Assembly (NCBI RefSeq): GCF_950295315.1
Contig: NC_080164.1
Coordinates: 56,683,296-56,747,295, forward strand
Reading direction: 5' to 3'
DNA length: 64,000 nucleotides
Source of the DNA: Erinaceus europaeus
Lineage: Eukaryota > Chordata > Mammalia > Eulipotyphla > Erinaceidae
The translations under genes were made by a program, and so were the position numbers. Below, one piece after another: positions 1 to 64,000 of the stretch. The stretch's first letter is position 1; each line of letters starts with the position of its first letter. Under the pieces are notes generated by a model that saw only the letters and a list, made by a program, of their open reading frames with translations, was not told where the DNA came from and made no database searches.

Positions 1-965
1 TTAACTCCCAATTTTCATGCTTTCCTTTAAAGCAGAGGCATTTGGAACATGACAAATGGGCAAAAATGTTTTCCACCTGTATGCCCAAGCCTATCTGTAG
101 AGACACATAATATCCCTTTGCTTAGAGACTCTAACATATTTGAACATTTCCCCCTTTGATGTTGAACCACAGGTCTTAAGAGTGTTCCCCACAGTCCACT
201 TTGACTCTGTGAGTCAAATTGAAGTTCTTGAAATGGGACTGATGGTTTTGCTGGAGTGTGAATGTGCTCTCATTCTGTAAGAAAGAGTAACCCAATCAGA
301 GCATTGTGTTTCAGTTTCTTTTATGAAATAAGTCACTTTCTGGCTGTTGCTGTTTGCTTTTGAAAACTGGAAGTGTCAATTTAGGGTCTAAGGGGCTAGA
401 GAGGCAGCCCCCAACTGCTGACAGTTGCTTCATACTCAGTGTGAGTTTGAAGCTATTGTCAAGACTATAGTTAAGTCTATCCCAATGCAAGGAATTCTGA
501 ACTTTAAAAACACATCATGCCTATATATATCAGTTGGATAAGTGTAAATGCATGATTTTTAAATAAAGTATAACTGCTTGTTTATCAGGCCTTGTGCAAA
601 AATTTATTTTAAAGGAAAGAGTACATCAGTTGCATTTTCTTTTGATACCTGCTCTTGTCTTGAAGTTGAAGACATTGCTTTTGTCTGTCCATCGAGAATA
701 AAGGATGACTACCACTACCATCTTTTCCTTTTGGAAACTGACTTTTAAAAATCCATCATCCTGGAAACATTATAATAAAATAATTGCATTTACTGTTTAT
801 TTAAAAATACATGAATATGGTGTTGACATTGATATTATATATCAAAGACCTAGCAGTAAAAACAACTTCTAATTTTGTACTGTGGATACAGTCAGGAGGG
901 TCAAAAGCACAACCTTTACAATATATCTTCTCCAACCCAGTGGAGACACTAGAAAGTCATGGATT

Positions 966-969
<4 letters not shown>
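1..969. other. Low-copy DNA, no gene recognised
   Basis: I see no SINE, LINE or LTR signature and no open frame with recognisable protein similarity. An AATAAA-like motif near 562 lies in AT-rich DNA and is not supported as a transcript end. Confidence 0.5.

Positions 970-1018
<49 letters not shown>
970..1018. repeat. (TC)n microsatellite
   Basis: About 49 bases of nearly pure TC dinucleotides directly upstream of an antisense SINE. The open frames across it encode only alternating Ser-Leu or Arg-Glu and are artefacts. Confidence 0.95.
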
Positions 1019-1027
<9 letters not shown>

Positions 1028-1077
1028 GTGTGTGTGTTTCTTCATTTTTTGTTTTGTTGTTGATGATGTTGTTGTGA

Positions 1078-1312
1078 ACTTGATGCCTGGGCCTTGATGC
1101 CTGCATAAGGAATCCACTGCTCCCAGTGGCCTTATAAATTTTATTTGATAGTATAGAGAGAAATTGAGTGGGGAGAGGTAGATACATAGGAAAAGAAGCA
1201 GTGTAGAGACAGTGAAACCCCTGTATCCCTGTAGTTGGGGACTGGGAGTTTGAACCTGGGTCCTTGTACTTAGTAATTTGTGCACTCAGCCAGATGTTCC
1301 ACCATCACAACC
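1078..1312 (-). mobile_element. Hedgehog SINE-B, antisense
   Basis: Read on the minus strand it has a tRNA-like head, a B-box-like 'GGTTCAAACTC' segment at about 1247-1257, and the end segment with ATCCACTGCTCCCAGTGG at 1111-1128 that closes the long SINE form. It is diverged from the consensus of the other copies. Confidence 0.75.
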
Positions 1313-1662
1313 CATGTCATTAATTTCTAATCTGCCCATCATGAATCTGATGGGATTCTTATGTGCCAAGTGTGTATATTTCTCTCCAGTCAAGTCCTAT
1401 GTCTCACTTCAGAGACATGAATTAGTCATTCTGGTTTGTAGTGGATTTATCATCTCAGTTTCTTTCACATAGGGAATTTTTACATTGGGGAAACTGATCA
1501 TGAGGCAAATTACGTTAGCTGATTAAGATCTTAACTTATATTTCTATGTTTATATTTACAGAGTGACCACCAAGTGCTGAAACTGTGCTATACACTGAAG
1601 AAGAAACCCACAAATATAAAATAGTAGTCTTGCATTCAAAATGTGTTGTTTCATTTAAAATC
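1313..1662. other. Low-copy spacer
   Basis: AT-rich DNA in which I recognise no repeat or coding feature. Confidence 0.45.
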
Positions 1663-1757
1663 TTTTAAAATATTTATTGATTTGATTTGATATGGCAGAG
1701 ATATAAATTGAGAGGGAATGGAAGAGAGAGGGGGAGAGAGAGAGAGAGAGGGAGAGG

Positions 1758-1798
<41 letters not shown>

Positions 1799-1893
1799 AG
1801 CACTGCTTCACAACTCATGAAGCTTCCAGGTGGAGACCAGGGGCTTGAACCCAGGAAATGTGTATACTTAACAGTGTGTGCCACCATCCAGCC
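1663..1893 (-). mobile_element. Hedgehog SINE-A, antisense, with expanded GA tract
   Basis: Antisense copy with the CTGCAGCACTGCTTCACAAC core near 1795-1814 and the B-box complement GCTTGAACCC at 1842-1851. The pyrimidine-rich body has expanded into an imperfect (GA)n run at about 1733-1792. Confidence 0.8.
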
Positions 1894-2276
1894 TTTCATG
1901 TGAAAATCTTACATAAGAAAGTTAAACAGCAGTAGAAGATCCTATAAAAGAACCACACTACAGAATTTCTAAGGATAAGTATGAAGGAAGGAGAAACCTA
2001 ATTGTGAGGCTAAGAGGAAGACTTTTTTTCCCTGTCTACTGATAAATTCAGTTCTTAAAGTTCTGAAAGTCCTCTTTATATTCCTCCAGCTAACAAAAAC
2101 TAAGGTAGCAGACTAGAAAACACTGTTTTTGTTCTCCACCTCCTGATGAGATGGCTCAATCTCTGTGTCACCTACCACCAAGGCTGCACAAACAACTCTG
2201 TAATGACTGAGCCAGTACTGTAAATGAACCTAAGCCTGTAATGATAAATTGTAATAAATGCCAGCAACAGTACTAG
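1894..2276. other. Low-copy spacer
   Basis: I see no recognisable gene or repeat here. Confidence 0.4.
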
Positions 2277-2279
2277 GTG

Positions 2280-2424
2280 CCAACTACTAAGCTTTTACTC
2301 TATGCTGGACAGTGTGTGCTTAATGATTTCCATGTGCTCTTCAACTTAATCCTCATTATGACTTTTGGAGATGAGTACTTTTATCATTCCCTATTGCAGA
2401 TGAAGAAACTGAGATTTGAAGAGC
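2280..2424 (-). mobile_element. MIR relic, antisense
   Basis: The run 'TTAATCCTCATTATGAC ... AGATGAAGAAACTGAGATTTG' near 2346-2418 is the reverse complement of the mammal-wide MIR core and its conserved 'cctcatctgtaaaatg' region. It is diverged, as expected of an ancient element. Confidence 0.7.
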
Positions 2425-2655
2425 AAAGACCTGTGCAAGGATCTGGGTTTGAACCCCTGGCTCGGCTCTCCAATTGCAAAAAGGATGCTTCATAAGCTGT
2501 GAAGCAGGTCTGCAGGTGTCTGTCTTTCTCTCTCCCTATCTCCCTCTACTTTCTCAATTTCTGTCTGTAAATCCAATAAAATGGATGAAATGGACAAAAT
2601 GGAGAAGTGGATTGATAACACTGGGACCTAGGCCCAGCAATAATCCTGGAGGCAA
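2424..2655 (+). mobile_element. Hedgehog SINE-B, sense, 5' truncated
   Basis: Contains GGTTTGAACCCC at 2448-2459, the GAAGCAGGTCTGCAGGTGTC core at 2500-2519, CCAATAAAATGG, and the terminal 'CAGCAATAATCCTGGAGGCAAAG'-type end. The end runs directly into the GAA/GGA array. Confidence 0.85.
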
Positions 2656-2862
2656 AGAAGAAGAAGAAGGAGAAGGAGAAGGAGGAGACGGAGGAGAAGG
2701 AGGAGAAGGAGAAGGAGGAGGAGGAGGAGGAGGAGGAGGAGGAGAAGGAGGAGGAGGAGGAGGAGGAGGAGGAGAAGAAGAAGAAGAAGAAGAAGAAGAA
2801 GAAGAAGAAGAAGAAGAAGAAGAAGAAGAAGAAGAAGAAGAAGAAGAAGAAGAAGAAGAAAG
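2656..2862. repeat. Polypurine (GAA/GGA)n tract, 207 bp
   Basis: An unbroken all-purine plus strand mixes GGA and GAA triplets and ends in about 28 uninterrupted GAA units. It starts at the 3' tail of a SINE, so it probably arose from the tail. The long open frames through it (poly-Glu or poly-Ser/Pro) are artefacts. Confidence 0.97.
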
Positions 2863-3156
2863 GCACTGAGATCCAGAATGCATCAGTTAATTTGTTTCAG
2901 TGGCATGTGGCAGAGGCAGAATTCACATGAGATCTGCAAATCCCCAAGTCATCACCCAAATAACAGGATGCACCACCTGGGTTCAGGTTGTCAGAACCGG
3001 CTTCCATAACCCTGTGGCTCTTTAGCAATTGTGCTTGGGACTTCTCTGAGTAAGGGCATAGTGATGCTGGCACAGGTGCAGCTGCCATCCTGGGATAGGA
3101 GCACCACCTTAATTCTTTGGGGTTGTGGGTTTATCTTGCCTTTTATTCTTTTGCAT

Positions 3157-3159
<3 letters not shown>
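2863..3159. other. Low-copy spacer
   Basis: No recognised repeat. The small open frames have no recognisable similarity. Confidence 0.4.

Positions 3160-3223
<64 letters not shown>
3160..3223. repeat. (TA)n microsatellite
   Basis: About 64 bases of uninterrupted TA/AT alternation followed by a short GA-rich edge. Confidence 0.97.
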
Positions 3224-3225
<2 letters not shown>

Positions 3226-3412
3226 AGAGAGAAAGAGGAGATAAAGGAAGGGACCACAGCAGTGCTCTGTCATTTAGGATTCCGTTTTTTTTTTTTAAAT
3301 TATTATTAGAATTTTTTTTTATCTGTTTTGTCATTGTGTAGGCAATGAGCACAGGTCTTATGCATGTAAGGTCTACGTTCTACTGCTGATTCACTTCCTC
3401 CAGGGTGTAGGG
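3224..3412 (-). mobile_element. Probable old SINE, antisense
   Basis: The layout resembles the other antisense SINEs: a purine-rich start, 'CCACAGCAGTGCTCTG' at about 3253-3268, then 'ATGCATGTAAGGTCTACG..CTACTGCTGA', which looks like the complement of a tRNA-like head. It is diverged and the family is uncertain. Confidence 0.4.
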
Positions 3413-4020
3413 TTTGAGGAAGGAGCTGAATGAAGGTAACCTTAACAATTAAGGAACCTTAGGAAAAGGCATGCAGAACTTGATTAATAGGGGGATGGAG
3501 GTAACAATGGGTACAAAGATAAGCATTTCAGGCCAGAGTGTTTATCAACAGAGTTGTGGGCTGTTTGGGGGAAACACAAAGGCATGGGAGCTTGCTACAC
3601 AAAGTCACTAAGAGGCCACAGGGATTTGGGGCATAGTAGTCACCAAGGCTTCTACCAACTTTCTGGGAAAATAATTGCTAATCAGTGAGCTGCCAGCCAA
3701 TTGTTTAATTTCCCTTTAGGATAATTGGACTCTGATCATAAACACCCCAAACCAGTGCTCTCTGACAAGGATGCCTGTGAGTTCAATAGTGGGATGAGTT
3801 GTACCTTGCAATGACTGGAAGGTGTGGGTGAACAACCACAGCAGGAGACTACGCCTGTCTTGCTATCAAATTGAATGAAGCAGATGTTCCTTTCAGTTGC
3901 TGCCTCAGCTGTTTCTCAGGTGGTGGTGGGACTATCATGAACCTTGGAGAGGGTTGCTGTCACTTTCAGTTCCTGGAAAGACTATTGAGTCTTGTCTTAG
4001 ATTAGACTTGGTATTCTCTT
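3413..4020. other. Low-copy DNA
   Basis: About 600 bases with no recognised repeat, exon or RNA gene. Confidence 0.45.
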
Positions 4021-4035
4021 GAAAACCTTTTCTTT

Positions 4036-5373
4036 CTTTCTTTCCTTCTTTCTTTCTTTCTTTCTTTCTTTTTTTTTAAATAAGCAAGCCATTTATTTAT
4101 TTCTCATTTCTTTTTTATATTTATTTATTTTCCCTTTTGTTGCCCTTGTTGTTTTATTGTTGCAGTTATTATTGTTGTTGTTATTGTTGTTCTGGATAGG
4201 AGAGAAATGGAGAGAAGGAGGGGAAGACAGAGAGGGTGAGGGAAAGATAGACACCTGCAGACCTGCTTCACCGCCTGTGAAGCGACTCCCCTGCAGGTGG
4301 GGAGCCGGGGGCTCGAACTGGGATTGTTAAGCTGGTCCTTGCACTTTGCGCCACGTGTGCTTAACCCGCTGCACTACAGCCTGACTCCCCCTATATTTCT
4401 TTTTTCAACTTTTTTTTTTTGTTTATAAAAAGGAGACACTGACAAACCATAGGATAAGAGAGGTACAACTCCACACAATTAGACCACCAGAACTCTGTAT
4501 CCCATCCCCTCCCCCGATAGCTTCCCTATTCTTTATCCCTCTGGGAGTATGGGCCCAAGGTCATTATGGGGTGCAGAAGGTGGAAAGTCTGGCTTCTGTA
4601 ATTGCTTCCCCAGTGAACATGAACACTGACAGGTTGATCCATACTCTCAGCAAGTCTGTCTCTTTCCTTAGTGGGGCAGGGTTCTGGGGAATTGGGCTCC
4701 AGGACACATTGGTGGGATTGTCTGTCCAGGGAAGTCAGGTTGGCATCATGCTAGCATCTGGAACCTGGTGCTGAAAAGAGAGTTAACATACAAAGCCAAA
4801 CAAATTGTTGACTAATCATGAACCTAAAGGCTGGAATAGTGCAGATGAAGAGTTGGGATGGGGGTGTCTCCATTTTGTAGATAGCTAGTAGGCCTATTTT
4901 AGTTATATTCCAAAAGGCCCCTGACTATACTAGGTTTTTTTGTTTGTTTTTTCCCTGAGCCTGGAACCTGATATGTAGGTGGATCCAAGTTATTGTCTGG
5001 GGAAATGATGTCATGGCTGGAAAAAGGACCAGAAAGTTGGATCAGGGAAGAGAGTAGCTCCCAAATATGGGAAAGTTGTATAAATAACCCCATCGATTTG
5101 ATCTGATCAGGGGCCCATATTCAGCTTAGGAGTCTATGTGACCTCTGCATCCCTGTAGATCTGAGCTCATGTTCTGTAGTCATAATCAATCCCTCTCCCC
5201 AGTGTTACCAGTTATCTCTATCAGGAACAACACAATAGACCCCTTTGTGGGCCTGCATATAACTTTGCCCTCAATTTGGATCGACAAGGGATCAACAACA
5301 TATTCTGTGCTCCACCTGAGGAAGATGGGCCCTGAAATTGGTGCAGCTTGGAACGTTCCTACCCATGACCACA
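4036..5373 (-). mobile_element. Family P retroposon with nested SINE
   Basis: This is the longest copy of a poly(A)-ended family also found at 18.5, 22.7, 29.7, 40.1, 43.0, 44.0, 44.6, 58.5 and 60.6 kb. Read on the minus strand its 3' end is at the left, where the tail complement has become (TTTC)n (about 4036-4078). A perfect 15-bp direct repeat GAAAACCTTTTCTTT flanks it at 4021-4035 and 5374-5388, which fixes both ends and marks target-primed insertion. A SINE-B at about 4106-4392 lies inside the tail region. About 960 bases of body carry no credible open frame. It could be a 5'-truncated L1 3' region or an independent non-autonomous retroposon. Confidence 0.85.
4106..4392 (-). mobile_element. 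Hedgehog SINE-B, antisense, nested in family P
   Basis: A well-preserved copy. The left end is TTATTTATTTTCCC, followed by TTGTTGCCCTTGTTG and GGAGAGAAATGGAGAG, the ACCTGCAGACCTGCTTCACC core and the tRNA-like head complement GCGCCACGTGTGCTTAACCC. Low divergence suggests a recent insertion. Confidence 0.93.
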
Positions 5374-5415
5374 GAAAACCTTTTCTTTGAAGTTTTAAGA
5401 ATCACAATTGATTTA

Positions 5416-5416
<1 letters not shown>

Positions 5417-5468
<52 letters not shown>
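5417..5468. repeat. (CA)n microsatellite
   Basis: About 52 bases of uninterrupted CA repeats just right of the target duplication of the family P copy. Confidence 0.97.
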
Positions 5469-5471
<3 letters not shown>

Positions 5472-5654
5472 AACCAACAAGTATTTATGTATTTTCAAAT
5501 ATTCTTCTTTTTTAAATATTTATCAATTGGATACACTGAGTAATTGACAAGGAAGCATGCAATGTGCAGATAATTGTCATCTTTAATTTATCAACAATTA
5601 AAGACATGTGATGCAGGGCTTTAATACATGACTGGAACTAAGTGAATATCTTCA

Positions 5655-5815
5655 CGTTATAGGGGAAAATGGCAGTGTGACTTTAAGCAAGTCACTTAAC
5701 TTCTCTGAGCTTTGGTTTTCTCCTTTGAAGAATTAAGATAATAATACTTCTTTCCTGTTGGATATTGAGAATATTAAATAAGAGAATTTGTGCTTCAGTT
5801 ATGGCAAGCTCCTCT
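5655..5815 (+). mobile_element. MIR relic, sense
   Basis: Contains the MIR core 'GTGTGACTTTAAGCAAGTCACTTAACTTCTC' (about 5674-5704), followed by the 'GAGCTTTGGTTTTCTCCTTTG' segment and the 'GATAATAATACTTC' tail. Ancient and diverged. Confidence 0.85.
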
Positions 5816-8723
5816 GAAAACAAGACTTGTTCTTTTCAGCTTCCCAGTGAGATCTATTGAGTTCAGGAAACTGTGACCAAAGGCCACTTGTTGGCTTTCT
5901 CTCTGAGTTTGTTTTCCTGGAATAGAGACATGACTCATGTAAATTTATTACATAGTTATTGGGAAAATTGCCCAAGTTCTTTTAAGAAATGTTTAATATT
6001 TTTCATTAAACATGATGCTTGTAGATGTGGGTCCTTGGCTTTTGCCTCTTGACTCAGGGTCTGAATATCTCTTCCATGTCTTCTTATTACTTAACCTGCC
6101 TCTTGAGCTTGTTTGTCCACCTGCATAAGTGGGCAGGTGCCACAAAGGTCTGCAACTTCAGTGTTATTAGATGCCCCTACCATTCATGCTTCTTTAAGAT
6201 CCATCTCACTGGTGCTTCAGCTACCAGAAAACTCTGCAATTTATCCAGACCATGAGTGTGGATGTTTCCAGAAAAACAAGATGGTAGAGTCAGGCTAAGA
6301 CTTCTGTGGCTTTCTTTTAGATTCATTATAAGCTCTAGAGAGAATACAAAAGTCATGTAGAATTCCTATGCTTAAACCACTTGAGAGTGTGTATATGGTT
6401 TTTTTTTTCCTCTACAGTTTAAAAATACATACAAATGTAACTCTGTTCTTTGCTCATGATGAACAAAATGTCCAAAATAGTGCTTTAAATACATTTCGAA
6501 CAAACAGAAGCTGCATCTGGAAACATGGTTAGTGGGAAGTACAACTGTTTGGAGGGGTGTGATTTTCCCCCTTTCCTAAGCAAATGCTCTGAAAAGTTCA
6601 TTTTATATCAGAACAGCTTTTTCTTGAACCTGTTTTAAAGTTAATTATCAAAAGCGCGCATCTTCTATCTCTTGCCTATGGATCCCTGCTGGGTTTGTTG
6701 TTTAGCTTTCCTTGGGAAAGAGTTGCTCTATAGAAGAGCATCTACATGATGTCACAGTCCAGGGACTCTAACCATCCTAGCTAATCAGCTTAGAACATCA
6801 GTACCTCCTTAATGTGGGATTTGGGACCTTCTGGATGCAGGGCGAGGAGCTGAACTAGTCTGCAAGCACATCACTTTATTTCTTTTGCTTTAAGCAAGAA
6901 TAATTTGCCTTTTTTCTCTCATCTTTCTCCCTTGTTGTTTTGCCCCTGAAAACTGTGCAGCAAAAGCAACCTCCAGGGTGGACACTAAATCTTCTGATGC
7001 AGGCAGAGCAGTGATAACATCTGAACTGAGGGTGCTTTTCCAGGGCATGCTTGACAGATGTAGCAGGGCCTTTTAGGATTTAGTGCTGGAGCATATCTAT
7101 TACCCACGCTGCAGCACAGCTTGGCAGGAGCTGTGTGGTAATCTCCCATGAATTCTTTCTGACTTATCAGAGCGTCTGAGCAGGTTGCTGCAGGACGCAG
7201 AGGCTCTGTAGCCAGTTGGGAAAGGCAGACCTTCCGCTAGAAGCACTTTGAACTCTGTTCTATGGACATGTTTCCCAGGTGGGCTTCTCCTGCCCTGGAA
7301 TGTATCATTTCCTGGCCTCTTTTGCTTTGGGCGATATCATGTCAAATTTACTTTCACCCCACTGACTTTGAGTGTACAGTTTCAAGAGACCAAATTTAAT
7401 TTCTAATATGGCTAATAGGGCCAAAGTGATTGCCTTAATGGGGTGGCAGTGTGCCTAAGATTTGACAGGGGTGGGTGTGAATATGACATATACTAATATT
7501 TTCCTTTCTCCCTCTCTCCTTTGCTCTGTTCCCCCTCTTCTTCCTCTCTCCTTCCAGCAGCCCACTTCCTTCCCTTCCTTTCTCCCTTCCCTTCTTCCTC
7601 CCTTTGTCCCTCCTTTGTTCCCTCTGTCCTTTCCCTTTTTTGCCCGTTCCTATTTTCCTACCATCTCAGTTCTTTCCCTTTCTCTTTCTTCTTTTATCTG
7701 CTCTCTCTGTATCTGTATCTGTCCCTGTCTCTGACAGAGACCCAGCTTCCATACAAATATAGCTGAAGAGTCTCCTCACCCGGCTCCTGCCCCATGAGCC
7801 TCATTTGGTTATACCAGAATGAACTATTCGACAACTCTGTCTCCCTCTGCTCTAACAATTACCTTGGCATTTTATAAAAATACCAAGATTGATCACAAAA
7901 ACCAAATTGTTTAGATCACAGATTAAAGTTTAATTTTGGAGTTTTGCTGTAGGGTTAGAATTAACTTCAGAGTGTGTGTCGCATAGGAGGTGCTGTAATT
8001 TGTTTTAAGGATAAGGCCTTCAGGCAGCTGTGCATAAAATGAGCATGATTCCTTATTCCCACGGTTGATTTTTGAATGGGAGTGCAATTAGAATTTTTTC
8101 ACCCAGAAGCACATACAGTCAGAGCAAAGATAATACCTTGAATGCATATCAGCCTTGGAGACCTCTCCTGGAAATTTATTTATTGTTCACCAAGTCCTAA
8201 TGCAAAGAAATCCGTGCTATCTTTAACAACAATAAACTCACCCTTTAATTTGAAGTCTGATACATTCTTAGAGACTCTTGCAGTATCCTTGTTATTATCA
8301 AGTGAGACTTCAATGTTGAATTTTAATATCTGTCATAGATATGTACAACTGGTTATTTCCCCTCGCATAATAGAACCCATTAGAAACCAAGGCCCAATAA
8401 AGTAACAGCCTCTGTATCCTCAATGGCTCAGAGATTGTTCCCAGCGCCTCACTCCCAGGTGGCACTGAGTAACTACCTTGATCATAGAACAGTGCACAGG
8501 TGACATTTTTCTGATTAATGGTGCTGGTCACATTTTTCCCCACTGGTGGAATGTTGGAATCAGTGTCCACAGATTACTCACTGAATCTAGGAAGCAGAGC
8601 TAAAAAATCTTCTTTTGATAGTTTGAGTGCCATGAACTCCAAAAATGAGAATTTGCCTTCACTGACTGATCACTGGGTATGGGGTGGGGGGATGCTCCCA
8701 TTGGACTATGTTTAATGGTGGGA

Positions 8724-8726
<3 letters not shown>
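5816..8726. other. Repeat-poor island
   Basis: Nearly 2.9 kb without a recognisable hedgehog SINE or L1, unusual for this window. No exon is evident. A polypyrimidine stretch lies at 7500-7735. Low repeat density is compatible with constrained non-coding DNA, but constraint cannot be seen from one sequence. Confidence 0.5.
7500..7735. repeat. Polypyrimidine-rich stretch
   Basis: About 235 bases dominated by C and T on the plus strand, with many CTTCC, TTCCC and CTCTC runs but no single repeat unit. The open frames crossing it are low-complexity Ser/Leu/Phe/Pro and not genes. Confidence 0.75.

Positions 8727-8807
<81 letters not shown>
8727..8807. repeat. Compound (TA)n(GA)n microsatellite
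   Basis: About 44 bases of AT alternation switch directly to about 37 bases of GA alternation. Confidence 0.96.
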
Positions 8808-8811
<4 letters not shown>

Positions 8812-8885
8812 TCTAGTATAGGCATAGATATTGGACTCTGTATCATCCTAGGTAAATATTTATTTTAAAAGAGTAGAGTTTCAGG

Positions 8886-9080
8886 AACCAGGTGGTGGTA
8901 TACCAGGTTGTTGCATATGTTACAATTACAATGTGCAAGGACCTAAGTTCAAGACCCCAGTTCCCTTCTGCAGGGAGGTTTCACAAGTGGTGAAGCAGTG
9001 CTGCAGATATCTCTCTTTTCCTCTCCCTTTCTGTCTTCCCTTTCCCTATTGATTTCTTTATATGTCTCTAGCCAATAAAT
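8886..9080 (+). mobile_element. Hedgehog SINE-A, sense
   Basis: tRNA-like head 'CAGGTGGTGGTATACCAGG' (about 8890-8908), B-box-like AGTTCAAGACC at 8946-8956, the CACAAGTGGTGAAGCAGTGC core at 8982-9001, and the end 'CAATAAATAA' running into CA repeats. Confidence 0.9.
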
Positions 9081-9160
9081 AACACACACACACAGATACA
9101 CACACACATGCACACACACACATGCACACACACACACACACATACGCACATATATATATA
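9081..9160. repeat. CA-rich microsatellite with short TA end
   Basis: Interrupted (CA)n with ATG and ATA interruptions, then about 12 bases of AT. It sits exactly between the A-rich end of a sense SINE and the T-rich end of an antisense SINE, suggesting growth from SINE tails. Confidence 0.95.
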
Positions 9161-9162
9161 TA

Positions 9163-9493
9163 TTTGCCTCCAGAGTTATTGCTTGGGCTTGGTGCCAACA
9201 CTACAAATCCACTGCTCCTGGAGGCTATTTTCCCTATTTTATTGCCCTTGTTGTGGTTGTTATATAGTTATTATTGTTATAGCTGTTGTTGTTGTTAGGA
9301 CAGAGAGAAATCAAGAGAGGAGGGGAAGATAGAGAGGGGGAGAGAAAGAGAGACACCTGCAGACCTGCTTCACCACCTGTGAGGTGACCCCCCTGTAGGT
9401 GGGGAGCTGGGGGCTCAAACCAGGATCCTTATGCCAGTCCTTGTGCTCCACGCCATGTGCGCTTAACCCACTGCACTACCTACGCCCAGCCCT
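9163..9493 (-). mobile_element. Hedgehog SINE-B, antisense
   Basis: Full long form: GCCTCCAGAGTTATTGC start, TCCACTGCTCCTGGAGGC, GACAGAGAGAAATC, the ACACCTGCAGACCTGCTTCA core and the head complement CCATGTGCGCTTAACCCAC. Confidence 0.93.
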
Positions 9494-9552
9494 CTATAGA
9501 AATTTTTTTTTTTAGGTAGAGTCTCAAGAGTATATATATTCAGACCAGCTAA

Positions 9553-9755
9553 CATGGTCACTTAGATAGTATATGGCTTTGCCATGTGTATGACTCACAT
9601 TTCAGCCTGGCCCCCACTGCATTGAAAGAAGCTTTGGTGCTATGATATCTCTCTCTCTCTGTCTTTCCTTCCCTCTCTTTCCCTGCTGCTCTCCCTCACT
9701 GCCTGCCCCCCCCCCGCCTCACTCTTTTTATTTAAAAATAAAAAGGAAAAATGAA
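9553..9755 (+). mobile_element. Hedgehog SINE-D, sense
   Basis: A 'TCACTTAGATAGTATATGGC' head resembles the copy at 63.7 kb. It is followed by an internal GAAAGAAGCTTTGGTGCTATG, a pyrimidine-rich body with a C run, and an AAAAATAAAAAGG tail. Confidence 0.65.
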
Positions 9756-10321
9756 GAAAGACTCTATGTTCTATGAGGAGGTCTTACTTCTGAAAATCAA
9801 GATCTGAAAGTATACTGATTGAAGGTTTTCAAAATTGAAGATCATACTGTGTATGTGTTTTAAAGAAACTCATATCCTAAGCTATATGGTTTAAGTTCTA
9901 CTCCAAGTATTTATTATCTCCAAATATAATTTACTGGATTTTTTCTTATGACAACCCAAAAAGAATTTATTATGTTGAATCTAGTTTTCTATCAAGCAAT
10001 GTATTAATGTGATTTGTGTTATGATATGGTATTTACATTGATAGTGACAGACAAAAGGCACTTCATCACTAGAACTAGAAAGCCCTCTATGCCAGATCTC
10101 CTTTATTGGACACAAATACAGTTCAGTGTAAAGTAACTTTTGACCCTCTTCCATGTGATGGAGATATTTGAATAATTCAGTCAAATAGGAAGTCTATGTA
10201 TTGAAAGACTCAGACTGGTAGTTGACTGACCCAGACCAAATGTTGCCGTTGACAGTGCAGTGGAACCAGTAGTGCATCATTTGAACCAGAAAGCATGTGG
10301 CCTAGATAACTGTTAATAGAT
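9756..10321. other. Low-copy DNA
   Basis: AT-rich sequence without recognisable repeats or coding potential. Confidence 0.4.
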
Positions 10322-10350
10322 GGACATCCTTTTTTAAAAAAGTTTTTTCT

Positions 10351-10539
10351 TGAATCGACCTTCTTGTGGTGCATCCCATGAGTACCCATTCATTGGGGAA
10401 ACTGACAATCCTTCCTAGCCGACTGAATCCACATGGATCCCAGTCACTTTCAAAGCCAGCAACAAGCAGCTCCTGACAGCTTTCAACCTGACCTGTTGAC
10501 TGGCTATGGAAGAAGGGCAAACGCTAGAAGAAGAAGAAT
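10351..10539 (+). mobile_element. Non-autonomous Vingi derivative, copy 1
   Basis: About 190 bases starting near GAATCGACCTTCTTGTGG and ending in GGGCAAACGCTAGAAGAAG. The last ~50 bases match the 3' end of the Vingi LINE at 33.15-33.20 kb; the front ~140 bases do not occur in that truncated LINE. It matches the copies at 45.04 and 59.35 kb closely. The junction is the 'CTCCTGACAGCTTTCAACCTG' form shared with copy 2. It has inserted in the T-rich (3' tail) end of the adjacent antisense SINE-A. The family relation rests on shared ends; internal deletion as the origin is established for hedgehog Vingi elements. Confidence 0.85.
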
Positions 10540-10738
10540 TTATTGAATAGAGAGACAGCCAGAAATTGAGAGAGAAGGGGGAGACAGAGAGGGAGAGAAA
10601 CAAGAGAGAGATACCTGCAGCACTACTTCACCACTCACAAAGCTTTCCCTCTGCAGGTTGGGGACTGGGGGCTGGAACCTGGGTCCTCGTGCATTGTAGT
10701 ATGTGCACTCAGCCAGGTGCTCCACCACATGAGGCCTA
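10540..10738 (-). mobile_element. Hedgehog SINE-A, antisense, host of the Vingi insertion
   Basis: TTATTGAATAGAGAGACAGCC left end, ACCTGCAGCACTACTTCACC core and head complement CACTCAGCCAGGTGCTCCACC. The pair SINE plus Vingi derivative is bounded by GGACATCCTTTTTT at 10322-10335 and GAACATCCTTTTTT at 10741-10754, the likely target duplication of the SINE, so the Vingi piece is younger. Confidence 0.88.
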
Positions 10739-11094
10739 ATGAACATCCTTTTTTGTGGATTAAATTTCTGTGATGCTGAAATTAACAGAGAAGTGAAATT
10801 CAATCATTTGAAGATTTCCATACTACTACTACCCTATCTTTGGAAATAAAAACCCCATGTATTATGTCATTCTTCAAAATTTAATACTTTCAAATCTCAT
10901 TCATTGATGATGTCATTGCTATTCATTTTAACTCTCAGTCAATGAGCCCATTCTGATTTGCCCAAGAAGTCTTAAAATATCAAACTTTTAAGTATCTGCT
11001 TATTTATAATTTTGTGTGTGTGCTTATAGATCACTCACACATTTTTTTTCATCTTTGCAACATCCACACCACATTTCTATTTTGTCCACTTCCT

Positions 11095-11892
11095 AGACTT
11101 GTGATTGATTAATAGTGGGCTACATTAAGATTACAGTGTATAATAATTACAATTTACACACAGTGTATAGTGTACACCACACCCATAACCCAGGTTTCCT
11201 ATCCTCACTCTCATCTCCCAAAGATAACCATCATAGTTTTCACAAAGCCATAGTTTTTTTTTCTTCAATCTCCTGTGTATCAGTTCCCTAGATTTCACAT
11301 ATGGGTGAAACCATCAGGTAGTTGTCTTTCACCTCTTATTTTGTCAAACATAATTATCACCAGTTCCATCCATCTTGTTCCAAAGGGCACAAAATAATCT
11401 TTTTTGGTTGCAGGGTAGTATTCCATAGGGGAAAATATATATATACATATATACCATAATTTATTTAACTAGTCATTTGTTGATAGACGTTCAAGCTGCT
11501 TCCACTCTTTGGCTATTGTGAATAATGCAGCTATGAAAATAAGGTTGCCTATGTCCCTTTGAATTAGTGTTTGAGTGTCTTTGGATAAATGCCTAAGAGT
11601 GCTATTGCTGGATCATAAAGTAATTCCACTTTTAGTTGTTTAAGGACTCTCCATAAACTTTTGCAAAGGGACTGTACCAGTTTCTATTACCATCCGTAGT
11701 AAAGCAGAACAACCTCTCCAACACCTGTCATTTCCTGTTTTATTGATGTAGGTTATTCTCAACAGATAAGAGATGGAATCTCAGTATAGTTTTAATTTTA
11801 ATTTCTCTAGTGATAAGTTGAGCATGTCTTCATATGTCTGTGGGTCTTGTGTATTTCTTCTTTAGAAAACTGTTTAGTTCTTTGGCCCTTTT
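11095..11892 (-). mobile_element. LINE-1 3' end, antisense, 5' truncated
   Basis: Antisense L1 3' UTR and extreme ORF2 end. Diagnostic pieces are GGTAGTTGTCTTTCACCTC, 'GTAGTATTCCATAGGGG' at about 11424-11440, 'TTTGGCTATTGTGAATAATGC' and 'GCTGGATCATAAAGT'. The same landmarks recur 780 bases to the right, so two L1 3' ends lie head to tail. Confidence 0.85.
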
Positions 11893-12872
11893 TTTCATTT
11901 GTGATTAATAGTAATTTATAAGATTGTAAGACTACAGAGTATAGCTTCATACCACATCTGCCACCAAAGATGTGTATCCCCACTCTCTCACCTCCCAGAG
12001 ATAACCACTATAGTTCTCACAAGTCTTAGAAACAGCTTTTTTAAAATTCATGTATATCAATCTCTATATTCCATATATATATATATTAAACCATCTTGTT
12101 GTTGTTTTTCATCACTTTTCTTATTTGACTAAGAATAATTATCTCCAGTTTCATTAATTTTGCCCCAAAGGACAGAAAATAATCTTTTTTTATTGTAAAG
12201 TAGTATTCCATGGAATATATATACTATAACTTTTTTTAGCCAGTAATCTTTTGATGGGCATTTAGGCTGTTTCCACTCTTTGGCTACTGTGAATAATGTA
12301 ATTATGAATATAGGGATGCATATGTCCCTTTGAATTAGTGTTTGAGTGTCCTTTAGGTAAATACCCAAGGTGGTATTACTGGATCATGAGGTAGTTTCAT
12401 GTTTATTTGTTTAAGGACTCTACATACAGTCTTCCAAAGGGCTGCATCAGTTTGCATTCCCACCAGCAATGTAGAAAAATTGAGCTACCAGTACCCTGAA
12501 GTGGAACATCTATCTCTTCATGTGTCTGTTGGCCATGTGTATCTCCTCTTTAGAAAAACTGTTTAGCTATTTGGACCAATTTTCATTGGGTAATTTTTTT
12601 TTTATTTCTTTTGTAACTCTATACCAATTCTGTATAGTTGTTTGATATCAGTTGCTTGTCTGATGTGTGATGTATAAATATCTTTTCCTATTTACTGGAT
12701 TATCCTTGTTAATTTGCTTTTGATGTGTGGGAGCTTTTTAATTTCATGTAATCTCATGTATTTACTCTTGTTTTCATTCCCCATGCCCACAGAGTTGAGT
12801 CTCCAAATACACCTTTAACTTGATGATCCAGCAGTGTTTCACTGTTGCTTTCTTATTTAAATTTTAAGAGTT

Positions 12873-13157
12873 TGGGAGGCTGGTAGTGGTGCCCCAGGTT
12901 AAGTACACATAGTACTAAATGCAAGGACCTGTGCGAGGATCTGCATTTGAGCCCCCAAAACCCAACTTGCAGGGGGTTGCTTCACAAGTGGTGAATCAGT
13001 TCTGCAAGTATTTATCTTTTTCTCTCCCTCTCTACCTGCCTCTCCCATCTCAATTTCTCTGTATGTGCTATCCTATAAAAATGGAAAAAAATGGCTGCCA
13101 GGAGCAGTCTGGCACTGAGCCTCAGTGATCACCTTGGAGGCAAAATAAAATAAAATA
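12873..13157 (+). mobile_element. Hedgehog SINE-B, sense, nested in L1
   Basis: GCTGGTAGTGGTGCCCCAGG head, CTTCACAAGTGGTGAATC core, 'GGAAAAAAATGGCTGCCAGGAGCAG' end and an (AAAAT)n tail. It is flanked by TTTAAGAGTTT on the left and TTTTAGAGTTT on the right, a near-perfect target duplication in the L1. Confidence 0.92.
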
Positions 13158-13265
13158 ACTTTTAGAGTTTCTGGTCTAATATCAAGATCTTTGATGCATT
13201 TTGATTTGACTTTGGTGTATGATGTTAGATGTCTAGTTTCACTTTTCTACATGTAGCTGTCCATT

Positions 13266-13306
13266 TTTTCCAGAACCATTTGTTGAAGACAAATGGTTCT
13301 GGAAAA
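13266..13306. repeat. Perfect 18-bp inverted repeat, 5-base loop
   Basis: Arms 13266-13283 (TTTTCCAGAACCATTTGT) and 13289-13306 are exact reverse complements around TGAAG. The left arm is normal antisense L1 sequence; the right arm replaces the L1 sequence expected there. Confidence 0.95.
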
Positions 13307-14215
13307 CCCATTGAATTGTTTTGGCCCCTTTGTCATATATTAGGTGGTTGTATCTCTGTGGGCTCATTTTTTGGGCCTTTGATTCTGCTTCATCAACCTA
13401 CATGTCCATTTTTATTCCAGTACCATGCATGCTCTTTTGATTACTATGTAGTATAAACTGAAGTAAGGGAGCATGAGACTTCCATATTTTTCCTTTTTTT
13501 CTCAGAAGTGCTTTCACTATTTGTGAGGTTTTTTTGTGGTTCTACAGAAATCTTTGTATAAGTTGTTCAATTTCTTTGAAAAATAGCTTATGATCTTGAT
13601 AGGGATTGCATTGAAATTGTAGATTGGTTTTGGAATCGCTATTTTTAAAATGTTTATTCATCCAATCTAGAAACAAGGAACCATCTTTCATTTCTGTATG
13701 TTAGTCTCTGTTTCTTTTAACAGTGTCCTGTATTTTTTCTTATAAAGATTTTTTCCCTCCTTTGTGAGATTCACCCCGAGGTATTTTATATTTTTTATTT
13801 TATTGTAAATAGATTTGAGTCTTTTATTCCCCATTCCTCTGACTCCTTGTTTGAATATAGAAATGCCACGCATTTATGTGTATTGATTTTATATCCTGCA
13901 ACATTATTGAATTTATTAATTATTTACACCAGTTTTTTTTTTGGTAGAGTCTTTGGAGTTCTCTAGATATATTATCATGTCATCAGCAAATAGTGAAAGT
14001 TTGATTTCTTTCTTTCCATTGTGTATACTTTTGATATCCCTTTCTTGTCTAATTGAAGTGGTGAAGACCTTGATGTCTATGTTGAATAATAGTGGAGATA
14101 CTGTACTTCCTTTTCTGGCTCACAATTTTAGGGGGAAAGCTTTTAGCTTTTTTTCCATTAAGAGTGGTGCTAGTACCTTGAAACTCCTCTAATTTGGTGA
14201 GATCTTTCCTAACAC

Positions 14216-15644
14216 ATGGGACTACCTAATTGCACTTCAAACATCACATTTTCTAGCATAATTACAGATACTAGATAAAGGCTGGGGCCTAAGGTACAAA
14301 GTACATGTGTACATATATGCACAAGCAAGGGGCAATTATATATCTTAAGTAAAAGTGCTTAATATCCCTCTGAGATTAGACTTAGACATAATAAACCTGG
14401 CATTCTAATAGAATGGGTGAAAGAAAGTATCAGATATTCTCTAATCATATATTTCTCCTACTCCTTACTTAACTTCCCTCGATCACTTTTTCTACTCAAT
14501 TAACTTATACAAAAGGAAGTAAGAAATATTATTCCATCTTTTAAAATATCTTTTGATAGAGAGCATCATTTCTATATCATCATTATTTATAAGCTTCAGA
14601 AGAAACAGTATACAACTATCCAAGAGTTATACAGGCAAAACTTATCTATCTACTGAAGGACAATTATTGTTCCTATGATAATCTTTGTTAGAATCATCAA
14701 ACAAAGTAAATGCAGAAAAACTTGAGGCTAACTCAGACCCCACTAGAATACTTGATCTAACTTGAGGGTAGACATCCATAAACCTAATACTGGTTTAGAT
14801 ATAGCAAAGGACACTCAACACTTTAACAACCAAGAGAAAGCCTAAGCTTGTCAGATAAAGGAATGACAACAAAAGCTGGATAAGGGCAAGAGACTAGTTC
14901 ACTTATTGATGGCCTCTTTGGCCACTATCAAGCCACCCCATTACCTCAGATCCTAGACAGGGAATCCTTTGATTCCCCCATAGATAATATAGTCCTAGGC
15001 CACTGATAGATTCCTCTCTTTACCATCATTGGTCACATCCATAGTGAACATCATTATAAGCCCTTTTGTAGGCTTCTTCAGGAATGTACCTAGCTATAAA
15101 ATAGCAATGGTAGGGACTGCTCCACTCTCTGAAGGAAAGCTGGGTCATCCTGTTATGCCATTCAAGGAAGTATAGCTCTGAAATGAGCACAGCATAGTAT
15201 GTTCCCAGCTGTGATGATGGACTGTAAGCTATCTGACAAGGACTCAGAGGTTGTACATGCTCTTGTGCTAAATATGAATGGATATGTGCCCCAGTTAGAT
15301 CATTGTAGTAAACAGTTAATTACATTTATATATCTTCTTCCGGTTAGCAACTAACTCTCTGCCCTAATCCTGCTTTCTAGTTCTACTCTCAACTCTGACA
15401 CAATCCTCTCAGACAATATTTCTGGTCCACCCTCATGTTAACTATCAAGATCAATAAAATATTACTAAGGCATAGGCTCCTAGGAACATACTTAAAATAC
15501 ACTTCCTAGCTTCCTTCCACTCTAAGGCCCCTAATTTTCATCTGCTGTAGTCCTACTTTATGGTTCCTGTTTATTAAACCTTCTGCCTTGGTAGGTGCCA
15601 TTTGGGTTTCATGAACCTGAGTATTAATTCAGCTTCCTGATTTC
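14216..15644. other. Unclassified 1.43-kb block inside L1
   Basis: Left of it is L1 ORF2 antisense sequence and right of it is L1 ORF1-like antisense sequence, so most of ORF2 is missing and this block lies in its place. I recognise no open frame, SINE or tRNA-like head. It may be an LTR-type or retroposon insertion, or filler at a large L1 deletion. No clear direct repeat was found at its edges. Confidence 0.45.
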
Positions 15645-16329
15645 GATGTTTAAAAAATGTCCAAGGTGTGTAAAATTTTTCCATGATTTCTTTGAATATG
15701 GTGTCTGCTCCTTTCTCCTCTCCTCTTCTTCCTCAGGGATCCTGATAACTCTCACTGTCAAATTTCTAATGGCCAGATTGCATCTGCGACTTTACAAAGA
15801 AGTGCTTCACTTTTCCTAAACCTCTCCTTGTCAACATCTTTAAAATCACTGAAAGTGTCTTCTAGAGCAGATAACTGTCTCCTCAACCCAATTTAGTCTA
15901 CTTTCTACCTGAGTCTGAACTGCATTCAAAGTGTCCTTCATCCTGCTGCTCTATATGTAGGTTTTTTTTCTGTCTTTTAAACTCCTCTCTGAAATGATCT
16001 TTGGGTTTTTTATTTTATTTTTGTATGCCAAGCTTAGTTCCGTGAATTGACTTTATATTGAGTTTTCTAAATTCTATCTCTGTTATTTTTCCACATCTGT
16101 GTGTGTATGGTTTTTTGTAGTTTCTGGCACTGTTATTTGTGTAGTGTTTTTCAGCTTCCACGTTTAGTTTGGATTCTATTGTGCCTGCTGGTGACACTGT
16201 GCTTATAGTGTTGGATTTCTCTGTTTTATATCATGGTAGCAGAGAGAAGATTCTATCATTTGTTGCTGGGCTGGCTTAGTGTCTATGATGTCAATTCAAG
16301 GTCTCCCTGCTGTGTTTCCAGCCTCTGAG

Positions 16330-17240
16330 GGGTAACAACATGGGGGACTAACTTTCTACTGAGTGCACAAAGAACAAGCAGGGTTTATTTCCCTATTCAT
16401 GTTCCAGGACACACAGGCTTATTTCTCAGTCACCTTTTTTTTTTTCATTTTAATCTTGATGATCCTTGTGGGAAGTTTTATATTTTGATACTCCTAAATT
16501 CACAGATTGGGTCCCCAGAGTTTCACCTCCTTTCTTCCTCAGACAGTGTGCTCTCTTCCATAACTACCAAAATGGTACCAGCTACCAGTAACCATGGTGT
16601 CATGTCCTGAGAGTCTCTCCCTTACCCCTTTCCCATCCACTGACTATGTTTGCCTGTACCCATTTGTGGCTAAGTGAGTTTCTGGGAGGAAAAAGTCATA
16701 GTCTTAAATTAGCAAGTTTTCAGGTGATTTGTTTGTTTTATGTTGCTTTAACTAGTTCATCAGAGTAGCAAAGTGCCCCAACTGGTAATCCTATGCCATG
16801 CCACCAGAAGTTGGCTGAGACTTATTTTCATAGCTGGCTGCGGGTATCTGAGCAGGGCTTTAGTTCTTGGCCAGGTTGTTTTCTCTGAAACACTGGTGAG
16901 CAGTGTTTATGGTGAGCAGTATTTATTGCCAGTTCAATATCCTCTTGCTTCTGAGCTTGCAGGTTAAGCAACCAGAAATTCTCCTCCTTCTTTCCTCTGA
17001 CTATGTGCTTCACTACAAGATATTCCTAAAAATAGCTTCTCCAGTCTTGGGAATCTCTCTCATCCTTTTATTTTTTTCCCCATTCACTGACTGTGATTTT
17101 TTGAGTTTTTGAAGAAACCCTGGTGGTATTTTGGTGAGTTTTCTTGTTTTTTTTTTTTTTTTTTTTTTTAATTGTTTCAACTAATTGACCAAGGGAGAAA
17201 TATGAGTATTTGCTACTCTATGGCCATGCCTCCCACATTA
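16330..17240 (-). promoter_or_regulatory. L1 5' UTR with two tandem monomer-like units
   Basis: Two diverged units of about 430-470 bases share the same order of landmarks. The left unit has CCTCCTTTCTTCCTCAGAC (16528-16546), TCCCATCCACTGACTATG (16632-16649), then a TTGCTTTAACTAGTTCATCAG end and CCATGCC near 16800. The right unit has TCCTCCTTCTTTCCTCTGAC (16983-17002), CCCATTCACTGACTGTG, TTGTTTCAACTAATTGACC and CCATGCC near 17228. Tandem 5' UTR monomers act as L1 promoters in rodents; the same role here is inference. Confidence 0.5.
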
Positions 17241-17244
17241 CATT

Positions 17245-17690
17245 TCTTTGAAAATTTTTCTCTCTTTTTACTTTAGAACATACTTTGGGTATCTTTCTAT
17301 GTCAATAGATATCCGTTTACATGGTTACTCTTATTAACTACATAGTAACCCAGTGTTTGACTACAGCTAATGTAATTTAATCAGTCTTCCCAATGCTGTA
17401 TATTTGGGAAATATTTTTGTTCTTTGATTTGTGATATTATATCACATTTCACTATCTCTTAAGCCTTTGTATACTTTAATAAATTCTAGAAGTATAATAG
17501 TTGAATCAGGAAAGATTCAAAATTTTGACTTTTGAGCAGTTTTGTAAAAAATTCTCCAACAGAATTATTATACCAATATGTACTTTCACCAGCTAAATAG
17601 GAGCATTCATTTATCATAATATTTTCCACATTTTTATTTCAAAACAATTTTTTCCTGCAGGCCATGGTGCGTGCTCTCTCTCTTTCTCAA
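17245..17690 (-). mobile_element. Old LINE-1 3' region, antisense
   Basis: Diverged antisense L1M-like sequence: 'CCAATGCTGTATATTTGGG', 'AAGTATAATAGTTGAATCAGG' and 'CCAATATGTACTTTCACCAGC' parallel the usual L1 3' region order of growth and target phrases. Confidence 0.55.
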
Positions 17691-17716
17691 CACACACACA
17701 CACACACACACACACA

Positions 17717-17885
17717 TTGCTCTGTGTCACTTTTCATTTCAAGAAGGACAGTGAGAGGGAGAGGAAGTACAGCACCAGAGTTTCCCTGTTGCCATAGAAC
17801 CTCAGATGTACTTTTGGGTCTCAAACCTTGACCATGGAATGACAAGGAAGATGACCCTGTCAAGTGAGCAATACCTACAATCCTT
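17717..17885 (-). mobile_element. Probable old SINE-D-like element, antisense
   Basis: Begins at a (CA)n run (17690-17716). Contains GAGGGAGAGGAAGTACAGC and a B-box complement-like 'GGGTCTCAAACCTTGACCATGG', then 'CAAGTGAGCAATACC', which resembles the complement of a SINE-D head. Confidence 0.55.
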
Positions 17886-18243
17886 ATCATTTAAAGAAAT
17901 TAGCAATAATTTAGTGAATAAAAATCATTTTTATTGTTTTGCTTTGCATGTTCTTGGACTGTTTTTTTTTTCTCTAGTCATTTGATTTGCCTGATTTTTT
18001 TTTTCTTTAATTCCTGTGGGCAGGATCTTTATTTAAAAAAATTTAATACAAGAAGCTTAATACTGGTATAGTAGTGTGTACTATATGGATTCATACTCAA
18101 TTTCAGTTGGAAGAAAAAAATGAATTTATCTTTTTAATATTGATGATAATTCAGAAGTTATGGAGAAGAATTAAAGACAAGTAAATTTTCATTGGTACTG
18201 ATAATTAATAAAATAAAATAAAATTTGAAAATATGTGAATCAA

Positions 18244-18539
18244 GGGGCCGGGAGGTGATGCACTGGGTTAAATACACATATTACAAAGCACAAAGGCCCA
18301 CAGACGGATCCTGGTTCAAGCCCCCAGCTCCCCATTTGTAGGGAAGTTGCTTCACTAGTGGTGAAGCAAGTCTGTAGGTGTCCATCTGTCTCTCTCCCTC
18401 TCTATCTCCCCTCCTACTCTCAATTTCTCTCTGTCCTATTCAATAAAAAAAGAAAAGAAAAGAAAGTGGCCTCTAAGAGCAATGAATTCGTATCTCCTGC
18501 ATCAAGCCCCAGTGATAACCCTGGAGGCAAAAAAAAAAA
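18244..18539 (+). mobile_element. Hedgehog SINE-B, sense
   Basis: GGGCCGGGAGGTGATGCACT head, GGTTCAAGCCCCC B box, AGTGGTGAAGCAAGTC core, CTCTGTCCTATTC, the GTGATAACCCTGGAGGC end and an A tail. Confidence 0.93.
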
Positions 18540-18926
18540 ATCTGAAAACTCAACTCAGCAAAACACAACCAGGAATTTCCAGAAACTGCCTAGGCCACAG
18601 CCACAAAGTTGCAGATGTTACTAAGATTTCATCCTCAGCTCCCTGGGCAGATGGCCTCACCAGTGTGTCCTGGAATCTCACCTCTCCAGAGCCCTACGTA
18701 GCCCACTAGGGAAAGATAGAAACAGGCTGTGGGTATGGATTGACCTGCCAGTGTCCATGTCCAGTGGATAAACAATAGTAGAAGCTAGACCTTCTACCTT
18801 TTGCACCCCATAGAGAATTTTAGTCCATACTCTCAGAGGGATAAATATTAGGGGAAGATGACCAGAGGGCTCTGAATTCAGACCTGGAGAGAAAAGAGAA
18901 AGAGAGAGAGAGAGAGAAGGAAGGAC

Positions 18927-18987
<61 letters not shown>

Positions 18988-19312
18988 ATAGTAGTAGTAG
19001 TAGTAATAGTAGTAATAGTAGTAGTAGTAGTAATAGTAGTAGTAGTAGTAGTAGTAGTAGTATTTGCTTAGAAAGGAAGAGAAGGTAGGACCGTAGACCA
19101 TAGATTTAAAAAATGGGTATATACATATAAATATAGATGGATATAGAAATAATAGTCAATCTATATCTGTGATCTTGAGAGAACTAATGCAGTTTCCAGC
19201 AGAGGGAATGGGGACACAGAACTCTGGTGGTGGGAAAGATGTGAAATTGTACCCATGTTATCTTATAATTTTGTAAATGAATGTTAAATCACTAAAAAAA
19301 AAAATTTTTAAT
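18540..19312 (+). mobile_element. Family P retroposon, sense, with ACT/AGT expansion
   Basis: Sense-oriented member of the family at 4.0-5.4 kb: CAGTGTGTCCTGGAATC, CCCACTAGGGAAAGATAG, GTATGGATTGACCTGCC, then GGACACAGAACTCTGGTGG, CTTATAATTTTGTAAATG and an A tail. It has about 330 bases not present at the same place in the 4-5.4 kb copy, so at least two subfamilies exist. The A tail at 19294-19306 marks the 3' end. Confidence 0.8.
18929..19063. repeat. (GTA)n trinucleotide array
   Basis: About 135 bases of GTA/TAG triplets with a few AATA-type interruptions, lying inside the family P copy. The all-tyrosine antisense frame is an artefact. Confidence 0.96.
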
Positions 19313-19319
19313 GTGGATC

Positions 19320-19925
19320 AGTAAAACTGAAGCATATTGCTGGTGGTAATACTATGGAAAAGTAATTTGCCATTATCTCATAAGGTGAACATTTGCCTGT
19401 TTTCTATGACCTGGCAATCAAGTCCACTTTTGAAAAATTCTTGCATGTTCATGAATTTTCACAGTTATCCTTTTTAGGCCAGTAAAATCATTATAATAAT
19501 TTACTTGAATATTCATCAGTAAGAAAATGATATGATATATGCTGCTTACAATGTAATACAATGTATGTGAAACATAAATAAGCTTACAAAATAGTAAGAA
19601 AAGCAAACATGACATAATGCCATTTTTTAGTTCTCAAGAGCAATTACAAGAAACTCAAACTTACACACATTTGTAATGTAAATGTACTTTATAAAACAGT
19701 AAAAATTAGACTGTCGATTATGCCCGGAGGAGAAGGTAGAGAGAGGAGAGAGATATGCAACTAATTTCAGATTATCATATTGCTCAAATCTTTTGATTTT
19801 AATTGGAGTTCACATTTATCTATTATATTATTCAGTATAAATTTTTTATGTTATTTGTAAAATTTATGCTTAGAAGATAATAAAGAACAGATTTAATAAA
19901 ACCAAAAGTGGATGCTGATCATAAA
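19320..19925 (+). mobile_element. Old LINE-1 3' region, sense
   Basis: Diverged L1M-like phrases in sense order: 'GACCTGGCAATCAAGTCCAC', 'GAATATTCATCAGTAAG', 'GATATGATATATGCTGC' and 'ACAATGTAATACAATGTATG'. No open frame. Confidence 0.55.
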
Positions 19926-22650
19926 AGGACAACTTCTTAAGACTTCTTAAAGAAAAGCTCTTATCTTTTTGCTTTATTATAGTTTCATAGTTCTTATAGT
20001 TGCTCATTTTATAGCACTTCACTCCTAAAACTATCTTTTCAAGTCATTGGTGAAAATAACGGACAAGTGTTAAAGTACAAGTGTCCAAGGTGGTTTTGTG
20101 TGCTTCTACCTTCCCTTGTGTCCTCTAATGATTCAGAGGAGTGTCACCTGATGGATTGAGGTAATGGGTGGTAATAACTCAGTTGGTCACTGATGCCTTT
20201 CTGGCCAGCCTGACACTGCTCTCAGTCACTCTGCAGAGCAAATGGGTGATTTTTGGAAGTCATAGTGACAGAGTTATTGTTTGTTAAAAAACATTTATAT
20301 TTGCTTCTGTAGGTTTATTTATTTATTTGTTTATTTATTTACCTGCCTTTAATTTCCATTCTGTATTTAGGATACTTTCACGGCAAGGGAGAGGAAAGTT
20401 GTATTTGTGAGGTAGGGAGGAACTTTCCTGAGACGGAAGCTCCTTCATAGCTTGAAGAGTTTTTTTTTGTTGTTGTTACTGTATCTAAAATGGTTAATTC
20501 TTTGAGGGTAAGGGAATATTTTTCTTTTTCTTTTATTTCTTCTACTTTTGTTTTGTTTTGTTTTGTTTTCTTCTTTGTGTACTGACTAGAATATCTGGAG
20601 GTGATTGTTCTCCAAGGCACATTTTCCATTATTTGGACATAGTTTTGATGATGGCATTCAGGTGATGAGCTCTACTGACATGGTGTGTGGAGCTTGGGAT
20701 GCTGCTAACATTCTAATGTGTTCCCCTCAGCAAAATTGTCTGATTGTAAATATCAGTAGTGCTAAGTTGAAAAACCCTGGCTAAGGGCATGGGGCAAACA
20801 TATTGTTTGAAAGGTCTCCTTGTTGGCCATATAGAGACTGCAAAGATGGCAATGGAAGCTACATTTTGACTATGTGGTAGCTGTTGAGAGTACAGCAACT
20901 CCAAGGCAGGTGGAGCAGGGAAGTGTAGTTATTGGAACAACGATCAGTCTAGCTGTGCTTGCATGAAAGCTGAGAGCTATCGTGGCAGAGACCCTGTCCA
21001 AGAAGCAGTCCTATCTTCAGTGCAATTTTTTTTTATAGGTCCATTGATATCTATGAGACTTTTTTTTCTATAATGCCTGAGCAGTCCATCCACACACAGC
21101 TTGTTATATGGAAGATGAGATAACTTATTATCCTGAAAATTCAATAGTTCCTCATAATAGGGTCAGTTAAATACGGAGTGTCTGCTATCATTCAGAATCT
21201 TCTTAATTTCCATTGAAGTTAAATTTAACATTATTTTTTTCACACACTATTTTTCTTCATCTCTCAATTTGGGTGGGTGGGTAATACAGAGGGCATTCAA
21301 ATGGATATCAATTCAACTTGAGATGAGGAGTTTCTGCCCCAATTTCCTTGATGCTTCTGTAACTTCTGATGAGCTCAGTTCATTAGGAGACCATTTCAGA
21401 TGGGTTCTTTGGGGTTCAGTATTTATGTATGACGGTCCTATGATCTACAGAGGGCACTAAAAGAGAAGCAGGACAGAGAGTAGGGAGAGGGAGGTGATAT
21501 TACTTTATATTTCCTGTGGGAACTTTTGATAAAGGGGGGAAGCCTAAGAGGATACTAACCCTTAGACTTAGGTCTTCCCCAATTACAAGTCCCCTCTGCA
21601 CCCTTCTTTTTTTGGATACCCAGTTCTTTTTTCTTTTCTCTTCTTTTATTTTATCTTCTCTTCTCTTCTTTACTTTACTTTTCTTTTTTTTTTTCCTCAA
21701 TGTCCTCTTTGTGAAATAATGATAATAAATTAGCATACATAATATACTACGTATTGCTTCTAGAACTTTTGGTTATTATCAAGTACATAATATACTATGT
21801 GTCCGAGAGAGAATATTTCTGAAGCTTACTGCTAAACTGTAAATATTATATAAAGTTAGGGTTCTACATTTACTTGAGCCTGGCCCACTGCTTACCTTTG
21901 AACAGAATTTTAGCAGGTACCACCTACATCTATAGTCCTCTTCAATACCTATGACTGAACTGCCTTTAAAATCTTAACTTCAAGGCTGCTTTTCTGAATG
22001 CTATATCCTACTTTTTTAGGGACCCCTGTTAACTACTTTCTAGTCCTTAGGGAAATTTCAGTTTAGTGGTACCACTATCTTTTTCACTGTTCATTGCCTT
22101 CCTCAGCCCTGGGTTCTGGTTATTGATGCAAGCACGTGTCATTGTATGTACAGAGCCTTCTTACACTCTCTTTCTCTTGAATTCATCCCAAAGCCAAACC
22201 CACACCCAAATAACTAAATGCAGCTGGACAAATTGTGCAACTGTGCTGACATTACATTTGTAATGACACATTTCATCACCACAATCTTACCACATTCCCT
22301 TTGTGGATTTGCCTATCTTCTCTTCAAGATACCACTTTAGACCTCTCCTTGTAAATGGCAACACTCTTCTTTCCTTTGTGTTGAAAATCTTACTTTGCAT
22401 TTCCCAGAGACAAACAGAAGTAATTAGGTGAGAATTCCTTCCTGTGTGAACAAGAGATGAACCTGCCTCCCTGCATTTGCTTTTGGTCTTCCACTGAGTC
22501 AACTTGACTGCCTCTGACACTATAGAACTTAGCACCATGCTCTAGCTACACTGGTCCCATTCCATTTCTTTGTCATGTCTGGGCCTCTCTACCTCAGGGT
22601 TTTCACATCTACTATTTGCTGATTTCAGGTTCTTTACCTTCTGACTTTTA
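19926..22650. other. Low-copy DNA
   Basis: About 2.7 kb with only a short TTTA run (about 20314-20341) and a TTTTG run (about 20547-20569). No gene or hedgehog SINE is recognised. Confidence 0.45.
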
Positions 22651-22654
22651 AAAA

Positions 22655-22985
22655 ATTATTATTGATTTAATAATGATAGACAAGACCATAGGATAAGAGG
22701 GGTACAATTCCAAACAGTTCCCATCACCAGAATTCCATGTCTCATGCCCTCCATTGGAAGCACTTCATTCCTGTTCTTTATCCCTCTGGGAGTATGGACC
22801 CAGGATGATTATGGGGTGCAGAAGGTGGAAGGTCTGGCTTCTCTAATTGCTTTTCTGCTGGGCATGGGCATTGGCAAGTCAATCCATACTCCCAGTCTGT
22901 TTCTGTCTTTCTCTAGTGGGGCAGGGCTCTAGAGAGGTGGGGTTTCAGGACACACTGGTGAGGTTTTCTGCCCAGGAAAGTCATG
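22655..22985 (-). mobile_element. Family P retroposon, antisense, 5' truncated
   Basis: Starts at the A-tail complement and runs through ACCATAGGATAAGAGGGG, TTATCCCTCTGGGAGTATGG, AGGTCTGGCTTCTCTAATTG and TGGGGCAGGGCTCTAGAGAG. About 330 bases are retained. Confidence 0.88.
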
Positions 22986-24004
22986 ACTTATCCTTTCTAA
23001 TTGTGCTCAAATGTCACATTATGAACAAAATTTTCCTGAGTGCACTATTAACAAGCAAACAAACAAGTGTTCCTTTTCATGCCATCACTTTATATCCCCT
23101 CTGTTTTTTCATTTTCTTCATTGCACAAACGATTATTTGAAATATGTCCTATTTATTTTTTTAATCTGTTTTTCCTAGTAGGATATGAACTAACACCAGG
23201 GGAACCTTGTCTTGTTTTGTTCTGCTGTATTCCCAGTACCTGGAAAAACACTTAGCATATCGTCAGCAAATAATACTGTTGAATGAATGAAAAAAAATTA
23301 GAACCAATTAAGTGATCTTGGGTAAACCAGTTTTATTTATGTCATCTTTTATTTTTTCATCTATTAAATAAGAGAATTGGTTCCTTTTGACTAATGCCTT
23401 TCCTGGATTTTATTCTTCTAAATGAAGCCTGTTGGGATAATTACAGTCCTAGCCTATCATCCAGCCCAGGTTTTAGTCTATGTTTAATGACAATGAGTTC
23501 CATGTGGATCCTGAAGAATCTTCTTGACTGCATTTCTTCATTGTCTGGCTGGAATGTGATAGACATAGAATTTGTGTTTACATCTGACACTGTAGCGATT
23601 GTGCCATCTCCTTGGCCACTGGTCGCAGAGCTTGAACAGTAGAAGACTTAAGATATTGTGAACATCTGAGGACATGAATATCAAGAGAATATAAGGGAGC
23701 TGAGTAAAGACTTCTGTCCAGAATGGGATGACATCACAAAGCAGACAGACTGAACTCTTGGCTAGACAGTGATAACTGTGCTGAGCTGTGTTGTCCCCAC
23801 TCTCTGGGGTAGACCCATATGGTTGTGTACTCAGTGATCCAACCCCACTCACCCACACATCCAGTGGTGCTGATCCCAAGAAACTTTTAGTTTGAATATA
23901 GCCAAGAAGGAGGCATTGTATTCACAATCTGATGAGAAAAGTGAAATGTGAATCCCAAAGTTAATAATAATTATAATCAATATCTTTTCTTGTACACATG
24001 CTTT
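22986..24004. other. Low-copy DNA
   Basis: No recognised repeat. Two overlapping open frames on opposite strands near 23394-23879 lack any recognisable domain. Confidence 0.4.
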
Positions 24005-24119
24005 TCTGTCACAGTGCCAAGGTTTTATACATGATTTCATTTAATTCACTCTACAGGGGAGATCTGTATAAAAGGTATAAACTCAATTGCTCCAATTTGC
24101 ATTTCTGTGACTGCACCTC

Positions 24120-24610
24120 TGGGGTCACCTATAGGTGTGCCTATAGCTATAATTGACAATCCTCATTCTCACTGACAGCTTCCCATCTCTAGTACCTGGG
24201 TCTCTCAGCTTCACTGCCTGAGGTATTTTCCTTCTGTATGATAGCTTGCTTTGCCTATATGCAAGACAGTATAAAAGTATGGGGAGTTGGGGGACTCATA
24301 TCATTGCCAGCATGATCTTCAACTAATGGGACAAGAGATAGTTATACTCCAGAATCTGCATCATCTGTTGGAATGATGTTGAGGTGTATTATACATGGAT
24401 TCTAAGAATGTTCCCAGGAGACAGAGCCTGATAGCCTACCACGATAATTAGCTCATATCCTAGCTATCTCTATCTCCCTTTCTTGACTCACTTTATTTTC
24501 TCTCTTACTTGTGTTTCATGAAGTCAGCTCCCAAATAAAGTATCTGTGCTCAAATCCTTTTCTCAGGGTCTACTTTGGCAGGAGTAGGGGGGCCCAAACT
24601 AAGGCAATTG
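24120..24610 (+). repeat. Probable ancient mammalian interspersed repeat end
   Basis: The segment CCCAAATAAAGTATCTGTGC through TTTTCTCAGGGTCTACTTTG and 'GGCCCAAACTAAGGCAA' (24530-24606) looks like a family end shared across mammals. I cannot name the class with certainty. Confidence 0.35.
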
Positions 24611-25067
24611 TTGACTCTCCTTTTAATAGATGCTGCAGAGAGAAGAAGCAAGAGGAACCTCCATCTCTATGGATTAGAGCTTCCTACCCTGGCCCCACCT
24701 ACCTAGGTGACTCACAATCACCTTTGGTCACCAGGTCATTGGGTCTAGATCCAGCTGCTTCTGCGGACGTGCAAATATTTGATTGTTCTTGTTCTATGGC
24801 AAGGAACAGGGCATCCCTGTGAGACTGGAGGTGGGGCTCACATTGCGACATGCAGTTAAGACAACTAGGCCCACCTGGTGGAAAACAGCATGACACACAT
24901 TCTGGAAACACCAGCCTTGGAGCCTGCATAGACGTGACCGGACAGGCTGTATTTGTCCTGCTGTTTTCCATGTTGCAGTGACTCAGGAACAGGTGTGACT
25001 TTCTTCTTTCCCAGGGTATCTTCTCCACCCCCTAGGGATCTGGATTGTGGGTTGCAGCATGTCTTCG

Positions 25068-25083
25068 ATGGGGGGGGGGGGGG
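25068..25083. repeat. Poly-G run
   Basis: Sixteen or so consecutive G bases; the length may be unreliable in assembly. Confidence 0.9.
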
Positions 25084-25181
25084 TGACTTCTTAGCCCAAA
25101 GTGTTGTAGGTGGGTGGGGAGAGGTTTCCCGTGAGAATGGTAGAACTCAAGCCAGATATTTGGAGCTGAAAAAGATGTGAT

Positions 25182-25388
25182 GGTTTTTTAAAAAATTTAT
25201 TTAGTTTTATTTTTGCTGGGGTTTCTCTGCTCTAGTCCAACATTTTCAGATAGGAAGACACAGGAGAAGAGGAAAGCCACTCCAACACTAAAGCATCCTG
25301 CAGTGCAAGGTTGTCCGGGCTCAAACCTGAGCCATGCTAATAATGGCAGAGCCGGCTCCCTCCCAAGTGAGCTATCTTGCCAACCTAG
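25182..25388 (-). mobile_element. Old SINE with tRNA-like head, antisense
   Basis: T-rich left end, AAGCATCCTGCAGTGCAAGG, a B-box complement GGGCTCAAACCTGAGCC at 25318-25334 and the head complement 'CAAGTGAGCTATCTTGCC'. Confidence 0.65.
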
Positions 25389-27226
25389 GAGGATGATTTT
25401 TGATGATCAAGTATTGGGAGGAAGAAAATAAGATGACTCTTTCTGGATCACAACCATTTCTCTGGACTTAAAACTTTCCTTCGTGACATTTGATGAGCTG
25501 TAGTGGTTGCAGAGAGCAAGACTTGCTTGCTTAGGAGAAATGTCAGGAGACAAGAATATTAACCTCCACCATAGAACAGGAGCAATGACTCATAGCACAC
25601 AAGGTTATTTTAGGGCAAATTAAGAATATATCAGATGAGAAGACTGGGCCTTGTGAGGTAGTTGACTCACTGCCCAGTATAACGAAGCCTCTTGCCTGCC
25701 AGTCTTCTTATGTGTCTTCCCAAAGAATGACAAGTAGTTGTAAGGGAAATTTTCTCCCCCTTCCTGTCTGTGATATGGAGTATGTATGGCTGTGTATGAG
25801 AGAATCCTTTAGTGGGACATGTTCATTGCAGAACAGGTCTTAGTTCACTAATGTGAGACATCTTATTTTCTCCCTGTCAACTGAGGAAAGTTGATCCCGA
25901 GTTGTCAGGAGAGGTTCAACAGATTCCCAGTTTTATAAATCATTCCTGAACTTTGGCATAAGTGAGAATCATCCAATGCATACTATGTAGAAGTACCTCC
26001 AGATTTAGTAGGTTTCTACATTTTAATTAGCATTACTGGGTAATTTTATCTGGTTCTCAGAAGAAATCCCTCAATATATCAGTGAAGATTGCAAACCCTA
26101 GCACCCCCAGATTCATATTTGGTATTCTCAGAGTTCTAACTTTCATGCCTGAAGTCTCATTAACAGACAGGAAGTTTCCCTGTGAGTCAGGCCTCAATGA
26201 GAGAAAAAAAAATTCCAAGCAAGTACTTGGCAATAATAAAATGACTCCTTGCCAGGGACTCTTATCTCATGAGTTGTAACCCCTTATACAGTGGAAACAG
26301 CCCCAGGCCAGAGACTTGGCCTCTTTTCACAGGGAATCCACCACTTTTAGGCCACTTCTTCCTTAGCTTAGACACAGAGGTAGACAACTTTCCCCAACCT
26401 TAACATCAGACCTACTTCTTGACAACTTAGTTCAAGTATCCTGATATCATGTGTGTGTTTTGGAATTGGCCAGGAAATGTGAGACATGCCAGATGTAATT
26501 CATTTTACTGTCATGGGCATGGATAAGAAAGGTCTTGAGGACTCTTAGGGAAGTGGTTGAGTGGGTTAAGTGGATCATCTCTAGCTTCTCATGTTTGTAC
26601 ACCCTCAAGTCCCACAATGTCTCAAATCCCTGACCATATGGACTATGTGGTGAACTCTCATTCCCTCCAGGTGAGCAGGGTCATAGGAATATTTCTCAGG
26701 GGATGCTCTTTGGCCCATTGATCATGCTGGTTTGAGAGGAGCAGCTTTCCAGTAACATTCAACCCATCTGTTTCTGCTGTCACAGCACTGTGATTCATCT
26801 GCCTCCTCCCTTCTACCAAGTTTGGTTCACTCTTTCACTCTCTTTATTCCCTCTTTGTACTTCTCAGCCTTTCCAATTGAGGTGTTCTGTCTTTAATCTA
26901 CAAGACTAGTCCAAATGTTTACTAGGCTTACTTACTTGAAAGAATGATGATAAGTGCTTTTGTTCATTTTATTATGTGATACCCAGGAAGGAAAACAAAC
27001 AAACTTCACTGACTAGAGGAAATTTCCAGTAACCCAAAATTTGCATTCATAAAGAGAAGGAAAGTACTTATATTGTTTATAATAGACATAGATAGTATTG
27101 GTCGCATCTCTTCGGACACATCAACAGCAAACCTTGCTACAGACCAAAACCTGAGGAAAGAGAGCATTTGGACATTGGGTGAGGGTGACTGAATTGCCAC
27201 ACTCTCATCCCAAATGAACCATAGAG
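25389..27226. other. Repeat-poor stretch
   Basis: About 1.8 kb in which I see no clear transposon (a weak SINE-like trace lies near 26530-26670) and no credible exon. Confidence 0.4.
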
Positions 27227-27509
27227 TCTTTTTTTTTTTTTAACAAGTACACTGAAGTGTAATGGTCATGCAATAAGCTACATATTCAAAGTGTCTAATC
27301 AATATAGTTTGAAACATACATACATTTATGAAGTCATTAACACAATGAAGAATGAGAACATGACCACTTCAAAAAGTTTTCTTGTGAGGGGCTGGGTGGT
27401 GGCACACCTAGTTGAGTGCATATGTTACGGTGAACAAGAACCCAGGTTCAAGCCCCTGGTCCCTACCTGCAGGAGGAAAACTTTGCAAGTGGAAAAGCAG
27501 GGTGACAGA

Positions 27510-27540
<31 letters not shown>

Positions 27541-28045
27541 CTGTCTCTCTATCTCTCTCCCTCTCTGTCTCCCCCTTCTATTTTGATTTCTGGCTGTCTC
27601 TAATCAATAAATAAATAAAGATAATAAAAAATGTTTGAAAAGTTTTCTTGTGTCTCTTCATAGTCCATTCCTCTTATCCCTTGGGTCCTCTCTCCTATCG
27701 CCTAAGTGACCACTGATCTGCTTTCTCTCACTATGTTAGTTTGCTTCTTTTAAAGAGCAGTCACGAAATTTTTGCCTGACTCTTTTCATTCAGCGTGATT
27801 AATTTCAAATTCATCCATGTTTTTATATGTTTAGCACTTCTTGTTTTTTTAATATGGAGAAATATTACATTGTATACATATACTGTAATTGTTTATCCAT
27901 TCACTTCATATGCATCTTTGGAGCATTTCAGTTTGGGTTATATAATAAAACTGCAGTAACATTTCTGTGAATTATATATTCCCTTTTTTATTGGGCAGAT
28001 ACCTAGGAATGGAATGCAGAGCCATATGGCTTTTAAGAAGCTACA
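27227..28045 (-). mobile_element. Old LINE-1 (L1M type) 3' UTR, antisense
   Basis: Follows the classic ancient L1 3' UTR order: T run, 'AACACAATGAAGAATGAGAACATGACCAC', 'GTGACCACTGATCTGCTTTCTCTCACTATG', 'TTTTCATTCAGCGTGATTAATTTC', 'CATTGTATACATATACTG' and 'GATACCTAGGAATGGAATGC'. It is split by a SINE-A at 27388-27632. Confidence 0.88.
27388..27632 (+). mobile_element. Hedgehog SINE-A, sense, nested in old L1
   Basis: GGGCTGGGTGGTGGCACACC head, GGTTCAAGCCCCTGG B box, a (TC)n(TA)n(TC)n body and an (AATA)n tail. The target duplication AAAAGTTTTCTTGTG is present on both sides (about 27372-27387 and 27637-27652). Confidence 0.94.
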
Positions 28046-28064
28046 GGGGTGATTGGAAAAAATC

Positions 28065-28300
28065 TAGGTCTGGCATTCAGGAAATCTGGATTTAATCTTA
28101 ATTTTTCTAGTTACTAGCTGTGTGACCCTAAGCAAAGCACTTAACAACTCTGAGTCTTGAATTGCCTGTCTGTCAAGTGAGATGAAAACCGATCTCCTTC
28201 ACACACAGGTGAGGAGAATACTGAGGGACATAACCCAAGACATTGCCAAGTTTAAAGGCCCCGCAGAGCACTATGAAGCTGTTATCAAGAATAAGCTCCC
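28065..28300 (+). mobile_element. MIR relic, sense
   Basis: 'AGTTACTAGCTGTGTGACCC' followed by 'AAGCAAAGCACTTAACAACTC' and 'GATGAAAAC' is a well-preserved MIR core. Its 3' extent beyond about 28200 is uncertain. Confidence 0.88.
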
Positions 28301-28714
28301 AGAAGAGGTAATTCTATACTTTAGGTCTTGCGTTGCCAAGAGAGGAACTGTCCAAAGACTTTAGAAGTGAAGAATTGCATTTGATGTTTTCTTGTTACTC
28401 CCAGATGCAATCCCTCTCCTTCTTGTCTTCCATGTCCCCTCCATCTCCTCTTATGGTCCTCTGACAAAGACAGGCCTATTGAGCAAGGGTGAACTATTAG
28501 AGGCATGGAATGAAACAAGTCACAGTTGAAATTAACTTTCCTCCCTGCCTTTGGTTCATAAATCCAGATGTGTAAAAGCAAACAGAAGGATAACATTATA
28601 GAGCTGAGACCTCAGGAATAGCTTTGCAGTTCTTAAGAGTTTTACTAAGGCAAAGTTGTCAAAGGGCACTCATATAGATGAGTCTGGTTTTTCAGGGCAC
28701 TTTCTCTTCTAAGA

Positions 28715-28890
28715 GGTGTTATGCACAGTGGTGAGTGTCTCCAGCATATGACAGATTTGTGTTCACATCCAGGTGTTTCTATGCACTATGCACTGCTATC
28801 TTGGGGCTATATGTCATTGGGATAATATTTCATGTGTGAGTCTTTATTTCTTCACTTGTAAAATATGAATATTAACAAAGTTACTCATAG
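28715..28890 (+). mobile_element. MIR relic, sense, diverged
   Basis: 'ATTTGTGTTCACATCCAGG', then 'GGGATAATATTTCATGTG' and 'TATTTCTTCACTTGTAAAATATG' match the MIR layout. Confidence 0.6.
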
Positions 28891-29003
28891 GCACAGGAGA
28901 TAGCATAGTGGTTATGCAAAGAGACTTTCATGCCTGAGGCTCCATAGTCCCAGGTTCAATCCCCCATACTACCATAAGTTCAAAATCTCTCTCTCTCTCT
29001 CTC
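28890..29003 (+). mobile_element. Hedgehog SINE-C, sense
   Basis: GATAGCATAGTGGTTATGC head with CATGCCTGAGGCTCC and GGTTCAATCCCCC. Its (TC)n tail is the target of the next SINE. Confidence 0.85.
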
Positions 29004-29337
29004 TTTTTTTTTTTTTGCCTCTAGGGTTATTGCTGGGGCTCAGTGCCTGCACCATGAATCCACTGCTCCTGGAGGTCATTTTTCCCCCTTTTGTTGCCCT
29101 TGTTGTGGTTATTATTGTTATTGTTGATGTCGTTCATTGTTGGATAGGACAGAGAGAAATGGAGAGAGGAGGGGAAGACAGAGAGGGAGAGAAAGACAGA
29201 CACCTGCAGACCTGCTTCACCGCCTGTGAAGCGATTCTCCTGCAGTTGGGGAGCCGGGTGCTCGAATTGGGATCCTGCTACTGGTCCTTGCGCTTTGTGC
29301 CACGTGCGTTTAACCCGCTGGGCTACGGCTCGACCCC
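29004..29337 (-). mobile_element. Hedgehog SINE-B, antisense, nested in SINE-C
   Basis: T run, GCCTCTAGGGTTATTGCTGG, GACAGAGAGAAATGGAG, CCTGCTTCACCGCCTGTG and head complement. AAAATCTCTCT lies on both sides (28982-28992 and 29338-29348), the likely target duplication. Confidence 0.93.
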
Positions 29338-29694
29338 CAAAATCTCTCTTCTTAAAATTAAAAATAAATAAGAATCATTTGTGTGTTCTAGTGTACAGTT
29401 GCATCTCAGCCCTGAAGTTTAGTTGTCTGGCAATCTGAACATATAGGGAATAGGGCTGTAGACCTATTCCCTCGTGTGAGGGAGTTAAGGTAAGAATGCA
29501 AGCAGAGATCCATGTAACATGTCTAAGTATATAAAACTGTAAATCAAGCTATTGCTTCTTACATGAAATATATCTACTCTCTTATAGAGACAACTACACC
29601 TTCCCTATTGGCAAAACTGACAAATATGTTTAAGGATGGTAGAAAATCAGGGACTTCAGAATTTGTTTCTGTGCACATCAGAGTAACTTTTTTT

Positions 29695-29975
29695 AAATTT
29701 TAATTTATTTATAAAAAAGAAACTGACAAAACCATAGGATAAGAGGGATACAACTCCACACAGTTCCCACCACCAGAACTCCGTATCCCATCCCCTCCGC
29801 TGATAGCCTTCCTATTCTTTATCCCTCTGGGAGTATGGACCTAAGGTCATTGTGGGGTGCAGAAAGTGGAAGGTCTGGCTTCTGTAATTGCTTCCCTGCT
29901 GAACATGGGGGTTGACAGGTCGATCCATACCCCTCAGCCTGCCTCTCTCTTTCCCTAGTGGGATGGGGTTCTGAG
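29695..29975 (-). mobile_element. Family P retroposon, antisense, 5' truncated
   Basis: TTTATTTATAAAAAAGAAAC tail side, ACCATAGGATAAGAGGG, CCACCACCAGAACTCCG, TTATCCCTCTGGGAGTATGG and TCCCTAGTGGGATGGGG. Confidence 0.9.
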
Positions 29976-29977
29976 TA

Positions 29978-30196
29978 GCTTTAAATATTTATTTATTTAT
30001 TTAATGGAGACAGCCAGAAATCAAGAGGGGAGAGGCTGGTAGAAAGGGAGAGAGAGAGAGAGAGAGAGACATGCAAGATTGATTTCACCACTTGCAAAGA
30101 TTTCTCTCTGCAGGTGGGGACTGGGCTTTTGAATAGGTTCTTGCACATTGTAACATGTGCACTCAAACAGGTGCACCAACCACCATCCAGACCCTT
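29978..30196 (-). mobile_element. Hedgehog SINE-A, antisense
   Basis: (TTTA)n start, GGAGACAGCCAGAAATC, expanded GA run, 'GCAGGTGGGGACTGGGC', B-box region degraded. It abuts the family P copy. GAGTAACTTTTTTT on the left of that copy and GAGTAATTTTTTA at 30196 suggest a shared target site. Confidence 0.85.
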
Positions 30197-30376
30197 GAGT
30201 AATTTTTTATGGTTGATGATGTTTGGCTAAATAATCAAATAAAAACGTGTTTTGTTATTTTATCAAAAATCATAAATTAAGGCATGGTAATCAAGGTCTT
30301 CATACTTATTTCTCCATTAGAAGTAGTAATCTAAGATGTAAAAGCTTTCATTGTAATTAAACATGTACAGATGTAA

Positions 30377-30500
30377 AGGCTAGGAGATAGCTCATGTGGT
30401 AAAGTATACCTTATTGTATAGGAGACCTCCGTTTTGAGCCCCAGAACCACATGGGAACATTACAGTACTGGAGGAGCTCCATGGATGGAGCTTTTCTCTT
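30377..30500 (+). mobile_element. Hedgehog SINE-D, sense
   Basis: GGAGATAGCTCATGTGGT head and 'TTTTGAGCCCCAGAACC' B-box region, ending in a TTCC array. Confidence 0.7.
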
Positions 30501-30561
30501 CCTTCCTTCCTTCCTTCCTTCCTTCCTTCCTTTCTTTCTTTCTTTTCTTCTTTCTTCCTTC

Positions 30562-30620
<59 letters not shown>
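30499..30620. repeat. (TTCC)n(TTTC)n microsatellite
   Basis: About 120 bases of TTCC then TTTC tetranucleotides between a sense and an antisense SINE. Confidence 0.96.
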
Positions 30621-30621
30621 T

Positions 30622-30925
30622 TTTGCCTCCAGGGCTATTTCTGGGGTTATGTTCTGTTCTGCACTAGGAATCCACTGCTCCTGGAGACTATTTTTTCTCT
30701 TTGTTGCCCTGTTGTCATTGCTGTCATTGTTGTTGAATAGGACAGAGAGAAATCAAGAGAGGAGAGGATGAAAGAGAGGAGGAGAGAAAGACAGACACTT
30801 GGAGACCGCTTCACCACTTGTGAAGCAAGCCCTCCTGCAGGTGGGGAGCCAGGGGCTTGAACAGGGATCCTTGCACTTTGTGCCATGTGCGCTTAACCCA
30901 CTGCTGCTGCACTACTGCCTGGGCC
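30622..30925 (-). mobile_element. Hedgehog SINE-B, antisense
   Basis: GCCTCCAGGGCTATTTCTGG, TCCACTGCTCCTGGAGAC, GACAGAGAGAAATCAAGAG, AGACCGCTTCACCACTTGTG, then head complement with an extra CTG triplet near the end. Confidence 0.92.
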
Positions 30926-30931
30926 CCTGGA

Positions 30932-31063
30932 TTTTTTTTTTTTTAATCAGAGCACTCTTCAGCTCTGGCTTGTGGTGGTACTGGGAATTGAACCTGGGGC
31001 TTTGGTGCCTCAGGCATGAGAGTCTATTTCCATAACCATTATGCTATCTACTCTGTGACCAGG
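30932..31063 (-). mobile_element. Hedgehog SINE-C, antisense
   Basis: T run, AGAGCACTCTTCAGCTCTGG, GGAATTGAACCTGGGGC, CCTCAGGCATGAGAG and CATAACCATTATGCTATC. It directly abuts the Vingi LINE. Confidence 0.88.
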
Positions 31064-33202
31064 GCTTTATTCCTTATAACTTCAAAGCAGCTTCCCAAGC
31101 TATTCCTCGTGGGAGACGTGCTAACTATACGCCTTGTCTTGATGCTGAATGTGAGCAACTACTAAAGCAGTATGATGAGTTGGGTGACCCAGATGTGGCT
31201 GACCATCTCATTGCCTCCCTGGATGCAGCACGCCAAGCCCGCTGGCAACAACTCACGGAAAGTCTGAACTTGACCCACTCAAGTAGGAAGGCCTGGAAGC
31301 TTCTTCATAGTCTGGGTGTCGGTAGCCAACCCTCTCCCATCTCCCATCCTCCCGTATCTCCAAACTCAGTGGCCAGTCACCTAACTCAAGTTGGACGTGC
31401 TAAGATCGACCCAGTCTGGAAAAGAGAAATTTCCCATGAGTGGTCATCCCAATTCTGGTTATCTTGTCCATCTCCAAAACTCTCTCCCTTTACACTGTCT
31501 GAACTGGAAGACGCTTTGAAGAGGGTTAAACCGGGAACAGCTGCTGGCTATGATAACATCACCCCAGAACTCATTCTTAACTTGGGCCCCGCGGCAAAGA
31601 AGTGGCTCACTACATTCCTGTCCCACATCTTGGAATCCGAATCTATGCCCAAAATTTGGCGTCATGTGAAGATTATAGCGGTTTTGAAACCAAAGAAAGA
31701 CCCAACACTGGCCGCCAGCTATAGACCAATTTCTCTCCTCTCCGTGTGTTACAAACTCCTTGAGAGGCTGCTTCTGTCATGAATTTCTCCTCTTACAGAG
31801 AAATTCTATCACCTGCCCAAACTGGTTTCCGCCCGGGAAGATCTACCTGCGAACAAGCTCTGGCCCTCTCAACTTACATTGAAAATGGTTTCCAGAAGAA
31901 TTTAAAGACGGGTGCTGTCTTTGTTGATCTCACAGCAGCCTATGACACCACGGTCTGGCACCTTGGTCTCCTAGTCAAGATCTCAAGATGCCTGCCTCCA
32001 TGGGTGGCCAACACTATATCGTTTCTTCTCCAAAACAGAAGATTCCGGGTGCATCTGGGTGACAAGTCTAGCAGATGGAGACTTGTCTCAAGTGGCCTCC
32101 CCCAGGGCTCTGTTTTGGCTCCTACGCTATTTAATATTTACATCAATGACCTCCCAGAAACTTCTTCAAGCAAGTTCATCTACACCGATGACATCTGCTG
32201 TGTAACTCAGGCATCCAAGTTCGACATCCTCGAGGAAACACTCACGAAAGACATGTCTCTGATATCTGATTACTGTAAAAAATGGCGACTAATCCCTAGC
32301 ACTGCAAAAATGGTATAATCTGTTTTCCATCTACACCATGCCTTGGTCTCGCGTGAGCTTAATGTGCAGCTTGACGATACGAGAATCCGGCATGAAGCCC
32401 AGCCCGTCTATCTTGGTGTTACTCTCGATTGCACCCTGTCATTTCACGAACATCTCATAAAAACTGCAGCAAAGGTAGGTGCGAGGAATAACATCATTGC
32501 AAGACTGGCCAGCTCCTCATGGGGCGCGAGCGCTTCCACACTACGATCATCATCTCTGGCATTATGCTATTCCACTGCAGAATACTGTGCCCCAGTATGG
32601 TTCCGTAGCCCCCATGTCCACTTGGTCGATTCCAAATTATATTCCTCCATGAGGATAATTTCTGGAACCATCCGTTCCACCCCGGTTCCATGGCTGCCAG
32701 TTCTTAGCAACATCGCCCCGCCAGATATTCATCGGGATGCGGCATCATCTAAGTTCATTTCCCACGTCTACGCTCGACCGGACCTGCCAATCTACGCGGA
32801 TATCTTCGCCCACCCTGTCCAACGCTTGACGTCTCGTCACCCAATCTGGTCCCCTACGCCTACACTGAACTTCTCTGTTCCAGTTGGCAGTCAGCTGAGG
32901 TAAAGAACAAACACCTTATCACAGATCCCTGCAAGCGTCAACCCGGCTTTGACCTAGCACGTTATGATTGGGCCCTCCTCAATCACTATCGAACAGGCCA
33001 TGGCCAGTGCGCTGCTATGTTCCATCGCTGGGGAGCCAGAGACGACCCGAACTGCCCCTGCGGCTACAGACAGACTATGACCCACATAGTCAACGACTGC
33101 CACCTCTCCAGATTCAAAGGAGGTCTTGAAACTTTACATCAGGCTCAACCTGACGCTGTTGACTGGCTACGGAAGAAGGGCAAATGCTAGAAGAAGAAGA
33201 AC
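31064..33202 (+). pseudogene. Vingi-clade LINE, 5' truncated, inactive reverse transcriptase
   Basis: The element encodes the reverse transcriptase half of a non-LTR retrotransposon polyprotein. An upstream part is open from about 31081. The frame from 31180 holds an AGYDNITPEL motif and YRPISLLSV. After a frameshift near 31775 the next frame holds GFRPGRSTCEQ, FVDLTAAYD (motif A), GLPQGSVLAP (motif B) and IYTDD (motif C) at 32178-32192, where YADD is usual. An in-frame TAA at 32316-32318 interrupts the frame. A second frameshift near 32885 leads into a tail with CPCG..H..C spacing (about 33050-33105) and a stop at 33188. The 5' part expected to hold the endonuclease is missing. The 3' end is a GAAGAA tail with no poly(A). 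Similarity to the hedgehog Vingi clade is from my knowledge of that family; Jockey or CR1-like naming is the alternative. Not functional. Confidence 0.9.
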
Positions 33203-34114
33203 TGAAATAAAATAGAGTGAGCAAGAAAATAAATTGTTGGAATCATGCATGTGTGAAGACCTGGTGCCACCAAAAAAAAGTAAAATTGGATATATTTTCA
33301 TAAATACATAATGCACAGTAGACATAGACTGTGAAAGTTAAACTTTTATTTTGTGTAAGTCTCCAAATAGATTTTTCTTCTAAAAGAAAGTATGTATTGC
33401 AATAAAATACAGAACAAACTATCATTAATAAATCTGAAATTTAAATTGAATTTGTGCAAATACAGCTGACTTTTTAATTATCAAAAATGTAATTATTTTT
33501 TATTTTAATTTTTAAGAAAATAAGATTATCCTTAATTTTAACAAAACATCAATGCTAAAGATTTAGTGTTAGGCTCATGAATGATATATCTAGATTAATA
33601 TAAACTCATTTATAAGTAATCTGAAATGTTGAATGTTGCAAATGTTCCCTAGTCACTGCGTGCAAGTGTTGTGAATACATGTGTATTCATGAGTACCTCT
33701 GAAGTCATGAATTGGGACACAAAGAAAAGCATGAAAAGAATGCTCAGCACTGCTGGGAAACCAAAGTTATTCAAGAATCTATTGAATTCAAGCTATGTGA
33801 GAGCAAAGATTTGACAAGATAACTCATATGTCTATTCTTTTAGCTAAGCAATTCTAATGTTCAATTTTTCCACATTCTGAAGTAGTATCAGTATCAATGT
33901 CAGCAGCAGCATAGCCCACAAATGTTCGTGGCATTTAAACACAGCTGCTTTTTGTTTTGAGAATACCGGGAGAAGAATGTGGTGAAGACTTTTCTGGGTA
34001 CTGAACATTGCTAATCATGAGAGTGGAGGCTGGGGGCTGGGTGCTGATGCTGTGCTAGTAGAGAGTGCCAGAGGTGCCCATGCACCTGCTTCATTAATCT
34101 GCAATTATTTAATT
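33203..34114. other. Low-copy DNA
   Basis: AT-rich, with no recognised repeat beyond a possible weak SINE trace near 34026-34100. Confidence 0.4.
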
Positions 34115-34372
34115 TTAAGTAGTGCTGGGCTTTGAACATTGTGAGATACCACCACTATGTGCTTTCCAGGCACAAACTTTTTATTCTTTATTTAGAGGGA
34201 AAGTCAGACAGAAAGAAGAGAGTCAGCACAGTACTGGTCCACCATCTATAGGTTTCTTTCATTGCTGTCTGTAGAGCTTCCATGTGGCGCTGGGGGGATT
34301 GAACTCAGAGCCTTACACACAACAAGCAGTGTGCCCTACTGGGTGAGACATCTCCAGTTCCATTCCCTAACT
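34115..34372 (-). mobile_element. Old SINE, antisense
   Basis: 'TTTATTTAGAGGGAAAGTCAG', GCGCTGGGGGGATTGAACTC at 34288-34307 and 'GTGTGCCCTACTGGGTGAG' give the antisense SINE order, diverged from young copies. Confidence 0.6.
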
Positions 34373-34461
34373 TTCTTTTGTTTGTGGTATGTAGGTTTCT
34401 CAGGTGTAGGAGACCTGGGGCAAGAATTCATTTTGTCTAGGCCAGGGGCAGCTATCTATAA

Positions 34462-35160
34462 TTGTAGTAGTTAGGGTTCTCTAGGGAAACAGAACCCATA
34501 GGAGAGGTGCAGATGTGTAAATATATTGTATGAATTATAATTAACCAGTTAATTTAAGTAAATAAAATTTATATACATTAACATGGTCTATAAAATATCT
34601 CAATAATATTAATATATCATCAAAGTACAATATAAGTGATAAAATATAATAGAAATAAAATATAATATATGATAAATTATATAAATACATATGTGTATAT
34701 ATGATAAAGAATTGGCTAATGTGATTGTAGATGTCTGAGATGTCCCAAGACCTATGGTTGGCAAGCTCAAGTTCCATTAGAATAGAAGATGTAGTTCTAG
34801 CCTGAAGGGCTGAGATGGTTCATGGAAGGTTCATGGTACATGTTTTAATCTGAAAACTGTCAGTCCTAAGAAGCCATTTCTCAGTTTTATTCTGAAGGAA
34901 AAGACCAGTATCCTCACTCAATGGTCAGGTAGGAGGAATTTCCTCTTCTGTCATATAGAAGAAATGTCTATTCTGTCCAGGTCTTGAATAGATTAAGACC
35001 CACCAATGTTAAGGAAGACAGTTTTTTTATTCATCCACTAATTCAAATGTTGATCTCATCTAGAAAAACCTTTTCAAACTGACCTAGTCAAGTTGTCAAA
35101 AGATTAGCCATCTTAATTACCAGAGCCAGAAAAAGATATCCAAAATTTTATTTTATCCAA
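34462..35160. repeat. Probable ancient mammalian repeat
   Basis: 'TTAGGGTTCTCTAGGGAAACAGAACC' at about 34469-34493 and the later 'AATTGGCTAATGTGATTG' plus 'GATGTCTGAGATGTCCC' are phrases of a mammal-wide interspersed repeat. Family assignment needs a library search. The middle is AT-rich. Confidence 0.5.
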
Positions 35161-35167
35161 ACAGATA

Positions 35168-35456
35168 TTTATTTTTTAAAAAATATTTATTTTATTTATT
35201 CCCTTTTGTTGCCCTTGTTGTTTTATTGTTGTAGTCATTATTGTTGTTGTCATTGTTGGATAGGACAGAGAGAGAAAAGGAGAGAGGAGGGGAAGACAGA
35301 TAGGGGGAGAGAAAGATAGACACCTGCAGACCTGCTTCACTGCTTGTGAAGCGACTCCCCTGAAGGTGGAGAGCCGGAGCTCGAACCGGGATCTTTTTGC
35401 CAGTCCTTGAGCTTTGCGCCACCTGCGCTTAACCCACTGCTTTACAGCCCGACTCC
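35168..35456 (-). mobile_element. Hedgehog SINE-B, antisense
   Basis: CCCTTTTGTTGCCCTTG, GTTGGATAGGACAGAG, CACCTGCAGACCTGCTTCAC core and GCGCCACCTGCGCTTAACC head complement. Little diverged. Confidence 0.95.
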
Positions 35457-35754
35457 CTGAAACAGATATTTCTTATGCAGCTCTGTATATACATCATAAA
35501 TATATACAGCGCAGTAATTGAGTACTTACTAAGAGTAAGGTGCGCTAAGCTTTTAAGGGGAATAATGGAAGAAATAAGGAATAAATTCATTGACCTTGAG
35601 AAATCTGAAATTTTATAGGGAATTCAGATTCAATATATCCCCATCAACAGAGGCAATAGAAATGTATTTATAACTACATATACATAATTCTTTGACTTTC
35701 TGTTTATACAATAATTGGTGATAATCTAGACCAATGTTTTCTTTGAAAATCCAA

Positions 35755-36020
35755 AGTGGTAGCACAGTGTGTAAGGGCACATGGCACGAAGCACAAAGAC
35801 AAGTATAAGGATCTCTGTTTGAGCCTCTGTTTACCTACCTGCAGGGGGGCCGCTTCAGGAGTGGTAAAGTAAGTCTGCAGGTGTCTGTCTTTTTCTCCCT
35901 CTCGTTGTCTCCCCTCCTTCCTCGATTTCTCTCTGTCCTATCCAACAACAACAACAGCCATGACAACAATAATAATAATGACAACAACAAGGGCAACAAA
36001 AATGGGGAAAAAAAAACCAA
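35755..36020 (+). mobile_element. Hedgehog SINE-B, sense
   Basis: AGTGGTAGCACAGTGTG head, 'TCTGTTTGAGCCTCTG' B-box region, TCTGCAGGTGTCTGTC, CTCTCTGTCCTATCC, then (AAC)n-type end and A-rich tail. Confidence 0.9.
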
Positions 36021-36089
36021 AAAATTTTGGCTATGCAACAAAATGTGAGGTTCTATTTCATTTAATTTGTATTAAACTTCTGTGAAGTC

Positions 36090-36378
36090 TTTTTTTTATT
36101 ATTTTTTTTTCTCGTTACCACCAGAGTTATCTCTGGGGCTTGGTATCTGCACAAAAAGTCCATTGCTTTTAGCGGAATATTTTCTTTTCCTTTTCCTTGG
36201 TTTTCTCTTTCCTTTCTTTTGTTGACAGAAATTGAGAGGCAAAGGAGAGAGAAAGGTATCTTCATTATTGTTTCATTATTGGTGATTCTTTTCCCCTGCA
36301 AATGGGGACCAAGGACTTGAAGCAGGGTCTTTGCTCATGGTAATAAATGTGCTTTGTTTTTACTGGGTGTGCCCCTGT
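36090..36378 (-). mobile_element. Hedgehog SINE, antisense, diverged
   Basis: CCACCAGAGTTATCTCTGG start, ACAGAAATTGAGAGGC, 'GGGGACCAAGGACTTGAAGC' B-box complement and a degraded head. Confidence 0.75.
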
Positions 36379-37872
36379 GAAGTTAAGCTTTACAAATGAG
36401 TAAATTGAGTCTCAAAGCACTTGAGGATAGATCCAAACAAAGTCTTCCTGACTTAGAGCTACACACTGTTCAGACAATCTAGTAAGAAAACATCTAGCCT
36501 TTAAACTATTAAAGGACCAACATTCTTGACTAGCAGGTCAAATGGATAAATGTTAATAAATCCATTGAAAGGCATCTACATTTCTTTGTTATAGAGATTG
36601 AAGAATATCAACCTACTTTGAGTTGATGGCCTCTTTAAATTTATCAAATGCATTATGAATTATAAACCATTCCATAGTCAAATAATTCAACTTTTGGTTA
36701 ATTTCTACTCTGAACCATCACTCATTTTAATCTGAGTAAATTAAATTCATATTATGAGTTTGAATTATAGAAACCCAAAGCGTCCTTGAGTGATCATTCT
36801 TGTGAGCTGGTGATCCTTAGAGATCCTACCTGAGTTGGTGTATTGATGGACAGGTCATTCTTCTTTTCTTATTATAAGCAGGTAAATGATTTTTGTTGTA
36901 TTAATCTGTCATTTAGTTTTATTGTTTTGGCTAAACCAGTCTGCAAATATGATCCAGTCCAGCCGGGTCCTGCATTGTGTTCTTGATCCCAGCAAGAAGG
37001 CTTAGGGCAACAAATAAGCTTATTATTAACTATGTATTTATATCCTATTACATGTTGTAACATTATATTATTATATTTATGCTTTATTATATTTATAAAA
37101 TGTTATTATGGTTAATAAAATAGTAGTCATACTGCACCGTTATACAGTACTTTACAGGGACAAGGCTCAGAGATATATGAACCCAGCAGTGCTTACAGAA
37201 AAATTTTTAGTAGTGTGTATCAGAGGCCTTTACCACTCTGGGTGGGGAGGGAGTGGATATGCTAATGAATTAGAGATAAGTCATTCCGAATTTGGATCAG
37301 AATTAGAAAACATTTGAAAAGAAATGTGAGGAGTTAACAGTCTGAGTTAAGAATTTATTTTTTACCCTTCTCTACTACTGAATAAAACAAAGACTGTTCT
37401 CACCACATCTTTGCAGGTAATTAGTGTCCGTGATTTATGTCAGAGATGGCGTATTGTTCCTGTATTCAGAGATCTAAGTGGTTATTTCAGAACTGGCTGG
37501 TGTGGTTTAGATTTTGATCTGTAGCTTTGGTTTTCTTGTGATTCATATTGATTGCTCCAATTTGTATGCTGCTTTGCTCTGTAGGTTCTTGATCCACTTG
37601 TTTCTCTCCTCTTTGGTCATGGTTATAGGTTTATATTTCTAATTTTCTATTTTATTTTCTTCTTGGATTTTCAGTGTTTGTGCTCGTTTTTTTTTAATAG
37701 TTTTTGCTTTTGTTTATTTGCCCTGCTGTCAGACCTGCTTGGCCTTGTCCATGAGATAATGGAAATGAAAGTGCTTTGTAAGTTGTAAAGCACTATTCAA
37801 ATGTGAGAGATGCATTACTATTGTATTAAAAATAATAACCTTGTTTATAGTGTTGAAGCTTCTTTCTATAAT
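36379..37872. other. Low-copy DNA
   Basis: About 1.5 kb, AT-rich. A short 'AAGTGCTTTGTAAGTTGTAAAG' phrase near 37769-37790 may be an ancient repeat remnant. No exon recognised. Confidence 0.4.
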
Positions 37873-38025
37873 CAAGGGCAGAGGGGAGCACCTGATTGGA
37901 CAGGTGGGTCATTCTTATGCACTGAGATCCAGGTTTGTAACAGCCCTAGCAATGAATGCCATAGTCTGGATTCTCTGTGAGTATGGATTACAGTCTATAT
38001 ATTTAAAATAAATAAAATAAAATAG
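37873..38025 (+). mobile_element. Possible SINE, sense
   Basis: 'GGGGAGCACCTGATTGG' head-like start, 'GAGATCCAGGTTTGTAAC' B-box-like region and an (AAAT)n tail, but the body is short and diverged. Confidence 0.4.
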
Positions 38026-38824
38026 AGGCTTGCACATAGTCAGGTAGTCCCGATAACCTAACTCGTACTAATCAATGTCTGACTTCTGACTGGTACTCAC
38101 ATCCTGATATTGGGGACTTTAATACTTCGCCAAACCGAGAGTAGGGTTAGGCTTCACTCCTACCTACTGTGCACTGCCAGGGATCTTGTTGTCTGTATAG
38201 GATCATTGAGAAATGACTGCCTTTGATGACTTTTTTTGTTCCAAATGCAATTTCACAGAACCTTTTAAAAACCAATTCTAAAGTGGTTTAAGAACAGAAA
38301 TTTGACCCTGCCTCTCTATTAAGAAGTCCTACTGAGTTTTGTCATTTAGGTAAAATTTGGCTCCAGCTACAATTATTCTTTCCATTGATATAAAACCAGG
38401 CTCAGCATGTACCTGGAGAAGCCCTCAACTTGTTAATATATAGATTTAATCCTAAACTTGAAAACATGCTGCTTATTTAAATCATAATTAGGGTCATCTA
38501 TCACAGTCCTTGGGGAAACAGTCTTTATATGGTCCTCAATAGACTGGAAATGCAGGAATTTTTTTCCTGGAGAGAAAGGGGTGAAGAACCGCCCCCCAAC
38601 ACACACACATACTCAATAGTTGTGTAGTATGTCAATGGTAGTTTTGGAATGTGAGACAGTACAAGGCACCCTTGGGTAGTACTTGAGCCCATTTTTAACT
38701 TCATGTCTTCACACTGTTAATCTATTTATTCATTAGTTCAACAGATATTTACTCAACACTAAATCAGTGACAGATAATATGTCAGGTAATCGTCTTGGTG
38801 GTCATCTGTGTTACAATCCACACA
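38026..38824. other. Low-copy DNA
   Basis: No recognised repeat or gene; a short CA-rich patch lies near 38599-38609. Confidence 0.4.
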
Positions 38825-39010
38825 TAGGTTTTAGGCCTGGATTCAAGTACTTTTTTCTCTGCTACTATTTGTATCACTCTGTAAACGCTGTAAACAGTCT
38901 CGACTTATCTGGGTTTTACTTTATGCATCTATAAAGTTGGATAACAATTACCACATAGAGCTGTGGTAAGGATTTCATAAAAGATATGTATGACTCTCTG
39001 CTGACACATT
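38825..39010 (+). mobile_element. MIR relic, sense
   Basis: 'TAGGCCTGGATTCAAGTAC', 'TATCTGGGTTTTACTTTATGC', 'ATCTATAAAGTTGGATAAC' and 'GAGCTGTGGTAAGGATTTC' follow the MIR order. Confidence 0.75.
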
Positions 39011-39029
39011 GAAAGACTCATTTATAGAC

Positions 39030-39158
39030 TAATGGGTGTAGCACTACTTCACTGCTAGTAAAACTTTCCCTTGAAGGTGGGGATCAGGAGCTTAAATGCT
39101 GGTCCTTGTGGAAGGTAACATGTGCATTCTACCAGGAGTGCCACTGCCTGGTTCCTTT
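39030..39158 (-). mobile_element. Hedgehog SINE-A fragment, antisense
   Basis: AGCACTACTTCACTGCTAG core, 'GTGGGGATCAGGAGCTTAAATGC' and head complement 'CATTCTACCAGGAGTGCC'; the tail half is missing. Confidence 0.8.
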
Positions 39159-39401
39159 AGCCAATATTTCTTATATGGTTTGTGTTCTAAATCCTTTCAA
39201 AGAATAAAATAATCTTAGAACTAGACCTTTCATAGTTGTCCCACATTATACAGGTTCTCTATTTTTATCTTTTTTAAAATTATTTTTCCTATTTATTTAT
39301 TTATTTATTTATTGCCAAACAGGTAATCATTCCACAATAACTCCCCCGTTCCCGTTAGCCATTTTCTTCTTTATTTTATTTTTATTTTTATTTAGTGTGT
39401 G

Positions 39402-39553
39402 TGTGTTTTTTTTTTTTTTTTTTTTTTTAGTTATTTTTTACTAGAGCACTGTTCATCTCTGATTTATGATGGTGCAGGGGGACTGAACCTGAGACTTCAG
39501 AGCCTCAGGCATGAGAGTCTCTTTGCATAACCATTATGTTATCTACCCCCCAC
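39402..39553 (-). mobile_element. Hedgehog SINE-C, antisense
   Basis: Long T run (about 39409-39428), AGAGCACTGTTCATCTCTG, CCTCAGGCATGAGAGTC and CATAACCATTATGTTATC. Confidence 0.85.
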
Positions 39554-39559
39554 CCTCTC

Positions 39560-39770
39560 TTTTATTATTTTTTTTTCTAGACAAAGTAGAGAAGGAGAAC
39601 AAGAGTGAGAATGAGGGGAAAACAGAGACACAGCATTGCTCCGCTGCTTGGAAAGCTTCACAAGTGGTGAAACAGGGCTGCAGGTGTCTCTCTGTCTTAC
39701 CCCCCCCCTCCGTCTTCCTTTCAATTTTTGACTGTTTTTATACAATAAATAAATAAAGATAATTAAAAAA
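39560..39770. mobile_element. Head-to-head SINE-A chimera
   Basis: The left half (39560-39655) is an antisense SINE-A tail half with AACAGAGACACAGCATTGC. At AAGCTTCACAAGTGGTGAAAC (39653-39673) the sequence turns to a sense SINE-A tail half with CTGCAGGTGTCTCTCTG, 'TACAATAAATAAATAAAG' and an A-rich end. No tRNA-like head is present in either half. Confidence 0.65.
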
Positions 39771-40057
39771 GAAAATTTTATAATAAGAAAGAAATATCAT
39801 CTGCTTCATTTACCTTATTACTGTGATAATTCCGCAAGTGCATCATATTCCCCTCCCTCTGTGCCTTTAAATACAGTTTCCCTAGTATCAGGAAGTTCTC
39901 CTTTCCTCTTACCATGCACTCTTCCCTCCTTTGTTCTACTTACCTATTTATATGCATCTAGCACTTTATTTCTTTTTTTTAAATCATTTTTTGAGAGGGA
40001 TTATGATTTACAGTACAATCACTGGCACATGAGTACAGTCCTCTGCAGAACACTCTT

Positions 40058-40173
40058 TTTTTTTTAAATTTTTTTACAACTTCTCTTTTTTTTATTCCCT
40101 TTTATTACCCTTTTTTTTTTTAATTTAAGAAAGGATTAATTAACAAAACCATAGGGTAGGAGGGGTACAACTC
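40058..40173 (-). mobile_element. Tiny family P insertion, 116 bp
   Basis: T-rich start and ACCATAGGGTAGGAGGGG, that is, only the last ~60 bases of family P plus its tail. CAGAACACTCTT is duplicated exactly at 40046-40057 and 40174-40185, fixing both ends inside the L1 3' UTR. Confidence 0.9.
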
Positions 40174-41274
40174 CAGAACACTCTTAACCACAACCTAGGT
40201 CTTTTTACATCATCATGCACCAGGACCCCAAGGTCCTCTTCAGCCTCTCCCTCTCCCTTTTTTTTCCAGAGTCCTTTACTTAGATGCAATATACAGTGCC
40301 CAGTCCAAGATTCACTTTGTGTTCTCCCTCCCTGTTCTTAACTATTAAGCCCCACCTATAAGTGAGATCATTTAGTATTTATCCTTCTCTTCTTAATTCA
40401 TCTCACTCAACATAGCATCTTCAAGTTATATTCAAGATTATGCAGAGGAAATGACTTCATCATTTTAATAGCTGAGTAGTATTCCGTTTTGTGTATATAC
40501 AAAGAGGTTTTGTTTTTGTTTTGCCATTTATCCATCATTGAACATTTGGTTTGCTTCCAAGTTTTGGTTATTACAAACTTTTGTTATAAACATATGTGTG
40601 TACAGATCTCTTCTGACAGTCACTATGTTTGTTCCCTTTGGGCAAATACTCAAGAAGAAAAATTGCGAGGTGATAGGCTAGGTCTATTTCTAGTGTCCTG
40701 AGAAATCTCCAGGCTGTTTTCCTCAGGAGTTGGACCAATTTATACTACCATAAACAGTGCACAAGTGCCCCTTTTCTTGCACATCCTCTCTAACATTTGT
40801 CTCTTTATTTGTATGACATTCTCACTGGTATAAAGTAGTATCTCTTTGTTGTCTTTACTTGCATTTTTCTTATAGTGACTTTGAGCCCCTTCTCATGTGT
40901 CTGTTGGCCCTCTGCATCTCTTCCTTGATGAAGTTTCTGTCCTTAGTCTCACTCTATCTTCTAATGGGATTGTTTCATTTTTGGTGTTAAGCTTACTGAG
41001 TTTTCTATGTATTTTGGTTTAGTCCTTTATTTGAGGTATGTTGTATAAAGACCTTCTCTCATCTGTAGGGTGTCTTTCTGCTAGGGTGGTGACACACTTT
41101 GCTGTGTGTTAACCCTGTGTGTTAAGCTTTTCAGTTTATTGTAGTCCTGTTGCTTTTTTTTTTTTTCCTGTTCTTTGATTTTTTTATTTCTTTATTGAGG
41201 GATTAATGTTTTGCAGTTAACAGTAAAGAAAATAATTTATTTTTTGTTTTCTTTGCTATTGGGTTGGATTTGAT

Positions 41275-41548
41275 TTTTTTTTTTTTTTTTTTGCCTTTAG
41301 TTGTTAGGGCTCAGTACTGGCACTATAATCCACTGCTTCTGGTGGCCTATTCCCCCCCCCCCATTTTATAGGACAGAGAGAAATTGGGAGGGGAAGGGGA
41401 AAGAGAGGGATAGAGGAAGACAGACAACTACAAACACACTTCACTGCTTTTGTAGTGTCCTCCAGTAGGTGGGGAGCAGGGGCTCAAACCTGGGTTCTTG
41501 AGGTATCCTTTCAAGTAGCACTATTTGTACTTAACTGGTTGCACCACC
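41275..41548 (-). mobile_element. Hedgehog SINE-B, antisense, nested in L1
   Basis: T run, ATCCACTGCTTCTGGTGGCC, a C run at 41354-41363, GACAGAGAGAAATTGGG and the head complement 'TTGCACCACCACTGGCC'. Flanked by TGGATTTGA on both sides. Confidence 0.9.
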
Positions 41549-41586
41549 ACTGGCCCACTGGATTTGAATCTTTTTTAAAGTTGTTT

Positions 41587-41938
41587 ATTTATCTATTTAT
41601 TTATTTATTTATTTGCCTCCAGGGTTTTCTCTGGGGCTCATTGCCAGCACTACTAATCTACTGCTCCTGGAGGCCATTTCCCACCCCACCCCCATTTTAT
41701 TGGATAGGACAGAGAGAAATTGAGAGGGAAGGGGAAGACAGAGAGGGTGAGAGGAAGACACTTGCATACCTGCTTCAGTGCTTATGAAGAGACACTACCC
41801 CCAGCCCCCCAAACCCTCCACAGGTGGGAGGGGTGGGTTCAAACTGGGATCCTTGAAAGCTTCCTTGCCTGGGACCCTTGTGCAGGTCCTTGTGCTTCAC
41901 ATTATGTGTGCTTAACCTGGTGTGCCATCGGCCAGCCT
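41587..41938 (-). mobile_element. Hedgehog SINE-B, antisense, inserted at the same target
   Basis: (TTTA)n start, GCCTCCAGGGTTTTCTCTGG, TACTGCTCCTGGAGGCC and GACAGAGAGAAATTGAGAGG. It contains duplicated head phrases near 41866-41900 (CCTTGTGCAGGTCCTTGTGC). TGGATTTGAATCTTT precedes it and TGGATTTGAACCTTT follows it. Confidence 0.9.
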
Positions 41939-42324
41939 CCTGGATTTGAACCTTTGAGATCTTTTTGAAGCATTGATCATGAAGTATTCTGTCAATGTTT
42001 TCTTCTAGGTTTTTGAGTTTCTTTGTTCCACTTGGAGTTGACTTTTGTTTACAGTGACATATGGTACTCCAATTTCATTTGTTTACATATTTAAATTCAA
42101 TTTATTGAACACCACTGTTGAAGAGACTTTCCTTTCTCAATTTAATGTTTGAGGGCTTCTTGTTAAAAATTAGTTGTCCGTAGGTTCAGGGATTTATTTC
42201 TGAGCTTTCAGTTCTATTCCACTGGTCTGTTGTCTATTTCAGTTCCAGCACTAGGCAGTGTTAGTCATAATATTTCTGTAGTATCGTTTGAGTTTTGGAA
42301 ATGTGATGCCTAAAGCCTTGTTCC

Positions 42325-42529
42325 TTTTTTATAGTCATATTATTAGTTTTATTATTGGATAGAGGAACTAGGAGGGACAAGGAGGTAGAGAGGGAAAGAG
42401 AGCAACACCTGCAGCCCTGCTCCACGACTTGTGACATTTTCCCCTTGCAGGTGGGGATCAAGGGCTTGAACTTGGGTCCTTGTGTACTACAATGCATGTG
42501 CTTAACTAGGTGTGCCACTGGCTTACCCC
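42325..42529 (-). mobile_element. Hedgehog SINE-A, antisense, nested in L1
   Basis: TTATTGGATAGAGGAAC, ACCTGCAGCCCTGCTCCACG, GCAGGTGGGGATCAAGGGC and head complement. Flanks read CCTTGTTCCTTTT and TCTTGTTCTTTCT. Confidence 0.88.
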
Positions 42530-43011
42530 CAGTCTTGTTCTTTCTCTCAAAATTTCTTTGGCAAGCCTAGGGACTTTCTGAATCCAGATAAATTTTGTAG
42601 ACTTTGTTATATTCCTTTAAAGAAGTTTGATGGGTACCTTGATGGAGATGGTATTAAATCTGGATATGGCCCTGGGGCAGGATGACCATTTTCATGATGT
42701 TAATTCTTCCAATCCAAGAGCATAGAATATCTTTCTATTTTTTGTATCTCTTTCCATTTCTATTTCTTCGAAAAGTGACCCATAATTTTCAGTGTACAAG
42801 TTTTTCACTTCCTTTGTTAAATTTATTTCTAAATATTTGATTATTTATTTTCTGCTATAGTAAAAGGGATTGGTTTCTGAATGTCTTCTTATAGTTTGGT
42901 GTTTGCAAGGAGGAAAGCCACTAATTTTTATATATTGATTTTGTAGTCTGCCACTTTACTTGTTTTTCAATAATTTCCAGGCATTTTCTACTGTATTCTT
43001 TAGTTTTTTTA

Positions 43012-43288
43012 TTGTTATTAATTTATTTATAAAATAAAAATTATCAACAAGACCATAGAATAAGAGGGGTACAATTCCACACAATTTCCATTATCAGAAC
43101 TCTATATCCCATCCACTCCCTTGGAAGCTTTCCTATTCTTTATCCCTCTGGAAGCATGGACCCAGGGTCATTATGGGGTGCAGAAGGTAGCAGGTCTGGC
43201 TTCTTTAATTGCTTCTCCACTGAACATGGGCATTGACAGGTCGATTGATCCATACTCCCAGCCTGTCCTTTATCTTTCCCTAGATAGA
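43012..43288 (-). mobile_element. Family P retroposon, antisense, nested in L1
   Basis: ACCATAGAATAAGAGGGG, TTATCCCTCTGGAAGCATGG, GGGTGCAGAAGGTAGCAGG and TTTCCCTAGATAG at the 5'-truncated end. Confidence 0.88.
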
Positions 43289-44579
43289 ATCATATTGTTT
43301 GCAAATGGTGACAGTTTTACTTCTCATTTACTCCGAATCTTTATAATTCTTTTCTTTTCTAATTGCTGTGACTAGGATCTCCAATACTGTGTTTAATTAT
43401 AGTTGTTATAATGGACAGTCTTGCCTTGTACCTGACTGAAGAGGGAAAGCTTTCAGCTTCTTACTATTGAGTATGATGTTGGCTATAGGTCTGCTGTATA
43501 TAGATTCAACTAGCTTCTTGAATTTCCCATATATCCCCCTTCTTTTAAATGTTTTTATTATGAAAAGATGCTGGATCTTGTCAAAGGCTTTCTGTGCATC
43601 GATTGAAATAATTATGTGGTTTATGGTTTTCCTTCTGCAGATGTGGTAAATAGCATTTTATTTATTTATGTATATTTAACCAGACTTACATCCATTGGAG
43701 AAAATCCTACTTGGATATGGGATACAATCTTAATGCATTACTATATCCAATTGGCTAGAATTTTGTTGAATATTTTGGTATCTATATGCATCATGGATGT
43801 TGGTTGGTCATCATTTTTTACTGTGTCTCTGCTTTTGGTATCAAGGTGATATTAGCCTCATAGAAAATGTTAGGGAGTATTCCTGTTTTTAATATTTTGA
43901 AGGAGCTTGAGGAGTATAGGTAGTAGCTTCTCATTAACGGCTCTACAGAATACATTTGCAAAAGTGAAAGGTAAGTGATAGAGGAAGAAAATCAGAGGGC
44001 TCTGTACCCCCATTCCACTGGGACCTAAAGAGTTTGTCACCAGGAATCTGGTTTTTAAACTATCACTGAAAGGGAAGTAAAACTGGAAAACATCATAGGA
44101 AACCAGGCACTATTTCTCTTATCTGAGAGAAAAGAGGAAAAAAGGAAAGACATCTGGAAGCAGTAATGGATGTAGGGGTGATTTAGAAAGGAAGTGAAGG
44201 CAGAATTATTAAAATAAGGGGGGCAAAAAACCCCATATACATTATATCATATATATCATATGGGAATGCCTATAGATATGGATAGATATTGAATCAGCCC
44301 ATATCTGTTACCTTGGGAGAAATACAATTTCCAATATAGGGGGTAGGGACACAGAACTCCCATGGTGGAAACTGTATGGAATTATACCCTTAATACTGTC
44401 GGGGTCTCTGGTGGGTGATCTCCAGGGGAAAGGTAATGGACCAGTTCTTTCTCGAGTAAAGACATCGGGGAGACCTGAAGTGTGCTCAGATCTCGTTTAT
44501 TAGCAGGTGGACATGAGTTAAATAGAAAACCAAACAAAGAGAATTATTATTGAAATATGTCAGAAATTACAGGTTTCTT

Positions 44580-44832
44580 TCTTTTTTTTTAAATTTTTTA
44601 TTTAAGAAAGGATTAATGAACAAAACCATAAGGTAGGAGGGGTACAACTCCACACAATTCCCACCACCCAATCTCCATAACCCACCCCCTCCCATGATAG
44701 CTTTCCCATTCTCTAGCCCTCTGGGAGCATGGACCCAGGGTCATTGAGGGTTGCAGAAGGTAGAAGGTCTGGCTTCTGTAATTGCTTCCCCGCTGAACAT
44801 GGGCATTGACTGGTCGGTCCATACTCCCAGTC
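44580..44832 (-). mobile_element. Family P retroposon, antisense, nested in the LTR
   Basis: T-rich start, ACCATAAGGTAGGAGGGG, CACCACCCAATCTCC, 'TAGCCCTCTGGGAGCATGG' and TCGGTCCATACTCCCAG. ATTACAGGTTTCTT is duplicated exactly at 44566-44579 and 44833-44846. Confidence 0.93.
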
Positions 44833-45038
44833 ATTACAGGTTTCTTAAAGGTCGGCTTGCCCCTATGATAGGGGGCTGGTATGACAAAAATTGATGCAGA
44901 TACATAAAGGTCAAGATAATTAGTCTCCTGATGCAGGCATTTAATTACCCAAAGGCGTTTGAGGGGAGGAGAGGGGTTGAACCAGTTAAGGCAAAATAGA
45001 AGATAAGCAAGATTTGATGCAAATTGAGGACATCAAGG

Positions 45039-45230
45039 GATGCGTTGGATCGACCTTCTCGTGGTGCATCCCGTGAGTACCCATTCATTGGGGAAACTGA
45101 CGATCCTTCCTAGCCGACTGAATCCACATGGATCCCAGTCACTTTCAAAGCCAGCAACAAGCAGCTCCTGACAGCTTTCAACCTGACCTGTTGACTGGCT
45201 ACGAAAGAAGGGCAAACGCTAGAAGAAGAA
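45039..45230 (+). mobile_element. Non-autonomous Vingi derivative, copy 2, nested in the LTR
   Basis: About 192 bases starting GATGCGTTGGATCGACC and ending GGGCAAACGCTAGAAGAAG. Target duplication GAGGACATCAAGG at 45026-45038 and GAGGACATCAAAGG at 45231-45244 (one base longer). Very similar to copy 1, with the same CTCCTGACAGC junction. No open frame of interest. Confidence 0.93.
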
Positions 45231-45912
45231 GAGGACATCAAAGGGCACTGCTAGGAGTGTGTGATAAGGTGTGTTCTCCTCTGTGAACTTTGAGTAAGTG
45301 AATCTTAAAGTAGGCGGCCATATGGCCTGCAGTTAATGGGGAGAAGTATTGGGGTTTCTGTGGGCTTGAGAGTCAAGAAAGAAAGAACTAAGTCTGAGTT
45401 TCTCCCCTTTGCTCACTGAGACTAACCAAGAGGGTATCTTCTCAGACCTCTATCCAAGGATGGGAGAGATCTCCCTAAGCTCTATCAAGCTTACACATAG
45501 TCCCAACATAATACCTTACATTTTTATATATCAATATTAAATCACCAATAACAATTCATTGAAAATAAATAAAAATAAAAATATCTGGGCCTGGACTTTT
45601 GTTGCTAGGGAGCTAGGTTTGATTACTGTTTCAATTTTTTTTTTTCTGTAATTGGTCTATTCATGTTCTTGGTTTAATCTCAGGAGGGTGGTGTATGCTT
45701 CTAAAAATGAATCTGTCTCTTCCAGGTTCTCAAGTTTGGTGGTATATTGTTATTCATAAAGGCCTAGCATAGTATTTTGTATATCTATGGTTCTTATTGT
45801 GATCTCTCCCCTTTCATTTACAGTACAATTTATCTGGGCATTCTTGCTTTTGTTAGTGGGTCTGGCTAGGATTTTATCAATTTTGTTTACCCTTTCAAAG
45901 AACCAATTGATC

Positions 45913-46219
45913 TTTTTTTTTCCTCCAGGGTTATCACTGGGGCTCGGTGCCTGCACTACAAATCCACTGCTCCTGGAGGCCACTTTTCCCATTTTGTTGC
46001 CCTTGTTGCTGTTTTCCGAAAGGACAGAGAGAAAACAAGAGAGGAAGGGAAGACAAGAGGAGGGGGAAAGAAAGATAGACCTGCTTCACGTCTTGTGAAG
46101 CGACACCCCCCCCCCCCCCCGAAGGTGGGGAGCCAGCCGAGGGGCTCAAACAGGGATCCTTATGCTGGGCCTTGAAATTAGTGCCATGTGTGCTTAATCT
46201 GCAACGCTACTGCCTGGAC
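45913..46219 (-). mobile_element. Hedgehog SINE-B, antisense, nested in L1
   Basis: CCTCCAGGGTTATCACTGG, TCCACTGCTCCTGGAGGCC, a 14-base C run near 46107-46120 and head complement. ATTGATCTTTT flanks both sides (about 45904 and 46224). Confidence 0.93.
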
Positions 46220-47924
46220 CTCCTCATTGATCTTTTGTTTAGTTTTTAATTTACTTTTTATTTTCAATGTTGTTGATTTCTGCCGTGATTTTTGTATTTA
46301 TCTTCTGCTTAATTTGAGCTTCCTTTGTTCTTCTTTTTCTAAATTCTTCAGATATGAAATCAGGTTATTTCTTTATTTTCTTGTTTTCTGATTTGTACTT
46401 ATATGGCTATGGATTTCTTCCTTTAGTTATGTCCCAAATATTCTGATAACTGTGTTTGCGTTTTCACTTCTTTCCAGAAACACTTTATTTTCTGCTTTCA
46501 CTTAATAGTCATTAAGTTATATACTGTTGACTGTCCATATTTAGGGTTTTTTCTAACTTTGTATTTTCTGCTGAATGTAAGTTGTGGTCTGAGAAGATTC
46601 TTGGAATGATTTTAATGCTTCTGACTAATTGGTGTTGCCTTTGTAGCTTAGCATTCTACCTATGAGAATATCCATTGTGGATAGAGAAGAATATATTTTT
46701 GGGGATGAAGATCTCTGAAGATGTCTAGTAGGTCTAACCTGTCCATCTCTTATTTTAATTCACTTGTTTTCTTATTGATTTTCTGCATGATTGATCCATC
46801 TTCTTGGCAGTTAAAATCATCTACTACTATTGTGTTGCTATCATTGTACTAAGGTGTTTCAGAGACTGCTTTACACATATTTTTGCCCTCTCATTTGGAG
46901 CATAGATGTTGATTATTGTGAGCTACTCTTGGTTGACTGATTTCCTTAGCGTTATGCAGTGCCTATTCTTATCATTTATTGCTTTAATTATTTTGAAATC
47001 CATTGTATTGAATATAAGTATGGCTGTCTCTACTTTATTTTGAGGGCCATTGGCTTCCCTGTTTTTCCATCCTTACACTTTGAGCCTATTCTTTTCCTGT
47101 TGGGTGAAGTAGGTCTCCTTCAGATAGCATATGGTTGGGCCATATTTCTTGATTCACATCTTACTCTATGTCTTTTGACATTTACTTTTGACTATTAACA
47201 TTAGCTTTTGACTATTAACTTTACATGAAATTACAGATTTGAGATGTTTCACTATCATTGCTTTATGTGAGTCTTAAACATTCTTATATGTATATGTGTG
47301 TTTGCTTTTATAAGAGCCACTTTAGAATTTCCTGTAGAGATGATTTGGTTGTAATTTATTCTTTCAGATGTTCCTTTTCTGAGAATCTCTTTATTCCTCC
47401 ATCCTGTTTGAATGAGAATTTTGTAGCATAGAACATTCTTGGTTTGAATTTTTTCTTATTTATTACCCTATAGATATCTTGATATTCCCCTCATGCTATT
47501 AGTGTGACTGTTAAGAAATTTGTGTACATCCTTATGGGTTTAATTCTGTATACTTTTTCATTGCCTTTAGTAACCTTTCTTGATCTTTGCCAGTTTAATT
47601 ATGATTTCATTTGGTGTATGCATCTCTAGATAGATTTTTTTTTTTCAGTATTCTCTGAGTGTGTCTATCTTTATATGTTTCCAATTATTCATTTGGGGGA
47701 AATTCTGTTATTGTTTCATCTAGTATGTATTCTTCCGATTTTTCTTCTCCCACTTCTGGCAGGCTGATGATTTGAAGGCTGTTCCTCTTTAAATCATCAC
47801 ACATATATCTAGTGTTCTTTTCATTGTCTATTAGCTGCTTTTCTAGGTCTGTCATTCTTATTTTTTTCTATTCCCTGCTTCATCTTCACACTTGCTGATT
47901 CTTTCTTCAGTTCTTTTGTTCATC

Positions 47925-48120
47925 CTACAAGCCCTCAAGTCTGTTAGCCTATGTTATCCTTTTGTTCAACTATTGTAGATTTTTATTCAGCTGTTTTAGC
48001 TTTTAGTTAATTTATTTTGTGGGTTTGTTCAGCTGTTGTGGCTTTTAGTACTACTATTCTGTTGTTTTGTTAGGCTATTGTGATATTTAGTTTGGCTAAT
48101 GAAGCTATTATTTCACCTAT
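47925..48120 (-). repeat. Degenerate internal repeats in L1 ORF1 region
   Basis: A phrase of the form 'TTGTTCARCTRTTGTRGMTTTTAGT' recurs four to five times with changes, near 47963, 47988, 48027, 48068 and 48090. It lies where ORF1 encodes its coiled coil, so it may be repeated heptads. Confidence 0.55.
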
Positions 48121-48131
48121 ATTGGCATTTA

Positions 48132-48326
48132 ATTCTTTTTAAATCTTTACTTATTGGATAGAAACAGTCAGAAATCAAGAGAGAAGGGGCAGATAGAAGG
48201 GAAGAGAGTCACCTGCAGCATTACTTTACCACTTTCCCCCCTGCAGTTGGGGACTGGGGCCTCTAACCTGGGTCCTTGTGCATTGTAACACATGCGTTCT
48301 GCCAGGTGTGCCACTGCCTGGCCCCC
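48132..48326 (-). mobile_element. Hedgehog SINE-A, antisense, nested in L1
   Basis: TTATTGGATAGAAACAGTC, ACCTGCAGCATTACTTTACC, GTTGGGGACTGGGGC and TGCCAGGTGTGCCACTGCC. Confidence 0.9.
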
Positions 48327-48535
48327 ACATTTAGTGCCTTTTGGTTTTGGCTCCTATTCTCTTCTGTGTTCTTATTTGTTGTTCTTTTTTCCATTGTTAC
48401 TTTCTTCCATGAATTTATTATTTAAATGGCAAATAAATGGACTAGTTTTTCATGTTCTATCTCAACATTTTTTTATTGCTTCTGGAATTTTGGAGGTTTT
48501 ATTTATTTATTTATTTATTTATTTATTTTTCATCA

Positions 48536-50004
48536 CATTTCAGGACTCAGAAATGAGTGGTTGGCCAGGGATGGCAGGGGTCAAGCAGAGAGGAGTTCAG
48601 TTTGAGGAAGTCACAAAGTGGTCCCTGGGATGGTCAGCATGCTCAAAAGTACTCTGCAAACTCTTAGAGGGTCTCTAGCCTGTTGAAGTTGCAAAGGTAT
48701 CCCTGGGGTTGACAGTGGCGGGGTGTTCTGTCATGGGCCAAATGCTATCTGGTTATTTCTGGGCAGGTTGTGTGGGGTCTGGTGGGACACATGAGGGATT
48801 CAGCAATTACAGAGGCCCTGGCATATACTAGACATGACCTGGCTATCTCTGGGCTGGGTGCATGGGGAAATCAAGGGGGTTCAGCTGTGGAATTTTATTT
48901 CATTGGGGAGTCTTTCCAATTTCATGATCTTCCTGGAGACACTGCTGGTTAATGTTGCTTTTGTAATTACTCTCCCCCCCCACACACAGACACACACATA
49001 CACACATACTTCTTTATACAGAGAAGTGGAGGAAGAGGAGACTGGCTCATGGTAAATGATAAACATGTTAGTTGAATGAATGAAAATTAGTTCTTCATAA
49101 TGAATAGAATGATGAAAAGGACATTTTAAGATCTCTGAAAAAAAAATGTTGCTTACATGAGCATGTTAAAGGCCTCAAATTCCCAGGAGAATTATGTCAG
49201 CAGGATCCAAATGTATAGTCATACTATGTGGCCAGTCATCACTGCCTTGAGCCTCTCTGTAAACCTACCACAAGAGGCTACAGAAGTAATTTCTTCAATT
49301 CAATGACTGGTAATTCTACTTGGCAAGGAAAAAAGCATACCCTTGTAATGAGAAGGGGAAAAAAAAATGCAAGAAAATGAAAACCATGAGCCAAACAATG
49401 TGAGAACAGCCTTCTAGCCCCATCTTCACCCCATGGCCCAGGCACCTAGCTTTGATGGCATTATCTTTGCACAGCTGGAATTTTAGGAAATGCTTGCCAA
49501 TATTGACATTACCCCCATGTAATGAAATCAAAGTGGATTGGTGAACAATCACTTTAAGAGTTAATTGTTGAGAACCTGCAGGTTAAGGCTCTTAAGCTAA
49601 TGCAATGGATTGGCTTAATGGTAATTTTGGTTGCTCTTTTTTTAATTTATTTTTTCTTAATTGATTTTACTTTTGGTTCCTCATGTTCTCTCTCTCTCTC
49701 TTTTTAATGACAGACAGTAGAACACTTATCTTTTATTTCCTGAGGAATGGTTGTCCTGCTTCGCTTTTTTTTTTTTTTAGTAGTTATTTTCTTTCTTTCT
49801 CTCTAACTCAACCTTTATTTTCCTTTCTCTTGTTATTGTCTGCTAGTTCTTTGGCAATGCCCGACTACTGTCTAGCAGTCTTGCAGAAGCATTTGAGAAT
49901 CAGGGTAAATATATACCTATAGTTCTTCATTCTTCCTGGATTCCTGGAGGCTGTGGTGAAGAAAGTTCCTCATGATTGAGCCTTGGGTCATCTTAGAGGT
50001 CTAG
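48536..50004. other. Possible L1 5' UTR, then low-copy DNA
   Basis: 48540-48960 is GC-richer and adjoins ORF1, so it may be the 5' UTR of the antisense L1. 49080-49640 has no recognised repeat and contains dense AT-rich motifs such as AGTTAATTGTTGAG (49559-49572). Confidence 0.4.
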
Positions 50005-50195
50005 CAGCTGAGGGCCAGGAAGTGCCCTGCCCAGTTGTATACAGATGTTACAATACACAAGGACCTGGATTCAAGCCCCCAGTCTCCACTTGCAGGGCAG
50101 AAACTTCACAAGTGATGAAGCAGGCACCCAGGGTCTTTCTTTTGAATCCCTCTCTGTCTATATCAAACAAATAAAAGAAAATATTTCCAAGAGAA
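50005..50195 (+). mobile_element. Hedgehog SINE-A, sense
   Basis: 'GGGCCAGGAAGTGCCCTGCC' head, ATTCAAGCCCCCAG B box, CACAAGTGATGAAGCAGG core and an A-rich end. Confidence 0.88.
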
Positions 50196-51253
50196 AAAAA
50201 AGTATAAATCATTAAAATGAGAATATTAACAGTCCCTTTCTGTAAAGAACAAATTCACTTGCTTATTCTAGAAAGAATCAGAGGTAGTGGGCCCCTGCAT
50301 TTAATGGAAGGTATTTCTACTCACAGATTAGAGATTGTCACAGTGATAACCCATCTCAAGGAGAATCTTGCACCAAATCTGATGCCCCCTCCTCTTCTTC
50401 TTAGACCTCAGACTGAAGTGAGTGAAAACAGGGCATTTAAAGTAATTCTTATTTGTGGCAGGAAACTGACAAGGTTTCTTTTCTTTCTTGACCAAAGCCT
50501 GGCATGAATTTGGACCTATCCGTGCATTTCCATTTATAGATGAACAGATCACAGACTAGCCCTTGGGCATATTTTCAAACTTAATGAAGAAAAGACATTT
50601 TTTGCTGCAAGAGCTCTTTATCTAACTGACAGCATCAATCAAGAGCAACTCCGAGCTCCTATCTATTTATTCTCCATAATGAAACCTGGAGAGACTGAGA
50701 TGGAAGGACCGTGAACTTAACTATATGGGACGTGGAGGGGAAAGGAAGTAGACTTTAGCTTGTCCCAGCTATTTTTCCTAAGCTTCACTTTGAGTAAGCT
50801 AGGGGTTGCCCAATGGCAACTGGAAGTCGCATAAAATATACAGGAGGGAGTTGATCACTGAGAGAAATGGTTCTGTTAAGGGTGTTTTGTATATTTATTT
50901 TTATCCTATGTGGTGGATGGCCAATATCAATATGATTTTCCTTTCAGAAGTTTGTCTTTTCCATTTAGGCATAGAAAATAGAAATGAAATATGAAGCCTC
51001 TCATAGATTATGTATTCCGTTCATTTTAAAACATTTTTTTTAATGGACTACTCTTCCAACACTATCCCATAACTCCCAAGATATCTACTGCAAGGCCCCA
51101 ACAGACAAACACACCAAAAGGAGATAGAAGGATTTGGTTGTTTGAGTATAAAACAACGTGGAGAGAGGTGTGGTTTGGGGTGGGGGGATGTAAAACTCAA
51201 GTGGTAGATGCTTCTGTAGATGCTTCAGAAACCTCAATCTTTGAGAAACAGAA
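50196..51253. other. Low-copy DNA
   Basis: About 1 kb with no recognised repeat; open frames are short and without recognisable domains. Confidence 0.4.
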
Positions 51254-51274
51254 AACTACTAATTTCGTTTTTTT

Positions 51275-51485
51275 TTATAATTTCTTAAAATCTTTATTTA
51301 TTTGATAGAGACAGCCAGAAATTGAGAGGAAGGGGGAGACAGAGAGGAGGAGACAGAGAGACACCTGCAGCACTGCTTCACCACTTGTGAAGCTTTCCCC
51401 CTGCAGTTGGGGACCAGGGGCTCAAACCCTGGTCTTTGCTCACGGGAACACGTGTGCTCAACCAGGTGCGCCATCACCCGGCCCC
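51275..51485 (-). mobile_element. Hedgehog SINE-A, antisense
   Basis: TTATTTGATAGAGACAGCC, ACACCTGCAGCACTGCTTCA, GCAGTTGGGGACCAGGGGC and CAACCAGGTGCGCCATCACC. Flanked by GAAAACTACTAATTT and GAAACTATTAATTT. Confidence 0.94.
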
Positions 51486-51623
51486 AGAAACTATTAATTT
51501 TTTGTTATTTTAATTTTTCTTCTTTGTTTATTGGAATAATCCTTTTTACATTAACTTAGTGATAGAGGTCCTAAAAAGAAAGATGGCTGTGCTCCTATGA
51601 GTGGGAACAGTATAGGACAACTA

Positions 51624-51780
51624 AAATGGGTGCTAGGGAGCTAGCTCACTGCAGGTGGACTGGCAAGGATCTCAGATGTAAGAAACAACTTTCTTCTCTC
51701 TTCTTTCTTCTTTCCTCCTCCTCTTCTCCTCCTCCTCCTCCTCCTCCTCCTTCTTCTTCTCTCTTTCTTTTTGGTGTTGT
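51624..51780 (+). mobile_element. SINE-D with expanded pyrimidine tract
   Basis: GGGAGCTAGCTCACTGC head, then a CTT/CTC array at about 51690-51772 including nine CTC units. Confidence 0.6.
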
Positions 51781-51821
51781 TGAATTTTTGTGCATCTTTG
51801 TTTTTCTACCTAGTGTTTTTT

Positions 51822-51965
51822 TCTCTTTTATTTGATGGGACAGAAGGAAAATGAGAGAAGGGGAGAATAGATTGTGGGAAAGAAAGATACCTGCAGCCCT
51901 GTATCACTGTCCCCCCTTCCCTGTGAAGGTGGGGCCTAGAGATCTGAACACAGGTCATTGAGTCC
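51822..51965 (-). mobile_element. Hedgehog SINE fragment, antisense
   Basis: TTATTTGATGGGACAGAAGG, ATACCTGCAGCCCTGTATC and 'GGTGGGGCCTAGAGATCTG'; head degraded. Confidence 0.75.
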
Positions 51966-52117
51966 TCTGTCAATATATATTTTTTTAACTGATGAGAGAG
52001 AAACACCTTTCTTTTTAGAAGTCAGCTTGCCATTTGTTTACATTGACATTTTCAGTTTCGGTTCAAGTTTAGGTTTGCATGTTACTGCAGCATTTTGTAC
52101 TTGATTTCTTTTTGTAA

Positions 52118-52328
52118 ATCTTTAAAAATTATCTTTCTTTATTGGATAGAGACAGCCAGAAATCAAGAGGGAAGGGGGAAATAGAGAGGGAGAGAGACAG
52201 AGAGACACCTGCCACCTTGCTTCACCACTTGTGAAGCTTTCCTCCTGCAGGTGGGGACTGAGGGCTTGAACCCAGGTCCTTGTGCACTGTAACATGTGCA
52301 TTCAACCAGTTACTCCACTGCCTGCCCC
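52118..52328 (-). mobile_element. Hedgehog SINE-A, antisense
   Basis: TTATTGGATAGAGACAGCC, CTTGCTTCACCACTTGTG, GCAGGTGGGGACTGAGGGC and a head complement ending TGCCTGCCCCCC. Confidence 0.93.
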
Positions 52329-52369
52329 CCATTTATTTTATTTTCTTTCTTTAATCCTTTCTTTATTTC

Positions 52370-52412
<43 letters not shown>

Positions 52413-52690
52413 TTGTTTCTAGGTTTATCACTGGGGCTTGGTGCCAGCGCTACGAATCTACTGCTCCTGATGGCCATTTTTTGTATTGGATAGGACAGAG
52501 AAATTTAAAGAAGGGGGGGAGAGAGAGAGAGAGAGAGACCTGCAGACCTGCAGACCTGCCTTACCACTTGTGAAGTGACCCTCCTGAAGATGAGGAGCCA
52601 GGGGCTCGAACCTGGATCCTTGTGTGGGTCCTTGAGCTTTGTATTATGTGTGCTTAACCCAGGGTGTCATTGCCCCAATGCGCTTCCTCC
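52370..52690 (-). mobile_element. Hedgehog SINE-B, antisense, with (TTTA)n tail
   Basis: (TTTA)n at 52370-52412, 'GGTTTATCACTGGGGC', TACTGCTCCTGATGGCC, a triplicated GACCTGCA unit at 52538-52556 and a degraded head. Confidence 0.88.
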
Positions 52691-53649
52691 TGCATTTCTT
52701 TTCTCTAAAGTTAGAATTCTTTGTTCTGAACAATAAAAGTAAAATAGTCACATTTTACTTTTGGAAGCTCAGATGAGAGTATGGTTGGCCCGTTATTCTG
52801 ACAGTTTTGTAAAATACCTATAGTCAGTTTTAAATTATTTTCTATGTCACAAAAAAAACTATTAATTTTGTTTAGTGCCTTCAAGATGAGTAAGGGGTGT
52901 AGAGGAGACAGCAGGCACTGTACATGGGTTACCTGTCCACATTTGGGAAGGTGTAGTTTATAATTCACCAGCATGTCCCTATACTCTTTTCCTATCCACT
53001 TCTAGCAATAATGCTTCTATCTTCCTAAAAGAATGGATGTCCCTGTTATAGAAAGGTCTATATTTCTGTTTTGTAGTTGCAGTGAGATTCTTATATTGAC
53101 CAGGAACTGCAGTCTATCCCAATTACCTCCTCCTTACCCCCTCATCTCCCTTAATCCACCCATCACTTAGATCTGTTGAATTATCTCTCAAATACTTCAT
53201 CCAAATACCCCGGTGCAAACTACTGTAATAGCCTCCTTACTAGCTTTCCTAGTCCATTCTTGTCATTGAAATTCATTTTTCATACACAAACCAACGTGAT
53301 GTTTATTATGAGTTGTGGTGATGATTATGTTACTTCTCCAACCATATGAAAAGTCCTTAATGACTTCCCACACCTTTTAGGGCAAAGATGCACACATACC
53401 TTCACCATTCTCTGGTGCTCTTATTTAATGTGGGTAGAACATTGATCAAGGCGTCTGGAGCCAGGCTCCAGTGAAAGGGACCCACTGAGCCATTTGACCC
53501 AGTTGGAGCCTGAGCAGTGAAACTGCAATATGGCAGCGTACGTGGGTTTTCCTAGCAGTCACATTCCCTTCACATATTTCCCTCAACATTGTTGCTCCTA
53601 AGAGGACACGGATAGAAAAGTTATAATTGAGCTTCATCAAATCAAAATT
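52691..53649. other. Low-copy DNA
   Basis: No recognised repeat or exon in about 960 bases. Confidence 0.4.
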
Positions 53650-53872
53650 TTTTTTTTTTTTAAATTTCACTTATTTGGATAGATACAGACAAAACTGATA
53701 GGGAAACAAACTGATAGGGAATGGGGAAAATGGAGAGAGGGAGAGATAACCTACAGTACTGCTTCACTGCTTGTGTAGTTTTCCATCTGCAGGTGAGACT
53801 GGGAGCTTGAACCTGGGTCCTTTTGCATTATAACATGTGCACTCTACCAGCAGCACCACAACCTAGCCCCCA
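53650..53872 (-). mobile_element. Hedgehog SINE-A, antisense, with small internal duplication
   Basis: T run, 'TTGGATAGATACAGAC', AAACTGATAGGGAA repeated twice (about 53692-53720), CTACAGTACTGCTTCACTGC and head complement. Confidence 0.88.
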
Positions 53873-53892
53873 AATTATTAATTATTATTTTT

Positions 53893-54178
53893 TAAATATT
53901 TATTTATTCATTTTCCCTTTTTGTTGCCCTTGTTTTTATTGTTGTAGTTATTATTGTTGTTATTGATGTTGTCATTGTTGGATAGGACAGAGAGAAATGG
54001 AGAGAGGAGGGGAAGACAGAGACAGGGAGAGAGATAGACACCTGCAGACCTGCTTCACCGCTTGTGAAGCGACTCTCCTGCAGGTGGGGAGCCGGGGGCT
54101 TGAACCTAGATCCTTATGCTGGTCCTTGTGCTTTGCGCCACCTGGGCTTAACCGCTGCACTACTGCCCTGACTCCCCC
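53893..54178 (-). mobile_element. Hedgehog SINE-B, antisense
   Basis: TTGTTGCCCTTGTTTTTATTG, GGATAGGACAGAGAGAAATG, CACCTGCAGACCTGCTTCAC and GCGCCACCTGGGCTTAACC. CAAATTATT is on both sides (about 53870 and 54179). Confidence 0.95.
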
Positions 54179-55944
54179 CAAATTATTTTTTATACTTCCT
54201 CTTTTCACGTGCACTTTATAGAACCCAACAGGGTCTCCTTGCTTCAGACTTTGACTGCTTGATCCCTTATGAACTACTGGAAGAACAGAACATACACTCT
54301 CTCGGTGGGGATGGTGGATGTGACAGTTTTTTCAGCTTCCATCCCAACTTGGCATAAGAACAAATGCCTTGTAGCTTCTTACAGTTCTTCTTCAGAGACC
54401 TGGTAATGTGTGAGAGCTTAGCAGTACTGAAACTGTGCTGAAGAGAAACAGCAGCTGAGCTTTTGGGAAGGCAACTGGACAGTGACAGGGTTGTAGCGTG
54501 TGGGACTCTGATTCTGCCAATTTCTCTGGCTTTATATTCTCTCACTCCTCTACCCTCACCACCTCTAGCCCATGAACTCTCACCATGCCCTTAGAATTTA
54601 TGAGACAATGACCCTGTCCTCTGAGCCTTCAAGGAACTTTGATGTCTTTCAGCTTTGGTTGTGGTTGGGGGTGGTGATGGGGAGAAGTCCCACTTTAACC
54701 TTGCTCCCCCATTATTTCTGCCCTGCTGATGCCCAGAGCAGCAAAGATAAAATTCTGCTTTGAAGATAGGCTCTGGTCAGTTATGAATCCCCCAAACAGG
54801 TGCTTCTGGCCATCAAAGTCTTGAAGCAGTTAAACTTGTTTTCACCTTTGTTGCAGTTCCCTTAAAAGAAAATAGAGAGATCTTCGAAAGGTGGAAGGGG
54901 TGGCAGGCCAGAAACGTAAAGTGTGTGCAATCACTCAGATACAAGTGGCACCACTAAAAATTGCCTTCATATATCAGCTTATGGTTTACACATTCTGGCA
55001 GAAAGGACACTAAAAGGTCAGTGGGAAAAAAATTTATATGTCAGGCCTGGAGCTGTGACTCCAAAGGTGGTGAGAAGACATGATCTGGGAAGGGTTCTAG
55101 AGGGACCAGCTAAGTGCTTGATGTGGCAGAATTCTTTTTTTTTTTCTCACTCTTTATTTTGTTTTATTTTTAAGGAAGTTGCTTGCAAACGTCAGCAGAG
55201 AAGGAAAGGTATAGACTCCGTGTAACCTCTCGCTCCGACCCCCGGTGACAAGACGGATAGTTCCATTCATCTATGGGTGAACAGCAAAGGCTCCCTGCAT
55301 TTTTTTTTTCCTTTTTGCTTGGATTCAGGATATATTTGTTTGCAGAGAGAGATGTCATGCTTGTGAATGCACTGCTCAGTCATGTGCCAGGGGTGAAATC
55401 AGAGGAGGGGAGAAGAGAGGAAAAGGGGGGGAGTTGGGCAGGTGGGGCATGGAGAAAGGGCAAGCTATACTCTAGGGGTTTTGTATGATGCCAGCTCAGG
55501 TCCAGAAACAAATCTTCAACCAAATGCTAATGGGGAATGTGCCTTCCAACCAGAAGGATCAGCAAATATGCTGTAAATTAATAATGCACCCTTTTAGTAG
55601 AAATTGCCTTGTGAAAAAGTCTGGGGAAGAATTATTTATCCATTCCCCTTTCATCTCACCTCCCATAAGAGAAGGAACTGAGAACATTGTAGGTCTCTTG
55701 GAATTTTGTTTAAGACTGACCCCCTCCCCCTCTTACTTTATTAACCGTGTAACATTTAAGGTTGTTTTTTCCTCTCTGTCTCCTCTAGCAAGTCTCTATT
55801 GATCACTGTTTACAGTTATAATCCCTTTCAAATTTATCATCCATGACTAGTACACCACGGGTATTGATTAGTGTTGACGGATGTCCCTCTCCAGTATGAA
55901 ATCACTGTGATCCTAGCCAGTGAAATACAGTAGCTATGGAGAGA

Positions 55945-55976
<32 letters not shown>

Positions 55977-56662
55977 AATGCGTTTTTTTCCCCTTTCTCC
56001 TTGCTTTTCTTTTGGTGGTTTTCTGTTCCCCCTTTTTGTGTTCATAGCTTAGACAACCTTTCTACAGATGCTGAGGAATTACTTTGCATATTCTGAAGGT
56101 CATTTCTTCACTCCCTCTGAAACTTTGTGAGAGGAAAAGAAAGTATTACTTTTGCCCCTGGGTGGAAAATGGGTAGGTGGATGCAGACAGGCCCTGAAGG
56201 ATATCAGATTTATGAGGGACAGTTATGAGTCTTAACCTAAAGCACCTAGTAACAGATGTAAACGGTAGTTTTTAATGGATACAGTAGGTGTCACTTATGA
56301 CTAAGAACAAGTTGTCTAACATCAGCACTATAACTGGAGTGACTCCTTTCCCAAAGATACTACCTAGATGTTTGTAGAGCTGGTATACTTTAAAAACTTG
56401 GTAGTTGTTATCCTAGCTTTTATAGGTGTAAATATTCATCTGAGAAAGGGGGAGGGAATTATCTTTATAACCAGAGACAGAAAACAGAAAAATGGTGAAA
56501 GGAAAATAAAAACACAAGGAGAAAGCAAGTTAAATAGAAAAGATGTAACAACAGATGACTCTTTTCAAGATAAAGGTACATTGAGATAATTTGTCATGTG
56601 CACCTTGAATCTTAGATTAATTTTGTTTTTCCTCTGGGACAAAATGGAGTGGCTCATCAAAA

Positions 56663-56663
<1 letters not shown>
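54179..56663. other. Repeat-poor stretch
   Basis: About 2.5 kb without a clear transposon apart from an (AAT)n run at 55945-55976. The antisense frame at 54267-54545 has no recognisable domain. No splice-bounded conserved exon was recognised. Confidence 0.4.

Positions 56664-56718
<55 letters not shown>
56664..56718. repeat. (TA)n microsatellite
   Basis: About 55 bases of TA alternation followed by a T run. Confidence 0.96.
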
Positions 56719-56726
<8 letters not shown>

Positions 56727-56729
56727 TTC

Positions 56730-58507
56730 TGTCACCAGCTCCCCCATCCCCCCCACCCACCCCCTCCCCGCCCGGCCTCTCTAATTTGCTTAGTCTCTGC
56801 TACAGTCTCTGCATGTTGTGGGCCAATGAAAAGTGAGGACTTGGGTGTGAAGTTGTGTCTTCATCTGGCTCACCCAATTCATATGTCTGGGGCTTCCTGT
56901 CTTGGAGTACTTGTAGGCTCTGTTTGTCCTGCATAAGCATTTTAGGAATCCACATCTCTTGCTCTTCAGACTGGCACTGAGTTGTGGTCAGACCCTTATC
57001 TGTGACAGGCCCCCTCCTGGGTAAACCCCTGTTTGAATTCTGTGCTCAACTGCTTCATGAGTGCAGTGGGAATGATAATACTTTCATTGCCTATCAGACA
57101 AAGAGGCTGAGAGCTAATAGTTGTGAGAGTGCTTCAGAAAATCAGAAAGGGTACATTAACCAAGATCATAAATGTATTACTTTGAGATCTTTCTCTTTTT
57201 CAATAATACCCTAGGAAGGCTTTAGTACTCTACAAGATTTTCCTTGTATTCTGGGGAACTTCACCAAAGAACCAAAGGAATAGACTTGAGAATAGACCAA
57301 AAAAAGCTTAGAACTCATAGAAACCTAGAGGTTTTTCCTCTTTGAATAAATTTGTGAGTAGCCTAGTAACTCCTAAACACTGCTACATGTCATGCAGTAT
57401 CTGGAAAGTTAAGTTCAAAAGGAATTCAGTTTTTTCATTCTCAGGGAAATATCTACTCTTCCTTCCCCATTTCACTGCCTCTCCATTCTTCTCTCTGTTC
57501 ACTTTCCTCCTTCACTCCTTCCACTCTATTCCTCTTTTTCTAACTTGGCCCTTGTCTACTTTTCCCTTCTACTCTGTAGTCCTTTCTTGATTTCTTTCTT
57601 CAGATTTCTAGCTTAAGGCACAGAGACACAGGCCCTTTTGCACTTGAAACTTCACTTTGCAAGACAGAAACATTTTTTCTGAAAAACTCAAGGATGCCTT
57701 TACTATAGAAAATTCACATTACAAAGTTAATTTTCCTTTCAAAGGAAAAGAAAAGAAGTGTTCCACTCCTAAGGGAGGGTGCATCCACCTAGATTGTGTC
57801 ATTCTACCATGCTATAGTGCTTTGAATAGCTATTTAGTAAACTCATATGTAAATGATGTTTTGTCCTCCCTCATTGCCTCAGTCCCACTATTGATAATAA
57901 TTTGATGGGATGTTATTTGCCTCTTATCTATTTTCCAAGTTTTCATGGTCTGTTTGTAATAGTGTTTTTGGTTCTTTGCACTACTTTAAATTAAGTTTTT
58001 CATGTGGGTCTTATTATACCTGAGTACTGCTCAGTTCTTTGATGACATAGTTGTAAATCCTCAATAAAAAGATCTTTAATAATCAGTTGGCATTTATTTA
58101 ATATACCACCCATCTTATTAAATCTAGCTCCTTAGATTTAATAGGACAGTTTATTGTATTTTTGTACCAGAATAGTGATGCTATAGTTATGCTTGAGGAG
58201 GCACTTTCATTATAAACTCCTGTTTTTAGGCACTTATAATTTTCTCAAGTAGCAAATTTATTTCAATGTGCAATCATTTTTTTTTGTTCTCCTCTCCTCT
58301 CTCCATTTGTACCATTTTCTCATTTTTTAAAAGTTTAATAAGGAAACATATCTCAAACTTTAGGGAGAACAGCTGTATCATTTGCTGAGAATAGAAAAGC
58401 TGCCAGGCCTTTGGAGTCCAGATTCATATTTGATCGTTTCAGTCAACTTCACCAAATGTTGGTTAAGGTGGTTTCTGGCCTCAGGGCTACTTGAGAAAGC
58501 ATTCCCC
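56730..58507. other. Low-copy DNA
   Basis: No recognised repeat or gene; pyrimidine-rich near 57460-57600. Confidence 0.4.
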
Positions 58508-58510
58508 AGG

Positions 58511-58894
58511 CTGGTGGTGGTAACTGTGTGGATTTGTACCCCTCTTATCCTATGGTTTTCTCAATGTTTCCTTTTTATAAATAAATAAATAATAAATAAA
58601 AATAAAATAGCACTAAAGGGAGATATTGACAGCAACACAATAGTAGTAGATATTAACATATATATACAGAACATTACATCCCAAAGTGCACAGGAATTAA
58701 CTGTAAGTTGGGTTAAAATCATAAAAACTGCCTTTTCAGATGATGATAGTATGGGTTGTAATTTAGTTACAGGAAGTAAACAAGAAACATCTCCAAAATG
58801 TGTAGACTAAGCAGTATGCATCACAACTGAGTCAACTAGATAAGGAGTAGCAATTACGTCCAAAAGTCAACAGAAGGAGAAAATAGTCAAAATC
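58511..58894 (+). repeat. Left arm of a 384-bp inverted duplication
   Basis: Contains the last ~100 bases of a sense family P copy with its (AAAT)-rich tail, then about 285 bases of sense L1 ORF2. By eye it equals the reverse complement of 60335-60718 with six substitutions and no gaps. Confidence 0.93.
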
Positions 58895-59352
58895 CTATTT
58901 GAGTGTGAACCTTCTCTGACTTTTGCCAGTGGTAAGAAACTAAGGGAATGAGCAAGCAAGACACAGACCAAAATGGCTTTCAATGGAGACAGAGCTCCCA
59001 ACTCCTCTTAGGTGTTTCCCCTCTTTAGCCAACTCATGGTGAAGTGTTTAAAAAGGTCATTCCATCTTAGTTTCTTTTTGTGTTCTTAAATGAACTCCTT
59101 CTTCAGATTTCAGCAAAAGTATCACCGTCTCAAAGATGCCTGTTATAGCCATGTTGGCATACTGTGGTATCTTATTGTATAGTTTATAGAAGAAGACTTC
59201 TTTGCTGTGGAACACACACTTATTTTCCATTTACCAAATCCAGTGATGAATTAGTCAGGGTTCATACTGTCTTTTTCAAATAAATTATTAGTGGTTTATA
59301 GTATTGTAAGATAGTAAGGGTATAGTTGTATACTTCCACCAGCAAAGTTCTG

Positions 59353-59628
59353 GATGCATTGGATCGACCTTCCCGTGGTGCATCCCGTGAGTACCCATTC
59401 ACTGGGGAAACTGACAATCCTTCCTAGCCAACTGAATCCACATGGATCCCAGTCACTTTCAAAGCCAGCAACAAGCAGCTCAACCTGACGCTGTTGACTG
59501 GCTATGGAAGAAGGGCAAACGCTAGAAGAAGAAGAAGAAGGAGAAGGAGAAGGAGAAGGAGAAGGAGAAGGAGAAGGAGAAGGAGAAGGAGAAGGAGAAG
59601 GAGAAGGAGAAGGAGAAGGAGAAGGAGA
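59353..59628 (+). mobile_element. Non-autonomous Vingi derivative, copy 3, with expanded tail
   Basis: Starts GATGCATTGGATCGACC and ends GGGCAAACGCTAGAAGAAG, then a GAAGGA array. AGCAAAGTTCTG is duplicated exactly at 59341-59352 and 59629-59640. Its junction differs from copies 1 and 2: AGCAGCTCAACCTGACGCTG, which joins the front directly to sequence as in the LINE at 33143-33160. It is thus a separate deletion form. Confidence 0.94.
59525..59628. repeat. (GAAGGA)n array in a Vingi tail
   Basis: About 104 bases of GAA then regular GAAGGA hexamers, bounded on the right by the target duplication, so the array lies within the inserted element. Confidence 0.96.
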
Positions 59629-60334
59629 AGCAAAGTTCTGTGCCTCCCCTCCCAGTGATAACAACCATAATTCTCCCAAGGTCTTAGGTGATTATTCTTG
59701 GGAGGGAGGGGGCGGGCACAGAACCTAGCTAGTGGCAGTGGTGTTAACAGGAATATATGTATATAGTTTCCTTTTTTTTCTTCTGTTCTCCCCCCCCCCT
59801 TCTTTCTTTTTTCTTGGTAGAGTACTTTCCTGCTTTGGGGATCAGAGTGATATTAGACTCAAATAGAATATATCTGAAAGAGCTCTTTCCTCTTCAATTT
59901 TCTGAAAAGTTTTGAGGATAATGGGTATTAGTTCTTCTTTGAACATAGAATTAATTCGTAGAGCCATCTAGACCTGGACTTTTGCTCTTGGGAAGACTTT
60001 TGACTATTGCTTCAATTTCTGCAGTAGTATTGGCCTGTTTAGTCTAGCTACTTCTTCTTGTGTCAATTCTGGCAGTTGGTATGGTTCTAATAATGTGTGG
60101 ATTTCTTCTAGATTGTCAAATTTATTTGCATATTGGTGTTTATACTATTTTTGTGTGATCTTTTGTATCTCTGCATCATCTTTTATACTTTCTTCTCTCA
60201 TTTCTTATTGATTTTTATCATTGCTTTCTCTCCCTTTTTTTTTTTTATCTTGGTAAGTCTAGCCACCGATTTATCCTATTTATCCTTTTAACGAATCATC
60301 TAATTTTGATGGTCTTTTTGGTTTCTGTTTCATT

Positions 60335-60718
60335 GATTTTGACTATTTTCTCCTTCTGTTGACTTTTGGACGTAATTGCTACTCCTTATCCAGTTGACTC
60401 AGTTGTGATGCATACTGCTTAGTCTACACATTTTGGAGAAGTTTTTTGTTTACTTCCTGTAACTGAATTACAACCCATACTATCATCATCTGAAAAGACA
60501 GTTTTTATGATTTTAACCCAACTTACAGTTAATTCCTGTGCACTTTGGGATGTAATGTTCTGTATATATATGTTAATATCTACTACTATTGTGTTGCTGT
60601 CAATATCTCCCTTTAGTGCTATTTTATTTTTATTTATTATTTATTTATTTATAAAAAGGAAACATTGAGAAAACCATAGGATAAGAGGGATACAAATCCA
60701 CACAGTTACCACCACCAG
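60335..60718 (-). repeat. Right arm of the 384-bp inverted duplication
   Basis: Spans antisense L1 ORF2 and the 3' end of the family P copy inserted in it. It matches 58511-58894 in reverse complement. The arms are separated by 1,440 bases. Confidence 0.93.
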
Positions 60719-61216
60719 AACTCTGTATCCCTTCCCCTCCCCTCATAGCTTTACTATTCTTTAACCCCCTGGGAGTATGGACCCAAGGTCATTGTGGAAT
60801 GCAGAAGGTAGAAGGTCTGGCTTCTGTAATTGCTTCCCTGCTGAACATGGGCATTGACAGGTTGATCCATACTCCCAGCCTGCCTCTCTCTTTCCCTAGT
60901 GGGTGGGGTTCTGGGGAATCGGAGCTCCAGGACACATTGGTGGGGTTGTCTGTCCAGGGAAGTCTGGTTGGCATCAAGCTAGCATCTGGAACCTGGTTGC
61001 TGAAAAGAGAGTTAACATATAAAGCCAAAAAAATTGTTGACTAAACATGAAGCTAAAGTCTGGAGTAGTGCAGATGAAGAGTGGGGGTGGGGTGGGGGGG
61101 TCCTCCATTTTGTAGATAGCTAGTAGGCATATTTTAGTTATATTCCAAAGGGCCTGTGGCTTTACTCATTTTTTTTTTTGTCTTTCCCCTGAGCCTGAAA
61201 TCTGATATGCAGGTGC
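60628..61216 (-). mobile_element. Family P retroposon, antisense, nested in L1
   Basis: TTTATTTATAAAAAGGAAAC, ACCATAGGATAAGAGGG, GGGAGTATGGACCCAAGG, AGGACACATTGGTGGGG, CATTTTGTAGATAGCTAG and 'GAGCCTGAAATCTGATATGC'. L1 sequence continues on both sides. Confidence 0.92.
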
Positions 61217-61694
61217 TTTTTAAAATATCTTTTTGGGTACACCCTTGTTAGGAACATGCACATTAATGTTATTTACGTCTTCTTGCTGGATCAGTCTTTT
61301 GACCATTATGTAGTGTTTTGTTTTATCTTTTGATAACCTTCTTCATATGAAATTATATTTTGTTTTATAACAGAATAGCTGTTCCTGTTATTATTCCTGT
61401 ATTATTGACTTGGAGTACCTCATTCCAGCCTGTCACCTGGAGCTTCTGTTTGTTTATCCTTTGGATGTATGTTACCTACAGATATATAATAGATGGATAC
61501 TGCTTTTTTGACAGTTGACTTTAGGCTATTCACATTTAGAGTAATTGTTGATATATTTGGATACTTATAGCCATTCTGCTTTTTTGTTTAGGTGTTTATA
61601 AATTTTTATTATTTATTTCTCATATACTTCTGCTACTTCATGTGGAAGGGTTTTAGTCACTATTTTCTCATGGATTTCAATTGTATTTTCTTTC

Positions 61695-61977
61695 TTTTTT
61701 TCTTTTTTCATTTTGCCTCTAGGATTATTGCTGGAGCTTGGTGCTAGTGGCCTTTTTTTTTTTTTTTTTTCATTTTTATTGAATAAGACAGAAACTGAGA
61801 GAGGAAGGGGAGGGAAAGAGATAGATAGATGGATAGCTAGATAGATAGAGACCTATAGACCTGCTTCACTGCTTGTAAAGTGTCCCACCTGCAAGTGGGG
61901 AGGAGCTGAGGACTTGAACCTGAACCCTTGTGCTTCAGACTGTGTGCACTTAACCAGGTGTACTACTGCATGATCCC
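61695..61977 (-). mobile_element. Hedgehog SINE-B, antisense, nested in L1
   Basis: GCCTCTAGGATTATTGCTGG, long T run, (GATA)n at about 61820-61850, ACCTGCTTCACTGCTTG and head complement. TCAATTGTATTTTCT and TCAATTATATTTTCT flank it. Confidence 0.92.
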
Positions 61978-63145
61978 TCAATTATATTTTCTATGGGTCT
62001 TTGTTCCATATTTTGTATTGTGGCTACCATAGTCTTATGTCTCAATTCCTTTATATGTAAAACATTTTTTTAAATCTAGTTGGTCTTGATTCACTGTCAT
62101 TTGATTGTGCCACTGTTCATTTTTCTCTTTCCCTTTCCTGTTTCATTGTTCTTGCGTTCTTTGTTTTATTCTACTACTGATCACCTCACTTAGGAAGTGT
62201 GTTTCTTTGCTTCTTCTTTTCTTGTGAAACTTCCTTCAGTAGTTCTTGTAGGCAGGACTGGTAGTGGCAAGTTCCTGTAGCTTCTGTATATTTGAGAAGA
62301 CTTCTCTCTCTCTCATATTTGAAGAATATTTTATAAGGCAGAGTATTTGTGGCTGAAATGTTTATCTTTGAGAATATTGATTTCACTCTCTCCTTGCCTC
62401 CAGAGTTTGTAATGAGAAGTTCAATAACAGCCTTATAGTTCTACATCTACATGTCACTTCCTCCCTTTCCCTTGTACCCTGCACTATTTTTCCTTTGATC
62501 TTGAATTTTGATAGTTTTACAATGGTTTGTTTTGGTATTAGTTATTTAGGAATAAGCAACTTGGGTCTTCACTCAGCTTCCTAAATGTCTACATCCTGAA
62601 GATCTCCAGCTATGGTAAATTTTGTATGATAATTATTTTGAATATGGTCACTGCTCCTTTTCTCCTATTTTCTCCCTCACAATTCCTATCATGCTCATTT
62701 TCAGTCTTCTGATAGAATTTTCTGTTTCATATAGAGTCACCTCATTTTTACCTGGACATTTTGCCATTATCTTTGAATTCAGTGAGGACATATCTTCTAG
62801 CCTAGATATTCTTTCCTATATATGATTAAGTCTACTCCTAAGCCTACTATCTGAGTCTGTACTTTATTTAAAGTATTTTTTACATCCTAAAACTGTAGGT
62901 TTTCTTTCATGTTATCTAATTCTCTCTGGAACTCTTTTTAGAATTCTTTCATGTTTTCTAATTTCTCTGTCTTACAAGACCTGATTGCTGTATGCTTCTC
63001 CCCAGTGCCACATTAAATAACAAATCCTAGGTAGCTTGAAATTTTTCATGGTGGAAGTTTTTTTACATCAATGGAATTGGCAAATACCACAAACAAAAAC
63101 TCACACTCTTCCCTAAAGATAACTGATTTTTAAACATTCACCTCT

Positions 63146-63440
63146 TGTTAAAGTTCGGGGCTCCAGTAGGCCGGGCTAGCTTCGCGGCTATGAACAGAGA
63201 CTCGGGAACACAAGACTGGGCTGAGAAGCTGCAGTTTAATCTTTATTCACGAGTGGGCAAATCACCACACCATGTGATTTCCCCATCATTCTCCTCCAGC
63301 GGCTGCTGCTGGAACTCTGGACCTCCTTAGCATAGGGGGCAGGGAGAAAGAGGGGCGCGAAACTAGCAGGGGCCAAACCAAATCTCTCAGAGTTAGGGGA
63401 AGGGGACCAAACAATACGAAGAATACCAACATTCACCAAC
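63146..63440 (-). mobile_element. LTR of a second endogenous retrovirus family, antisense
   Basis: Read on the minus strand, AATAAA (TTTATT at 63242-63247) precedes a GC-rich R/U5-like stretch ending CCCCGAACTTTAACA at 63146. It differs from the LTR at 44.4-45.5 kb and is much richer in CpG than its surroundings. The U3 end is not fixed. Flanking 'TTTTTAAACATTCACCTCT' (63127-63145) resembles 'TTTTTAAACCTATCACCTCT' (63461-63480). Confidence 0.7.
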
Positions 63441-63714
63441 ATGCCAACGATGTAGTGAATTTTTAAACCTATCACCTCTGCATGAGAATATGGACTATCT
63501 CTATTTTAATCTGTGGTGAATCTTTATCATAGCATCTGGCATATGCTAAATGACCCAAGAGCTGAGTTTGCAATGTTATCTGGAAATATACAGAATCTTC
63601 TTATTTTGCTTCCAGGGATTTTTTTTACCTGTGTATAATTCCATTTTTCTTTTTTTGTTTTTGATTTTGTTTTGTTTTGCTTTTTTTGTATTCCTAGCTA
63701 AAAGGTGAGATACA

Positions 63715-63900
63715 AAGCCAACAAGATAGCTCACTTGGATAGTGTGCTACTTTGCTATGTGCACAGCCCAGCTTTGAGTCCAACACTCACTGCAGGAGGT
63801 GCTGATGCTGTGCTTTCTTTTACTCTTTCTCTCTTTGCCTCTCTGTCTTTATGGGAAACAAAAACTGAGAGGCAGAAATGGGTAGAGAGACACTATGGCT
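63715..63900 (+). mobile_element. Hedgehog SINE-D, sense
   Basis: 'AAGATAGCTCACTTGGATAG' head, 'GCTTTGAGTCCAACAC' B-box region, GGTGCTGATGCTGTGC and a CTCT-rich body. Confidence 0.75.
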
Positions 63901-64000
63901 CATAAAGGATGTTTTTGCATGGTGTTCCCATATGGTAGCCAGAGACTAGAAACCTCCGTTGCCATTCTCAAGTTGGTTTAAAATGCATCCTCTATCTGGT

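Follow-up and report, generated by a model that had tools for sequence, protein, structure and literature searches.

A broken, 5'-truncated LINE of likely Vingi type in a likely hedgehog genome, from a family whose RNA is predicted to start with an HDV-like ribozyme

Elements of the ingi type carry RNase H, and Vingi is reportedly their sister clade without this domain, as set out in 2011 by Kojima, Kapitonov and Jurka, who are also said to have described 11 families of short Vingi derivatives. The LINE family considered here is presumably already known from that work, in which we know of no mention of a 5' ribozyme. HDV-like ribozymes have their parts in the order P1-P2-P3-L3-P3'-P1'-P4-CNRA-P2', and we take L3 of the leader described below to be similar in sequence to L3 of the CPEB3 ribozyme. 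Vingi-1_EE and Vingi-1_AAl, together with the non-autonomous Vingi-1N families of hedgehogs, are the closest described elements. They likewise combine an endonuclease and reverse transcriptase (EN-RT) without RNase H, placed beside RNase H-bearing LINEs, with young age and short derivatives formed by internal deletion; for Vingi-1_EE and Vingi-1_AAl the likeness is drawn from their descriptions, not from sequence identity. Vingi is reported in hedgehogs and reptiles (PMC5753468), and 311 copies under 1% divergence are reported for Vingi-1N3_EE (PMC3183009). Vingi traces reported in human, X12_LINE, are an ancient fossil (PMC5753468), whereas the family described here is young.

Several described ribozymes are relevant for comparison. 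For L1Tc/ingi elements, Pr77 is reported to be an HDV-like ribozyme; it occupies a conserved part of the leader that the Ingi-group LINE has in common with related short elements. These elements have trypanosomatid hosts and their catalytic activity was demonstrated, whereas the family described here resides in a vertebrate-type genome and its ribozyme is a prediction (PMC4035085). The R2 ribozyme is reported to have the same double-pseudoknot fold as that predicted below, with a catalytic C (PMC3774820). Self-cleavage is reported to set the 5' end of R2, and R2 SIDEs are likewise short elements in which a ribozyme at the 5' side is linked to the 3' end of the LINE (PMC3414825, PMC3774820). 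However, R2 inserts site-specifically in 28S genes, and one account, in the part cited here, reports it as absent from mammals (PMC5753468). The CPEB3 ribozyme is HDV-like and mammalian, but it is reported from a Cpeb3 intron and not from a mobile element (PMC10919898). The human LINE-1 and OR4K15 self-cleaving ribozymes put an association with mammalian LINEs in print, although they are reported to be twister sister-like, not HDV-like (PMC11620745). Self-cleaving ribozymes of LINEs and of mammals (one of them in LINE-1) are already known. We did not find an HDV-like ribozyme in a mammalian retrotransposon in the literature searched, which was judged by title and had most subscription papers outside its scope. 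Such a ribozyme may be new, and this search is no proof of novelty.

We consider it probable that the window (the whole stretch of 64,000 nucleotides that was analysed) holds, at 31080-33201, a broken and 5'-truncated LINE of the likely Vingi clade, from a family whose RNA is predicted to start with an HDV-like ribozyme cutting at the element's first base. In this family, EN and RT share a frame from which RNase H is absent, the 5' end lies at GGGATGC, and the stop codon leads directly into a GAA tail. The parts of the window copy, and of three short derivatives (A, B and C) in the window, are given in Table 1.

Table 1. Positions of the LINE copy, the short derivatives and the predicted ribozyme parts in the window
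Feature	Position	Strand	Remark
LINE copy of Vingi type, broken and 5'-truncated (retains linker, reverse transcriptase, C-terminal part and tail; lacks leader and endonuclease part)	31080..33201	+	
In-frame stop TGA	31780..31782	+	relative to P0001
First frame break	within 31800..31806	+	overlapping tblastn segments
RT motif VFVDLTAAYD	31917..31946	+	
RT motif SGLPQGSVLAPTLF	32091..32132	+	
FIYTDDICC	32175..32201	+	FIYADDICC in P0001 and P0258
In-frame stop TAA	32316..32318	+	relative to P0001
Second frame break	within 32813..32885	+	
C-terminal cysteine/histidine cluster CPCGYRQTMTHIVNDC	33053..33100	+	CxCG-H-C
3' end common to short derivatives (C-terminal codons, stop codon, GAA tail)	33143..33201	+	
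Short derivative A (LINE leader minus first P1 strand, plus LINE 3' end)	10350..10540	+	
Left target-site duplication of B, GAGGACATCAA	45026..45036	+	11 bp exact; one mismatch allows 3 nt into GGG
Short derivative B (complete leader plus LINE 3' end)	45037..45230	+	
Predicted HDV-like ribozyme of B	45037..45106	+	descriptor and Rfam model; prediction
P1 of B	45037-45043/45066-45072	+	GGGATGC/GCATCCC, 7/7 pairs
P2 of B	45047-45052/45101-45106	+	GGATCG/CGATCC, 6/6 pairs
P3 of B	45053-45055/45063-45065	+	ACC/GGT, 3/3 pairs
L3 of B	45056-45062	+	TTCTCGT
P4 of B	45080-45083/45089-45092	+	short
J4/2 of B, CTGA	45097-45100	+	putative catalytic C at 45097; directly before P2 3' strand
Start codon ATG of the frame of full-length LINE copies (MDPSHFQSQQQAA...)	45128..45130	+	
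Right target-site duplication of B	45231..45241	+	
Short derivative C (leader plus LINE 3' end, different junction)	59351..59538	+	tail merges into GGAGAA repeat
Ribozyme-like leader of C	59351..59420	+	one mismatch in P1, one in P2

The reverse transcriptase motifs from which the sequence-only reading had recognised a broken LINE were borne out by domain searches: the piece at 31764-32315 matches Pfam RVT_1 at E 6e-20, and the piece at 31036-31779 matches the same family weakly (0.076). No Pfam family was matched by the two further open reading frame pieces of the copy. IYTDD in place of YADD, a C-terminal CxCG-H-C cluster and a GAA-type tail had also been noticed correctly, and the stop codon TAG (33188-33190) is followed immediately by AAGAAGAAGAA, that is, (GAA)n. 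Two frame breaks stand as claimed; the single in-frame stop does not, since comparison with P0001, the best protein match, identifies two. The element had been taken to start at 31064, and its 5' end is at 31080 in 15/15 alignments with other copies. The AYD motif has one extra codon relative to P0001. The leader and endonuclease part are lost and there are two stops and two frame breaks; thus, the copy encodes no working protein. No target-site duplication above chance was identified for this copy (the longest exact match, 6, is the commonest value in 300 shuffles). The ratio of observed to expected CpG is 0.45-0.90 across its four parts, higher than in the flanks (0.105 and 0.140), and so the insertion is considered young.

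The family is abundantly represented among first-look matches in its own genome (2,720,570,532 bases in 1172 contigs were searched). The RT piece gave 12,977 such candidates, a number that is not a copy count, and identity is at least 90% at all 150 of the places scored, one of which is the window's own. The RT pieces of copies in this genome are 90-96% identical. Among ten copies retrieved for their long frames, one (P0258) is open for 995 codons, its frame beginning MDPSHFQSQQQAA after two leading residues, and encodes an APE-type endonuclease (PF14529, PF03372) and a reverse transcriptase (PF00078) in one ORF; RNase H (PF00075) was not identified in it at E <= 1. The window copy lies at K2P distances of 0.034-0.054 from 17 other copies, and the 120 pairs among 16 copies of at least 1500 bp, the window's own included, are at 0.0225-0.0614. 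The LINE family is young. The first 20 residues of P0001 match the element's own minus strand, and the leader of another copy (L006) is inverted; both could reflect 5' inversions of the twin-priming kind, which they resemble.

The short derivatives and the leader did not figure in the sequence-only reading. A, B and C are ~190 bp each and, when compared with a full-length copy (L018), consist of the LINE 5' end fused directly to its 3' end, without the part between them. Judged by this comparison, they are internally deleted, non-autonomous LINE derivatives. The final 56-59 bp of the LINE are repeated in them at 10483-10538, 45178-45232 and 59478-59536, with 95-97% identity. In C, the start codon (ATG, 59442) is in frame with the C-terminal codons of the LINE through the LINE stop, a frame of 27 codons. 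The leader carried by the derivatives and by full-length copies has been lost from the LINE copy in the window.

The leader of B folds on paper as a nested double pseudoknot with P1-P4 and a J4/2 of the form CNRA, in the HDV-like order, and the ATG lies 21 nt past the predicted core. Rfam model RF00094 (HDV_ribozyme) was matched from first to last position by the leaders of B (22.9 bits, E 0.21), C (20.6 bits, E 0.54) and one LINE copy, L017 (20.8 bits, E 0.33), with E-values for 4227 families; these matches are weak, all three far under the gathering threshold of 50. A gathering-level Rfam scan of the window found nothing. The short HIV-1_SL3 model matched the 3' part of B and C with a slightly better E-value than RF00094, and this match is taken as chance. 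Twenty-two distinct leaders with P1, all from copies in this genome, were compared. The putative catalytic C is kept in 22/22, and 424/440 cells are paired in a structure that was drawn from these same sequences.

The alternative that survives best is a plain Vingi LINE, in which the leader would do no more than any structured 5' UTR, or would act as an internal promoter, and transcription would start at the uniform 5' end. We regard this as unlikely. Rfam scores below gathering speak for it, as does the lack of covariation: no compensatory (two-sided) changes were identified among the 22 distinct leaders, which are too alike for such a comparison to have power. Against it, HDV_ribozyme is the only ribozyme model matched in the leaders of B, C and L017, and the HDV-like helix order begins exactly at the mapped first base. 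A strict descriptor of this order is reached from leader nt 1 by 26 of 1,154,629 dinucleotide shuffles, and within the first three bases by 67. The descriptor was written after the sequence was seen, and the anchored question is limited to the first base, which was mapped independently. Without this anchor, the strict descriptor hits the window 10 times, at 5 places, where 217 simulations gave 7.0 hits on average; used in this way it is not special.

The first base was mapped from the ends of insertions. The target-site duplication of B ends directly before GGGATGC. Of 40 scored matches to B (605 first-look candidates), 30 loci, B included, were read as short copies (L019-L048). The first P1 strand is kept (at least 5/7 letters) in 18 of these 30, and a duplication is detectable in 15 of the 18. 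Eleven of the 15 duplications end no more than 1 nt from GGG, although an AT repeat holds one of these, and the remaining four end at -3, 3, 5 and 9 nt, the last (L029) belonging by its duplication to a second class. This class comprises copies in which the first P1 strand is missing (12/30 short copies, and also A in the window) and which start at about TTGGA or TGGA. A duplication was identified in 6 of the 12, and 5 of these 6 end 8-9 nt into the leader. The second uniform 5' end does not fit a single cleavage site and is not explained; under a plain 5' UTR it could be an alternative start site. There was no sign that the short copies without P1 form a subfamily, with one core position flagged, weakly, by linked differences.

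Longer copies also begin at GGGATGC. In 30/30 of their leaders (L049-L078), the sequence directly upstream is unrelated; the query started at GGG and the best-scoring matches were taken, so that only the upstream break counts as evidence. These are considered longer copies because no element 3' end was identified by exact motif in the DNA fetched. T directly precedes GGGATGC in 23 of the 30, and may reflect the target site, because the duplications of short copies often include it. When the leader was used as query (1138 first-look candidates), 40/40 scored matches were identical over 133 nt. Thus, at least 40 places carry an identical stretch of leader, which indicates recent copying.

We favour the reading of the leader as a predicted HDV-like self-cleaving ribozyme with its cut site at the element's first base. 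In such a system, the element would be transcribed inside longer transcripts, and the ribozyme would trim the 5' end and free an RNA that begins at the element's first base, by likeness to R2 and L1Tc/ingi. The LINE protein may then recognise the common 3' end and tail, where reverse transcription would begin. Target-primed reverse transcription would copy the LINE itself and would also serve its internally deleted derivatives in trans, with leader-plus-tail elements riding along, like R2 SIDEs.

If active, the ribozyme would explain the exact 5' end of a LINE that inserts at scattered sites, and why an offshoot needs no more than leader and tail to be mobile, a situation paralleled by R2 SIDEs. 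It would also link Vingi to Ingi through a common 5' module, and it predicts cleavage within host transcripts that carry insertions. A wider view is possible, and we put it forward tentatively, with somewhat more doubt than conviction: a young Vingi LINE, together with offshoots made of ribozyme and tail, may have spread many copies of an HDV-like ribozyme through a mammalian genome, this ribozyme may be an ancestral 5' module of Ingi and Vingi together, and host transcripts carrying insertions may be cut there.

Relatives of the LINE protein were identified using the window copy read through, with X at stops. This search scored 7997 candidates, and the matches listed are the best 120 of 461; a further search listed the best 120 of 905. 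There are 461 protein matches at E <= 0.001, and the similarity is far beyond chance. The best match, P0001, is from a 2072-base ENA contig and has 94% identity over 79% of the query. After it, the best 120 of the 461 form one group with ~52-60% identity and another with ~40-49%. Among the matches listed (best 120 of 905), the nearest after P0001 is P0185, with 70% identity over 239 aa. No RNase H match at E <= 1 was identified in any of 8 relatives, 7 of which have EN and RT. When longer proteins were targeted (7977 candidates scored), 44 matches were obtained, of which 14 have RNase H (PF00075, from a precomputed column) and 24-32% identity; PF00075 was identified again in 7/7 of those that were re-scanned.

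The RT tree has 54 rows, selected from 162 proteins plus the window copy (P0148 was left out as too short). The window copy falls in a clade of 26 rows without RNase H (100/100). The clade joins 9 of the 14 RNase H-bearing rows at 93/87, in a tree in which the outgroup rows are not on one side of a branch and several outer rows carry long-branch warnings. The other 5 RNase H-bearing rows are placed elsewhere, and thus RNase H changes several times on this tree. A clade without RNase H that sits beside RNase H-bearing LINEs corresponds to the definition of Vingi; thus, the window LINE likely belongs to the Vingi clade. The sequence-only reading had assigned the copy to Vingi and proposed an RT phylogeny with Ingi as a check. 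The assignment is upheld by domain content (EN and RT, no RNase H) and by the tree, with identity to Vingi-1_EE no part of the support. The phylogeny gives the expected neighbours, RNase H-bearing rows to which no source gives the name Ingi.

Membership in Jockey or in another clade without RNase H is highly improbable. The joining of the clade to RNase H-bearing LINEs argues against it, and so does the position, outside the clade, of two rows that we take to be an RTE-like RT and a Jockey-like RT, the latter part of a fused Melitaea protein and on long branches. In its favour, the Vingi placement was made without a reference Vingi sequence, and I-Jockey, with 4476 copies, is among the African hedgehog repeats of a recent survey that, in the part cited here, does not use the name Vingi (PMC12026660). 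The I-Jockey elements of that survey may be the window LINE family. The host had been read as an erinaceid from this copy. This agrees with reports that put Vingi in hedgehogs (PMC5753468, PMC3183009), and the genome is likely that of a hedgehog, but one Vingi copy alone does not establish the organism, because human also has older Vingi traces (X12_LINE).

In a quick tree of 229 rows, the window copy falls in a clade of 115 rows (SH-aLRT 99). Only two rows of this clade are host-named in the matches listed, and both are teleosts (Synaphobranchus kaupii and Cirrhinus mrigala). Named aphid, sand fly, moth, pseudoscorpion, planthopper and lancelet rows are outside the clade, as is the fish Diretmus argenteus. 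The nearest named kin of the window LINE is vertebrate, with most rows of the clade having no host name. No relatives of the element were identified in IMG/VR, and the prokaryote genome contigs searched gave one 30% match, in a metagenome bin. One predicted protein (P0055, on a 577-kb ENA contig) has both PF17917 and PF00078. Its first half resembles another kind of retroelement and is linked to a Vingi-like RT, and the protein probably represents two adjacent elements.

It is scarcely credible that A, B and C are tRNA-type SINEs with a captured LINE tail: they are short and seemingly share only their 3' end with the LINE, but their 5' parts correspond, with 95-97% identity over 130-149 nt, to the leader and opening codons of the full-length LINE, and, relative to L018, one deletion junction is common to A and B and another is found in C.

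Other repeats were identified in the window, of which 19.5% is covered by another within-window copy of at least 80 bp. A tRNA origin of the short elements gained no support from ARAGORN and the gathering-level Rfam scan, which identified no tRNA in the window; this test is weak, because old SINEs escape both. Dense short repeats (e.g., at 4196, 9298, 29145, 35265 and 53983) may be tRNA-type SINEs, which are reported to be dominant in the African hedgehog (PMC12026660). An inverted repeat (58511-58894 and 60335-60718) flanks short derivative C, with arms of 384 nt that are 98% complementary and 1440 nt apart. A partial extra copy of an arm is present at 29688-29776 and is just 78% alike; thus, the inverted pair looks recent.
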